A stretch of 64,000 nucleotides of DNA from Azonexus sp. Lineage in GTDB: Bacteria > Pseudomonadota > Gammaproteobacteria > Burkholderiales > Rhodocyclaceae. Every line of letters starts with the position of its first letter. The first letter of the stretch is position 1. Both the position numbers and the translations under genes were made by a program. Shown piece by piece: positions 1 through 64,000 of this stretch. The notes under the pieces are model-generated. The model saw only the letters and a list, made by a program, of their open reading frames with translations, made no database searches and was not told the DNA's origin. Where the stretch lies: contig JAUYEI010000018.1 in assembly GCA_030691385.1 (NCBI GenBank), positions 62,001 through 126,000 of the forward strand, in the 5' to 3' direction.

Positions 1-610
1 GCGCGAGGAAGGGAATGGATGACGGCGGGTGCGCCGAAATCCGGCCATCCTTGCTGTAGCGGCCATAGCGCGCACCAAGCAGGAGCACGGCCGGCAAGGC
101 GATCCAGCCGCCCATGGTATGGACGACGACGGAGCCGGCGAAGTCGTGGAATTCCTCGCCGAATGTTGCCTTGAGCCAGGCCTGGACGCCAAAGGCCTGA
201 TTCCAGGCAATGCCTTCGAAGAAGGGGTAGACGAAACCGACAAGCAGGAAGGTGGCGATCAGTTGCGGATTGAACTTGGCCCGTTCGGCGATGCCGCCGG
301 AAATGATGGCCGGAATCGCCGCCGCGAAGGTGAGCAGAAAGAAAAACTTGGTCAGTTCGAAGCCGTTTTTCTCCATCAGCGTCTCGACGCCGCTGAAGAA
401 ATTGACGCCGTAGGCGATGCTGTAGCCAACGAAGAAGTAGGCCACGGTCGACACGCCAAAATCGCTGAGAATCTTGACCAGCGCATTGACCTGGTTCTTT
501 TTGCGGACCGTACCGACCTCAAGGAAGGCAAAGCCCGCGTGCATGGCCAGCACCATGATGGCGCCAAGCAGGATAAACAGCACGTTGCTGCTGGATTGAA
601 CCGTTTCCAT
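1..610 (-). CDS. amt: Ammonium transporter (Amt family), N-terminal part, truncated by window edge
   Basis: Reverse-strand translation from ATG at 610 gives METVQSSSNVLFILLGAIMVLAMHAGFAFLEVGTVRKKNQVNALVKILSDFGVSTVAYFFVGYSIAYG..., typical Amt; absent from ORF track because it runs off the edge. Confidence 0.93.
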   Translation of the reverse strand, partial: METVQSSSNVLFILLGAIMVLAMHAGFAFLEVGTVRKKNQVNALVKILSDFGVSTVAYFFVGYSIAYGVNFFSGVETLMEKNGFELTKFFFLLTFAAAIPAIISGGIAERAKFNPQLIATFLLVGFVYPFFEGIAWNQAFGVQAWLKATFGEEFHDFAGSVVVHTMGGWIALPAVLLLGARYGRYSKDGRISAHPPSSIPFLA

Positions 611-640
611 GAACCACCCCAATCAAAGAATGGGGAGGCC

Positions 641-659
641 AAAAGCAAGCACCATTCCA
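641..659 (-). promoter_or_regulatory. Putative sigma54 promoter for amt (TGGAATGGTGCTTGCTTTT; GG-N10-GC)
   Basis: Reverse strand matches the TGGCAC-N5-TTGC consensus with exact GG-N10-GC spacing, about 30 nt upstream of the amt start. Confidence 0.7.
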
Positions 660-713
660 GTGCGCCAATATTGTTATAAATCAGTGCATTGCCAAATGCC
701 ATAACGGCCGATA

Positions 714-731
714 TGGCACCATGCAGGTGCA
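714..731. promoter_or_regulatory. Putative NtrC binding site (GCACC-N5-GGTGC dyad)
   Basis: GCACCATGCAGGTGC has the arms and spacing of the canonical NtrC site TGCACC-N5-GGTGCA, about 70 bp upstream of the sigma54 promoter. Confidence 0.7.
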
Positions 732-770
732 ATTTCACAGAGCGGCGCTCGGTAACGGTGCGTCCACGCC

Positions 771-1997
771 TTATTTCGGGGCAAGCTCCATCGGCAAAAG
801 AACCCACAAACGGCCACTCTGTTTCATGCGCCCGGCCTGCTCGCCCGCTTCCTTGCCGAAGCCCCAGAAAAAGTCAGCGCGCACCGCGCCCTTGATCGCC
901 CCGCCGGTGTCCTGCGCCATGACCAGGCGGTTCATCGTCGTGGCCGTATTCGGCCGGGTGGTTGCGAGGAAGACCGGCGAGCCAAGCGGCACCGAACGCG
1001 GATCGATGGCGATGCTGCGCTCGGCCGTGAGCGGCACGCCCAGCGCCCCGATCGGGCCATCAGGACTGTTCGGCACTTCACGGAAGAAGACATAGCTCGG
1101 GTTGGTGTTGAGCAGGTTGTCGAGGCGCGTCGGATTGGCCCGCGCCCAGGCCTGGATGCCCTGCATCGATGCCTCTTCGAGCTTCAATTCGCCACGCTCG
1201 ACCAAGGCCTTGCCGATGGACTGGTAGGGATGGCCGTTCTGGTCGGCGTAGTTGAGGCGAACGACGCTGCCGTCGGCCAACCTGACGCGGCCGGAACCCT
1301 GGACCTGCAGGAAGAAGAGCTCGACGGCATCATCGACGTAGAGCAGGGTTTTGCCGGGCAACTTTTCGCCGCGCGCCGTAATTTCGGCCCGCGACCAGTA
1401 GGGCACGACCTTGTTGCCCTCCAGCCGGCCGCGCACGCGCTTGTCTTTGAGCTCGGGAAAGACGGCCGACAGGTCGATGCTCAGCAGGTCGTCCGGCACG
1501 CCACGCACAGGCTGCTCGAAGCCCCGGGTACGAGCCCGGCTGCCCTGCAACAGCGGTTCGTAGTAGCCGGTGACCATGCCGCTCGTCGCACCGTCGCCAT
1601 TGGCGACAGCGTAAGGCTGCAAATGCTGCTCGAAGAAGTGGCGCGGGTCGTGGCCCGGCTTGCCATCGGCCGCCCGGGCCAGATCGCAGACGCGCTTCCA
1701 GCCGGCACCATTCGGCTTGCTGGCAACGCCGCGACAGGATTGCAGGAAGGCCGGCCAGGCGGCGGCTACGTCATCGTTGGCCCAACCGGGCAGATCGCCC
1801 CAGCCAGCCGGCTGGAAGGAGCGCGTGAAAGCGGGCGGTGTTGCCGCAACGGGAGGCAGCGCGACAGGCGCTACCGCCGGGCAGGCAGCACAGGCCGGAC
1901 ACGGGGCGCAAGCCGCCGGCGCGACGCTGGGCGGCACGGTCGAACAGCCGGCCAGCAGGGTGAGAAATAAAAGGGCTGCTGCTTGGATTTTTCGCAT
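771..1997 (-). CDS. mltA: Membrane-bound lytic murein transglycosylase A
   Basis: Lipoprotein signal MRKIQAAALLFLTLLAGC; MltA/3D domain (GYYEPLLQGSR..., MAQDTGGAIKGAVRADFFWGFG). Confidence 0.92.
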   Translation of the reverse strand: MRKIQAAALLFLTLLAGCSTVPPSVAPAACAPCPACAACPAVAPVALPPVAATPPAFTRSFQPAGWGDLPGWANDDVAAAWPAFLQSCRGVASKPNGAGWKRVCDLARAADGKPGHDPRHFFEQHLQPYAVANGDGATSGMVTGYYEPLLQGSRARTRGFEQPVRGVPDDLLSIDLSAVFPELKDKRVRGRLEGNKVVPYWSRAEITARGEKLPGKTLLYVDDAVELFFLQVQGSGRVRLADGSVVRLNYADQNGHPYQSIGKALVERGELKLEEASMQGIQAWARANPTRLDNLLNTNPSYVFFREVPNSPDGPIGALGVPLTAERSIAIDPRSVPLGSPVFLATTRPNTATTMNRLVMAQDTGGAIKGAVRADFFWGFGKEAGEQAGRMKQSGRLWVLLPMELAPK

Positions 1998-2043
1998 GGC
2001 TTTCGCTAGAGTTCGCAATTTGCCGCGAAGTATACCTGCCGCC

Positions 2044-2946
2044 ATGCCCAATTCCGTGCCTGATGCCCTTCCCCTGGAACGCCTGCTTGCCCGTGCCGAA
2101 GCTGTGCTGGCCCGCTTCGAAGCTTCCCTGCCGCCGCTCCAGCAGGCGCCGGACTGGCCATCGGCCGTCGCTTTTCGCTGGCGCAAGAGCCATGGCCGAG
2201 CTTGGTTGCAGGCGGTACGCCACCCGCACCCGATCCGCCTGGCCGATCTCGAGAACATCGACGACCAGAAGGACCGCATCATCGCCAACACCCGCCAGTT
2301 CGTCGCCGGCAAGACGGCCAACAACGTGCTGCTGACCGGCACCCGTGGCTCCGGCAAGTCGTCGCTGGTCAAGGCCGTGCTCAACGAATATTCAGGCAAG
2401 GGCCTGCGCCTGATCGAGGTGGACAAGGAAGACCTGGTCGATCTGGCCGACATCGTCGATCTGGTCGACGGTCGACCGGAAAAATTCATCATTTTCTGCG
2501 ATGACCTCTCGTTCGAAGCTGGCGAGACGGCGTACAAGGCGCTCAAGTCGGTGCTCGACGGCTCGATCGCCGCGCCACCCGACAACGTGCTGATCTACGC
2601 CACGTCGAACCGCCGCCACCTGATGCCGGAATATTTTTCCGAGAACCTCGAAACGCATCGGGTCGACGACGAAATCCACCCCGGTGAAACGACCGAGGAA
2701 AAGATCTCCTTGTCCGAGCGCTTCGGCCTGTGGATTTCCTTCTACCCGTTCAGTCAGGACGACTACCTGGCCATCGCCAAGCACTGGGCGCGCCAGCTTG
2801 GCGTGGCCAACGAAGTCATCGCCGCCAGCGAGCGCGAAGCGCTGAACTGGGCGCTGAGCCGCGGCTCGCGCTCCGGCCGCGTCGCCTGGCAGTTCGCCCG
2901 CGATCTGGCCGGGCGCCAGAAAACGTCGCGAAAGAAAACCAGGTGA
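2044..2946 (+). CDS. AAA-type ATP-binding protein (DUF815 family)
   Basis: NVLLTGTRGSGKSSLVKAVLNEY Walker A; FIIFCDDLSFE; DUF815-like. Confidence 0.85.
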   Translation: MPNSVPDALPLERLLARAEAVLARFEASLPPLQQAPDWPSAVAFRWRKSHGRAWLQAVRHPHPIRLADLENIDDQKDRIIANTRQFVAGKTANNVLLTGTRGSGKSSLVKAVLNEYSGKGLRLIEVDKEDLVDLADIVDLVDGRPEKFIIFCDDLSFEAGETAYKALKSVLDGSIAAPPDNVLIYATSNRRHLMPEYFSENLETHRVDDEIHPGETTEEKISLSERFGLWISFYPFSQDDYLAIAKHWARQLGVANEVIAASEREALNWALSRGSRSGRVAWQFARDLAGRQKTSRKKTR

Positions 2947-3887
2947 GCAAGATTGTCGAAGTCGCCGCCGCGGTCATGCTGCGGGCCGACGGTACCGAAT
3001 TCCTGCTCGCCCAGCGCCCGGAAGGCAAGATCTATGCCGGTTACTGGGAATTTCCCGGCGGCAAGGTCGAGCCCGGCGAAAGCGTCCGCGACGCGCTCAT
3101 CCGCGAATTGCAGGAAGAACTCGGCATCACCGTCACCGCCTGCTCGCCGTGGTTGACCCGGCAATTCACCTACCCGCACGCCACTGTGCGCCTCAATTTC
3201 TGGCGGGTCACGGCGTGGGACGGCGAAATCGGCATCACGGCGCCGCTCGAGCACTCAGCGGTCGACTGGCAAAAAGCCGGCGAAGCGGCGACCGTCGCCC
3301 CCATCCTGCCGGCCAACGATCCCATCCTCAAAGCCCTGTCGCTGCCGACGAAGATGGCGATCACCAACGCCGAAGCCGAAGGCGCCGAACGCCAGCTTGA
3401 ACGGCTGGAGGAAGCCCTGAATGCCGGCCTGCGACTAATTCAGGTCCGCGACAAGGGCTGGCCGCCAGCACAGCGCCTGTGGTTCGCCGAAGCCGTTTGC
3501 CGGCTGGCCCGCAGCCATGGCGCGCTCGTCGTCATCAATGACGACGAGGACATTGCCCGCCAGGTCGGCGCCGATGGCGTACACCTGGCGGCAGCCAGTC
3601 TGGCCGCCTGCATGCAGCGCCCGGACTTCACGTGGGTCGGCGCCTCCTGCCACAGCGCGGCAGAAATCGCCCGCGCCGGCGAGCTCGGTCTCGACTACGC
3701 GCTGCTCGGCCCGGTGCTGCCGACGCCCAGCCACCCCGAAGCCACGGGCCTCGGCTGGCCGGAATTCGCCCGGCAACTGGCCGGCAACACGCTCCCCGTG
3801 CTGGCGCTGGGCGGCATGCAGCCGACCATGTTGCCGGAAGCGCAGCAACACGGCGCCCACGGCATCACGCTCATGCGTAGCTGGTAA
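2943..3887 (+). CDS. Nudix hydrolase (MutT) fused to thiamine-phosphate synthase-like domain
   Basis: GTG start overlapping upstream stop; Nudix box GGKVEPGESVRDALIRELQEELGI; C-terminal ThiE-like LIQVRDKG...GADGVHLAAASL. Confidence 0.88.
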   Translation: MSKIVEVAAAVMLRADGTEFLLAQRPEGKIYAGYWEFPGGKVEPGESVRDALIRELQEELGITVTACSPWLTRQFTYPHATVRLNFWRVTAWDGEIGITAPLEHSAVDWQKAGEAATVAPILPANDPILKALSLPTKMAITNAEAEGAERQLERLEEALNAGLRLIQVRDKGWPPAQRLWFAEAVCRLARSHGALVVINDDEDIARQVGADGVHLAAASLAACMQRPDFTWVGASCHSAAEIARAGELGLDYALLGPVLPTPSHPEATGLGWPEFARQLAGNTLPVLALGGMQPTMLPEAQQHGAHGITLMRSW

Positions 3888-3898
3888 GCCGTCGCCGG

Positions 3899-4062
3899 AG
3901 CATTTCAACCTTGAAACCTCAGTTGACCGCTCATCCCTGTCTGGTCTGCCGCGTGAATACGGGCTCCCCTGCCTTCGATGCCATTCACCCGTTGGGTGAC
4001 AGCGCTACGTGGCTGCTGGCACGTCTGGTCGGGCGTCCGGCTTGGTCGCTTCTCCTTGCAGG
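3899..4062 (+). repeat. Copy A of ~140-bp dispersed repeat
   Basis: CAGTTGACCGCTCATCCCTGTCTGGTCTGCCGCGTGAATACGGGCTCCC... is closely matched at 25750-25885. Confidence 0.85.
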
Positions 4063-4099
4063 CATTTCAATTTTGGGCAAAATTTCCGGTTGACCGTGG
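4063..4099 (+). repeat. 35-bp TTGACCGTG motif, copy A
   Basis: CATTTCAATTTTGGGCAAAATTTCCGGTTGACCGTGG. Confidence 0.85.
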
Positions 4100-4119
4100 G
4101 AGTCGCCGGAACAACGGAT

Positions 4120-4326
4120 TCAGCGCGTAGTCTGATCCGGAAAATCGAGGCCGGGCGTCCCGGCCTCTTCATCGCTGACTGCGCCGCCGATACGATAGGA
4201 ATCGCTGGCCCAGCAGCCGAGGTCGATCTGTTTGCAGCGTTCGGAACAGAAAGGGCGCCACGGATTTTCCGGAGCCCAGATGGCATCATCGCCGCATTGC
4301 GGGCAGCGGACCTTGCGCACGGACAT
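4120..4326 (-). CDS. yacG: DNA gyrase inhibitor YacG (zinc-binding)
   Basis: [40 protein letters not shown]. Confidence 0.93.
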
Positions 4327-4327
4327 C

Positions 4328-4489
4328 AGAGCCTGTGAATTTTTTGGGCGCGCCCGAGCAACGCGCCCAGGCGTGCACGATCAAGGCGCAAAGCACAGCC
4401 ATAGCTTGGGCTATGAACGAGCATTTGCAACGCCGAGCGGGCTCGCCTGGGCGCTGGGCACGGATGTGAACAAGAATTTCACAGGCTCT
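4328..4489. mobile_element. MITE-like palindromic element with ~18-bp terminal inverted repeats
   Basis: Left end AGAGCCTGTGAATTTTTT, right end AAGAATTTCACAGGCTCT; internal arms GCGCCCAGGCG/CGCCTGGGCGC; fills the yacG-zapD gap. Confidence 0.75.
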
Positions 4490-5247
4490 TATAGATTGCA
4501 GAAGGTCAGGTCGAAGGAAACGTCGCGTTCACAGCCGCGCGCCTTGAGCTCACCAGCCGGCGGCTTGGTGAAGCGGATGTTCAGGAAATATTTGTTGGCA
4601 CTGACTTCGGGAATTGCCTGCTCGTCGACGCTGACCGTGACGCGCACCATCTGCGCCGCAGAGCCGCCGAGATTGAGCTGGAACTGGCCGTTGGTCGCCG
4701 AGTAGTTTTTCGGCCGCCCGCTCGAGCGGAGCAGGCGCAGGACGATCGCCGCCGCATCGCGCAAGGGCAGCAGCGGCTTGGTCCAGCCTTCCAGCGCACT
4801 GCGCCGGACATCGGCCGGGCGGTGCAGCCACCAGTGGTAGGAGGGCAGATCGAATTCGCAGACACCGCCGGGAATGGCGGCCCGGCTCTTGATGCTCATG
4901 AGCCAGTCGTTTTCGCGCAGGTATTGACCGATCTTGCCAGTCATGCCAAGCAGCGCGGCTGACGACTGTTCGATTTCATAGAGGGCGCCGGACAGCGCCT
5001 CTTCGGAAATTTCGGGGTTGTTGCGAAAGGCGAGCAGGGTTTGCCGTTGCCGTTCGAGTTCCTGGATCAGGTCCATCTTGAGGTCGGCACGACCGGCCAC
5101 CTCAAGGATTTCGAACAGGGAAAGCAGCGCCGTGTGGTGCTCGAGAGCACCTTCTTCCTGGGCGAAATATGCCGTTTTTTCGAACAAATCCTCCAGACGC
5201 AACAGCGTGCGGATTCGTTCATTAAACGGGTATTCGTAGGTGATCAC
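4489..5247 (-). CDS. zapD: Cell division protein ZapD
   Basis: VITYEYPFNERIRTLLRLEDLFEK... ZapD/DUF1342 signature; GTG start chosen. Confidence 0.9.
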   Translation of the reverse strand: MITYEYPFNERIRTLLRLEDLFEKTAYFAQEEGALEHHTALLSLFEILEVAGRADLKMDLIQELERQRQTLLAFRNNPEISEEALSGALYEIEQSSAALLGMTGKIGQYLRENDWLMSIKSRAAIPGGVCEFDLPSYHWWLHRPADVRRSALEGWTKPLLPLRDAAAIVLRLLRSSGRPKNYSATNGQFQLNLGGSAAQMVRVTVSVDEQAIPEVSANKYFLNIRFTKPPAGELKARGCERDVSFDLTFCNL

Positions 5248-5306
5248 GCGGCGGTGTCCGAGAAAACGGAAAATTTTGTTTATTCTGAGCCATTTGCATG
5301 CAAATC

Positions 5307-5930
5307 TCAACAGCCAGCTTTAAGTTTTTGAGCCATAAGTGCTAGATAGTTTGCATGGAGCGTTTTGACTGGTTCGACAATTTTCACTCTGTCCGCATCA
5401 TTGACCACGACGTCGTCGGCTATGGCCAGCCGTTGCTGGCGCGTCGCCTGGGCGGCCATGATCGCTTTAACCTCTTCCGCCGACAGGCCGTTGCGCGCCA
5501 TGACACGCTCTATTTGCAGGTTTTCCGGGCAGTCGACGACGACGATGCGGTCGCAGCGATCACGGTAGGCTCCGGACTCAACCAGCAGCGGCACCGCCAG
5601 AATGACGTAGGGCTCGGTCGCCGCACGGCAACGTTCGGTCGATATCCGGCGAATGAGCGGATGCAGGATACATTCGAGCCGATTTTTGATCGAGGGATCG
5701 GTGAAGGCTAGCTGGCGCATCGCCACCCGGTCGAGCGCGCCATTCGCCGCAAGGATTTTCCGGCCGAACTCGGCAGTCAGCATGGGCATGGCGACCCCGT
5801 CAGCCACGGTCAGTTCGCGCGCAATGGCATCGGCATCGACCAGACCGGCTCCCTGCTCGACGAACAGATCGGCGACCGTGCTTTTGCCACTGCCGATTCC
5901 GCCGGTCAGGCCGACGACGTATTGGCTCAT
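5307..5930 (-). CDS. coaE: Dephospho-CoA kinase
   Basis: MSQYVVGLTGGIGSGKSTVADLFVEQGAGLVDADAIAREL. Confidence 0.95.
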   Translation of the reverse strand: MSQYVVGLTGGIGSGKSTVADLFVEQGAGLVDADAIARELTVADGVAMPMLTAEFGRKILAANGALDRVAMRQLAFTDPSIKNRLECILHPLIRRISTERCRAATEPYVILAVPLLVESGAYRDRCDRIVVVDCPENLQIERVMARNGLSAEEVKAIMAAQATRQQRLAIADDVVVNDADRVKIVEPVKTLHANYLALMAQKLKAGC

Positions 5931-6709
5931 TTGCAGGCCAGCGTGTCGGCCTTGGGCAGAAGGCGGCCGACCGCGCCGATCAACTCGACCTTGTCGCCAA
6001 CCGGCCCGCGCGCCTGTAGCGTAACCAGGCTGTCCTTGCCCGGCCGCGGCGCGACTTGCGCCGAGCGGACCCCCTTGGCTTTCAACTCGGCCAGCTTGTC
6101 CTGCCCGCCTTTTTCGGAGGAGAACACGCCGAGCGATATGGCGTTGCGATTGAGCTCGTCCTGCACGACGAAGAACTCCGTCACACCCAGTTCGCGCAAT
6201 TCGGTGGATTTCTTTTCCGCCTCGACCTTGCTCGGCAGCGATGGAATGAACACCCACCAGCCGTTGCTTTCCGACGCGGCCAGTTTCCGGGTCACCTTGT
6301 AATCGCCGAAACGCTTGGCCAGCAGCGCTGCCAGACGGTCGGCGTCGGCCAGCGGCAGGGGGCGCCAGGTCAGACAGACAGGCGGCTTGTCGGCCACTTC
6401 GGCGACGCCAGCCACTTGAGCCTTCTCCGCCTTGGCTTCCGGGGCCGGTTCAGTCGCAGCAGGCCTGTCTCCCTCGGCACTCCCCGGCGCAGGCTTTTCC
6501 TCTGCGGGCGCGATTTCCGGCACAACCAGTTCGGTTCTGGCAACCGGCGTCCCCGGCACCTCGCCGCGCGAGACAACGCGCATGCGCTCGGGCAGGATCT
6601 GTTGCTCGACGCGCCCGGCATCCGGATTATCGGGGCGACCGAAATAGCCGGCGCTGAAGGCGTAGAACAGCAGGTTGCCGAAAACGAGCAGGAAGACGAG
6701 GGCTTTCAC
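5927..6709 (-). CDS. SPOR-domain-like membrane protein
   Basis: N-terminal TM, low-complexity linker, C-terminal SPOR-like repeat region. Confidence 0.6.
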   Translation of the reverse strand: MKALVFLLVFGNLLFYAFSAGYFGRPDNPDAGRVEQQILPERMRVVSRGEVPGTPVARTELVVPEIAPAEEKPAPGSAEGDRPAATEPAPEAKAEKAQVAGVAEVADKPPVCLTWRPLPLADADRLAALLAKRFGDYKVTRKLAASESNGWWVFIPSLPSKVEAEKKSTELRELGVTEFFVVQDELNRNAISLGVFSSEKGGQDKLAELKAKGVRSAQVAPRPGKDSLVTLQARGPVGDKVELIGAVGRLLPKADTLACK

Positions 6710-6713
6710 GAAA

Positions 6714-8078
6714 TCAGCCTACCTTGGGCAAGTGCTTGAGCGATTCGGCAATGGCGGCTTCCGGGTAGTCGTAATCCTCGAGCTTGCCGGAGAAGAATTT
6801 GTCGTAGGACGCCATGTCGAAGTGGCCGTGACCGGTCAGGCTGAACAGGATGGTCTTCGCCTCGCCAGTAAGCTTGCACTTGAGCGCTTCGTCGATGGCG
6901 GCGCGGATGGCGTGGCAGGATTCCGGTGCCGGGATGATGCCTTCGGCCCGGGCGAACTGGACGCCAGCCTCGAAGGTCGCCACCTGCGGCACGGCCAGTG
7001 CCTCGATCTGGCCTTCGTGCAGCAGCTGCGAAACGAGCGGCGAATCGCCGTGGTAACGCAGGCCGCCGGCGTGGATGCCGGGCGGCATGAAGTCGTGGCC
7101 GAGCGTGTACATTTTCATGATCGGCGTGTAGCCGGAAACGTCGCCGTAATCGTAGGCGTAGTGGCCCTTGGTCAGGGTCGGGCAGGAAGTCGGCTCGACC
7201 GCGACGCAACGCAGATTTGTAGCCCGCTTGTCGCCGGCCGCCTTGTCGGCGAGAAAGGGGAAGGCGATGCCGCCAAAGCTGGAACCACCGCCGCAGGGCC
7301 CGAAAATCACATCGGGATAGAGGCCGATCTTGTCGAACTGCTTCTTGGCCTCCAGGCCGATGACCGACTGGTGCAGCAGCACATGGTTAAGCACTGAACC
7401 GAGCGTATAGCAGGTGCCGGGATCGGCCGCGGCCTCTTCGACGGCTTCCGAGATGGCCAGGCCGAGCGAGCCCTGGTTGTCGGGGTCGGCGGCCAGCGCA
7501 TGACGGCCGGCATTGGTCAGGTTGCTCGGGCTGGCGAAGACCTCAGCGCCCCAGGTCTGCATCATCGAGCGGCGGAAGGGCTTCTGCTCGTAGCTGACCT
7601 TGACCATAAAGACGCGCACCGGCAGACCGAACATCTGGCCGGCGAAGGCGATCGACGAACCCCACTGGCCGGCGCCGGTTTCGGTGGTGAGCCGCTTGGT
7701 GCCGGCGATCTTGTTGAAATAGGCCTGCGGCACGGCGGAGTTCGGCTTGTGCGAACCGGCCGGCGAGACGCCTTCATATTTGTAGAAAATTTTGGCCGGC
7801 GTACCGAGCGCCTGCTCCAGACGCAAGGCGCGACAGAGTGGGGCGGGACGCCACAGGGCGTAGATCTGGCGGACTTCTTCGGGAATGGCGATCCAGCGTT
7901 CGGCGGACATTTCCTGCTCGAGGATCGGCCCGGGGAAAATCGCCCCCATCGCTTCCGGCGGCACCGGGTTGCCGTCGGGACCGAGCGGCGGTGCCGGCGG
8001 ATTGGCCAGGTCGGCGACAACGTTGTACCAGTGGGTCGGAATGTCTTCTTGTTCTAGGTTGATGCGCAGCGGCGTCAC
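6714..8078 (-). CDS. TrpB-like PLP-dependent enzyme (TrpB2 type)
   Basis: ILEQEMS...GRPAPLCRA-like, KYEGVSPAGSHKPNSA, TETGAGQWGSS, GPCGGGSSFGG: TrpB2 family. Confidence 0.9.
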   Translation of the reverse strand: MTPLRINLEQEDIPTHWYNVVADLANPPAPPLGPDGNPVPPEAMGAIFPGPILEQEMSAERWIAIPEEVRQIYALWRPAPLCRALRLEQALGTPAKIFYKYEGVSPAGSHKPNSAVPQAYFNKIAGTKRLTTETGAGQWGSSIAFAGQMFGLPVRVFMVKVSYEQKPFRRSMMQTWGAEVFASPSNLTNAGRHALAADPDNQGSLGLAISEAVEEAAADPGTCYTLGSVLNHVLLHQSVIGLEAKKQFDKIGLYPDVIFGPCGGGSSFGGIAFPFLADKAAGDKRATNLRCVAVEPTSCPTLTKGHYAYDYGDVSGYTPIMKMYTLGHDFMPPGIHAGGLRYHGDSPLVSQLLHEGQIEALAVPQVATFEAGVQFARAEGIIPAPESCHAIRAAIDEALKCKLTGEAKTILFSLTGHGHFDMASYDKFFSGKLEDYDYPEAAIAESLKHLPKVG

Positions 8079-8150
8079 TTTTCTCTCCCGGAAAGTGTTT
8101 TCTGAAAGCCGGTAACTTACTCCAAAAGGATTCGCCGACCAAGGGTGCGT

Positions 8151-8183
8151 CTTGATTTTGGCCGTTTTTTCCGGTTCACCGTA
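8151..8183 (+). repeat. 35-bp TTGACCGTG motif, copy B
   Basis: CTTGATTTTGGCCGTTTTTTCCGGTTCACCGTA. Confidence 0.75.
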
Positions 8184-8227
8184 ACAACAGCCGAAACAAG
8201 CAGTTAAAGTACCGGCTGCCGACCATT

Positions 8228-8797
8228 TTGACGCCCGCCCCTGCCTTGTCCGCCCCCCAAATTGCCACTCTGATCTGCCACCCGGCCACCACCGGGGCGA
8301 TAGCATGCGGCATCGAGGTCGGCGCCACGACTATGGACGATGGCGGACTGGTCCTCAGCTATCGCGTCACTTGCCCGCCCACCGACCTCCGCCTGCCGGC
8401 GTCGCAACCACCCGGCCCAGCCGACGGACTGTGGCAGCACACCTGCTGCGAAGCCTTCGTGGCCGAGGCCGGCACCGCCTATCGTGAATTCAACTTCTCG
8501 CCTTCCGGGCAGTGGGCGGCTTACCGCTTCACCGGCTACCGGGAACGCGATGCGGTCTCCCCCCCCGGCGCCGAGCCGCAACTGAGCTTCACGCCTCTGG
8601 CCGACGGCTTCGAATTGCGCGCCACGCTCCCCGCCGCCCTCCTGCCGCCCGGCAATGCACTCCAGCTTGGCCTCACCGCCGTCATCGAGGCCGCCGACGG
8701 CAACAAGAGCTACTGGGCACTGGCCCACTGCGCCGCCCAGCCCGATTTCCACGTCCGCCAGAGCTTTGCCCTGACCCTGAAGCGAAACACGCCATGA
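8228..8797 (+). CDS. DOMON-like domain protein
   Basis: GLWQHTCCEAFVA...YREFNFSPSGQWAAYRFTGYR. Confidence 0.7.
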   Translation: MTPAPALSAPQIATLICHPATTGAIACGIEVGATTMDDGGLVLSYRVTCPPTDLRLPASQPPGPADGLWQHTCCEAFVAEAGTAYREFNFSPSGQWAAYRFTGYRERDAVSPPGAEPQLSFTPLADGFELRATLPAALLPPGNALQLGLTAVIEAADGNKSYWALAHCAAQPDFHVRQSFALTLKRNTP

Positions 8798-10008
8798 CCC
8801 AGACCATCCAGTTCGGCATCGACCGCCTGATCGCCGACCCCGCCCTGCGCCGCCCGCTGGCTGGCCGGCGCATCGCCCTGCTCGCCCACCCGGCCTCGGT
8901 GACAGCCGACCTTACCCACTCGCTCGACGCCCTGGCCGCCCGGCCCGATCTGACACTCAGCGCCGCCTTCGGCCCGCAGCACGGCCTGCGCGGCGACAAG
9001 CAGGACAATATGGTCGAATCGCCCGACTTCCTCGACCCGCAACTCGGCATCCCGATTTTCAGCCTGTACGGCGAAGTGCGCCGGCCGACCGACGCGATGA
9101 TGGACACCTTCGACGTCCTGCTCGTCGACCTGCAGGATCTCGGCTGCCGCATCTACACCTTCATCACGACGCTGCGCTACGTCCTCGAAGCGGCGGCCAA
9201 ACATGGCAAGAGCGTCTGGGTGCTCGATCGCCCGAACCCGGCCGGCCGCCCCATCGAAGGCCTGACCCTGCGCGACGGCTGGGAAAGCTTCGTCGGTGCC
9301 GGCCCGATGCCCATGCGCCACGGCCTGACCATGGGCGAACTCGGCCACTGGTTCATCGCCACGCTCGGGCTCGACGTCGATTTTCAGGCAATCACCATGC
9401 GGGGCTGGCAGCCCGACGCCGCCCCCGGCTACGGCTGGCCCCTGGGCGAACGGACCTGGATCAACCCCAGCCCGAACGCCCCCAACCTGTGGATGGCCCG
9501 CGCCTACGCCGGCACGGTGATGCTCGAAGGCGCGACCTTGAGCGAAGGGCGCGGCACGACCCGCCCGCTCGAACTGTTCGGCGCCCCGGACATCGACGCC
9601 CGTGCCGTGCTGGCCGAAATGCAAGACTTCGCGCCGCACTGGCTGGCCGGCTGCAAACTGCGCGAATGCTGGTTCGAACCGACCTTCCACAAGCACGCCG
9701 GAAAGCTCAACCACGGCATCCAGATTCATTGCGAAGGGCCGTACTACGACCATGCCGCCTTTCAACCCTGGCGCATCCAGGCCCTCGCCTTCAAGGCCAT
9801 CCGCCGCCTCTGCCCGGACTACCCGCTGTGGCGCGACTTCGCCTACGAGTACGAACACGACCGCCTGGCCATCGACCTCATCAACGGCTCGCCGCTGCTG
9901 CGCGAATGGGTCGACGATCCGGCCACGCTGGCCGACGACCTCGACCGCCTGACCAGCCCCGACGAAGCGGCGTGGCAGGCGCTGAGCCGACCGTTTTTCC
10001 TGTATTGA
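8794..10008 (+). CDS. DUF1343 family protein (NamZ-like exo-beta-N-acetylmuramidase)
   Basis: LTLSAAFGPQHGLRGDKQDNMVES...YGEVRRPTDAMMDTFDVLLVDLQDLGCRIYTFITTL. Confidence 0.85.
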   Translation: MTQTIQFGIDRLIADPALRRPLAGRRIALLAHPASVTADLTHSLDALAARPDLTLSAAFGPQHGLRGDKQDNMVESPDFLDPQLGIPIFSLYGEVRRPTDAMMDTFDVLLVDLQDLGCRIYTFITTLRYVLEAAAKHGKSVWVLDRPNPAGRPIEGLTLRDGWESFVGAGPMPMRHGLTMGELGHWFIATLGLDVDFQAITMRGWQPDAAPGYGWPLGERTWINPSPNAPNLWMARAYAGTVMLEGATLSEGRGTTRPLELFGAPDIDARAVLAEMQDFAPHWLAGCKLRECWFEPTFHKHAGKLNHGIQIHCEGPYYDHAAFQPWRIQALAFKAIRRLCPDYPLWRDFAYEYEHDRLAIDLINGSPLLREWVDDPATLADDLDRLTSPDEAAWQALSRPFFLY

Positions 10009-10087
10009 AAACAGGGCAGCCACGGCATCCCATCTGGAATAAAATAGACGCCAGAATCAGAATTCTCTAACATTTGGGCGCCATGCC

Positions 10088-13000
10088 ATGACACACCCAA
10101 ACGGAGTTCGCGTGCGCCATTTCAGCCCTGCCCTGATCCATCGCCGGCTCGCCAAGGTCATCGCGCTGCTCTGCCTGCTGCTCGGGCCTGCCGCGCTCAG
10201 CGCCGACGACCTCCGCGCAGCCGGCACGCCCGACGCGCAGGCCATTCCCACGGTCAACCCGAAAAAACCGGCGAAATTCGCCATCCTGGCCAGCCGCCCG
10301 AAAGCCGAGACCGAGACGCGCTGGCAACCGCTGATTGATTATCTCAACAAGACCAATCCAGAACGACAACTGGAACTCCTCACGTTGACCTACCCGGAGT
10401 TGGAATCCGCCATCCGCGAAAAGCGGGTCGATTTCGTCCTCACCCAACCCGGCCACTACATCATGCTGACCCAGCGCGACGGCCTGCTCTCGCCGCTTGC
10501 CACGCTGATCGAAATGCAGGGCGACAAGAAGGTCGCCTCGCTCGGCGGCGTCATCCTGACCCGCAGCGATGAGAAAAACATCCGCAACCTGGCCGACCTG
10601 GCCGGCAAACGCATCGCCACGAACAGCATGAGCTCGCTGGGCGGCTACCAGGCCCAGGCCTACGAGCTCATGCGGCACGGCATCAATCCGGCAACGGACG
10701 CCAGCGTCATCGAAACCGGTCAGCCGCAGGACAAGGCCATCCAGCACCTGCTCGACGGCCGGGCCGATGTGGCCTTCGTCCGTACCGGCCTGATCGAAGC
10801 CATGGCCAGGGAACAGAAGCTGGACATCAGCCGCCTGCGTGTCATCGATGCCCGGAGCGACGGTTTTCCCCTCGCCCACTCGACCCGCCTCTACCCGCAA
10901 TGGCCGCTGGCCGCGCTGCCGTGGGCCGACCAGGATTTCGCCCGCCAGCTCGCCGCCGCCATCCTGACCCTGCCGCACGGCGGCGATGTCGCCCGCGCTG
11001 CCGACATCGCTGGCTTCGGCATTCCCGGAGACTACCGCCCGGTCGAGGAACTCCTGCGCTATTTGCGCCTGCCACCCTTCGAAGCCGGACCGACCGTCAC
11101 CGGCGACGACATCGTCAAGCAGTATGGCGGGCTCATGGCCATCCTCGGCATCAGTGCCGCCGGCGGGCTCATGTTCTTCACGACCACGCTGTTCCGCTCC
11201 AATCGGCGCCTGAAAACAGAGCGCGCCCGGACGGCGCTGGCCATGTCCGAACTGTCGGCAACCGAAGCCCGCTTCCGCGCCATTTTCGAGAATGTCGACG
11301 CGCTGTCCATCCAGGGCTATCTGGAAGATGGCACGGTCGCCTACTGGAACCACGCCTCGCAGGCGCTGTACGGATATACCCCCCACGAAGCGATCGGAAA
11401 ATCGCTGCTCGAACTGATCATCCCGCCCGAACTGCAGGACGGCGTACGCAACGCGGTGCACTGGATGTTTGCCAACAAGACCGGCGTTCCGGCCGGGCGT
11501 CTGACCCTGCGCCACAAGGACGGCCATCCGGTCGAGGTGTATTCGAGCCACACCGTCGTCGACACGGCCGACCTCGGCCCGATGATGTTCTGCCTCGACG
11601 TCGACCTGCGGCAACTGGCCAGCGCCGAGCAGGCCCTGATGGAGAGCGAGTCCCGGCAACGCATGATCCTGGAAACGCTGGGCGAGGGCGTTTTCGGCAG
11701 CGATCTCAACGGCATCTGCACCTTCATCAACCCGGCCGGCCTGGCCCTGCTCGGATTCAGCGAACAGGAAGTGCTCGGGCACAACACCCATAGCCTCTTC
11801 CACCATCATCACGCGGATGGCTCGCCTTACCCGCAGTCGACATGTCCGCTCCGGCTGACGGCAAACGATGGCAGGACACGCCGGCTCGAAGATGTTTTCT
11901 GGCGCAAGAACGGGGAAATGTTCCCGGTTCGCCTGACCATCACGCCGACGCTGCGCGACGGCCAGATCAGCGGGACGGTCGTCTCCTTCTCCGACATCAG
12001 CGAAGCGCGGCAACACGCCCAGGAACTCGAACGACACCGTCACAACCTCGAAGCCGAAGTCCGCCAGCGCACCGGGCAGCTGGAGATTGCGCGCCAGGCA
12101 GCCGAGGCGGCCAGCCGCTCGAAGAGCGCCTTCCTGGCCAACATGAGCCACGAAATCCGGACGCCGCTCAACGCCGTTCTCGGCATGGTCCACCTGCTGC
12201 GACGCGACACCCCGACGCCAACCCAGGTCGACCGGCTCGACAAGATCGACTCAGCCTCGCAGCATCTGCTCGCCGTCATCAACGACGTGCTCGACATTTC
12301 CAAGATCGAGGCCGGCAAGCTGCAGCTCGACGACACCAAGGTCGACATCAACAGCATCCTCAAGCGCGTCATTTCGGTTCTCGGTGAGCGCGCCCGCGAA
12401 AAGGGGCTGCTCCTGCAAACCGAGTCCGACGATTTCAGGCGGATGCTGATCGGCGACCCGACGCGCATCACGCAATGCCTGATCAACTACACGGCCAATG
12501 CCATCAAGTTCACCGAACGGGGCAGCATCACCGTCAGGGCACGCCGCGTCTCCGACACGGCCGGCGAAACCCTGCTGCGTTTCGAAGTCGAAGACACCGG
12601 GATCGGCATCGCCGAGGAGTCCATCCCCCGCCTGTTCGGCATTTTCGAGCAGGCCGACGCCTCGACCACCCGCAAATTTGGCGGCACCGGCCTCGGCCTG
12701 GCCATCACCCGCCGCCTCGCCCAGCTCATGGGCGGCGACGTCGGCGTCAACAGCCGGCCGGGCAAAGGAACCTGCTTCTGGTTCACCGCCCGCCTCAAAC
12801 CCCGGGCCGAGGAGCTCGATCCCATCACCTCGACCTTCGCCGGCATGCTCCTGCCGGCCATCCAGGAAACCCTGGCCGGCCGCCATGTGCTGATCGTCGA
12901 GGACGAGCCGATCAACCGCGAGATCGCCCTCGAACTGCTCAAGGAATTCGGCACCACGGCCGACACGGCAGAAAACGGCCGCGAGGCGCTCGAGCGCCTG

Positions 13001-13243
13001 AAAGCTCACAGCTACGATCTGATCCTCATGGACATGCAGATGCCGGAAATGGACGGCCTCGAAGCCACCCGGCGGATTCGCGCCCAGTCCCAACACGCGT
13101 TGTTGCCGATCATCGCGATGACCGCCAACGCCTTTGCCGAAGATCGCAAACGCTGCATCGAGGCGGGCATGAACGATTTCATCGTCAAGCCCGTCGAGCC
13201 GGATGACCTCAAGATGCTGCTACTGCATTACCTGGCGACCTGA
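10088..13243 (+). CDS. Hybrid sensor histidine kinase: PhnD-like periplasmic binding domain, TM, PAS x2, HisKA-HATPase, REC
   Basis: N-terminal [25 protein letters not shown] (phosphonate-binding-like), [34 protein letters not shown]-terminal [18 protein letters not shown]. Confidence 0.9.
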
Positions 13244-13343
13244 GTCGCCGCAAAAGACGCTCCGCCGCCAGGAGGCCACGATACTGCGCTTCCTCGAAGA
13301 GCGAAAACCCCGACAGATCGGCGTGCGCCAGCGTAATGCGCGG

Positions 13344-13380
13344 GTTTTCAAATTGGGCCATTTTTTCCCGTTCACCGTGG
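13344..13380 (+). repeat. 35-bp TTGACCGTG motif, copy C
   Basis: TTTTCAAATTGGGCCATTTTTTCCCGTTCACCGTGG. Confidence 0.75.
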
Positions 13381-13727
13381 AAGAGGCTGCCCGGCACCGG
13401 GCGGCGCAGGGCGTTTCCATGAGTGGCCGGGGCTGTCGTAGAACACGCTGTCCCACGCCGGCGGCGCACCGTGTCGCTCTTCGGGCAGACCGGACAGATG
13501 CAGACGGCGCGTTGCGGCAGCAGGCCCTCGTCCCACAGGCCGTTGCGACAAACCCGCTTCTGCGGCGTCGCGCACAAATAACGCTCGTTGTAGGTCGCCC
13601 TGCAACACGCCGAGTTCGGCCAGCAGCTCACGCACCTGCACAGCATCCTGGCCCGGCAAGGGGGGTTTCCGGCCGGGGCGCAAGCGGCGAGGGCAGCCGC
13701 CCCACCGTACACAGGAATTCCCGTCGG

Positions 13728-14627
13728 CTAGTCAAGCTTCCGCAGCGACAGGCTGACCGATAGCTGGGCGCCAAGCCAGCCGAGGAAGGCACCGAGCGTC
13801 GCCAGTCCCAGCGTTTCAACGATCCCCGGCGGGCGCAGGCTGAAGTTGCCACCGTAGAGCGCCGCCAGTTCGCCAACCGGCCCGCCCAGCAGACGCAGCG
13901 CAGCCAGCACGAGCGCAGCAGCGAGCAGGCCGCCAAGCGCGCCCTGCAAGGCGCCGAAATAGTAAAAAGGCCGGCGAATGAAGCCATCCGTCGCGCCAAT
14001 CATGCGCGCCACTTCGATCTCGGCCGATTGGGCCATGACCTGCAGGCGGATGGTATTGAAGGTCACGGCGACCAGCCCGGCGCCAAACAGCCCGGCCAGC
14101 ATCCACAACGCCAGCTTGCCAAGGCGCAGGAAGGCGTCGAAACGCTTGATCCAGGCCGAATCGAGCTGGACATGGGCAACCTTCGGCCAGCCGGCGATTT
14201 CCTTGCGCAGGATTTCCAGCGCTTCCGGCTCGATATTGGCCGGTTCGATGATGAAGGCGTCGGGCAGCGGGTTGCGTGGCAGGCTGGCAACGATCTCCGC
14301 CATGCCTTCGCTGCTCTGCATGCGCTTCAACGCCTCCTCCTTCGGCACGAATTTCCATTTGCCGTTGGCGGCCTGACGCAAGCGACTTTCGATCTCGCCA
14401 AGGTCCTTCTTGCTCGCCTCAAGGCTCATGAACAGGCTGATCTGCTGTACCCCCGAAGCATTGCGGCCGAGGTCGCGCAGGTTGTCGAGGGCGACGTAAC
14501 CGAAGGCCGGGAGGGTCAGCGCAATGCCGATGACGATCACCGACAGCAGCGTATTGAGCGGCGTCGCCCACAGGCGGCGGAAGGCCGCGGACAGTGCGGC
14601 ACGGTGATGGATGAACCAGGCGTTCAT
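13728..14627 (-). CDS. ftsX: Cell division protein FtsX
   Basis: [47 protein letters not shown]. Confidence 0.93.
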   Translation of the reverse strand: MNAWFIHHRAALSAAFRRLWATPLNTLLSVIVIGIALTLPAFGYVALDNLRDLGRNASGVQQISLFMSLEASKKDLGEIESRLRQAANGKWKFVPKEEALKRMQSSEGMAEIVASLPRNPLPDAFIIEPANIEPEALEILRKEIAGWPKVAHVQLDSAWIKRFDAFLRLGKLALWMLAGLFGAGLVAVTFNTIRLQVMAQSAEIEVARMIGATDGFIRRPFYYFGALQGALGGLLAAALVLAALRLLGGPVGELAALYGGNFSLRPPGIVETLGLATLGAFLGWLGAQLSVSLSLRKLD

Positions 14628-15277
14628 GCGACCACCTTCCCGTGAGCCAGACGCAGGACGTTCGGGTGGCAGCGGGCTATCCAGCTCTGGTCGTGCGTGG
14701 CGACGACGACCGTGACGCCGACGCGGTGAAAATCGGCAAGGATGTCAAGGATGGCCATGCCCGATTCGCTATCGAGATTGCCGGTCGGCTCGTCGGCGAT
14801 CAGGATGGTCGGCCGGTTGACGACGGCGCGGGCGATGGCCAGCCTTTGCTGTTCACCACCGGAGAGCGCGATGGGATTGGCCTTTTCGCGGGCCAACAGG
14901 CCAACCTTGTCGAGCGCCGCCTGGGCCCGGCGAATCGCCTCGCGGCGCGGCAGACCGGCGATTTGCAGGGGTAGCAGCACATTCTCCAGCGCGTTGCGAT
15001 CGAACAGCAGCTTCTGACCCTGAAAGACCAGGCCAAAATGCCGGCGCACATGCGGAATGGCGCTACGCCCGAGGGCCGAGAGGTTCTGGCCATTGACCAC
15101 GAGGCTGCCGGAAGTCGGCCGCTCGATGGTCGAGATCAGCTTGACCAGCGTCGTCTTGCCAGCGCCGGAATGGCCGGTGATGAGCACCATCTGCCCGGCT
15201 TCAATCGAAAAACTCGTATCCTTGACGGCCTCGAAGCCGCCCGGGTAGCGCTTGGTCAGATTGCTGGCAAGAATCAT
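14624..15277 (-). CDS. ftsE: Cell division ATP-binding protein FtsE
   Basis: Walker [14 protein letters not shown], signature [19 protein letters not shown]. Confidence 0.95.
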
Positions 15278-15278
15278 G

Positions 15279-15355
15279 TGTCGGTAGTCGGTAGTTTTTA
15301 GTCGGTAGTCGGTAGCGAGAAGGTTTTGGCTAGCGACTAGCAACTAACCACTACT
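15279..15355. repeat. Intergenic hairpin repeat of AGTCGGTAG units (copy 1)
   Basis: gtcggtagtcggtagtttttagtcggtagtcggtagcg...gctagcgactagcaactaaccactact; related to 28676-28745. Confidence 0.7.
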
Positions 15356-16322
15356 CAAACATCGCATCCACGAAATCGCGCGCCGAGAACGGGCGCAGGT
15401 CATCGATCTGCTCGCCGACGCCAATGAAACGGATCGGCTTCGGGCATTGCCGGGCAATTGCCGTGACGACGCCACCCTTGGCCGTGCCGTCGAGCTTGGT
15501 CAGGACCAGGCCGGTAACGTTGATCGCCTTGTCGAAGGCCTTGACCTGCTGCAGCGCGTTCTGGCCGATGTTGGCGTCGAGCACGAGCAGCGTTTCGTGC
15601 GGGCCTTCCGGGTCGATCTTCTGGATGACGCGACGAACCTTGGCGATTTCTTCCATGAGGTGCAGTTGCGTGGGCAGACGGCCGGCCGTATCGGCCAGCA
15701 CGATGTCGATGCCACGTGCCTTGGCGGCCGAAATGGCGTCGAAAACGACGGCTGCGGGGTCGCCCTTGTCCTGCGCGATGACCGTCACGTTGTTGCGTTC
15801 GCCCCAGGTTTCGAGCTGTTCGCGTGCTGCCGCGCGGAAGGTGTCGCCGGCAGCGAGCAGGACGCTCTTGCCCTGGCTCTGGAAATACTTGGCCAGCTTG
15901 CCGATCGAAGTCGTCTTGCCGGCACCGTTGACGCCGGCGATCATGATCACGAAGGGCTTGTGCGTCGAGACGTCGAGCGGCTTCTCAAGCGGCTGCAAGG
16001 TTTCGAGCAGGGCATCGTGCAGCGCCTTCTGGATCGCCTCAGGGGTATCGAGCTTGTCGCGCTTGGCGGCCCTCTTCAACTCATCGAGCAGGTGGGTTGT
16101 CGCCTCGACACCGCAATCGCTGCTCAGCAACAGGGTTTCGAGCTCTTCGAGCAGTTCGTCGTCGACCTTGCCACGCGAGAAAATGGTTTTGAGCTTGCCG
16201 CCCCACTGGGCGCGGGTCTTGGCCAGACCTTTGAACAGGCGCTCGCGCCACGAAAGGGGTGCGGCTTCGGCCGGGACGTCGGCTTTCTTCTCGGTGCCGG
16301 ATTTTTTCAGGAAACTGAACAT
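15351..16322 (-). CDS. ftsY: Signal recognition particle receptor FtsY
   Basis: GVNGAGKTTSIGKLAKYF, DTFRAAAREQLETWGERN, DTAGRLPTQLHLMEE. Confidence 0.96.
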   Translation of the reverse strand: MFSFLKKSGTEKKADVPAEAAPLSWRERLFKGLAKTRAQWGGKLKTIFSRGKVDDELLEELETLLLSSDCGVEATTHLLDELKRAAKRDKLDTPEAIQKALHDALLETLQPLEKPLDVSTHKPFVIMIAGVNGAGKTTSIGKLAKYFQSQGKSVLLAAGDTFRAAAREQLETWGERNNVTVIAQDKGDPAAVVFDAISAAKARGIDIVLADTAGRLPTQLHLMEEIAKVRRVIQKIDPEGPHETLLVLDANIGQNALQQVKAFDKAINVTGLVLTKLDGTAKGGVVTAIARQCPKPIRFIGVGEQIDDLRPFSARDFVDAMFE

Positions 16323-16439
16323 GGGAATGGTGGTCTCAAGCCTTGCTGACAGGCAGGCGGCAAGCCGTTAAGATGCCGTCCGGATCGATGCAAAATCAAC
16401 CGCGAATTCTAGCAGAAAGCCCCGCCAAAGCCCCTCGCC

Positions 16440-17798
16440 ATGCACCTCAAATACCTGCTCTCCGTTTTGCTTGCTGCCGGGCTGTCGACCGCAGCATTCG
16501 CCAACCCCTTTGAAACCACGCTCAAGAACGGCCTGCGCGTCATCGTCAAGGAAGACCACCGGGCGCCGACCGCGGTCCAGATGGTCTGGTACCGCATCGG
16601 CAGCATGGACGAGGTCGACGGCGCCTCCGGCGTTGCCCATGTCCTTGAGCACATGATGTTCAAGGGCACCCCCAATGTCGGCGCCGGCGAATTCAACAAG
16701 CGCGTCGCCGCCGCCGGCGGGCGCGACAATGCCTTCACGAGCCGCGACTACACAGCCTATTTCCAGCAGGTGCCGAAGGAAAAGCTGCCCGAAATGATGC
16801 AGCTCGAAGCCGACCGCATGCGCCACCTCAACGTGGACGCCAAGGAATTCGAACAGGAAATCAAGGTCGTCATGGAAGAGCGCCGCATGCGCACCGACGA
16901 CAACCCGCAATCCAAGCTCTTCGAACAAATGAACGCCGTCGCCTTTCAGGCCCACCCCTACCGCCGGCCGATCATCGGCTGGATGAACGACCTCGAGACG
17001 ATGACGGCGGCCGATGCCAAGGCCTGGTACGACACCTGGTACGTGCCGAACAACGCCTACGTCATCATCACCGGCGACGTCGATCACAAGGAAGTCTTCG
17101 CCCTGGCCGAGAAATACTATGCACCGCTCGAAGGCCGCGCCCTGCCGGTTCGCCGGCAACAGGTCGAGCCGGCCCAGGAGGGTACGCGCAAGGTCACCGT
17201 CAAGGCGCCGGCCGAACTGCCGGTGCTGATCATGGGCTACAAGGCGCCGATCCTGCGCGACATCGACAAGGATAGCGATCCTTACGCGCTGGAAATGCTT
17301 GCTTCGATTCTCGACGGCCATGATGCCGCCCGCTTCAACAAGAAGCTGGTCCGCGAGGACAAGGTTGCCCTGTCGGCCGGCATCGATTACGACGCCACGG
17401 CACGCGGCCCCGGCATGCTTTACCTGCATGGCACGCCGTCGGAAGGCAAGACCGTCGGCGATCTCGAAGCTGCCCTGCGTGCCGAAATCGCCCGCGTCCA
17501 GAAAGACGGCGTGAGCGAACAGGAACTCAAGCGGGCCAAGGCGCAGTTGATTGCCGGCCAGGTCTACAAGCTCGACTCGATGTTCGGCCAGGCCATGGAA
17601 ATCGGCCAGATCGAATCTGTCGGCCTGCCCTACCGGAAGCTCGACCGCATGCTCGACAAGCTGCAGAAGGTGAGCGCCGCCGACATTCAGGCCGTGGCCA
17701 AAAAGTATTTCAACGACGACGCGCTGACCATCGGCGTCCTCGACCCGCAACCGCTCGACGGCAAGGCGCGCCGTCCGGCCGTTGCCACTCGCCACTGA
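16440..17798 (+). CDS. M16 family zinc peptidase
   Basis: HVLEHMMFKGT (HxxEH motif); signal peptide. Confidence 0.92.
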   Translation: MHLKYLLSVLLAAGLSTAAFANPFETTLKNGLRVIVKEDHRAPTAVQMVWYRIGSMDEVDGASGVAHVLEHMMFKGTPNVGAGEFNKRVAAAGGRDNAFTSRDYTAYFQQVPKEKLPEMMQLEADRMRHLNVDAKEFEQEIKVVMEERRMRTDDNPQSKLFEQMNAVAFQAHPYRRPIIGWMNDLETMTAADAKAWYDTWYVPNNAYVIITGDVDHKEVFALAEKYYAPLEGRALPVRRQQVEPAQEGTRKVTVKAPAELPVLIMGYKAPILRDIDKDSDPYALEMLASILDGHDAARFNKKLVREDKVALSAGIDYDATARGPGMLYLHGTPSEGKTVGDLEAALRAEIARVQKDGVSEQELKRAKAQLIAGQVYKLDSMFGQAMEIGQIESVGLPYRKLDRMLDKLQKVSAADIQAVAKKYFNDDALTIGVLDPQPLDGKARRPAVATRH

Positions 17799-17809
17799 AC
17801 CGGGACATC

Positions 17810-18214
17810 ATGGCTTTACCGTGGATGACCATCCTGAGCAATGTGCCGTGGAGCGACGTACTCGGCAAGGCGCCGATCATCGCCGATGGTGCGAAAAAAC
17901 TGTGGAAGGGCATGGGCCGCAAGAATAGCGATGGGTCCGTCGTCGATGCTGACCCCGTTGTGGCCCCTGATGCCGATTTCGCGACGCGACTGACTTCCCT
18001 GGAAACCGTTCAGCGCAAATTACGTACCCAGATACTGGCCTCCGGCGAATTGATTCAGGCGCTGAGCGAACAGAACGCCCGGTTGGTCGTCCAGATTGAT
18101 GCCAACCGCCGTCTCGTTCGCTACCTTGTCTGGGGCCTTGCCGTGACGGCGATAATCGCCGGCCTCGCCCTGCTACTCGCCTGGCAACCGAAATTATTGG
18201 AGTTTTTGGCATGA
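17810..18214 (+). CDS. Small protein with C-terminal transmembrane segment, unknown function
   Basis: ORF with coiled-coil-like middle and YLVWGLAVTAIIAGLALLLAW tail; ATGA overlap with next gene. Confidence 0.65.
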   Translation: MALPWMTILSNVPWSDVLGKAPIIADGAKKLWKGMGRKNSDGSVVDADPVVAPDADFATRLTSLETVQRKLRTQILASGELIQALSEQNARLVVQIDANRRLVRYLVWGLAVTAIIAGLALLLAWQPKLLEFLA

Positions 18215-19500
18215 AAAGACTGTTGACCGCAGCATTCGCCCTGCTCATCTCGCAAGCCGCGCTGGCTGGCGTCAAGATCGAGCACTGGGTTACCCCTTCC
18301 GGCGCCCGCGTCCAGTTCGTCGAAAGCCGCGTCTTGCCGATGCTCGACGTGCAGGTCAATTTCGCCGCCGGATCGACCTTCGATCCGGCAGGCAAATCCG
18401 GCCTCGCCGCGCTGACCCGTGGCGCCCTCGACCTCGGCGCCGGCAAGCTCGATGAAACGGCCATTGCCGAACAGATGGCCGATATTGGCGCCAGCCTCGG
18501 CGGCAGCGCCGACACCGACCGCGCCAGCGTCTCGCTGCGCACCTTGTCGGCCAAGGACAAGCGCGAGCCGGCGCTGAGCATCCTGAAAAACGTCCTGCAC
18601 GCCCCGCGTTTTGATGCCGATATTTTTGAGCGCGAAAAAGCCCGCACCATCGCCAGTCTCAAGGAAGCGATGACCCGCCCGGACAGCATCGCCGGCAAGG
18701 CCTTCTGGGCCGCCATGTATCCGAACCATCCCTACGGCCGCCAGGCAACGCCGGAAAGCGTTGCCGCCCTGAGCCGCGACGATCTCGCCGCCTTCCATGC
18801 CCGCTACTACAACGCAGCCAACGCCAGCATCACGCTGGTCGGCGATCTCTCGCGCGCCGACGCCGAAAAGATTGCCGAAGCCATCGCTGCCGGCCTGCCC
18901 AAGGGCGAGGCAGCGACGCTGCCGGCCGCGCCGGAAAAGCCGAAATGGAGTCTGACCCAGCTCGCCCACCCGGCCAGCCAGGCGCACGTATACATCGGCC
19001 TGCCGGCCATCGAACGCGGCAACCCGGACTTCTTTCCACTACTCGTCGGCAACTACACGCTGGGCGGCGGCGGCTTCGTTTCTCGCCTGATGAAGGAGGT
19101 CCGCGACAAACGCGGCTACGCCTACAGCGTCTATAGCCACTTTTCCCCGCTCCGCCAGGCCGGCCCCTTCCAGATTGGCTTGCAGACGAAGCGCTCACAG
19201 GCCAAGGATGCGATCAAGGTGGTGCGCGAAGTGCTCACCGCTTTCCTCAAGGATGGTCCGAGCGAAGAGGAACTGAACGCCGCCAAGGCCAATCTGACCG
19301 GCAGCTTCCCACTACGCCTGGACAGCAACAAGAAGATTCTCGACAACGTCGCCAACATCGGCTTCTACGGTCTCCCGCTCGATTACCTCGACCAGTATCA
19401 GGCCCGGGTGCAGGCGGTGACGGCCGACGACATCCGCCAGGCCTTTGCCCGCCGCGTCCGTCCGGAAAACCTGATCACGGTGACGGTGGCGGCTGATTGA
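18211..19500 (+). CDS. M16 family peptidase (paralogue without the HxxEH motif)
   Basis: Signal peptide, PNHPYGRQATPESVAALSRDDLAAFHARYY, GGGGFVSRLMKEVRDKRGYAYSVYS. Confidence 0.9.
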   Translation: MKRLLTAAFALLISQAALAGVKIEHWVTPSGARVQFVESRVLPMLDVQVNFAAGSTFDPAGKSGLAALTRGALDLGAGKLDETAIAEQMADIGASLGGSADTDRASVSLRTLSAKDKREPALSILKNVLHAPRFDADIFEREKARTIASLKEAMTRPDSIAGKAFWAAMYPNHPYGRQATPESVAALSRDDLAAFHARYYNAANASITLVGDLSRADAEKIAEAIAAGLPKGEAATLPAAPEKPKWSLTQLAHPASQAHVYIGLPAIERGNPDFFPLLVGNYTLGGGGFVSRLMKEVRDKRGYAYSVYSHFSPLRQAGPFQIGLQTKRSQAKDAIKVVREVLTAFLKDGPSEEELNAAKANLTGSFPLRLDSNKKILDNVANIGFYGLPLDYLDQYQARVQAVTADDIRQAFARRVRPENLITVTVAAD

Positions 19501-19515
19501 TAGCGTTTGTTTTTG

Positions 19516-19608
19516 AACCGCAGAGGCGCAGAGACACAGAAAAAAGCGAAGTGGACACCCACTTGCTTTCCGTTTTTCCTCTGCCTCTCTGCGCCTCTGC
19601 GGTAAATC
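19516..19608. repeat. Intergenic inverted repeat, ACCGCAGAGGCGCAGAG type
   Basis: aaccgcagaggcgcagagacacag ... cctctgcctctctgcgcctctgcggt: long imperfect palindrome. Confidence 0.8.
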
Positions 19609-19615
19609 TTTTTCC

Positions 19616-20939
<1,324 letters not shown>

Positions 20940-20957
20940 GTTTTTCTGCGCCCCAAC

Positions 20958-20990
20958 AAAAACCCGCGAATTTCGCGGGTTTTTGTTTTT
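20958..20990 (+). terminator. Rho-independent terminator after ferredoxin gene
   Basis: AAAACCCGCGAAATTTCGCGGGTTTTT-like stem and T-tract (aacccgcgaatttcgcgggtttttgttttt). Confidence 0.9.
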
Positions 20991-21020
20991 CAGTTTCGGG
21001 CCTTTTTTACGGTTGACCGT
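20991..21020 (+). repeat. 35-bp TTGACCGTG motif, copy D
   Basis: CAGTTTCGGGCCTTTTTTACGGTTGACCGT. Confidence 0.75.
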
Positions 21021-21028
21021 AGCAAGCC

Positions 21029-21060
21029 CGGTTGACCGCGGGAATCGCCGCGGTCAACCG
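21029..21060. repeat. Perfect 12-bp inverted repeat of the TTGACCG core
   Basis: CGGTTGACCGCG-ggaatcgc-CGCGGTCAACCG at the 3' end of the dynamin-like gene. Confidence 0.9.
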
Positions 21061-21061
21061 T

Positions 21062-23011
21062 TCAGGCCGCCTGCAATTCCCGGATATCGAGCGGCACCAG
21101 CATATCCTGAACGCGACCGACAATTTCCTCGAGCGCCTCGATCTGCTGCTGCAGGTTTTGCTCGACGCCATCGAGTTCGGCGATGCGGTCTTCCAGCGTA
21201 TCGGTCGCCTGATGGATGCGCTTGATGCTTTCCAGACGGCGCTTGAGCTGGATCTGGTGCTCGCGCACCTGAGTTTCCATTGGCGCCATGATGGCGCGCA
21301 GCCAGACTTCGGCATCGCGGTTGGCATGCTCGAAAGCGCGCCGTACCTGGGTGGCCACCTCCTCGAAGAATTTCTGCGTGATGTTCTTCTTGTCGTGGGT
21401 AAGCAGGCTGACCATCGTGTTGAGGTGATCATCGCACCAGGCCTGCAGACGATCGAGCTCCTTCTCGTAGCGGAGCAGCGAGAAGGTGGTCGGCGAACCG
21501 AGCTTGAGTCCGTGCTCGATGGCGAACTTCTTGTAAACCGCCTCCATCATCGACAGGATTTCGCTGATTTCCTTGTTCGACTTGTCCAGCGCACTGCGCG
21601 AACCGGCAAAGAAGCCGGCCATCGCATCGGACAAGGTCTTGGAAAATGCAGCATCGAGCATCGTTTCGCGCGTTTCGTGCGTCAACTGGCGCAGAACGTC
21701 GAGGCCGAGGTGGCTGAACAGGTTGTTGGTCAGCGTTGAAAACACACTGCGCACGGCGTAGTAGCGTTGCAGGCCGGACTCGAACTCGTCTTTTTCCGCC
21801 CGCACCTTGCCCATCATGTACTCGACGACGCCCTTGTTCTTGCCACGCAATTCGGTCAGTTCGGTCAGTTGCTCGCGCAGGCCGAGGAGACGGGAGTCGA
21901 GCAGACCGCGCACGCGCTGGGTGACATCGCCGAACTCGCTTTCGGTGCTCTCGCAGACGATGTCGCGTTTGGCCGGAATGAGTTCTTTCGAGAGCGCCGC
22001 TTCGAGCAAGGACAGACGGCTCTTTTCGAGCAAGGCTGCATCACCGTTGATTTTGGCGACCAGACCCTTTTGCGCCGAAACAGGGAAAACCTGGCTGACC
22101 GGCAAGTCGAGAATGGCGGCACTGCTGTCGGCCTGACGCTGGATTTCCGCGTCGATTTCCTCGGTGGACTTCAATTCGTCCCACTGGCCGTCGATCTTGT
22201 TGAGGACGACCATCCGGCCACGCTGAGCCATGCCGCCGCCGCAAATATGCTCGCGCCAGATGGCCAGATCGGATTGGGTGACGCCGGTATCGGCCGCCAG
22301 AATGAAGAGCACGGCATGGGCATTGGGCAACAGCGAGAGGGTCAGTTCCGGCTCGGCGCCGATGGCATTGAGACCCGGCGTGTCGAGAATGACCAGACCC
22401 TGCTTAAGCAGCGGGTGCGGAAAATTGATCATGGCGTGCCGCCAGCGCGGCACTTCGACCAGACCGTCGTCGCCGATCACGTAGAGGTCGATCTGCCCCT
22501 GACCAACCTCGAAACCGAGACGGCCGGCCTCTTCGGGCGTCACCCGGGTCGTTTCGCTGACGTGGCGCAGGGCGTCCTGCATGGCATCCGGCGACTCGGT
22601 ATCGAGCGAAACTTTCGTCCACTCGTCGGCAAAACGCTTGTATTCGCTGACACTGGAATTCGAGGCCCGCGTCTGGATCGGCAGCAGCTCGATGCACGGC
22701 AGCTTGTTGCCGTCGAACAGCAGTTCCGTCGGACACATGGTGGTCCGGCCGGCTGACGAAGGCAGCATCCGGTTGCCGTAGTCGGCGAAGAAAATGGCGT
22801 TGATCAGTTCCGACTTGCCACGTGAGAACTCGGCAACAAAGGCGACATTGAGCCGGTCTTCACGCAGGCGTTCGAGCAGTTGCGTCAGGCGCAGGTCGCT
22901 CTGGGCATCGGACAGCTCGTTGTTATTCAGCCAGCCCTGAAGCTCAGCAATATAAGTAGCCAGGCGCGAACGCCAGGCGGTATAGGCAGCGAATTGGTTG
23001 GCGAGCGACAT
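21062..23011 (-). CDS. Dynamin-like GTPase
   Basis: VAFVAEFSRGKSELINAIFFADYG, GLVILDTPGLNAIGAEPEL, LNKIDGQWDE. Confidence 0.88.
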   Translation of the reverse strand: MSLANQFAAYTAWRSRLATYIAELQGWLNNNELSDAQSDLRLTQLLERLREDRLNVAFVAEFSRGKSELINAIFFADYGNRMLPSSAGRTTMCPTELLFDGNKLPCIELLPIQTRASNSSVSEYKRFADEWTKVSLDTESPDAMQDALRHVSETTRVTPEEAGRLGFEVGQGQIDLYVIGDDGLVEVPRWRHAMINFPHPLLKQGLVILDTPGLNAIGAEPELTLSLLPNAHAVLFILAADTGVTQSDLAIWREHICGGGMAQRGRMVVLNKIDGQWDELKSTEEIDAEIQRQADSSAAILDLPVSQVFPVSAQKGLVAKINGDAALLEKSRLSLLEAALSKELIPAKRDIVCESTESEFGDVTQRVRGLLDSRLLGLREQLTELTELRGKNKGVVEYMMGKVRAEKDEFESGLQRYYAVRSVFSTLTNNLFSHLGLDVLRQLTHETRETMLDAAFSKTLSDAMAGFFAGSRSALDKSNKEISEILSMMEAVYKKFAIEHGLKLGSPTTFSLLRYEKELDRLQAWCDDHLNTMVSLLTHDKKNITQKFFEEVATQVRRAFEHANRDAEVWLRAIMAPMETQVREHQIQLKRRLESIKRIHQATDTLEDRIAELDGVEQNLQQQIEALEEIVGRVQDMLVPLDIRELQAA

Positions 23012-23077
23012 GCGGCGTCCTTCCCGGGCAATCGGAAACTTCAATTTAGCATAAATACATAGACTTGCAGAGCAATT

Positions 23078-23911
23078 TTAATGCTGGCAGCCAGTGCAGT
23101 AATAGGTACTCCGGCCGGCCTGGCGAATTTGTCTGACCACGCCACCGCAGCGCAGACAGGGTTGTCCGGCCCGGTCATAGACGCCGGCCTGGATCTGGAA
23201 CCAGCCGGCACTGCCGTCACTGTGCACGTAGTCACGAATGCTGCTGCCGCCCGCTGCGATGGCATCCGACAAGGTTTGGCGAATGGCCGCCACGAGCAAT
23301 TCATAGCGCGCCCGGCTGATCCGGTTGGCCGCCCGCAGCGGCGAAATGCCGGCGCGGAACAGACTCTCCGAGGCATAGATGTTGCCGATGCCGACGACCA
23401 GATGGCTGTCCATCAGGGTCGGCTTGATCGGCCCGCTGCGTTTCGAAATTGACGAAAAAATCCAGTTGACCGTGAAATCGTCCGACAAGGGCTCGATCCC
23501 CTGCGTCGCCAGCAAGGGATGCAGCTCAGCCGCCTCGGGTGGCCCCGGTTGCCAGAGCACGACGCCGAAACGGCGTGGATCGGCCAGACGCAAACTCTGC
23601 CCGGCCAGCACCAGATCAAAATGATCGTGCTTGGCCGGTGGCAGGTCGCGCGACACGAAACGCAGGTTGCCCGACATGCCGAGGTGGATGATCAGGCTCC
23701 CTTGAACGCCCGCGCGTTGACAGTCGATCAGCAGGTACTTGCCACGTCGGCGCACAGCAACGATGCCGCAGCCCGGCAACAGGTCGATCAAGGCTCGCGG
23801 AATCTCCTGACGCAGCTTCGGCGCACGAATGATCACGCCCTCGATCAGCCCGCCTTCGAGCTCCGGCGCCAAGCCGCGACGACATACTTCCACCTCCGGC
23901 AATTCCGGCAT
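23078..23911 (-). CDS. mutM: Formamidopyrimidine-DNA glycosylase
   Basis: MPELPEVEVCRRGL; GIGNIYASESLFRAGI; C-terminal zinc finger CLRCGGVVRQIRQAGRSTYYCTGCQ. Confidence 0.96.
   Translation of the reverse strand: MPELPEVEVCRRGLAPELEGGLIEGVIIRAPKLRQEIPRALIDLLPGCGIVAVRRRGKYLLIDCQRAGVQGSLIIHLGMSGNLRFVSRDLPPAKHDHFDLVLAGQSLRLADPRRFGVVLWQPGPPEAAELHPLLATQGIEPLSDDFTVNWIFSSISKRSGPIKPTLMDSHLVVGIGNIYASESLFRAGISPLRAANRISRARYELLVAAIRQTLSDAIAAGGSSIRDYVHSDGSAGWFQIQAGVYDRAGQPCLRCGGVVRQIRQAGRSTYYCTGCQH
23440..23476 (+). repeat. Degenerate 35-bp TTGACCGTG motif, copy J (inside mutM)
   Basis: GTTTCGAAATTGACGAAAAAATCCAGTTGACCGTGAAA. Confidence 0.45.
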
Positions 23912-24022
23912 TGCTTGTTCCTCCGGGCAAACCAAAATAACATCACAAACTTATCGGATTCTATGCGTTCCAATAAGCAATTCTGGCGCGACCATCGCGC
24001 AAACCTCGATCGAAAGCCGTCC

Positions 24023-25738
24023 ATGCAACTGAAGCGAATAGCTGCCGCCCTTACCCTCGCCCTGGGCCTGACCCACGGCGGATACGGCCTGGCCGCCGGC
24101 GAAGCCCCCGCCAAACCAGCCGGCAAGCGGCAGAGCACCCAGGCTGCCTCCGAAGACCTGCTGGCGCGCACGGTCTTCCAGGCGCTGGTCGGCGAATTCG
24201 CCCTGCAGCGCGGCGACACCAAGCTCGGCTCCGACGCCTGGACTGATCTCGCCCAGCGCACGCGTGACCCGAAAGTCCTCGCCCGGGCCACTGAAGTGGC
24301 CGGCTTCGCCCGCCAGTTCGACCGCGCCCTCGAACTATCCAAACTATGGCTTGAAGTCGAGCCCGACTCGGCCAAGGCCCGGCAATCACAGTCCTCGCTG
24401 TTGATCCTGGCCAACCGCCTCGACGAACTCGCCCCCCAATTGGCAGCCCTGCTCGCCCAGGACAAACCCAATCTCGGCAACAACCTGATGCACCTCAACC
24501 GCATGCTGGCCCGGCATACCGACAAAAAAGCCGTTCAGTCGCTGGTCGACCGCCTTGCCGCACCGTACGACAACCTGCCCGAAGCGCATTTCGCCATGGC
24601 CCAGGCCGCCGCCAATGCCAACGACAACCTGCGCGCGCTCAACGAAACCGAGAAATCCCTGCAGCTTCGCCCGGACTGGGAAAGCGCCGCCCTGGCCCGC
24701 GCCCAGCTCCAGACCCGGCTATCGCCCCAGACCGCCATCGACAGCCTGAGCACTTTCGTCAGCGCCAACTCGTCTGCCCGCGATGCCCGTCTGGCGCTCG
24801 CCCGCCTGCTCATCAGCGAAAAACGCTACGACGAAGCCCGCCGCCATTTTGATCGCCTGATCAAGGACAATCCGGACAATCCGGACGTCATCTACCCGGT
24901 CGCCATGCTTGCCTTGCAGCAAGGCGACACGACGACCGGACGGACCCAGCTCGAACACCTGCTGACCACCGATTTCGCCGACAAGAGCACCATCCATTTC
25001 TTCCTCGGCCAACTCGACCAGGAGCAAAACAAGACGGAAGCAGCGGCTGAACATTACCGCCAGGTCACCGTCGGCGAGCAATACATCGCCGCCCGCTCCC
25101 GGCTGGCGCAAATCCTCCTGCAACAAGGCAAGACCAGTGAAGCCCGCGAACTGCTGCGCAACACGCGCGGCGGCACGGCGGCCGAACGGACCCAGCTGAT
25201 CCTCGCCGAATCGCAGATCCTGCGCGAAGCAGGCCGGCACAACGACGCCTACATCGTTCTCGACCTTGCGCTGACGGCCCAGCCGGACAACCCGGAACTG
25301 CTCTACGAAGCTGCACTGACCGCCGAGCGGATCGGCAAGCCGGAAATTCTCGAAATCCATCTCAAGCACCTGCTGGCCATCAAACCAGACCATGCCCACG
25401 CCCTTAACGCGCTCGGCTATTCGTGGACCGAACGCAACATTCGCCTGCCGGAAGCCCTGGAACTGATCACCAAGGCGCTCAGCCTGCTGCCGGAAGACCC
25501 CTTCATCATGGACAGCATGGGCTGGGTGCTCTATCGTCAAGGCAAGCTGCCGGAAGCACTGCAGACGCTCGAACGAGCCTATCGCATCAAGGCCGATCCG
25601 GAAATCGCCGCCCACCTTGGCGAAGTGCTCTGGGAAATGAACCGCAAGGACGACGCTCGCCGTATCCTGCTGGAAGCCGTCAAGGCCCATCCGGGCAACG
25701 ACGTCCTGACCGGCACCGTCAAGAAATACCTGCCTTGA
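24023..25738 (+). CDS. Tetratricopeptide-repeat secreted protein
   Basis: Signal peptide MQLKRIAAALTLALGLTHG; multiple TPR motifs. Confidence 0.85.
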   Translation: MQLKRIAAALTLALGLTHGGYGLAAGEAPAKPAGKRQSTQAASEDLLARTVFQALVGEFALQRGDTKLGSDAWTDLAQRTRDPKVLARATEVAGFARQFDRALELSKLWLEVEPDSAKARQSQSSLLILANRLDELAPQLAALLAQDKPNLGNNLMHLNRMLARHTDKKAVQSLVDRLAAPYDNLPEAHFAMAQAAANANDNLRALNETEKSLQLRPDWESAALARAQLQTRLSPQTAIDSLSTFVSANSSARDARLALARLLISEKRYDEARRHFDRLIKDNPDNPDVIYPVAMLALQQGDTTTGRTQLEHLLTTDFADKSTIHFFLGQLDQEQNKTEAAAEHYRQVTVGEQYIAARSRLAQILLQQGKTSEARELLRNTRGGTAAERTQLILAESQILREAGRHNDAYIVLDLALTAQPDNPELLYEAALTAERIGKPEILEIHLKHLLAIKPDHAHALNALGYSWTERNIRLPEALELITKALSLLPEDPFIMDSMGWVLYRQGKLPEALQTLERAYRIKADPEIAAHLGEVLWEMNRKDDARRILLEAVKAHPGNDVLTGTVKKYLP

Positions 25739-25739
25739 A

Positions 25740-26067
25740 CCCTGAAACCTCAGTTGACCGCTTATCCATGTCTGGTCTGCCGCGTGAATACGGGCTCCCA
25801 TGCCTTCGCGGCCATTCACCCGTTGGGTGACCGCGCTACGCGGCCGCTGGCACGCCTGGTCGGGCGCCCGGCTTTGTGGCTTCGCCGAAACTCGCCGATT
25901 TGCTTTATTGTTATCGGCTCGTTTTTGCTTCTCCTTGCCGGCATGAGCCTGCTGCGTCCGCAATGGATACCGATCCCTGCTGCGCAGGGACCATATCGTC
26001 GCTTGGCGCCGGCCATCCCGCCCAGGCGCACCATCTGCTGCGTCCAGCTAAGGTTTCAAGGTTGAAA
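25740..26067 (+). mobile_element. Copy B of the ~140-bp repeat in a ~325-bp element with TIR-like ends
   Basis: Left end CCTTGAACCCTGAAACCTCAG, right end CTAAGGTTTCAAGGTTGAAATTG (reverse complement resembles CATTTCAACCTTGAAACCTCAG at copy A); fills the TPR-lolB gap. Confidence 0.65.
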
Positions 26068-26634
26068 TTGCGCTTTGCCCTGCTGCTTGCGGCCAGCCTG
26101 CTGACCGCCTGCGCCAGCACGCCGCCGGCGCGACTGGCCGCCCGCGACAATATCCGCGACTTTGCGCTGGAAGGCCGCTTCGCCCTGCGCGTCACGCTGC
26201 CTGGCCAGGCCGTACAAAACTCCGGCGGCCGCCTGAGCTGGACACACCAGAACCGCAGCGACCGCGTGCTGCTCTCCAGCCCGCTTGGCTACGGACTGGC
26301 CGAAATCGAAACGACACCGGAAATTTCCCGTCTGCGCACGGCCGAAGGCAAGATGCGCGAATCAAGCAATCCCGACGTCCTGATTGAAGATGTCACCGGT
26401 CAGCGCCTGCCGGTCAGCCGCCTGCCTGCCTGGTTGCTCGGCCGCTCGGGCGGAACGGCACAGATCGAGACAGACGCCCAGGGCCGCCCCACCCGGCTGA
26501 GGGAAGACGGCTGGCAAGTCGAGTACGTTTTCGAAGACGACAGCCCGGGCGCCCTGCCGGCCCGCCTGACCCTGTCGCGCAATGGTGAAATCGAACTGCG
26601 CCTGCGCATCGAGGAATGGAAAGAAACGCAGTGA
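26062..26634 (+). CDS. lolB: Outer-membrane lipoprotein LolB
   Basis: LLAASLLTACAS lipobox; FALEGRFALRVTLPGQ...GGRLSWTH. Confidence 0.88.
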   Translation: MKLRFALLLAASLLTACASTPPARLAARDNIRDFALEGRFALRVTLPGQAVQNSGGRLSWTHQNRSDRVLLSSPLGYGLAEIETTPEISRLRTAEGKMRESSNPDVLIEDVTGQRLPVSRLPAWLLGRSGGTAQIETDAQGRPTRLREDGWQVEYVFEDDSPGALPARLTLSRNGEIELRLRIEEWKETQ

Positions 26635-27479
26635 GCGACTGGAACTGGAACAGCGCCTGGCCCGCCCCGGCCAAACTCAACCTGTTCCTGCACGTCGTCG
26701 GCCGGCGGGCCGACGGCTACCACCTGCTGCAAACCGTTTTCCGCTTCATCGACCGCGCCGACATGCTGCGTTTCGACCCGCGCAACGATGACAAAATCGT
26801 GCTCGCCACGCCGATCCCCGGCGTCCCGGCCAGCAGCGACCTGACCGTCCGCGCCGCCCGTTTGCTGCAGGGCGCAACGGGTTGCCGGCAAGGTGTCACC
26901 ATCCATCTCGACAAACAATTGCCGATGGGCGGCGGCCTCGGTGGCGGCTCGTCCGATGCCGCCACCGTGCTGCTCGCGCTGAACCACCTGTGGCAGACCG
27001 GCCTTGGCCGACCCGAACTGGAAAAAATCAGCCTTGCGCTCGGCGCCGATGTCCCGGTTTTCATCCATGGCCGCAACACCTTTGCCGAAGGCGTCGGCGA
27101 AGCCTTTACCGACGTCGCGCTGCCAGCGGAAAGCTATCTGGTTCTGCATCCCGCCGTCCACGTGCCGACGGCAGCCATTTTCGGCGCCCCTGAACTGAAG
27201 CGCGACAGCGCGACCATGCGCCCGGCCGACTGGCGACACGGACAGGGCCGAAATGATCTCGAAGCCGTTGCCTGCGCCAGATTCCCGGCCGTCGCCGAGT
27301 ATCTGGAGCGGCTGAAAAGCCACGCCCCGCAGGCCATGATGACCGGCTCCGGCGCCTGTGTCTTCGCCGGCTTTCCCCGGCGCAACGAGGCCGAGGCCCT
27401 TCTGGCAATCCTGCCGAGCGGCATGCGGGGCTGGATCGCCGACGGCCTGCCCGAACATCCGCTTGCAAAAATTTGTTGA
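26631..27479 (+). CDS. ispE: 4-diphosphocytidyl-2-C-methyl-D-erythritol kinase
   Basis: [44 protein letters not shown]. Confidence 0.96.
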
Positions 27480-27553
27480 GGAGCTGGATTTCCGAAAAGA
27501 GCTCCTGTATTATTCGCGCCTCGCTCGGACGCGAACCCGTTCGAGCAACCCGC

Positions 27554-27630
27554 TGGGGAGTCGCCAAGTTGGTCAAGGCACCGGATTTTGATTCCGGCAT
27601 TCGAAGGTTCGAATCCTTCTTCCCCAGCCA
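27554..27630 (+). tRNA. tRNA-Gln (anticodon TTG)
   Basis: TGGGGAGTCGCCAAGTTGGTCAAGGCACCGGATTTTGATTCCGGCATTCGAAGGTTCGAATCCTTCTTCCCCAGCCA; cloverleaf and encoded CCA. Confidence 0.96.
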
Positions 27631-27721
27631 GATTTCCTTCGGGCAGGTCACAAGCCTGCCCGATTTTCATTGTGGCGGGCAAATGCACGTAAGCATGCAG
27701 AAGGTCCGGAGGAATGTGGGA

Positions 27722-28672
27722 ATGGCCTACAACAGCTTGATGGTCTTCACCGGCAATGCCAACCCAAAACTGGCTGCCGACGTCGCAAATCAACTCAACG
27801 TCGATCTCGGCCGCGCCAACGTCGGCCGTTTCTCCGATGGCGAAGTCAGCGTCGAGTTGCAGGAACACGTTCGCGGCCGCGACATCTTCGTGCTGCAATC
27901 CACCTGCGCCCCCTGCAACGACAACCTCATGGAACTGCTGGTCATCGTCGATTCGCTCAAGCGCGCCTCGGCTGGCCGCATCACCGCCGCCATCCCGTAT
28001 TTCGGCTACGCCCGCCAGGATCGCCGCTCGCGCTCATCGCGCGTCCCCATCGCCGCCAAGCTGGTCGCCAACATGCTCGTCGCCTCCGGCGTCGACCGCG
28101 TCCTGACCATGGACCTGCATGCCGAACAGATTCAGGGCTTCTTCGACATCCCGGTCGACAATATCTACGCCCTGCCCATCCTGCTCGAAGACATCAAGAA
28201 GCAGAACTACGAAAACCCGATGGTCGTTTCGCCTGACCACGGCGGCGTCGTCCGCGCCCGTTCGCTGGCCAAGCGCCTCGAATGCGACCTGGCCATCATC
28301 GACAAACGCCGTCCAAAGGCCAATGTTTCCGAAGTGATGAACATTATCGGTGAAGTCGATGGTCGTACCTGCATCATCATGGACGACATGGTCGACACCG
28401 CCGGCACCCTGTGCAAGGCCGCCACCGCGCTGAAAGCCAGTGGCGCCAAGAAGGTCGTCGCCTACTGCACCCACCCGGTGCTGTCCGGTCCGGCCGTCGA
28501 ACGCGTTAACGCGTCCGACCTCGATGCCCTGGTCGTTACCGATACCATTCCGCTGCGTGACGATGCCGCTGCCTGCCCGCGCATCCGCCAGCTTTCCGTG
28601 GCCGAAATCATGGCCGAAACCATACGCCGGATCAGCAACGACGACTCCGTCTCGTCGCTGTTTATTGATTAG
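27722..28672 (+). CDS. prs: Ribose-phosphate pyrophosphokinase
   Basis: [40 protein letters not shown]...[10 protein letters not shown]. Confidence 0.97.
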
Positions 28673-28675
28673 TCG

Positions 28676-28745
28676 CCAGCAGGTAGTCGTTAGTCGTTAG
28701 TCGTTAGCGGTTTTTGCTAACCACCAATAACTACCGACTAGTAAC
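28676..28745. repeat. Intergenic hairpin repeat of AGTCGTTAG units (copy 2)
   Basis: ggtagtcgttagtcgttagtcgttagcggtttttgctaaccaccaataactaccgacta; arms complementary. Confidence 0.7.
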
Positions 28746-28803
28746 CGTTTTTTAAACCATTCCCGCACTGGTCGCGGTTCGGGAAATCTATTGGAGTATC
28801 ACC

Positions 28804-29409
28804 ATGCAATTTGAAATCATCGCCCAAGCGCGTACGCTGCAGGGAACGGGTGCGAGCCGCCGCCTGCGTCGCGCTGGCACCGTCCCGGGTATTGTTTACG
28901 GTGGCGAAGCCGCCCCGCAAGCCATCGAAGTTGCCCACAACGACCTGCTGCTCAAGCTGAAGAAGGAAGCCTTCCATTCTTCCGTCGTCAACCTCGTCGT
29001 TGATGGCCAGAAGGAACAAGTCCTGCTGCGCGATTACCAGATGCACGCCTACCGTCCGCTGGTTCTGCATATCGACTTCCAGCGCGTTGACGCGACGCAC
29101 GAACTGCACATCAAGGTGCCGCTGCACTTCATCAACGAGGAAATCGCCCCGGGCGTCAAGCTCAACGGCGGTCTGGTCAATCACGTCATCACCGAAGTCG
29201 ACGTGCATTGCCTGGCCAAGGATCTGCCCGAGTTCATCGAAGTCGACCTGGCTGCACTGAAGATCGGCGACAGCATCCACCTCTCCCAGCTCAAGCTGCC
29301 GAACGGCGTCAAGCTGATGCCCCACGCTACTGACGACGTTGTCGTCGGCATCGTCGGCAAGGGTGGTTCCTCCGAAGAAGCCGCTGAAGGCGAAGCGGCT
29401 GCCCAGTAA
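28804..29409 (+). CDS. rplY: 50S ribosomal protein L25/general stress protein Ctc
   Basis: [25 protein letters not shown]...[23 protein letters not shown]. Confidence 0.96.
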
Positions 29410-29430
29410 TTTCCGGCGCCCTGCAGTCAT

Positions 29431-29466
29431 AGCCGCCGCTGGCATCATGCCGCCGGCGGCTTTTTC
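29431..29466 (+). terminator. Rho-independent terminator after rplY
   Basis: AGCCGCCGCTGGCATCATGCCGCCGGCGGCTTTTTCGC. Confidence 0.75.
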
Positions 29467-29479
29467 GCACTTATAGCCC

Positions 29480-30058
29480 ATGAACCCACCTCGCCTGATC
29501 GTCGGCCTCGGCAACCCCGGCCCGGAATATGAAGCGACCCGACACAATGTCGGCTTCTGGTTTGTCGACCATCTGGCCGACAAGCTCAAGGCATCGCTCA
29601 CCCCGCAGGCCAAGTTCTACGGCAAGGCGGCACGTATCGGCGAAACCTGGCTGCTGCAGCCGAGCACCTTCATGAACCGTTCGGGTCAGTCGGTGGCGGC
29701 GCTGGCCAATTTCTACAAGATTCCCCCGGCAGAGATTCTCGTCATCCACGACGAGCTCGACCTGCCACCCGGCGGCATTCGCCTCAAGCAGGGCGGCGGC
29801 AACGGCGGCCACAACGGATTGAAAGATATCCAGGCCAGACTCGGCACCCCGGATTTCTGGCGCCTGCGCCTTGGCATCGGCCACCCGCGCACGCTTGGAC
29901 TATCCCAGCAGGTTGTCGATTTCGTGCTACACCAGCCGCGCAAGGAAGAACTGCCGGATATCGAACACGCCCTCGCCCGCTGCCTGCTGGCCTGGCCCAA
30001 ACTCGCCGCCGGAGACTTTGCCGGCGCTCAACAACAGTTGCACGGCAAAGCCGTTTAG
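29480..30058 (+). CDS. pth: Peptidyl-tRNA hydrolase
   Basis: [25 protein letters not shown]. Confidence 0.97.
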
Positions 30059-30082
30059 TTGGCAAAAACCTAGGAAAAATCC

Positions 30083-31174
<1,092 letters not shown>

Positions 31175-31216
31175 CGTGAAGCATAGAATAAGAGCATATC
31201 CAGTCAGACCGATTCA

Positions 31217-32965
31217 ATGACCCGCACTACCGCAGCAGTCAGTACTCAGGCCCCGCCGGACAAGGATTCCTTGTCCGGAAAACCCTTTTTGCGCGCCTTC
31301 GAGCAGAGCAATGAAGGCATGCTGGTGACGGACGGCCGGTCTCTGATTGTTGCGGTCAATGAAGCCCTGTGTCGCCTGAGCGGTTATTCGCGCGAAGAAC
31401 TGGTCGGGCAGAATCCGCGCATTCTGTCGTCCGGCCGGGCTTCTCCCGAGTTTTATGCTGGCCTGTGGCAGGCGCTGGAGACCCTGGATTACTGGGAAGG
31501 CGAGATCTGGAACAAGCAGAAGGATGGCGCCAACTACCCGCGCCTTCTGAAGATTTCGGTATTGCGCAACGCCGATGGCAGCATCCGGAACCATGTCGCC
31601 AATTACACCGAGATCGACGCCAGCCACGAGGTCGCCGACCGTCTGGCTTACCTGGCTTATCACGATCCGCTGACCAATCTGCCCAACCGGCTGGCCTTCG
31701 AGTCGCAACTGGCGCAATCGCTGCGCAGTTGCGAACGGGAAGGCAAGCAGTTGGCACTGATGCTGATCGACCTCGACAATTTCAAGAACATCAACGACAC
31801 GCTGGGCCATCAAGTCGGCGACCAGTTGCTGCAAAATGTCGCGCTGCGCCTGCGTGAATGCGTGCGCGCCAGCGATCTCGTGGCGCGCATCGGCGGTGAC
31901 GAATTCGTCGTTGTCCTGCCCGACATCGAATCACCACTGACTGCTGCGCGCGTTGCCAGCAAGATTCAAAGCAACCTGGCCGACAGCTACCGGATCGCCG
32001 ATCACGTGCTCTACGCCACGCCGAGTATCGGCATCAGCCTTTATCCGATCGACGGCGGCGACCCCGGCACGCTGTTGCGCAATGCCGACACGGCGATGTA
32101 TCACGCGAAAAGCGCCGGTCGCAACAATCACCAGTTCTACACGGCACGCATGAACGAGGCAGCCGGCGAGCGCCTGGCCATGGAAAACGAGCTGCGCCAG
32201 GCGATCGCCGCCATTTCACCGGCGAGCAGCGAGTTTTCGCTGCACTTCCAGCCGCAGGTCGAGACGGTCAGCGCTCGCGTCCTCGGCGTCGAGGCCCTGC
32301 TGCGCTGGAACAACCCGAAACTCGGTCTGGTCTCGCCGCTGCGCTTCATCACCATTGCCGAAGAAACCGGGCTGATCCAGCCGCTCGGCGACTGGGTGAT
32401 CTGGGAAACCTGCCGGCTGATCCGCCTCATGAAACAGCAAGGCATCGCCGGCATTCGCGTCGCCATCAACATCTCGGCGCAGCAACTACGCCACGAAAAC
32501 CTGCTGCTCCTCGTCCGTGGCGCGCTGGCCTGCTACGACCTGCTGCCCGAGGACATCGAGCTTGAAGTGACCGAGAGCACGGCCATGGAAAACCCGGAGA
32601 TGACGCTGTCCATCCTCGACCAGCTAGCCGCCATGGGCATCGTGCTGGCCATCGACGATTTCGGCACCGGCTATTCCTCGCTGGCTTACCTCAAGCATCT
32701 GCCGATCAAGCGCCTCAAGCTCGACCGCTCGTTCGTCAAGGACATCGAGACCGATGCCAACGATGCCGCCATCTGTACCGCGACCATCGCCCTGGGCCAC
32801 AGCCTGGGTCTCGAGCTGGTCGCCGAGGGTGTCGAAACCGAGGCCCAGCGCGACTTTCTCTCCGGGCTGGGCTGCGATTTCCTGCAAGGCTACCTGTTCA
32901 GCCGGCCGATGCCTTTCGACGACACGGTGGCCTACCTCAAGGCCCACCTCGCCGCTAACGGATGA
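31217..32965 (+). CDS. PAS-GGDEF-EAL c-di-GMP signalling protein
   Basis: IGGDEFVVVL intact GGDEF, EALLRWNNP, DDFGTGYSSLAYL. Confidence 0.93.
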   Translation: MTRTTAAVSTQAPPDKDSLSGKPFLRAFEQSNEGMLVTDGRSLIVAVNEALCRLSGYSREELVGQNPRILSSGRASPEFYAGLWQALETLDYWEGEIWNKQKDGANYPRLLKISVLRNADGSIRNHVANYTEIDASHEVADRLAYLAYHDPLTNLPNRLAFESQLAQSLRSCEREGKQLALMLIDLDNFKNINDTLGHQVGDQLLQNVALRLRECVRASDLVARIGGDEFVVVLPDIESPLTAARVASKIQSNLADSYRIADHVLYATPSIGISLYPIDGGDPGTLLRNADTAMYHAKSAGRNNHQFYTARMNEAAGERLAMENELRQAIAAISPASSEFSLHFQPQVETVSARVLGVEALLRWNNPKLGLVSPLRFITIAEETGLIQPLGDWVIWETCRLIRLMKQQGIAGIRVAINISAQQLRHENLLLLVRGALACYDLLPEDIELEVTESTAMENPEMTLSILDQLAAMGIVLAIDDFGTGYSSLAYLKHLPIKRLKLDRSFVKDIETDANDAAICTATIALGHSLGLELVAEGVETEAQRDFLSGLGCDFLQGYLFSRPMPFDDTVAYLKAHLAANG

Positions 32966-33099
32966 CCTTGCGCCACTCGTCTTCGAAGGTCCGCACCAAT
33001 ACCTGATCCTTGAAACTGAGGAGGGCATGCCGCATGGGCAGCGATCTTACTCGACATGGCGGGAACGGCTTGCCGAGAGCAAGGTCAGACCGGCATCGC

Positions 33100-33136
33100 C
33101 ATTTCATTTTTGGCCATTTTTTCCGGTTGACCGTGA
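33100..33136 (+). repeat. 35-bp TTGACCGTG motif, copy E
   Basis: CATTTCATTTTTGGCCATTTTTTCCGGTTGACCGTGA; contains the GTG start of the yceI-like gene. Confidence 0.9.
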
Positions 33137-33690
33137 GAATCCTCCCCGCCCTGCTTTTTGCCGCCTGTCTGCCCCTGGCCAACGCCGCCGAATACGTCAT
33201 CGACCCGGCGCACACCTATGCCAGCTTCGAAATCGACCATCTCGGCTTTTCGACGCAACGCGGCCAGTTCAACAGCAGCAGCGGCATCGTCGAATTCGAC
33301 GCGGAGGAAAAAACCGGGCGCATCGACATCAGCATCGAAACCGCCTCGCTCGACACCGGTTTTGAATTGCGCGACGACGTGCTGCGCGGTGACGACTGGT
33401 TCAAGGCCAGAGACTTCCCCTACATTTTCTTTCGCAGCCAGAAGCTCATTTTCAGCGAAGAAAAACTCAGCGCCGTTGAGGGCTCGCTCGTCATGCTCGG
33501 CGAAAGCCGGCCGCTGCGCCTCGAGGTCACGCGCTTCAAATGCGGGCTCAACGTCGCCAGCCGCCAGCGGGGCTGCGGAGCCGACGCCGTCGGCGTCCTG
33601 CGCCGTTCCGAATTCGGCCTGAGCAACGGCATCCCCTTCATCGGCGACGAAGTCCGCCTGCGCGTCCAGGTCGAAGCCTATCTGCCCTGA
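33133..33690 (+). CDS. YceI family periplasmic protein
   Basis: Signal peptide; AEYVIDPAHTYASFEIDHLGFSTQRGQF. Confidence 0.88.
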   Translation: MRILPALLFAACLPLANAAEYVIDPAHTYASFEIDHLGFSTQRGQFNSSSGIVEFDAEEKTGRIDISIETASLDTGFELRDDVLRGDDWFKARDFPYIFFRSQKLIFSEEKLSAVEGSLVMLGESRPLRLEVTRFKCGLNVASRQRGCGADAVGVLRRSEFGLSNGIPFIGDEVRLRVQVEAYLP

Positions 33691-33792
33691 GTTTCCTCGC
33701 CACCAGGGCGCCCGCCGACGCACTAAAGTCATGTGCTAATCCCCTGTTTCTGCGAAAATAGCCCCCCCCTTTTGCTGTTCCCGGACACCCCA

Positions 33793-34914
33793 ATGCCACC
33801 CCATCCCGCCATCGCCAGCACCGCCGAGATCGTCGCCGAACTCAAGGCCGGTCGCATGGTCATCCTGGTCGATGAAGAAGACCGCGAAAACGAGGGCGAC
33901 CTCGTCATGGCCGCCCAACACATCACGCCCGAGGCGATCAATTTCATGGCCAAATTCGGCCGTGGCCTGATCTGCCTGACCCTGACCGAAGCCCGCTGCA
34001 AGAAGCTCGGCCTGGCCCAGATGGCGACCAACAACAAGACCCAGTACGGCACCGCCTTCACCGTCTCGATCGAAGCGGCCGAAGGCGTCACCACCGGCAT
34101 CTCCGCCGCCGACCGGGCGCGCACCATCCAGGTCGCCGTCGCCAAGAACACGACCATCGACGACATCGTCCAGCCCGGCCACGTCTTCCCGATCACCGCC
34201 CGCGAAGGCGGCGTGCTGGTCCGCGCCGGCCACACCGAAGCCGGCTGCGACCTCGCCGGCATGGCCGGTCTGGAGCCGTCCTCGGTGATCTGCGAAATCA
34301 TGAACGACGACGGCACCATGGCCCGCCTGCCCGAGCTCATGGAATTCGCCAAGGAACATGGCCTCAAGATCGGCACCATTGCCGACCTCATCCACTACCG
34401 CGCCGCCTCCGAAACGCTGGTCAAGCGCGTCACGAGCAAGACGATCAGCACCGCCCACGGCGAATTCACCATGCACGCCTATGTCGACCAGGCGAGCGGC
34501 GCCACGCATCTGGCGCTGGTCAAGGGCAGCATCCCGGCCGGCGACGAAACGCTGGTTCGCGTTCACGAACCGCTCTCCGTCCTCGATTTCCTCGACCCGG
34601 CCAGCAAGCGCCAGTCCTTCTCGATCGAGGAGGCTCAAGTGGCCATGGCCAAATTCGGCCACGGCGTCATCGTCCTCATGCACCGCCCGGAAGACGGCGA
34701 AGCCCTGCTCGCCCGCCTGACCGGCACGATTGACGCAAAATCGCCGAGCACTCCGGTCAAATGGGACCCGCGCACCTACGGCATCGGCGCCCAGATCCTG
34801 CGCGATGTCGGCGTTTCCAAGATGCGCCTGCTCTCCAGCCCGCGCAAGATGCCCTCCATGACCGGCTTTGGCCTCGAAGTCACCGGTTTCGTCACCACGC
34901 CAGCGGAGTTGTAA
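33793..34914 (+). CDS. ribBA: 3,4-dihydroxy-2-butanone-4-phosphate synthase/GTP cyclohydrolase II-like protein
   Basis: VILVDEEDRENEGDLVMAAQHITPEAINFMAKFGRGLICL; C-terminal RibA-like domain. Confidence 0.94.
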   Translation: MPPHPAIASTAEIVAELKAGRMVILVDEEDRENEGDLVMAAQHITPEAINFMAKFGRGLICLTLTEARCKKLGLAQMATNNKTQYGTAFTVSIEAAEGVTTGISAADRARTIQVAVAKNTTIDDIVQPGHVFPITAREGGVLVRAGHTEAGCDLAGMAGLEPSSVICEIMNDDGTMARLPELMEFAKEHGLKIGTIADLIHYRAASETLVKRVTSKTISTAHGEFTMHAYVDQASGATHLALVKGSIPAGDETLVRVHEPLSVLDFLDPASKRQSFSIEEAQVAMAKFGHGVIVLMHRPEDGEALLARLTGTIDAKSPSTPVKWDPRTYGIGAQILRDVGVSKMRLLSSPRKMPSMTGFGLEVTGFVTTPAEL

Positions 34915-34917
34915 GCC

Positions 34918-35391
34918 ATGTCCCGTTTCGACAACATCTTTGAATACGACAACAACCTGAACGGCGCCGGCCTGAAAGTCGGCATCGTCATGAGCCGCTT
35001 CAACCTGCCGGTCTGCGAAGCCCTGCTCTCGTCCTGCGTCACCGAACTCAAGCGACTCGGCGTCGCCGATGCCGACATGACCATCGCCAACGTCCCCGGC
35101 GCACTGGAAATCCCGCTCGTCCTGCAGACCATGGCGCAGAGCGGCAGCTTCGACGCGCTGGTCGCCCTCGGCGCGGTCATTCGCGGCGACACCTACCACT
35201 TCGAAGTGGTCTCCAACGACGCCTGCCGCGCCATCATGGAAGTCCAGCTCGACACCGGCGTGCCCATCGCCAACGGCATCCTGACCTGCGACACCGACGA
35301 ACAGGCCGAAATCCGCACGCAAACCAAGGGCAGTGATTGCGCCCGGGCTGCCGTCGAAATGGCCAACCTTCAGAAAGCCCTGCTCCAATGA
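34918..35391 (+). CDS. ribH: 6,7-dimethyl-8-ribityllumazine synthase
   Basis: [18 protein letters not shown]...[13 protein letters not shown]...[19 protein letters not shown]. Confidence 0.96.
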
Positions 35392-35876
35392 CCACCCTCC
35401 TCAGCGATAGCGAACACCCCCATGACGTCGCGGCGCCGCCCAGGTCGGCCCGCCGTCGCTCCCGTGAATTCGTCCTGCAAGGCCTCTACCAGTGGCGCGT
35501 CGGCGGTGCCGACGAGGCCGCCATCGAAGCCTACGCCCCGGAAATGGAGGGCTTTGCCAAGGCTGATCGCGAATTTTTCGTCGGCTCCCTGCGCGGCGTC
35601 ATCGGCCAGAGCGCAACGCTGATCGAACAGATTTCCAAACACATCGACCGCCCGTTCACCGAACTGTCGCCGGTCGAAGCCTGCATCCTGATGATGGGCA
35701 GCTTCGAGATGATCAACCATCCCGAAACCCCCTACCGCGTCATCATCAACGAGGCCATCGAACTGGCCAAATCCTTCGGCGGCACTGACGGCCACAAGTA
35801 CGTCAATGGCGTGCTCGACAAGATCGCCGCCCTCGTTCGCGCCGACGAGGTCGCGGCCCGCAAGCAGGGCAAGTAA
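35388..35876 (+). CDS. nusB: Transcription antitermination protein NusB
   Basis: [19 protein letters not shown]...[33 protein letters not shown]. Confidence 0.96.
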
Positions 35877-35880
35877 TCCG

Positions 35881-36858
35881 ATGCCGGGCGAATTCGACCT
35901 GATCGACAAATATTTCGCCCGGCCCACCCCGTCGGCCGTCCTCGGCCCCGGCGACGACTGCGCGCTGGTCGCGCCGACGCCGGGCAGGCAACTGGCGGTG
36001 ACCACCGACATGCTGGTCGCCGGCACCCATTTCCTGCCCGACACCAATCCGAAGAACCTCGGCTGGAAAGCGCTGGCCGTCAATATTTCGGACCTCGCCG
36101 CGATGGGTGCCCAGCCTCGCTGGGTCACGCTGGCCGGCGCCTTGCCCGCAGTCGACGAGCCGTGGATCGCCGCCTTCGCCGAAGGCTTCTTCGCCTGCGC
36201 CGCCGAATACGGCGTCGATGTCATCGGTGGCGACACGACCAAAGGGCCGCTCAACGTCTGCGTCACGGCCATCGGCGAAGTCGAACCCGGCCAGGCGCTC
36301 CGCCGTGACGGCGCCCAGCCCGGCGACCAGATCTGGGTCTCCGGCCGCCCCGGTCTGGCCAGCCTGGGCCTGGCCTACCTGCAGGACAAGGTCAAGCTGC
36401 CCGAACCGTGGCCCCGCCTGTGCGTCGGCGCCCTCGAAAAGCCCCGCCCGCGTGTCGCCCTTGGTCTCGCCCTGAACGGCATCGCCAGCGCCGCGATCGA
36501 CGTTTCCGACGGCCTGCTGGCCGATCTCGGCCACATTGCCGAACGTTCCGGCTGCGCCGCCGCCGTCAAGCTCGTCCAGTTGCCGCATTTGCCCAAGGGC
36601 GAGAGCTACGATGCCGACCTCCGGCGCATCGCCCTCGAATGCCAGCTGACCGGCGGCGACGATTACGAGTTGTGCTTTACCGCACCGGGCACGCAAAGCC
36701 TGACCATCGCCAAAATTGCCGCGACACTGGAACTGCCGCTGTGGTGCATCGGCGAGATGGTGGCCGGCCCGACCGGCGAGGTCACCGTCCTCGATCCGGA
36801 CGGCAAGCCCGTCGACTTCGGCCGGAAGGGATACGACCACTTTGGCCAAGCGACCTGA
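35881..36858 (+). CDS. thiL: Thiamine-monophosphate kinase
   Basis: GEFDLIDKYFARP...LGPGDDCALVAPTPGRQLAVTTDMLVAGTHF. Confidence 0.95.
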   Translation: MPGEFDLIDKYFARPTPSAVLGPGDDCALVAPTPGRQLAVTTDMLVAGTHFLPDTNPKNLGWKALAVNISDLAAMGAQPRWVTLAGALPAVDEPWIAAFAEGFFACAAEYGVDVIGGDTTKGPLNVCVTAIGEVEPGQALRRDGAQPGDQIWVSGRPGLASLGLAYLQDKVKLPEPWPRLCVGALEKPRPRVALGLALNGIASAAIDVSDGLLADLGHIAERSGCAAAVKLVQLPHLPKGESYDADLRRIALECQLTGGDDYELCFTAPGTQSLTIAKIAATLELPLWCIGEMVAGPTGEVTVLDPDGKPVDFGRKGYDHFGQAT

Positions 36859-37327
36859 CCTCAATTTCCTGATCGCCCACCCGGCGCACTTTTTCGCGCT
36901 GGGCTGTGGCAGCGGGCTGGCCCCGAAGGCGCCGGGCACCTTCGGGACGCTGTTCGCGTGGGCGATGTTCGCCCTCTTTCACCACCATTTTTCCGATTTT
37001 GGCCTGTTTTTCCTGTTGACCGTGGCATACCTCGGCGGCATCTGGTTCATCGACGTCACCGGCCGGGCCATCGGCGACCCTGACCACGGCAGCATTGTCT
37101 GGGACGAGATCGTGCCCTTCTGGCTCATCCTGCTCATGACGCCGCCCACTTTCCTCTGGCAACTGGCCGCCTTCGCGCTGTTCCGCTTTTTCGACATCAC
37201 CAAGCCGCAGCCGGCCCGCTATTTTGACGAACATGTCAAAAACGGCTTTGGCGTCATGGCCGACGACCTTGTCGCCGCCGGCTACACTTTGCTCTGCCTG
37301 GCCCTGCTCAAGATCGTTTTCGCCTGA
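36842..37327 (+). CDS. pgpA: Phosphatidylglycerophosphatase A
   Basis: GCGSGLAPKAPGTFGTL...DHGSIVWDEIVPFW; TTG start overlapping thiL. Confidence 0.92.
   Translation: MAKRPDLNFLIAHPAHFFALGCGSGLAPKAPGTFGTLFAWAMFALFHHHFSDFGLFFLLTVAYLGGIWFIDVTGRAIGDPDHGSIVWDEIVPFWLILLMTPPTFLWQLAAFALFRFFDITKPQPARYFDEHVKNGFGVMADDLVAAGYTLLCLALLKIVFA
36986..37025 (+). repeat. 35-bp TTGACCGTG motif, copy F (inside pgpA)
   Basis: CATTTTTCCGATTTTGGCCTGTTTTTCCTGTTGACCGTGG. Confidence 0.75.
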
Positions 37328-37383
37328 CACGGCAACACCACACAGGCATAGAATAGCCAGCATAACCTGCTCGGAGATTCGCC

Positions 37384-37662
37384 ATGAGTCACAAGCATGC
37401 CCACCTGATGCGCAGCATCTTTCAGGACCCGCCGTCGGCCAACATCCACTGGCGCGAGATCGAATCGCTGCTCCACCACCTCGGCGCCGAGGTCGAACCG
37501 GCACACGGCGCCCGCTACAAGATCACACTCAACAAGGTCGAAGCCTTCCTGCATCACCCGCACAACAGCAGCACCTGCAGCCGGATGGATATCAAGGCCA
37601 TTCGCGAGATGCTGGCCCACGCCGGGGTCACGCTTTCGAAATACGAGGCGGGAGAGGCTTGA
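37384..37662 (+). CDS. HicA-like/YcfA-type small protein, no adjacent HicB
   Basis: [38 protein letters not shown]...[13 protein letters not shown]. Confidence 0.6.
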
Positions 37663-37672
37663 GCCAATCGCG

Positions 37673-40939
<3,267 letters not shown>

Positions 40940-41033
40940 AATTATTTCTCCAGAACGCGCGCAATGCCTTGTCTGAGCGCGCTTGGCGAGGGAGACTAGC
41001 ATTCGTGAATGAAATACGAGGGGAGCGGGAAGC

Positions 41034-43955
41034 ATGACACTTCAGGACAACAAGACTCAGGGGTCAGGCAAGCCCATTGTGCTTATTGTCGACGACGTGC
41101 CGGACAACCTTGCCGCCATTTCGGAAATGATCAGCGATCTGGGCGTTGACGTCCGGGTCGCCAACAGTGGCCCGGTCGCCCTTCGCTACGCCAGGCTCCC
41201 CCCCCACCCCGACCTCATCCTGCTCGACGTCATGATGCCCGAGATGGATGGCCATGACGTGCTCCGGGCGCTGCGCGCGGATACCGAAACCCGCGATATT
41301 CCGGTGATATTCGTTACCGCCCTCGACGACCCTGGCAACGAGGAGCGCGGCATCGAGGAAGGCGCCGTCGACTACATCACCAAGCCGATCAATCCGGCCG
41401 TCCTCGGCATACGCGTCAAGGCCCAGCTTGAACTGAAACGGGCCCGCGACATCGTGGCCGGGCAAAAGGCGTGGCTTGAGCAGGAAGTCGCCCGACGCGT
41501 GGCCGAAAACATCCAGCTCGACGCACGACTGCAAATCGCTCTGGCCACCTCCGGTTTCGGCATCTGGGAACACGATCACGAACGCGGCAGCAACCAGTGG
41601 AGTCCCAGCCTGTCACGAATCCTCGGCCTCAGTGAGGGGCCAACAACAATCGCCGCCACACTTGAATTGATCCACCCGGAAGACCGCAACGCGATAGTGC
41701 AGAGCATGGAGGAGCAGCCCGGCCAGGGCGACGAAATCCATGTTGAAGAATTGCGCATGCGCCATGCCGATGGCCACTGGGTATGGATGGAGGCACGGGG
41801 ACGGATACTGCGTCGCGACGCTCAGGGCAAAGCGGCGCTGGTCCTCGGGACCATGGCCGACATCAGCCGGCGCAAGGTGGCAGATGCCGAACATCGCCTG
41901 TCATCGGTTGTGTTTACCGGCATCAGCGATGGTGTCTGCATCACCGATGCCAACGGTGACATTCTGCTCACCAACCAGGCCTTTTCAAAGGTGACCGGTT
42001 ACAGCAGCAGTGAAGCGCTCGGCAAGAATCCCCGCATCCTCCGTTCCGGGGTGCATGGCCCCGAGTTTTATCGCGACATGTGGGAGGCCATCAACCGGCA
42101 CGGCAACTGGCAGGGCGAGATCACCAACCGGCGCAAGGACGGCGAACTGGTGACCGAATGGCTGAACATTTCGGCCGTACGCGACAGAAGAGGGCATCTG
42201 ATCAATTACGTTGGCGTATTCAGCGATCTTTCGGAGCGCCATGCCGCGGCCGAACGCATTCAATACCTGTCCAGCTTCGACCCGCTGACCAACCTGCCCA
42301 ACCGCAGCCTGTTTGCCGATCGCCTCGGTCAGGCGCTGATCAGCGCTCACCGCTTCAATCGGGAGACAGCGGTCATCCTGCTCGATCTCGACCGCTTCCG
42401 TTTCATCAACGACACGCTCGGCCCACCCGTTGGCGACGCGATATTGATCGAGGTGGCGCGCCGCCTCAACCTGCAGGTCCGCGATGGCGACACCATCGGC
42501 CGCCGCTCCGGCAACGAATTCGGCTTCGTGATGGCCAACCTGAGTCACGAGCGGGACACCATCGCGCTCGCCCAGCGCATGCTTGACGCCATCGCTGTTC
42601 CCTTCGAGCTTGGTGAGCACACCATCGCCATTACCGCCTGCATCGGCGTTGCCGTCGCCCCCCGCAACGGTAACGATGTCGACGCGCTGATGAAGTGCGC
42701 CGATGCCGCCCTGCTGCGCACCAAGAAAAGCGGGCAAAACACATTCCGTTTCTATTCACCCGAAATGGATGCCGACGCCGCCCGTCGACTCGGGCTTGAA
42801 GCCGCCTTGCGGCTAGCCCTGCAACGCAATGAACTGGCTGTTCACTACCAGCCACAGATCAGCCTCGACAGCGGCAACATGATAGGCATGGAAGCCCTGC
42901 TGCGCTGGAACAATCCGGAGTTTGGTTCGATATCGCCCGCCGAGTTCATCCCTATCGCCGAAGAAACCGGGCTTATCCTGCCCATCGGCGAATGGGTGTT
43001 GCGCACTGCCTGCCTGCAAACACGGCAATGGCTGGATCTTGGCCTGGCCAGCCTGCGCATTGCGGTCAACCTCTCGTCTCGCCAGTTTCGCCAGGCCAAC
43101 CTATCTGGCCTGGTCAGCCAGTGCCTGGCCGAAACCGGCCTGCCAGCCGGGGCGCTGGAACTGGAGATTACCGAGAGCGCCCTGATCGACGATATCGACG
43201 AAGCCATCGCCCAGTGCCGAAGCCTCAAGGGACTCGGCGTCAAGATTTCGCTCGATGATTTCGGTACCGGCTATTCGTCGCTGGCCTATATCTCGCGCCT
43301 GCCCTTCGACAAGATCAAGATCGACCAGAGCTTTGTCCGCGACATTACCGAAAATCCGGTCAACGCAGCGATTGCTTCGGCGGCCATCGTCATGGCCCGC
43401 AGCCTCAATCTGAGCGTACTGGCCGAAGGCGTCGAAACCGAAGCGCAGGCCAGTTTTCTGCGGAGCCGACGCTGTGACTCGATGCAGGGCTATCTGTTCA
43501 GCAGACCACTGCCGGCGGCGGAGTTCGAGCAACTGCTGGCTGGCAAGAAGCGCCTGCAACTCACCGACACACCACCGGAAAACGCGCAAACGCTGCTTAT
43601 TGTCGACGATGAGCCGAATATCCTGACGTCGTTGTCACGCCTGCTGCGCCGCGAAGGTTTCAACATCCTGACGGCCAACTCACCCGCCGCGGCTTTCGAG
43701 CATCTGGCCAAGCATCCGGTACAGGTCATTCTTTCCGACCAGCGCATGCCCGACATGTCGGGAACCGAGTTTTTCGCCCGGGTTCGCCAGCTCTATCCGG
43801 ACACCATCCGCATCGTATTGACCGGCTACACCGATATCGAATCGGTGACAGGAGCAATCAATCGCGGCGCCATCTACAAATTCCTGACCAAGCCCTGGGA
43901 TGACGACATGCTGCGCGAACAGATTCGCGAAGCTTTCCGGATAGCCAAGGGGTGA
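41034..43955 (+). CDS. REC-PAS-PAS-GGDEF(degenerate)-EAL-REC protein
   Basis: LILLDVMMPEMDGHDVL; RRSGNEFGFVM in place of GGDEF; EALLRWNNPEFG and DDFGTGYSSLAYIS; second REC VILSDQRMPDMSGTEFF. Confidence 0.9.
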   Translation: MTLQDNKTQGSGKPIVLIVDDVPDNLAAISEMISDLGVDVRVANSGPVALRYARLPPHPDLILLDVMMPEMDGHDVLRALRADTETRDIPVIFVTALDDPGNEERGIEEGAVDYITKPINPAVLGIRVKAQLELKRARDIVAGQKAWLEQEVARRVAENIQLDARLQIALATSGFGIWEHDHERGSNQWSPSLSRILGLSEGPTTIAATLELIHPEDRNAIVQSMEEQPGQGDEIHVEELRMRHADGHWVWMEARGRILRRDAQGKAALVLGTMADISRRKVADAEHRLSSVVFTGISDGVCITDANGDILLTNQAFSKVTGYSSSEALGKNPRILRSGVHGPEFYRDMWEAINRHGNWQGEITNRRKDGELVTEWLNISAVRDRRGHLINYVGVFSDLSERHAAAERIQYLSSFDPLTNLPNRSLFADRLGQALISAHRFNRETAVILLDLDRFRFINDTLGPPVGDAILIEVARRLNLQVRDGDTIGRRSGNEFGFVMANLSHERDTIALAQRMLDAIAVPFELGEHTIAITACIGVAVAPRNGNDVDALMKCADAALLRTKKSGQNTFRFYSPEMDADAARRLGLEAALRLALQRNELAVHYQPQISLDSGNMIGMEALLRWNNPEFGSISPAEFIPIAEETGLILPIGEWVLRTACLQTRQWLDLGLASLRIAVNLSSRQFRQANLSGLVSQCLAETGLPAGALELEITESALIDDIDEAIAQCRSLKGLGVKISLDDFGTGYSSLAYISRLPFDKIKIDQSFVRDITENPVNAAIASAAIVMARSLNLSVLAEGVETEAQASFLRSRRCDSMQGYLFSRPLPAAEFEQLLAGKKRLQLTDTPPENAQTLLIVDDEPNILTSLSRLLRREGFNILTANSPAAAFEHLAKHPVQVILSDQRMPDMSGTEFFARVRQLYPDTIRIVLTGYTDIESVTGAINRGAIYKFLTKPWDDDMLREQIREAFRIAKG

Positions 43956-43957
43956 GC

Positions 43958-46654
43958 ATGAGCCTAAGCCCGCGAGCCGCTTTTCTCTGGCGCTTCCTGC
44001 CGGTGGCTGCTGTGGTCATTATTGGCACATTGCTCCATGGCTATGGCGACGGGATACTTGAGCGATGGATCATTGCCGGCGCCCTGCTCCTTTTGGCGGC
44101 GACAGGCATCCTCGTCTGGCTACGCATACGCATGCGCGAAATGGGGCGCGAAGCACGATTTCATGCCATTTTCGACTACGCCATGGTCGGGATCGCCACG
44201 ACCTCGCCGCAGAAGGAATGGCTTTCGGTCAACCCGGCACTTTGTCGCATCCTGGGTTATGGCGCCGAAGAATTGACGAAAAAAACCTGGGACGAGCTGA
44301 CCCATCCGGATGACATCGCGACCAACCTCAATCAATTTGAGGCCGTATTGCGCGGCGAGTCTGACGGCTACAGCCTGAAAAAACGTTTTATCGCCAAAGA
44401 TGGTTCAATCATCCACACTGCAATTTCGGCACGTGCTATCCGGAACGCTCGTGGCCAGGTTGATTTTTTTGTCGCCATCTTTGAAGACATCAGCCACTGG
44501 GTTCTTGCGGAAAACGAGTTGAATGCATCGGTCAACACGCTGCAGCGGTTTATCGACCACCTGCCCGGCACCGCTTATATCAAGAGCGCCGACTCGCGCA
44601 TTCTGGTTGCCAACAAAGGCTTTCAGGATCAGTTCGGGATCAATCCGGAAGAGATACTGGGCCATCACTCAATCGAGGCCTTTCCCGGCGAATTCGGCAA
44701 AAAAGTCGTCGCTGACGATGCGCGCGTTCTGGCCACGGGCATCACCGAGCGCATCGAAGATGAATGGAACGGACGGGTCTTTGAAAGCACCAAGTTCATC
44801 ATTCCCCGTGACGATGGCAGCGCAGACCTGGGTGACATCACGATCGATGTCACCGAGCGCCGATTGACCGAGCTCAAACTTTCCCAGCAGGCCCGTTGTT
44901 CCGCTGTCTTGTTGGCGTTGCCGAAAAAAGCCGAGGAGCTTTCCGAAAAAGCGTTCATGCAATACGCGCTGGAGCGCGCCGAAGAGCTGACGCAAAGCGT
45001 CATTGGCTTCATGCACCTGGTCAATGACGATGGCGTGAGCATCGAACTGGTTGCCTGGTCGGCCAGCACGCTCAAGAATTACTGTACGGCCGCCTTCGAC
45101 AGTCATTACCCCATTTCCGAGGCCGGCATCTGGGCCGAGGCGGCACGTAAAAAACAACCTGTCGTCGTCAATGACTCCGCCCGCGCCGAGAACAAACACG
45201 GGCCTCCCGCCGGGCACTCGGTACTGAACCGCCTGCTCAGTATTCCGGTCATGGAGGAGGGCGCCGTCCGCATGATGACGGGCGTCGGCAACAAAGCCAG
45301 CGATTACACGGATTTCGACGTCGAAACAGTGCAGTTGATCGGCAGCGAAACCTGGCGCATCGTGCGCCGGCAGCGCTCCGAAAACGCGCTGCGCCTTGCC
45401 ACGCAGGTGGTGAATGCGAGTCCGGTGGTTTGCTTCCGCGCTCGCAGCACCGAAGGCTGGCCTTTGGTCTTTATTTCGGACAATGTCCGGCAATGGGGCT
45501 ACACCCCCAAACAACTCATTGCCGGGCAGCCCAGCGTATTTGATGTCATGCATCCCGATGACCTGCCACGGATACGGGGCGAAACAAACCGTCACGCCGC
45601 TGACGGGGTGTCACGCTTCGCCCTGGAGTACCGCCTGGTCACCGCCGAAGGCCAGGTTGTCTGGGTGCTGGGTCGCACCACCATTCGCCTCGACGCCGAC
45701 GGGAAGCCCGAGTTTTTCGATGGCGTACTGACGGACATTACGGAACGCAAAGCCCAGCAGGCCCTGATGGACGAGGCGCTCGCCCAGCAGAAAAAACTCA
45801 ACAAACGCCTTGAAGAAGCCAACAACCAGTTGATGCAATCGGAAAAAATGGCCTCCATCGGGCAACTGGCGGCCGGTGTTGCCCATGAACTGAACAACCC
45901 GATCGGCTTTGTCCATTCCAATCTGGGCACGCTGGATGGCTACGTGCACGACCTCATAGCCATCATCGCTGCTTATGAAAGCCTGTTCTGCGCGCCGGGC
46001 GAAACCAACCCGCACGCAGATGAAATCAGGCGACTGCTCGAACAGCACGATTTCGCCTTCCTCAAGAACGACATTTTCAGCCTGCTTGCCGAATCGAAGG
46101 ATGGCCTTGGCCGGGTCCGCAAGATCGTCCAGGACCTCAAGAACTTCTCGCGCGTCGGCGAGCAGGAATGGCAGGAAGCGGACTTGCACCAGGGTATCGA
46201 TTCAACCTTGAACATTGTCTGGAACGAACTGAAATACAAGACCAAGGTGGTCAAGGAATACGGCGAGATTCCCCATGTGTTCTGCCTTATTTCACAACTC
46301 AATCAGGTTTTCATGAACCTGCTGGTCAATGCCGGCCACGCCATTGAAACGCAAGGTACCATCACCATTCGCACCAGCCGTCACGGTAACGACAAGGTGT
46401 GCGTCGAAATCAGCGATACTGGCAAGGGCATCGCACCGGAGCACATCAACCGGATTTTCGAGCCGTTCTTTACGACCAAGCCGGTTGGCAAGGGGACCGG
46501 GCTCGGGCTTTCGCTGTCCTACGGGATCATCAAACGGCACGGCGGTCATATCGAGGTTGAAAGCATCGAGGGGCATGGCACCACTTTTCGTCTGTTGCTG
46601 CCCATCAATCCAAAGCAGAACACTGAGCCAAAAGTTTCGGAGACTTCATCATGA
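43958..46654 (+). CDS. Membrane histidine kinase with PAS/GAF/PAS sensor domains
   Basis: Two N-terminal TM segments; GQLAAGVAHELNNPIGFVHSNL; GTGLGLSLSYGIIKRHGG; GTG at 43952 possible alternative start. Confidence 0.88.
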   Translation: MSLSPRAAFLWRFLPVAAVVIIGTLLHGYGDGILERWIIAGALLLLAATGILVWLRIRMREMGREARFHAIFDYAMVGIATTSPQKEWLSVNPALCRILGYGAEELTKKTWDELTHPDDIATNLNQFEAVLRGESDGYSLKKRFIAKDGSIIHTAISARAIRNARGQVDFFVAIFEDISHWVLAENELNASVNTLQRFIDHLPGTAYIKSADSRILVANKGFQDQFGINPEEILGHHSIEAFPGEFGKKVVADDARVLATGITERIEDEWNGRVFESTKFIIPRDDGSADLGDITIDVTERRLTELKLSQQARCSAVLLALPKKAEELSEKAFMQYALERAEELTQSVIGFMHLVNDDGVSIELVAWSASTLKNYCTAAFDSHYPISEAGIWAEAARKKQPVVVNDSARAENKHGPPAGHSVLNRLLSIPVMEEGAVRMMTGVGNKASDYTDFDVETVQLIGSETWRIVRRQRSENALRLATQVVNASPVVCFRARSTEGWPLVFISDNVRQWGYTPKQLIAGQPSVFDVMHPDDLPRIRGETNRHAADGVSRFALEYRLVTAEGQVVWVLGRTTIRLDADGKPEFFDGVLTDITERKAQQALMDEALAQQKKLNKRLEEANNQLMQSEKMASIGQLAAGVAHELNNPIGFVHSNLGTLDGYVHDLIAIIAAYESLFCAPGETNPHADEIRRLLEQHDFAFLKNDIFSLLAESKDGLGRVRKIVQDLKNFSRVGEQEWQEADLHQGIDSTLNIVWNELKYKTKVVKEYGEIPHVFCLISQLNQVFMNLLVNAGHAIETQGTITIRTSRHGNDKVCVEISDTGKGIAPEHINRIFEPFFTTKPVGKGTGLGLSLSYGIIKRHGGHIEVESIEGHGTTFRLLLPINPKQNTEPKVSETSS

Positions 46655-47967
46655 GCGAGGCGATCGCCCCTCCCACCCTGCTCTTCGTCGATGACGAGCC
46701 GGGTATTCTTTCAGCCCTGCGCCGCCTGTTCCGGCCACACGGCTACCGCATTTTCATTGCCGAAGGCGGTGCCGCCGGGCTGGAAGTGCTAGAGAAAGAA
46801 CAAATCGATCTGGTCATTTCCGACATGCGCATGCCGGAAATGGACGGCGCCACTTTCCTCAAGGAGGTTCGTGCTCGCTGGCCCAATGTGATGCGCATCC
46901 TGCTCACGGGCTACGCGGACATCACATCGACCGTTGCCGCGATCAACCAGGGCGAAATCTATCGTTACATTTCGAAACCGTGGGACGACAACGAGATCGT
47001 CAGCATCGTCGCCGAAGCCATCGAACACCAGAACCTCAAGCGGGAAAACCAGCGCCTCTCCTCGCTGACCCTGGCCCAGAATGATCAATTGAAGGAGCTC
47101 AACGCCAGCCTCGAACAAAAGGTTGCCGACCGTACGGCCGAGTTGCGCCAGGCACTGAGCTTTGTCGAGCAAACTCACAGCGAATTGAAAAAGGCATTTC
47201 TGACCAGCGTCCAGGTATTTGCCGGGCTGATCGAACTGCGTAGCGGTCCGGCCGGCAGCCAGATTTCCGGCCATGGCCGGCGGGTGGCAGAACATGCGCG
47301 CAGCGTCGCCCAGCGCCTCAAACTGCCCGATGCCGAGGTCCAGAACATCATGCTGGCCGGCCTGCTGCACGATATCGGCAAGCTCGGCCTGCCCGACGAG
47401 TTGCTGAGCAAGTCCTACAATACGCTGACGCCGGAGCAAAGGGCGCTGGTCATGAAACATCCGGTCATTGGTCAGAACATCCTGATGGGCATCGACAAGT
47501 TCAAGGAGGCAGCCATCCTTGTCCGCCATCACCATGAATGCTACGACGGCAACGGCTTCCCCGACCATCTGGCCGGCATCGCCATTCCACAGGGCAGCCG
47601 CATCCTGCAAGTGGTCAACGAGTACGACTCGCTGATCATCGGCACCTTGGTCCAGCGTGCACTGAGGCCAGCCGAGGCCCTCAATTTTCTCATCGACAAT
47701 CGCGGCAAGCGCTACGACCCCGCCGTTGTCGACGCCTTTGCCACCCTGCTCGCCGAAACGGTCAAGAGCGGCTTTACGGAAACCCCACTGCGCACCATGC
47801 ACTTGAAGTCCGGCATGCTGCTGAGCCGCGACCTCATGCACCGCGATGGCTATCTGCTGCTGGCCAAGGGCACCGCGCTGACCGCAGAAATCATCGGACA
47901 ACTGGTCAAGATGGAAAACTCGGAGCAGCAAACGCTGACCCTCTACATTCGCCAGGAGGAAAAATGA
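46651..47967 (+). CDS. Response regulator with HD-GYP phosphodiesterase domain
   Basis: LVISDMRMPEMDGATFL; LLHDIGKLGLPDELL; HHHECYDGNGFPDHLAG. Confidence 0.92.
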   Translation: MSEAIAPPTLLFVDDEPGILSALRRLFRPHGYRIFIAEGGAAGLEVLEKEQIDLVISDMRMPEMDGATFLKEVRARWPNVMRILLTGYADITSTVAAINQGEIYRYISKPWDDNEIVSIVAEAIEHQNLKRENQRLSSLTLAQNDQLKELNASLEQKVADRTAELRQALSFVEQTHSELKKAFLTSVQVFAGLIELRSGPAGSQISGHGRRVAEHARSVAQRLKLPDAEVQNIMLAGLLHDIGKLGLPDELLSKSYNTLTPEQRALVMKHPVIGQNILMGIDKFKEAAILVRHHHECYDGNGFPDHLAGIAIPQGSRILQVVNEYDSLIIGTLVQRALRPAEALNFLIDNRGKRYDPAVVDAFATLLAETVKSGFTETPLRTMHLKSGMLLSRDLMHRDGYLLLAKGTALTAEIIGQLVKMENSEQQTLTLYIRQEEK

Positions 47968-48530
47968 GCCGCATCCTGATCGTCGACGACGAGGACTCCA
48001 TCCTCAAGTCCCTCAAGCGCGTCCTGCGCCTGGCGCCGTGCACCTATGGCGCGAAGAGCTACAGCCTCGAGATTGTCGATTTCAATTCGCCGGCAGCGGC
48101 GCTGGAAGCCGCCCGCAACGAAGAATTCGACCTGTTCATGAGCGATTACCGGATGCCGGGCATGGATGGCATCGAGTTCCTCAAGGCGGCCAAGGCCATC
48201 CAGCCCGACGCCGCCCGCCTGATTCTTTCCGGTTACGCCGATCTCAACGCCCTGGTCCGCGCAGTCAACGAAGTCGGCATCGACCGTTTCATCGGCAAGC
48301 CGTGGAACGACTATGACCTCATGTCGGCCATCGGTCAGGCCCTGGCCCACCGCGACCTGATGCTGGAAAACCGCCAGCTGGCCAATCTGGTCCGCCTCGA
48401 AATGGGTGACATCACGCCCGAACAAATCGAAGCCGAACGGCTGGAGCGCATCGAACCCGGCATCACCGAAGTCAACTGGGGGCCGGACGGTTCGGTCGTT
48501 CTCGATCCCGAGTTTCAACACAAAGGCTGA
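47964..48530 (+). CDS. Response regulator receiver protein
   Basis: RILIVDDEDSILKSLKRVL; LFMSDYRMPGMDGIEFL; ATGA overlap with upstream gene. Confidence 0.9.
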   Translation: MSRILIVDDEDSILKSLKRVLRLAPCTYGAKSYSLEIVDFNSPAAALEAARNEEFDLFMSDYRMPGMDGIEFLKAAKAIQPDAARLILSGYADLNALVRAVNEVGIDRFIGKPWNDYDLMSAIGQALAHRDLMLENRQLANLVRLEMGDITPEQIEAERLERIEPGITEVNWGPDGSVVLDPEFQHKG

Positions 48531-48537
48531 TTGCGCC

Positions 48538-49185
48538 ATGCCGGAAAGCGATGCCCAGCACCTGAGCTTCAAACTGGTCTATTACGGCCCGGCGCAGAGC
48601 GGCAAGACGACCAATCTGCTGCGCCTGCACGACCTGCTCGCCCCGGAACTGAAGGGCGAGGTCATGACCATGGAGTCCTAGGACGACCGCACGCTGTTCT
48701 TCGATCTGCTGCCCCTCGGCTTTCGCGCGCCATCGGGGCTGCTCATCAAGTTCCGGCTGTTCACCGTGCCCGGCCAGGTCGCCCACGACGGCACGCGCAA
48801 GGCCGTGCTGTCGCGTGCCGATGGTGTGGTTTTCGTGGCCGACGCCGACCGCGCCCAGGAAACCAACAACGGCGAATCCTTCCAGAGCCTGGCCGCCAAC
48901 TGTGCCCGTGTCGGGCTGGATTTCGAGCACCTGCCGATGGTCGTCCAGTTCAACAAGTGCGACCTGCCGAATGCCGTTCCCGAGGCCGAAATCCGCGAAC
49001 GCTGGTCGGCCGCGCCGTGGCCGCTGGTCTTTGCCGTCGCCGTGAGCGGGCAGGGCATAGCAACGACCTTTGAATTGCTCATTCGCACGGTGTACCGGAA
49101 TTTTGGCCCGAATTTGAAATTGCAGACGGAACACGGCCTCAGTGAAGACGCCTTCGTCGCCGGCGCCCTGGGGAAAAGTGCATGA
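48538..49185 (+). pseudogene. MglA-like small GTPase interrupted by one in-frame TAG (48679-48681)
   Basis: FKLVYYGPAQSGKTTNLLRLHDLLAPELKGEVMTMES-TAG-DDRTLFFDLLPLGF...FRLFTVPGQVAHDGTRKAVLSRADGVVFVADADRAQ...VVQFNKCDLPNAVP; same frame on both sides of TAG. Confidence 0.88.
49086..49123 (-). repeat. 35-bp TTGACCGTG motif, copy G (inside MglA-like GTPase)
   Basis: Reverse complement CAATTTCAAATTCGGGCCAAAATTCCGGTACACCGTG. Confidence 0.65.
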
Positions 49186-50384
49186 CCATGGGCTTCGACC
49201 GCGAGTGGCGGCTCGATGAACTGCTCGATGCCGCCAGCCATGAAAAAATCGGCCCGGCACTCAGCGCGTTGCTCGGCGGCGATTTCGCCATTACCGACGA
49301 TGCCGGGAAAGCGCTCTGGGGGCTCCCCTCGGCGGAGGCTCGCCGGGAGGCACTGATCCTCGAACTCGAACCGGTCGGTTATCTGCTCAGCCGCACCGCC
49401 TCGGCAACCGCCCTGACGGCTGCCCGCACTCTGATGCTGGCCCTCCTGCGTGCCCAGATCCGCTTCAAGATGGCATCGACGCTGCACCTTGAATCCGTCG
49501 CCGAAGACTTTGAGTCGCTCAAGCGCGAACACGCCCGCCTCGCCGAATCGGAGGCACGTTACAAGACGCTGTCGGCCGAACTCGAAGCCCGCGTCAAGAA
49601 ACAGGTCGGCGTACTGGAAGAACGTCAGCAGATGCTCTATGAAGCGGAAAAACTCGCCTCGGTCGGCCAACTCGCCGCCGGCATGGCGCACGAGATCAAC
49701 AATCCGCTCGGCTTCGTGCGCAGCAACCTGAGCACCTTCGAAAAGTACGTCGGCAAGTTTGCCGAACTGAAGTCGCACCCGGGCTCGGCTACAGAAAGCT
49801 GGCAGGCGCTCGACCTCGACTTCATTCTCGAAGACAGCATCGACCTGCTCCACGACAGCGCCAAGGGCATGGAGCGCATCGCCCGCATCGTCGCCGATTT
49901 GAAGGCGTTTTCGAACGTCGACCGGGCCAGCGAAGAATATGCCGACCTCAACAACAGCCTGCATGAGGCAGTCAGCATGGTCCAGACACAGATGCCGGCC
50001 GGCATCAATTTCCGTTTCGACCTGCTCCCCCTGCCCAGCATCGTCTGCCTGCCGGGGCATATCAACCAGCTCTTTTTCAATGTCATCCGCAATGCCGTGC
50101 TGGCCATCAAGGATGCAGGGCGGCCGGGCGAAATCAAGATTTCGTCCGAGGCCGACGACGAGGGCATCCACGTCCACATTCACGACAACGGCGTCGGCAT
50201 GAGCAAGGAACAGCTCGAGCATGCCTTCGAGCCCTTCTACACGACCCGGCCCGTCGGCTCAGGCGTCGGCCTCGGGCTGGCCACCGCGCGCAACGTCATC
50301 CAGGCCCATAGCGGCCGCATCAGCCTCGACAGCCAGCCCGATGTCGGCACCACCGTCACCCTGTTCTTTCCGACGCCGTCATGA
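49182..50384 (+). CDS. Cytoplasmic histidine kinase
   Basis: ASVGQLAAGMAHEINNPLGFVRSNL; GSGVGLGLATARNVIQAHSG; ATGA overlap. Confidence 0.88.
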   Translation: MTMGFDREWRLDELLDAASHEKIGPALSALLGGDFAITDDAGKALWGLPSAEARREALILELEPVGYLLSRTASATALTAARTLMLALLRAQIRFKMASTLHLESVAEDFESLKREHARLAESEARYKTLSAELEARVKKQVGVLEERQQMLYEAEKLASVGQLAAGMAHEINNPLGFVRSNLSTFEKYVGKFAELKSHPGSATESWQALDLDFILEDSIDLLHDSAKGMERIARIVADLKAFSNVDRASEEYADLNNSLHEAVSMVQTQMPAGINFRFDLLPLPSIVCLPGHINQLFFNVIRNAVLAIKDAGRPGEIKISSEADDEGIHVHIHDNGVGMSKEQLEHAFEPFYTTRPVGSGVGLGLATARNVIQAHSGRISLDSQPDVGTTVTLFFPTPS

Positions 50385-52621
50385 CCGACTATTCCAGCCT
50401 ATTCACTGGCAAGACAGCCGCCCCGCAGGCCCCGGCGACCCACCTGACACCGCCGCGCTACCGCCTGCTCTTCGTCGACGACGAACCGGGCATCGTCAAG
50501 GCGCTCAGTCGCGTTTTTCATCAGGAGAACTACGAAGTCATCACCGCCTGGAGCGCCAAGGAAGGGCTGGAGAAATTCGCCACCGGGACTATCCATCTGG
50601 TCATCAGCGATTTCATGATGCCCGGCATGAACGGCGCGCAGTTCCTGCAAGAGGTCAAGAAACGCTCGCCGGACACCATCCGCATCATGCTCACCGGCCA
50701 CGCCAACACCGATGCGGTGATGGGCGCCATCAACGAAGGCGCTGTTTACAAATTCATCCTCAAGCCGTGGAACGATGACGACCTGCGCATCACGGTGGCC
50801 CTGGCCCTCGAACAGTTCGATCTGATCAGCCGCAACAGGAGCCTGCGCGCCGAAAACGAACAGAAGGCCAAGGAAATTTCGGCCCTCTCGCGCCTCGCCG
50901 CCACCCATCGCAGCCGGCTCGGCATCATGCTGCACAAGAAGCACCTGCTGACCGATGCCCAGTTGCAGGAACTGACCATGCAGCAGGAACGCCGCAAGGA
51001 ACCGCTGATCACGCTGCTGCTCGAAAACGACTGGGTGCCCGAAAGACGCATTCGCGAGTTGCTCAAGACCGACATGATGATAGCGGAAGTCCAGCTACCG
51101 GAATTCCAGGTCGATGCCGCGTTGACCGATCTGATCCCGCGCAGCTTCTGCCTTCGTCAGGGGGTCGTGCCGCTCAAGCTCGATGGCCGCCGACTCCTGC
51201 TGGCCATGGCCGACCCGCTCGACGAAGGCCTGATCGACGAAGTCCGCTTCACGGCCGGCCTCGACATCAATGCGGTGACAGCCGACATCGCGGCGATCCG
51301 CAAGAAGGTCGATGAAATCTACGGCGGCGGCGAGGTCGACTTCAAGGAACTGGAAACCCTCGTCAGCTCGCCCGACCCCTACGAAGGCATCGAGATCGTC
51401 ATCGAGGATGACGCCGCCGCCAAACTCGAAGACCTGCTGCGCGACACCGAGGCGCCACCGGCCATCCGGCTGGCCAACGCGATCATTCTCGAAGCCATCC
51501 GCCTGGGCGCTTCCGATATTCATATCCAGCCGCGCACCAAGAGCGTCGTCGTGCGCTACCGGATCGACGGCGTACTCGCCGACAAGATCCATATTCCGCA
51601 CCATCTGCATCAGTCGCTCGTCTCGCGCCTCAAAATCATGTCGGAACTCGACATTTCCGAACGCCGTCGCCCACAAGATGGGCGCATCACCGTCAAAACG
51701 CCGATGCGCATGGTCGACCTGCGCATTTCCACGCTGCCGACGATCAATGGCGAAAAAATCGTCATGCGCATCCTTGACCGGAACTCGACGGTCCACAGTA
51801 TCGAGAAACTCGGTTTTTCGAGCAGCGACCTGCGCCGCGTCAGCGACATGGTGGCCAAGCCGCAAGGGATCATCCTCGCCACCGGCCCGACCGGCAGCGG
51901 CAAGACAACGACGCTCTACTCATTGCTCCAGCACGATGCGACACCGGACAAGAACTACGTCACTATCGAAGACCCGGTCGAGTACTACCTCGACATGGCC
52001 GGCCAGGTACTGATTCGCGAAAAAATCGGACTGACCTTTCCGGCCGTCCTGCGCGCCCTGCTCCGCCAGGATCCGGATGTCATCCTGCTCGGCGAAATCC
52101 GCGATTTCGACACCGCCGAGGTCGCCTTCCACGCGGCGCTGACCGGGCACCTGGTCTATTCGACCCTGCACACCAACTCGGCCGTCGCCACCATTGCCCG
52201 GCTGTTCGATCTCGGCCTCAAACCCTATGTCGTCGCCACCGCCCTCGAAGGCATCATCGCCCAGCGCCTTGTGCGCAGCGTTTGCCCGGACTGCAGTCAG
52301 CCGGCAGCGCCGGACCCGGCCGTCATCTCGCGACTGGGCCGCACCTTTGCCAATATCAGTGAAATCCGCCGGGGCCAGGGCTGCACTACCTGCCATGGCA
52401 GCGGCTACAAGGGGCGCCTCGGCATTTACGAAATACTGACCCTCGACGACCAGCTACGCGACTGCATCGGCAGCGGCGCCAGCGTTCTCGAGATCAGCCG
52501 TCAGGCCCGGCAAAGAGGGCTGCGCAGCATCATCCATCACGCCGCCGAGCGTGTACAGGCCGGCGCTACCACCCCGGATGAAATTCTTCGGGTTCTAGGC
52601 CCGATGACAGGAGAAGATTGA
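50381..52621 (+). CDS. REC domain fused to GspE/PilB-type secretion/pilus ATPase
   Basis: RLLFVDDEPGIVKAL...LVISDFMMPGMNG; ILATGPTGSGKTTTLYSLL Walker A; RALLRQDPDVILLGEIRDFDTAE; CPDC...CTTCHGSG. Confidence 0.92.
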   Translation: MTDYSSLFTGKTAAPQAPATHLTPPRYRLLFVDDEPGIVKALSRVFHQENYEVITAWSAKEGLEKFATGTIHLVISDFMMPGMNGAQFLQEVKKRSPDTIRIMLTGHANTDAVMGAINEGAVYKFILKPWNDDDLRITVALALEQFDLISRNRSLRAENEQKAKEISALSRLAATHRSRLGIMLHKKHLLTDAQLQELTMQQERRKEPLITLLLENDWVPERRIRELLKTDMMIAEVQLPEFQVDAALTDLIPRSFCLRQGVVPLKLDGRRLLLAMADPLDEGLIDEVRFTAGLDINAVTADIAAIRKKVDEIYGGGEVDFKELETLVSSPDPYEGIEIVIEDDAAAKLEDLLRDTEAPPAIRLANAIILEAIRLGASDIHIQPRTKSVVVRYRIDGVLADKIHIPHHLHQSLVSRLKIMSELDISERRRPQDGRITVKTPMRMVDLRISTLPTINGEKIVMRILDRNSTVHSIEKLGFSSSDLRRVSDMVAKPQGIILATGPTGSGKTTTLYSLLQHDATPDKNYVTIEDPVEYYLDMAGQVLIREKIGLTFPAVLRALLRQDPDVILLGEIRDFDTAEVAFHAALTGHLVYSTLHTNSAVATIARLFDLGLKPYVVATALEGIIAQRLVRSVCPDCSQPAAPDPAVISRLGRTFANISEIRRGQGCTTCHGSGYKGRLGIYEILTLDDQLRDCIGSGASVLEISRQARQRGLRSIIHHAAERVQAGATTPDEILRVLGPMTGED

Positions 52622-52623
52622 CC

Positions 52624-54654
52624 ATGGAAATATTTGCCTGGAATGACAGTTTCGTGACCGGTGAACCGGTCGTCGATACCGAGCATCAAAGCTTGCTCAG
52701 CCTGATCAACTGGATCATCCAGCACCAGTCCACATCGACGCCGCCGGAAGAGATCAACAAGGTGCTGGTACAACTCATCGACTACGCGGTAACCCATTTC
52801 CAGCATGAAGTTGAGTTGATGACCAGTACCGGCTGCGACCCGCGCTTCGTCCAGACTCACAACAACGTACATGCCGATTTCGGGCAGCAGATAGTCAAGA
52901 TTCGCGACGTCGAAGGTGGCGACATGGAATTCCTCTTGCGATTCCTGTGCAGTTGGCTGGCTCATCACATTCTCGGCATGGACCAGTCGATGGCCCGCCA
53001 GATCCGGAAGATCCGGGCAGGCATGGCGCCGGAACAGGCTTACGACGAGGAAAAGAACATGGTCGCCGACCCGGCGACGACCAGCCTGCTCAGCGGCATG
53101 AATTCGATGTTCCGCCTGATCGCGGCACGCAACGATGAACTGGAAAAAGCCAATACGACCCTGGAAACCCAGGTTGCAGCGCGCACCCAGGCCCTGACGC
53201 AGACCAACGAGCAACTGGTGGTCGAACAGGGGCGTCTCAAGCTGGCCATGCAACAGGTCGAAATGACCCAGAAAAAGCTGCTCGAATCGGAACACAAGCG
53301 AGCCGAGGCGAGCAAACGCAACATGCAGCAATTGCTCGCCCAGATTATCGATGGCGATCCGGTGCCGACCTTCGTCATTGACGCCAACCATCAAATCACC
53401 CACTGGAACCAGGCCTGCGCCATGATCAGCGGGCTGCCGGCGGCCGACATGGTCGGCACAAAGGAACAATGGAAGGCCTTTTATCCGAAAACTCGCCCGG
53501 TAATGGCCGACCTGATCGTCGACGGCAGTATGGAGGAGCAGTTCGACACCTACTACCACGGGCATTTTCGGCGTTCGCCCAATATTAGTGGCGCCTTCGA
53601 GGGGGAAGCTTTTTTCCCCCACATGGGCGAGCAGGGGCGTTGGCTGTTCTTTACCGCGGCGCCACTGTGCGATGCCGACGGGAAACGCATCGGCGCCATC
53701 GAAACACTACAGGATGTGACCGAGCGCCACCGTGCCGAGGACGACCTGCGGCAGTACCAGAATCATCTGGAAGAAATCGTGGCCGAGCGCACCTCGCAGC
53801 TCGGCGAGGCCAATGTCAAGCTGGAAAACGACCGCAAGGAACTGGAACTGCTGCTGACCAAGGTCGAAGAGGCACAACAGCAATTGCTGCAATCCGAAAA
53901 AATGGCCGCCATCGGCCAACTCGCGGCAGGCGTCGCGCACGAAATCAACAATCCGGTCGGCTTCGTCAATTCCAACCTGGGCACCCTGAAGACCTACGTT
54001 TCCCAGTTGCTCAGCGTCATCAGCGCCTACGAAGGTGGCGCCCCCGACGAAATTTCAGCGGCTCGCCAGAAAGCCGATCTCGACTTTCTGCGCGAAGACC
54101 TGCCGTCATTGGTCGCCGAATCGCAAGAAGGCCTGAGCCGCGTCACCAAGATCGTGCAGGATCTCAAGGACTTTTCCCATGTCGACCAGGCCGGACACCA
54201 GCAAGCCGACCTCAATGCCGCGATTGAAAGCACCCTCAACGTGGTCTGGAACGAGCTCAAATACAAGGCTGAAATCGTCCGCGAACTGGAGGAAATTCCA
54301 CCGGTCGAATGCGTTCCCGCCCAGATCAATCAAGTATTCATGAACCTGCTGGTCAATGCCGCTCAGGCCATCGAACAACAGGGCAAGATCTTCGTGCGCT
54401 CGGGAACCGGGAACAAGCAAGTGTGGTTCGAGATCGAGGACACCGGGCAGGGAATGAGCGAAGAAGTGCGGAACCGCATTTTCGAGCCTTTCTTCACCAC
54501 CAAACCCGTAGGCAAAGGGACCGGGCTGGGCTTGTCGATTTCCTACGACATCATCGTCAAAAAGCACGGCGGGAGCCTGGATGTGCGCAGCACCCCCGGC
54601 CGGGGAACCTGCTTCCGAATCAGCCTGCCCCTTGAAGGCAAGGCGCCATCCTGA
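52624..54654 (+). CDS. Bacteriohemerythrin-PAS-histidine kinase
   Basis: DTEHQSLL, THFQHEVELM, HNNVHADF, HHILGMDQSM hemerythrin ligands; GQLAAGVAHEINNPVGFVNSNL. Confidence 0.92.
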   Translation: MEIFAWNDSFVTGEPVVDTEHQSLLSLINWIIQHQSTSTPPEEINKVLVQLIDYAVTHFQHEVELMTSTGCDPRFVQTHNNVHADFGQQIVKIRDVEGGDMEFLLRFLCSWLAHHILGMDQSMARQIRKIRAGMAPEQAYDEEKNMVADPATTSLLSGMNSMFRLIAARNDELEKANTTLETQVAARTQALTQTNEQLVVEQGRLKLAMQQVEMTQKKLLESEHKRAEASKRNMQQLLAQIIDGDPVPTFVIDANHQITHWNQACAMISGLPAADMVGTKEQWKAFYPKTRPVMADLIVDGSMEEQFDTYYHGHFRRSPNISGAFEGEAFFPHMGEQGRWLFFTAAPLCDADGKRIGAIETLQDVTERHRAEDDLRQYQNHLEEIVAERTSQLGEANVKLENDRKELELLLTKVEEAQQQLLQSEKMAAIGQLAAGVAHEINNPVGFVNSNLGTLKTYVSQLLSVISAYEGGAPDEISAARQKADLDFLREDLPSLVAESQEGLSRVTKIVQDLKDFSHVDQAGHQQADLNAAIESTLNVVWNELKYKAEIVRELEEIPPVECVPAQINQVFMNLLVNAAQAIEQQGKIFVRSGTGNKQVWFEIEDTGQGMSEEVRNRIFEPFFTTKPVGKGTGLGLSISYDIIVKKHGGSLDVRSTPGRGTCFRISLPLEGKAPS

Positions 54655-54680
54655 TTTCCGTACAAGGATCAGCCCGACAT

Positions 54681-54710
54681 GATCAAGGCCACTCAAAAGT
54701 GGCCTTGATC
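54681..54710. terminator. Strong hairpin, possible bidirectional terminator
   Basis: GATCAAGGCCACT-CAAA-AGTGGCCTTGATC, 13-bp perfect stem between convergent kinase and tRNA-Arg genes. Confidence 0.65.
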
Positions 54711-54719
54711 ATTGAATCT

Positions 54720-54796
54720 TGGTGCGCCCGACTGAATTCGAATCAGTGACCCCTGCCTTCGGAGGGCAGTACTCTATCCAGCTGAGCTACGGGCGC
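54720..54796 (-). tRNA. tRNA-Arg (anticodon CCG)
   Basis: Reverse strand GCGCCCGTAGCTCAGCTGGATAGAGTACTGCCCTCCGAAGGCAGGGGTCACTGATTCGAATTCAGTCGGGCGCACCA. Confidence 0.95.
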
Positions 54797-54887
54797 TTTG
54801 GGAGGGAGGCATTCTACTCCCAAGCACAGCCTTGCGTCCATGCAAGGAATCGGATTAAGCTCCGGAAAATTAATAATTTTGCATAAA

Positions 54888-55763
54888 ATGGCAATCCCTA
54901 TGCTCCATAGCCCCCACGAACTATCCCCGGAAAACCTGCAGAAGGTCATTGCCACCATCGATATCCCGACTTGCCCGGGCATGGTCAGCGATGCGATGGA
55001 AGAGGGGCAGAAAGACGAGCCGGACCTGATTCGGCTTGCCGAGATCATCAGCAACGATGCCGGCATGTCGGCTGCCGCGCTGAAACTGGCCAACTCGCCG
55101 CTTTTCGGCACGAGCAGTCCCGTTTCAAGCGTACGCAAGGCGGTCGAACGTCTGGGAACGAAGAATGTCGTCTGCGTGGTAGTTGCTTCGGCGCTGCGCG
55201 CCAGCGTCACGGGCCTGCCGGCGGCGTGGATCGAGCAATTCTGGAAGCGGACAACGATGCTGTCCCTCGCATCGAGCCTGATTGCCCGCCGCCAGTACGG
55301 GATTTCGGCCGATGCTGCCTACACCTATGCGCTGTTTCACGATGCGGCGGTGCCACTGTTGATGCGGCGCTTTCCCAACTACGGCGAGGTTCTGGAAAAA
55401 TGCCGTCGCGAAGGCATCATGCTGAATGTGGCCGAAGAACAGTATTACCCGTGCAGCCATCCCGTCGTCGGTTCGTTGCTGGTCCGCAACTGGGGGCTGC
55501 CGGCGATTCTTGGTCAGGCCATCCGCTTTCATCACGAGAAAGATGCCTACGACCTGCCGGATCGGACCCTGCCCGGTGGCGCGCTTTCCCTGATTGCCGT
55601 AACCCAGGTCGCCGAGCACCTGCTCAGCGAAATCCTTGATGAGGACATCGAGGTCGGCAACGATCTGTTCGAGCGGGCGCTCGATTTCCTCGGCATCTCG
55701 GGCGACGACCTCGATGACCTGCGGCAGCTCGTCGCTACCGCCATTGAGTCCGGCGCGAGCTGA
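54888..55763 (+). CDS. HDOD domain protein
   Basis: DIPTCPGMVSDAMEE...DAGMSAAALKLANSPLFG...VSSVRKAVERLG. Confidence 0.9.
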   Translation: MAIPMLHSPHELSPENLQKVIATIDIPTCPGMVSDAMEEGQKDEPDLIRLAEIISNDAGMSAAALKLANSPLFGTSSPVSSVRKAVERLGTKNVVCVVVASALRASVTGLPAAWIEQFWKRTTMLSLASSLIARRQYGISADAAYTYALFHDAAVPLLMRRFPNYGEVLEKCRREGIMLNVAEEQYYPCSHPVVGSLLVRNWGLPAILGQAIRFHHEKDAYDLPDRTLPGGALSLIAVTQVAEHLLSEILDEDIEVGNDLFERALDFLGISGDDLDDLRQLVATAIESGAS

Positions 55764-55765
55764 AT

Positions 55766-56266
55766 TCAGTCGAAAAATGTTCTCGCTGCCTCAAAACGCG
55801 AGGCGTAGTAGGCATCGCTGAGGCGGTCGATGCGGACGCGACCGTTGGTTGACGGCGCGTGAACGAAGCGAGCATCGCCGATGAATATCCCGACATGCGA
55901 AAACGAGCGGTTGAGCGTATTGAAGAAAACCAGATCGCCCGGCCGCAACTCGGCCCGCTCGATGACCCGGCCGTTGCGGGCGATATCCGCTGCGCTGCCC
56001 TGGACCTTCAGCCCGGCCGCCCGGCCATAGATGTAGCTGACCATGCCGCTGCAATCGAGCCCGGCTTCGGGATTCTTGCCGCCAAAGCGGTAGCCGGTAT
56101 CGATCAGCCCCATGGCATAGAAGACGACTTCATTGCCCTTCTCGCTGACCGGGCGCGAGGCTTGCGTTATAGTTTCCGCCGAACCCGAGGAACGCGGTGC
56201 CGGGCCAGAGCAGGCCGCCAGCACCAGGGCAGAGAGGAAGATCGGGATCAGGACGGGAATACGCAT
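55766..56266 (-). CDS. NlpC/P60 family lipoprotein
   Basis: Lipobox LVLAAC; GYRFGGKNPEAGLDCSGMVSYIY; FSHVGIFIGDARFVHAPS. Confidence 0.93.
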   Translation of the reverse strand: MRIPVLIPIFLSALVLAACSGPAPRSSGSAETITQASRPVSEKGNEVVFYAMGLIDTGYRFGGKNPEAGLDCSGMVSYIYGRAAGLKVQGSAADIARNGRVIERAELRPGDLVFFNTLNRSFSHVGIFIGDARFVHAPSTNGRVRIDRLSDAYYASRFEAARTFFD

Positions 56267-56329
56267 CAAGCTACAGTGCTTTCTTGGAACAGTTTGCAAC
56301 TTACCGTTTTTACAGGAATTTTCAAGACC

Positions 56330-57784
56330 ATGAATCTGCAAAACACCGACTTGCTACGGTCAACCGGAAAAATTGGCCAAAATTGGAATGCCGCCGACGA
56401 CGGTTCGACCTTCGCCGTGATCAACCCGGCGACCGGCGAGCAGATCGGCGAAGTGCCGCTCTGCGGCGCCGCTGAAACCCGCCGCGCCATCGACGCGGCC
56501 AACGCCGCCTGGCCGGCCTGGCGCGCCCTGACCGCCCGCCGTCGTGCCCAGATTCTGCAGACCTGGAACCGGCTGATCCTCGACAACGTCGACGACCTGG
56601 CGCAGATCATCACCGCCGAATGCGGCAAGCCGCTGGCCGAAGCCAAGGGCGAGGTCATTTACGGCGCCTCGTTCATCGAATGGTTTGCCGAAGAAGGCAA
56701 GCGCACCTACGGCGAAAGCATCCCCAGCCCGGCGTCGAATACGCGCCTGATCGTCATCAAGCAGCCGATCGGCGTCTGTGCCGCCATCACGCCGTGGAAT
56801 TTCCCCTTCGCCATGATCACCCGCAAGGTCGCACCGGCCCTGGCCGCCGGTTGCCCCGTCGTCATCAAGCCGGCCGAAGCGACGCCGCTCAGCGCGCTGG
56901 CGCTGGCCGTGCTGGCCGAGCTGGCAGGTTTCCCGCCCGGCGTCCTCAACGTGGTCACCGGCAAACCGGCCGAAATCGGCGGCGAACTGTGCGCCAGCCC
57001 CATCGTCCGCAAGCTGTCGTTTACCGGCTCGACCGGCGTCGGCCGGCTGCTCATGGCGCAATGCGCGCCGACCATCAAAAAACTGTCGCTCGAACTCGGT
57101 GGTAACGCGCCCTTCATCGTTTTCGACGACGCCGACGTCAATGCCGCGGTCGACGGCGCTTTGGCGGCAAAATACCGCAACACCGGCCAGACCTGCGTCT
57201 GCGCCAACCGCTTTCTCGTGCAGTCGGGCATCTACGAGGAATTCGCCACCAAGTTCGCCGAGAAAGCCCGTGGCTTGAAAGTCGGCGACGGCACCGAAGC
57301 TGGCGTCGCCCAAGGTCCGCTGATCAACGCCGCCGGCCTGAGCAAGGTCGAGGCCCATGTCGCCGATGCGCTCGCCAAGGGCGCCCGCGTGCTGTGTGGC
57401 GGCGCCCGGCACGAACGCGGTGGCAACTTCTTCCAGCCGACCGTGCTGGCCGACGTGACGACTGCCATGCAGGTCGCCCGCGAGGAAACCTTCGGCCCGG
57501 TCGCCCCACTTTTCAAGTTCGAGACCGAGGCCGAAGCCATCGCCATGGCCAACGACACCGAGTTCGGACTGGCCGCCTACTTCTTCACACGCGATGTCGG
57601 CCGTTGCTGGCGGGTGGGTGAGGCGCTCGAATACGGCATGGTTGGCGTCAACACCGGGCTCATTTCCAACGAAGTCGCCCCCTTCGGCGGCATCAAGCAA
57701 TCGGGCCTCGGCCGCGAAGGCTCGAAGTACGGCATCGAGGACTACCTCGAAATCAAATATCTCTGCTTCGACATCAATAGCTGA
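56330..57784 (+). CDS. gabD: NAD(P)-dependent succinate-semialdehyde dehydrogenase family protein
   Basis: TPWNFPFAMITRKVAPALAAGCPVVIKPAEATP; LELGGNAPFIVFDDAD; NTGQTCVCANR. Confidence 0.93.
   Translation: MNLQNTDLLRSTGKIGQNWNAADDGSTFAVINPATGEQIGEVPLCGAAETRRAIDAANAAWPAWRALTARRRAQILQTWNRLILDNVDDLAQIITAECGKPLAEAKGEVIYGASFIEWFAEEGKRTYGESIPSPASNTRLIVIKQPIGVCAAITPWNFPFAMITRKVAPALAAGCPVVIKPAEATPLSALALAVLAELAGFPPGVLNVVTGKPAEIGGELCASPIVRKLSFTGSTGVGRLLMAQCAPTIKKLSLELGGNAPFIVFDDADVNAAVDGALAAKYRNTGQTCVCANRFLVQSGIYEEFATKFAEKARGLKVGDGTEAGVAQGPLINAAGLSKVEAHVADALAKGARVLCGGARHERGGNFFQPTVLADVTTAMQVAREETFGPVAPLFKFETEAEAIAMANDTEFGLAAYFFTRDVGRCWRVGEALEYGMVGVNTGLISNEVAPFGGIKQSGLGREGSKYGIEDYLEIKYLCFDINS
56355..56390 (-). 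repeat. 35-bp TTGACCGTG motif, copy H (inside gabD 5' end)
   Basis: Reverse complement CATTCCAATTTTGGCCAATTTTTCCGGTTGACCGTA. Confidence 0.9.
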
Positions 57785-57789
57785 TTCAT

Positions 57790-58540
57790 TCCTGACTGAA
57801 GCCAATTCAGCAGAAAACCCGACAAAACTGGACTCCCCTCTCTCGGCGTTTTCGATGTTGCTGACCGTCCACGTCTGGCTGGCCAGCACGAAACGCTGAC
57901 CTATCTTGAGATTGTCAAATTGCGGCAGCGCTTCCGCCACGAACTGCGCAAAGGTGAGCGCATACGCGGCAGCCGCCTCCGACAACCAGCCGGTCCGCAT
58001 GTCATCGAAGAGCAGGTGCCATTCGTTCCAGATACCCTGACTGTACTTGATCTGGATGCGCCCGATCAGCGCGAAATGGACGCCCTGGTAGCTGCCTTCC
58101 GCCCCCAGTTGCAGCGGCGAACGGTCTTCGACCAGCGCCGCCAGACCACCTTTGTTCTTCGCCGCATCGGGAATGCATGTTCATGCCGATCTTCTGATCG
58201 AGAATCTTCTGCGGCTCTTCCGGCAACGAGACGTTCTGGAGGACCAGCGAATCGAGGGCCAGACCGTACTCGGCGAACATCGGCGCCGCCATGTCGATGT
58301 AGGCCACGCCGGATTCGCTGAACAGGTCGGTCAGGGGATACGGGTAGATACCGAAGGCGCGCAGGCGAACGATGCCGAACCCCTTGTCGCGGATGGTGAT
58401 CGGGTTTATTGCCCTCGCGGATCAGGGGCAGCTCGCTGTAGGGCGTGACAAAAACCTAGCGCACGAGAAAGACGGCGAACAACCCGATAGCTGTCGCAAA
58501 ATAGCCGGCAGGCTGCTAATGACCGGATCGAACATGGAAT
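57790..58540 (-). pseudogene. Decayed SPFH-domain + DUF4178 gene remnants
   Basis: Fragments in different frames: FGIVRLRAFGIYPYPLTDLFSESGVAYIDMAAPMFAEYGLALDSLVLQNVSLPEEPQKILDQKIGMNM (SPFH) then DAAKNKGGLAALVEDRSPLQLGAEGSYQGVHFALIGRIQIKYSQGIWNEWHLLFDDMRTGWLSEA (DUF4178). Confidence 0.75.
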
Positions 58541-58592
58541 CTCCCGGGGGTGGCGCAATGACAGCGGATTGTCACCGCTCGCCGGCATTTGT

Positions 58593-59309
58593 TCAAGCGT
58601 CGAGCCCCAGGCGGAGCAAACCTTCCAGCGGCAAATTGGCCACCGAGCGCCAGCAGATGCCCAGATGCGGGGCCAGACTGGCTGCGTTGCCGCCGGACAG
58701 CAGGCAGACCTTGTCGATATTGCCGAGTCGCCGCCAGGCCCGTTCGATGGCCCCGACCTGCGCTTCGATGCAGCCGGTGACGATGGCGTCATCCGTGCAG
58801 CGCGGGTAGTCGGCGTGGCGGCCATCGGCGAACGGCAGCGCCGCCGTGTCGGCGGCCAACGAACGGCGCATCAGTTCGCTGCCGGGGAGGATCAGGCCGC
58901 CGAGGAAATTGCCGTCGGCGTCGAGGGTGTCGACGGTCGTCGCCGTTCCCGCCATGACGACGATGGCCGCCGTCTGGCTTAACCCACGGGCGCCAAGCAG
59001 CGCACACCAGCGGTCGACGCCGAGCTGGCCGGGTTGGCGATATAGGTTGGTGACACCGCACCGCGCGGCTTCCGAGCGGGCTTCAAAAAACACCGGCAGC
59101 CATGGCGCCAGCTGCTGGCGAATTCGCCCGCCAGCCTCGGCGCCGGCGACGTTGGCCAGCATGACCTTGTCGGGGTGCGGCCAGTTGCCGACCAGTTGCC
59201 GCAACTGTTCGACCTCGGCGTGGGCAACAGCGCCCTGGGCCAGCCACTGCTTGCCATCATGGACGCCCCACTTGATGCGGCTGTTGCCGCTGTCGAGACA
59301 AATAATCAT
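58593..59309 (-). CDS. coaX: Type III pantothenate kinase
   Basis: MIICLDSGNSRIKWGVHDG...GVDRWCALLGARG...MAGTATTVDTL. Confidence 0.94.
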   Translation of the reverse strand: MIICLDSGNSRIKWGVHDGKQWLAQGAVAHAEVEQLRQLVGNWPHPDKVMLANVAGAEAGGRIRQQLAPWLPVFFEARSEAARCGVTNLYRQPGQLGVDRWCALLGARGLSQTAAIVVMAGTATTVDTLDADGNFLGGLILPGSELMRRSLAADTAALPFADGRHADYPRCTDDAIVTGCIEAQVGAIERAWRRLGNIDKVCLLSGGNAASLAPHLGICWRSVANLPLEGLLRLGLDA

Positions 59310-60097
59310 GCGCGACGCAGGCTGACATCGCCGGAAAATATGCGTTCGATCCCGGCCGCGGTTTCGAGCAGCAGCGCGCCATCGTCATCGACGCCGAGGC
59401 AGCGACCGCGCTTCGGATCTACTCCATCGCCGAGAATTTGCACGGCCTGATCCTGCCAGGCGTGGTATTGCTGCCATTTCATTTTCAGCCCAAAAAACCG
59501 GTTGACCGTGAAAGTGTCGAGTACGGCCGCCAACTGGCCGAGGATGGCGGCCAGGACATCGTGGCGATCAATTGGCTGCGGACAAGCCTGGCTCAAACCA
59601 GCCGCCGGCTGCGGCAGATCGCCCGTTGGCGGCGCCAGATTGAGGCCGATGCCGATGATGGCCTGCGTGCCACGTCGGTCGGAGGAAAGTTCGATCAGGA
59701 TGCCGGCCAGTTTGGCAAAATCGTCGCCGGAACGCAGCAGCACGTCGTTCGGCCATTTCAGGCAAACGCCCTTGGCGCCGAGGTTTTCCATGGCTTGAGC
59801 GAGGCCGACCCCGACAGCCAGCGACAAGCCGCTCAAGCTGGCCGCATTGCCGGGAAATCGCCAAAGCAGGGAAAAGGTCAGGCTCGATTCGGGCGATGAC
59901 AACCAGCTCCGCCCGCGCCGGCCGCGCCCGGCGCTTTGCCGGTCAGCGACCACAACCGAGCCGGACGGCGCGCCGCGCTCGGCCCGGCGCATCAGTTCGC
60001 TGCTCGTCGAGTCGCATTCGTCCAGCGCGTCGACGTCGAAGCGGCCGGCCAGGCTAGCCAGCCGCGCTTTCAACAAGACAGGATCGATCAATGTCAT
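59306..60097 (-). CDS. birA: Biotin-[acetyl-CoA-carboxylase] ligase
   Basis: DECDSTSSELMRRA...VVADRQSAGRGRRGRSW...LKWPNDVLL. Confidence 0.93.
   Translation of the reverse strand: MTLIDPVLLKARLASLAGRFDVDALDECDSTSSELMRRAERGAPSGSVVVADRQSAGRGRRGRSWLSSPESSLTFSLLWRFPGNAASLSGLSLAVGVGLAQAMENLGAKGVCLKWPNDVLLRSGDDFAKLAGILIELSSDRRGTQAIIGIGLNLAPPTGDLPQPAAGLSQACPQPIDRHDVLAAILGQLAAVLDTFTVNRFFGLKMKWQQYHAWQDQAVQILGDGVDPKRGRCLGVDDDGALLLETAAGIERIFSGDVSLRRA
59474..59513 (+). repeat. 35-bp TTGACCGTG motif, copy I (inside birA)
   Basis: CATTTCATTTTCAGCCCAAAAAACCGGTTGACCGTGAAA. Confidence 0.8.
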
Positions 60098-60107
60098 GCG
60101 GCGGATT

Positions 60108-61535
60108 TTACTCCGCAGCATGCTCCTTGCCGCCATCAATGCCGAGTTCGGCGATCTTGCGGGTAATCGTGTTGCGCCCGATGCCCAGTGCCTGCGCTGC
60201 CTCGATGCGTCGACCACCGGTATGGGCCAGCGCCCGGGCGATCAGGATGCGCTCGAATACCTGCGACAGCACGCCGTGGATGTCCGGAATGCCGCGTGCC
60301 AGCATGCGGTCAGCCTCGCCTTCCAGCGCGCTTTCCCAATCGGTGACCAGCGATACCGGTGTCGCCTCGCGCAATTCGCCGGGCAGGTCGCTGATATCGA
60401 CCTGTTGCCCCGGCGCCATGACGGTCAGCCAGTGGCAGAGGTTTTCCAGCTGGCGAACGTTGCCCTGAAAATCGAGGCCGCTCATGTATTTCACGGCAGC
60501 TTCGGTCAGGCGCTTGGTTTCGACGCCCAGTTCCCGCGCACTCTTCTGCAGGAAATGGCGGGTCAGCAAGGGAATGTCTTCGCGCCGTTCACGCAGGGCC
60601 GGCAGACGGACGCGAATGACGTTCAGGCGATGGAACAGGTCTTCGCGGAACAGGCCATCCTTGACCCGCGTGTCGAGATTCTGGTGCGTCGCCGCAATGA
60701 CCCGGACGTTGGCCTTGATCGGCGAATGGCCGCCAACACGGTAGAAATGTCCGTCCGACAGGACACGCAGCAGGCGGGTTTGCAACTCGGCCGGCATGTC
60801 GCCGATTTCATCGAGAAACAGCGTACCGCTCTCGGCTTGCTCAAAGCGGCCGCGCCGCTGGGCCTGGGCGCCGGTAAAGGCGCCGCGCTCGTGGCCGAAG
60901 AGTTCCGACTCGAGCAAATCCTTGGGAATCGCTGCCGTGTTGATGGCGATGAACGGTTTGTCGGCCCGCGGGCTATGGCGATGCAGGGCACGCGCCACCA
61001 GCTCCTTGCCCGAGCCCGATTCGCCGGTAATGAGCACCGTCGCATGCGACAGCGCCAGCCGGCCAATGGCGCGAAAGACTTCCTGCATGGCGGGCGCCTG
61101 ACCGAGAATCTCAGGCACCAGCCCCTCTTCCTCTGCCGCACCGCTTTGGTGCATCGATTCATCAATGGCGCGCCGAATCAGTTCGACTGCCTGATCAACG
61201 TCGAAGGGTTTCGGCAGATATTCGAAGGCGCCGCCCTGGAAGGCGGCGACCGCGCTTTCGAGATCGGAGTAGGCGGTCATGATGATGACCGGCACCGAAG
61301 GGAAACGTGTTTTCACCTCCTGCAGCAGCTCCAGCCCCGACTGGCCGGGCATGCGGATATCGGACATCAGCACTTGCGGCGGTTCGATGCCTTGTTCGAG
61401 CTGCGAAATGGCCTCGCTGGCCGAGGCAAAACTCTTGAACGGGATACCTTCGCGGGACAGGGTTTTTTCCAGCACCCAGCGAATGGAGCGATCGTCATCT
61501 ACGACCCAGACCGGTTTCATATTTTGTTGGCTCAT
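60108..61535 (-). CDS. ntrC: Nitrogen regulation response regulator NtrC
   Basis: VWVVDDDRSIRWVLEKTLSREGI; GESGSGKELVARALHRHS; GAFTGAQ; C-terminal Fis HTH. Confidence 0.95.
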   Translation of the reverse strand: MSQQNMKPVWVVDDDRSIRWVLEKTLSREGIPFKSFASASEAISQLEQGIEPPQVLMSDIRMPGQSGLELLQEVKTRFPSVPVIIMTAYSDLESAVAAFQGGAFEYLPKPFDVDQAVELIRRAIDESMHQSGAAEEEGLVPEILGQAPAMQEVFRAIGRLALSHATVLITGESGSGKELVARALHRHSPRADKPFIAINTAAIPKDLLESELFGHERGAFTGAQAQRRGRFEQAESGTLFLDEIGDMPAELQTRLLRVLSDGHFYRVGGHSPIKANVRVIAATHQNLDTRVKDGLFREDLFHRLNVIRVRLPALRERREDIPLLTRHFLQKSARELGVETKRLTEAAVKYMSGLDFQGNVRQLENLCHWLTVMAPGQQVDISDLPGELREATPVSLVTDWESALEGEADRMLARGIPDIHGVLSQVFERILIARALAHTGGRRIEAAQALGIGRNTITRKIAELGIDGGKEHAAE

Positions 61536-61569
61536 TATGTGTTCAGAATGGCCCTAAGAGAAGCAAGAC

Positions 61570-62631
61570 TCAAGCCTGCTCAACAGGGAGATTGAGCGTG
61601 AAGACCGTGTGGCCGGGCCGGCTGACACAATTGATCGTGCCGTGGTGATGCTGGATAAAATTCTGCGCGATGGTCAGCCCCAGACCGCTTCCCCCTTCGC
61701 GCCCGGAAACCAGCGGATAGAACATGCGTTCGCGGATCTCGTCGGAGATGCCCGGGCCGTTGTCGATGACCTTGATTTCCATGGCCAGGCGATAGCGTTT
61801 CTTGGCCAGCGTGACCTGGCGCAGGGAGCGCGTGCGGAGAACGATTTCCCCTTCACCGCCCATGGCCTGCGCCGCATTGCGGGCAATGTTGAGGACCGCC
61901 TGGATCAACTGCTCACGATCACCGACCAGTTCCGGCAGGCTCGTGTCGTAATCGCGCCGCACGCTCAGCGAACCGGGGAATTCGGCAGTCAGCAGGCTAC
62001 GCACCCGCTCGAGGATCTCGTGGATATTGACCGTCGTCGGCAACATCGCCCGATGCGGGGTGAGCAGGCGCTGCATCAAATCCTGCAGGCGATCCGCTTC
62101 CTTGATGATGACCTGGGTGTATTCCTTGAGCGAGGGATTGGCTAGTTCGTGTTCGAGCAACTGGGCGGCACCCCGGATGCCGCCGAGCGGATTCTTGATT
62201 TCGTGGGCCAGATTGCGGATCAACTCGCGGCTGACCTGTTGCTGCTCGATCAGGCGCTCTTCTCGCGTCGCCGTCAGATGATGCTGAATCGGCTGCAGTT
62301 CAAGCAGCAGGCGGACGCCGGGCGCGATATCCGGACGCAAGGGTGTCACCGTGCAGTTGATGCTGAGCGCTTCGCCATCGCTGAGTTTCAACTCGACATT
62401 CTGGCCGGTGTAGCCCCAGTTGTTGTTCAAGCCATTATCGAGCGCTGACTGCAAGGTCGCCGAGCAGGTGCAGACTGTCGTCAGCGTCTTTCCGATCACC
62501 GCGCGGCTGCTTACGGCCAGCAGATTTTCGCCGGCTGCGTTGATGTAGCGGATGGCCAGCGCGTCATCGAGCAGGAGCACCGCCGAAGCCAGCAGATCAA
62601 GGCCGGCAAAGGAAGAATGAGTAACGTTCAT
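61570..62631 (-). CDS. ntrB: Nitrogen regulation sensor kinase NtrB
   Basis: LIRNLAHEIKNPLGGIRGAAQLLEHEL; GREGGSGLGLTIAQNFI; directly upstream of ntrC. Confidence 0.95.
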   Translation of the reverse strand: MNVTHSSFAGLDLLASAVLLLDDALAIRYINAAGENLLAVSSRAVIGKTLTTVCTCSATLQSALDNGLNNNWGYTGQNVELKLSDGEALSINCTVTPLRPDIAPGVRLLLELQPIQHHLTATREERLIEQQQVSRELIRNLAHEIKNPLGGIRGAAQLLEHELANPSLKEYTQVIIKEADRLQDLMQRLLTPHRAMLPTTVNIHEILERVRSLLTAEFPGSLSVRRDYDTSLPELVGDREQLIQAVLNIARNAAQAMGGEGEIVLRTRSLRQVTLAKKRYRLAMEIKVIDNGPGISDEIRERMFYPLVSGREGGSGLGLTIAQNFIQHHHGTINCVSRPGHTVFTLNLPVEQA

Positions 62632-62731
62632 GCCTGCCATTGTAGCGATTTGAAACCGCTCGCTGCCGACAACTTGCGTTACTGACCGAACGTTCATTAT
62701 GATGCAGCACTGTCCACCGGACCTCCCACCC

Positions 62732-63820
62732 ATGATCAAGACTGCTCCTCGCATTGCCGCCCTGCTGATGACCGCCGCAGCCGCCCTCGTCGGCTGCCAG
62801 GCTGGCGATACACCGCCACCGGCACCCCGCGTCGTTCTCGTTCAGGCGGCGGCCAGTGCACCACTGACTGGCGCCGTCTATACCGGCGATATCCGCGCCC
62901 GACATGAGGTCGATCTGGCTTTCCGCGTCGGCGGCAAGATTGCCGCCCGTCTGGTCGACGCCGGCGCCGAAATCAAGGCCGGCCAGCCGCTGGCCCGCCT
63001 CGACCCGGCCGACCTGGAACTGGCCGCCGCCGCTGCCCGCGCCCAATTGGCGGCCGCCGAAAGCGAGCACACCACGGCGCGCGCCGAACGCGAACGCTAC
63101 GCCGGTCTGGTCGCCAAAAAATTCGTCAGCCAGGCCGCTTTCGACGCCAAGGACAATGCCTACAGCAGCGCCCACGCCCGTCTCGAACAGGCCCGCGCGC
63201 AAAGCCGCATCAGCGGCAACCAGAGCAGCTACGGCACCTTGAGCAGTGAATTTCCGGCCATTGTGACCACCGTTCTCGCCGATGCCGGCCAGGTCGTCAG
63301 CGCCGGCCAGGCCGTGTTACGCGTCGCCCGCCCGGAAGAGAAGGAAGTCGCCATCGCCATTCCCGAAAGCCGCTTGGCCGAACTGAAAGCCGCCAAGAAT
63401 CTGGCCGTCAGCCTGTGGGCCGACCCGAAAATGACCCTGCGCGGCGAGCTGCGCGAACTGTCACCGGCCGCCGACCCGGCGACCCGCACCTACGCCGCGC
63501 GCATTCGCATCAACAACCCGCCACCCGAGGTTCGCCTCGGCATGACCGCACGCGTAGCTCTCGACGGCGCGGCCGAGAGCGCGCTTCTCGCCCCCTTGAG
63601 CGCCGTGATCGATGTCGGGCAGGGGCCGCTGGTTCGTGTCGTCAAGGATGGCAAGGTGGCTACCCGCCCGGTGCAGGTTGCCCGCTTTCGCGAAGATGGC
63701 GTCGAGTTGAGCGGCGGACTGGCGGCTGGCGAACTGGTCGTCATCAGCGGTGCCGGCAAGCTGGTCGACGGCCAGGAAGTTCAGGCCAGGCCGGCCACAA
63801 CGCCGGACCGGCAGCGCTAA
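62732..63820 (+). CDS. RND efflux periplasmic adaptor subunit
   Basis: Lipobox AALVGC; VDLAFRVGGKIAARLVDAGAEIKAGQPLARLDPADLELA. Confidence 0.93.
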   Translation: MIKTAPRIAALLMTAAAALVGCQAGDTPPPAPRVVLVQAAASAPLTGAVYTGDIRARHEVDLAFRVGGKIAARLVDAGAEIKAGQPLARLDPADLELAAAAARAQLAAAESEHTTARAERERYAGLVAKKFVSQAAFDAKDNAYSSAHARLEQARAQSRISGNQSSYGTLSSEFPAIVTTVLADAGQVVSAGQAVLRVARPEEKEVAIAIPESRLAELKAAKNLAVSLWADPKMTLRGELRELSPAADPATRTYAARIRINNPPPEVRLGMTARVALDGAAESALLAPLSAVIDVGQGPLVRVVKDGKVATRPVQVARFREDGVELSGGLAAGELVVISGAGKLVDGQEVQARPATTPDRQR

Positions 63821-63823
63821 GCG

Positions 63824-64000
63824 ATGAGCCAGCGCTTCAACCTGTCCGACTGGACGCTGCACCACCGCACGCTGGTCGGCTACTTTCTGCTCGCCATCGC
63901 GCTGATGGGCGTTTTTGCCTACGGCAAGCTCGGCCAGGCCGAAGACCCGCCCTTCACCTTCAAGATCATGGTGATCCGCAGCTTCTGGCCGGGTGCCACG
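63824..64000 (+). CDS. RND efflux permease, N-terminal part, truncated by window edge
   Basis: MSQRFNLSDWTLHHRTLVGYFLLAIALMGVFAYGKLGQAEDPPFTFKIMVIRSFWPGAT. Confidence 0.9.
   Translation, partial: MSQRFNLSDWTLHHRTLVGYFLLAIALMGVFAYGKLGQAEDPPFTFKIMVIRSFWPGAT

Follow-up and report, generated by a model that had tools for sequence, protein, structure and literature searches.

A putative DNA uptake sequence-like motif in the Azonexus/Dechloromonas clade, and an inverted pair of its core at a convergent gene end

Within the window, by which we mean the whole 64,000-nucleotide stretch of Azonexus sp. DNA analysed here, a ferredoxin gene and a dynamin-like gene converge on a gap that is densely occupied by short sequence features, as follows.

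20682–20939, plus strand: 4Fe-4S ferredoxin gene, the convergent neighbour of the dynamin-like gene, with its stop ending at 20939.
20955–20987, both directions: predicted bidirectional intrinsic terminator, common to the ferredoxin and dynamin-like genes and kept in relatives.
20986–21026, plus strand: copy D, a full copy of the motif described below (core 21010–21019; 45.1 bits), which several close relatives keep at the orthologous position.
21029–21060, no strand assigned: inverted pair with a 13-bp stem and a 6-nt loop, its core-like arms lacking T-tracts.
21062–23044, minus strand: dynamin-like GTPase gene (Pfam Dynamin_N, E 3.5e-14).

The two 12-nt arms of the pair, CGGTTGACCGCG at 21029–21040 and CGCGGTCAACCG at 21049–21060, are exact inverted repeats, as an earlier sequence-only reading of this locus had claimed, and the complementarity runs 1 bp further than that reading gave it: in its longest form the stem joins CGGTTGACCGCGG (21029–21041) to CCGCGGTCAACCG (21048–21060) around the loop GAATCG. 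Folded as minus-strand RNA, the pair reaches –28.7 kcal/mol, with a z-score of –5.9 against dinucleotide shuffles. The complement of the dynamin-like stop codon, TCA, occupies 21062–21064, so that the pair begins 1 nt past the stop. Its reported place beyond the 3′ end of this gene is therefore confirmed, as is its adjacency to copy D, from whose core it is separated by 9 nt.

The core that the arms resemble is strongly over-represented genome-wide. The window has eight copies of the word CGGTTGACCG where 0.20 would be expected, and the 3.45-Mb genome has 422, compared with 63 of a reversed control; the degenerate form of this word, GTYGACCGYR, reaches 1041 copies in this genome against 120 for the reversed control. 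A shared pattern upstream of the core first became visible in the flanks of the copies, and the core proved to be the conserved part of a motif of ~41 bp, ATTTCAATTTTGGCCnnTTTTTCC-GGTTGACCGTGGnAAT, in which two T-rich tracts lie about one helical turn apart and are followed by (C)GGTTGACCGTGG. A profile drawn from ~440 kb of this genome (ATTTCAATTTTGGCC..TTTTTCC GGTTGACCGTGGgAaT) places a distal AT tract near –18 and a proximal T tract near –6 before the core, each about one helical turn on. With this full profile, 88 sites scoring 16 bits or more were detected in the sample of this genome, roughly 0.2 full motifs per kb, and none with the reversed profile. The statistics on coding position, spacing and substitution come from ~400-kb samples of six genomes. 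The 41-bp profile found 88–208 matches per sample of about this size, on both strands and with 50–79% of them within genes; reversed profiles gave 0–1. The window holds the following sites besides copy D.

4063–4103, plus strand: full motif, intergenic, 61 bits.
8148–8188, plus strand: full motif with core GGTTCACCG, intergenic, 44 bits.
10244–10284, minus strand: full motif within a gene, 43 bits.
13344–13384, plus strand: full motif with core CGTTCACCG, intergenic, 49 bits.
23439–23479, plus strand: full motif within a mutM-like gene that runs on the opposite strand; no gap in the alignment to D. agitata.
33100–33140, plus strand: full motif of 62 bits, lying across the GTG start of a YceI-family gene.
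36989–37029, plus strand: full motif within a gene, 49 bits.
40406–40446, minus strand: weaker motif within a gene, 30 bits.
49081–49121, minus strand: motif within a gene, core GGTACACCG, 41 bits.
56350–56390, minus strand: full motif within a gene, 59 bits, also in the orthologs of two relatives (G251 and G256).
59475–59515, plus strand: full motif within a biotin ligase gene that runs on the opposite strand; no gap in the alignment to motif-free D. agitata.

Since the copy at 33100–33140 overlaps the predicted GTG start, its final bases encode the first codons of the YceI-family gene. Two further repeat features were seen alongside the motif. At four loci (L001, L002, L010 and L025) motif copies continue into a common stretch near TTTTTTGCGCTACAYCCGTCGAACCCGGAC, a longer dispersed repeat joined to the motif, and the sample of this genome (L154–L173 plus the window) contains other over-represented 10-mers that do not belong to the motif, namely AAACCTCAGT/TTGAAACCTC (13–17 copies) and CTACCGACTA (11 copies).

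A GC-rich core in a GC-rich genome could in principle arise by chance from composition or codon bias, an explanation to which we assign next to no probability: it is refuted by the contrast between reversed and true profiles, and by Markov z-scores of 20–40 for the core words both here and in G251, and the AT tracts run contrary to the composition of the genome.

Knowledge of the full motif also bears on the inverted pair, which the sequence-only reading had taken to double as a terminator and so to support a function for the core. Like an intrinsic (Rho-independent) terminator, the pair forms a strong GC-rich hairpin directly after a stop codon. A genome-wide search recovered two more exact pairs, both between convergent genes, one of them separating ffh from a lytic transglycosylase-like gene and the other a chemotaxis kinase-like gene from a photolyase gene, the latter with an ortholog in G251. 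Hence all three exact pairs of the genome lie between convergent genes and one is conserved, from which we conclude that such hairpins do settle at convergent gene ends, though rarely: with a spacer of up to 30 nt there are only these three among 422 exact cores, and full-motif pairs at most 100 bp apart are no commoner in the samples than by chance. The pair between the chemotaxis kinase-like and photolyase genes has 14-bp arms and a loop of 3–4 nt, and is kept in two species (L033 1500–1530; G251, ~5.8 kb into L136).

That two uptake sequences form, in the pair at 21029–21060, an intrinsic terminator for the dynamin-like gene, in the manner of Neisseria and Haemophilus, is nevertheless quite unlikely. 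In those genera the extended motif starts with A residues (PMC1852404), which gives an inverted pair a T tail; here the T-tract lies on the opposite side of the core, and the DNA beyond the hairpin is A-rich or mixed. Neither strand shows a U-tract after the stem, and a terminator scan around the pair returned a single match, the separate U-tailed hairpin at 20955–20987, which is likely to terminate both the ferredoxin and the dynamin-like gene. At the orthologous place relatives keep this terminator and lack the pair, several genomes retaining copy D beside the ferredoxin terminator, and a pair was found there only in L034, formed by copy D itself and with another spacer. The missing U-tract and the adjoining, conserved terminator lead us to reject the standard terminator reading. 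What stands of the proposal is a hairpin at a convergent gene end; the arms score 6.6 and –8.1 bits on the motif profile, against 45.1 for copy D, and the pair is a local by-product, two core-like arms beside one true site, and no standard terminator.

Comparison of the dynamin-like protein puts this genome among Azonexus and Dechloromonas, its nearest relatives being unclassified assemblies of Rhodocyclaceae and Azonexaceae. Among the seven closest genomes, six carry 383–490 copies of CGGTTGACCG each; the remaining one, an assembly of 2.5 Mb, has 189. An unbiased scan of 10-mers ranked GTTGACCGTG on top in this genome and in G251, and GTTGACCGCA together with GTTGACCGTG in G256; sister cores led in A. 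fungiphilus (G274; GTCGACCGTG/GTCGACCGTC) and in D. denitrificans (G265; GTCGACCGCA), and the same scan of D. agitata (G266) gave no comparable word. There are 2440 copies of GTYGACCGYR in Azonexus sp. R2A61 (G271) against 227 for the control, and 1765 in A. hydrophilus against 240; the pattern is at background level in most motif-negative genomes, and shows no comparable excess elsewhere in the family (118 genomes from 67 other genera).

The clade thus contains species dialects around an invariant centre, and the geometry of two AT tracts, centred about –18 and –6 to –8, recurs in every dialect. Two genomes, G259 and G260, have the T-tract layout around a GCCGACCG core, which is modest as a bare 10-mer (GGCCGACCGY, 200 versus 141 and 311 versus 152 copies); having considered them motif-free, we rejected that assignment on the strength of these T-tract sites. 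On the tree of the dynamin-like protein the motif trait requires six changes, which would agree with a single gain and some five losses. In the close sisters G257 and G258 (the L041 and L042 genomes) the motif is weak, with 277 copies versus 192 for the control and 16 T-tract sites, or has vanished, with no T-tract site left, possibly through recent decay.

Many copies lie in coding DNA. With a gene caller trained separately on each sample, sites within genes amounted to 51 of 88 in this genome, 48 of 96 in G251, 80 of 118 in G256, 164 of 208 in A. fungiphilus and 89 of 120 in D. denitrificans, and the T-tracts are retained at coding sites. Pooled from five genomes, 84 coding sites had a D. 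agitata ortholog that could be aligned across the site, a figure in which orthologous sites of sister genomes are counted repeatedly; 74 of them align without gaps to the motif-free D. agitata genes. The copy in the biotin ligase gene is an example, its TGCCATTTCATTTTCAGCCCAAAAAACCGGTTGACCGTGAAAGTGTCGAGT pairing base for base with the motif-free ortholog, and G251 and G256 are one base off the core there. The gapless alignments indicate that the motif arose in place by point substitution, and not as an inserted element. Amino-acid identity to D. agitata is 0.53 in the motif compared with 0.75 in the flanks, so that the motif comes at a cost to proteins.

These alignments speak against a mobile element of the REP/BIME or MITE kind, dispersed by hundreds of insertions. 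Hundreds of alike copies of ~41 bp would suit such an element, as would the extra downstream sequence that the L001, L002, L010 and L025 copies have in common and the enrichment between genes, and the motif resembles REP/BIME and MITE elements in being dispersed, partly palindromic and often intergenic. It differs from them in that about half or more of its sites are genic and came about by substitution; its ends are not fixed, and its dialects shift genome-wide. The gapless coding alignments, in which gain by insertion is not what is seen, largely refute a mobile origin, and we regard it as very improbable.

The arrangement of sites along the chromosome, for the most part an even one, is likewise informative. 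Neighbours closer than 500 bp are fewer than expected in three of four contiguous samples (3 versus 10.7, 4 versus 16.1 and 6 versus 16.7), with no such deficit in A. fungiphilus, and both strands are occupied in each 100-kb block of the contiguous samples. Intergenic sites favour convergent gaps (58 versus 35.4 expected) over divergent ones (31 versus 52.4 expected; p 9e-6). Motif density tracks GC in three of four samples, the AT tracts notwithstanding, and the large motif deserts are low-GC stretches. One such desert, of 40 kb in G256 (L118–L120, G256:C1 ~1.68–1.72 Mb), has an expected number of 9e-4, is low in GC, and carries genes for a tyrosine integrase, a type I R-M system (two N6-methylase/HsdR-like) and a GmrSD-type endonuclease, so that it is probably a defence-bearing genomic island. 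Spacing, strand use, deserts and convergent bias together form the pattern expected of uptake sequences kept by biased uptake and recombination, a pattern that a regulator or a transposing repeat does not fit.

The same data speak to another explanation, a binding site for a cytoplasmic protein that organises or repairs DNA (nucleoid, segregation, Chi-like or global regulator). Such a site could occur in many copies clade-wide, also in coding DNA, and could account for a conserved geometry with bent AT tracts; the use of both strands within 100-kb blocks, the scarcity in divergent promoter regions, the absence from acquired islands, the dialect shifts and repeated losses among sister species, and the cost to proteins all argue against it, and we consider it unlikely.

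A DNA uptake sequence system in Rhodocyclales would be the simplest explanation of these genomic patterns, and the core probably belongs to such a system in the Azonexus/Dechloromonas clade. The functional-looking, uptake sequence-like nature of the core that had been proposed from the window is strongly backed by the genome-wide counts, the dialects and the in-gene origin by substitution, all of it indirect evidence. Where uptake sequences are known, type IV pilus proteins bind them at the cell surface, the receptors being ComP in Neisseria, established by experiment, and ComN/PpdA in Pasteurellaceae, by prediction (PMC12616744). Most likely, then, a type IV pilus or competence pilin at the surface would bind the motif preferentially; cells that are naturally competent would thereby import DNA of their own kind; and this bias in uptake, together with recombination, would have spread and kept ~1000 copies, as species dialects, across Azonexus and Dechloromonas.

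By analogy, a minor pilin should be the reader, and this genome has a minor-pilin cluster, although such pilins are also found in motif-free relatives. PF16732 (ComP_DUS) matches 31 of 32 genomes and PF12019 (GspH/FimT) all 32, motif-free ones included, so that among these genomes presence of either family does not track the motif; as both match motif-positive and motif-negative genomes alike, we name no receptor candidate. ComEC and DprA, present in 32 of 32 genomes, do not discriminate either, since motif-free relatives and E. coli have both. In A. hydrophilus ZS02 (G273; one part with a TAG) and in the L035 genome (G251) the ComEC match falls into two separate places, reflecting either assembly breaks or broken genes.

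Strong uptake preference was attributed in 2020 to two families only, the Pasteurellaceae and Neisseriaceae (PMC7811141). The uptake signal of H. influenzae (USS) is AAGTGCGGT with two AT tracts (PMC7811141, PMC1852404), and that of the Neisseriaceae (DUS) is GCCGTCTGAA and its dialects (PMC3630211). The present motif shares with the Pasteurellaceae USS a short GC-containing core with two AT-rich tracts on one side, about one helical turn apart, in hundreds to thousands of copies, genic and intergenic, with dialects. Its core is unrelated, however: AAGTGCGGT occurs 0–2 times in the ~400-kb samples, at or below control, hairpin pairs here lack T tails, and the clade is betaproteobacterial and largely environmental. 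With the Neisseriaceae DUS it has in common an over-represented 10–12-mer with species dialects, an invariant centre and a preference for convergent gene ends; again the core is unrelated (GCCGTCTGAA 0–3 copies in ~400 kb, equal to control), and the motif here has a long T-tract flank, with inverted pairs that are rare and not terminator-like. Motif density is also higher in Haemophilus and Neisseria than in this genome. The motif appears to fit the DUS/USS class in every genomic test run, and belongs to neither homologous family. Searches for the core string gave primers and unrelated text only, among the matches listed; in the literature searched, we found no paper on uptake sequences in Dechloromonas or Rhodocycl-, and for Azonexus and natural competence only snail gut metagenomes.

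Probably the Rhodocyclales have a third, separately evolved system for the uptake of self-DNA, with its own core and dialects and a two-tract layout convergent on that of the Pasteurellaceae, one that shapes proteins and whose absence marks acquired islands. The Pasteurellaceae and Neisseriaceae with uptake preference are mostly animal-associated mucosal bacteria (PMC7811141); if true, a third lineage with uptake specificity, in bacteria of sludge and sediment, would be an independent replicate, bearing on why uptake specificity evolves and what the AT tracts do, on how dialects split species, and on the need for DNA competition on mucosa. It would also predict natural transformability, present or recent, and with it a practical route to genetics in these organisms, and the motif would give a marker of acquired DNA in their genomes.
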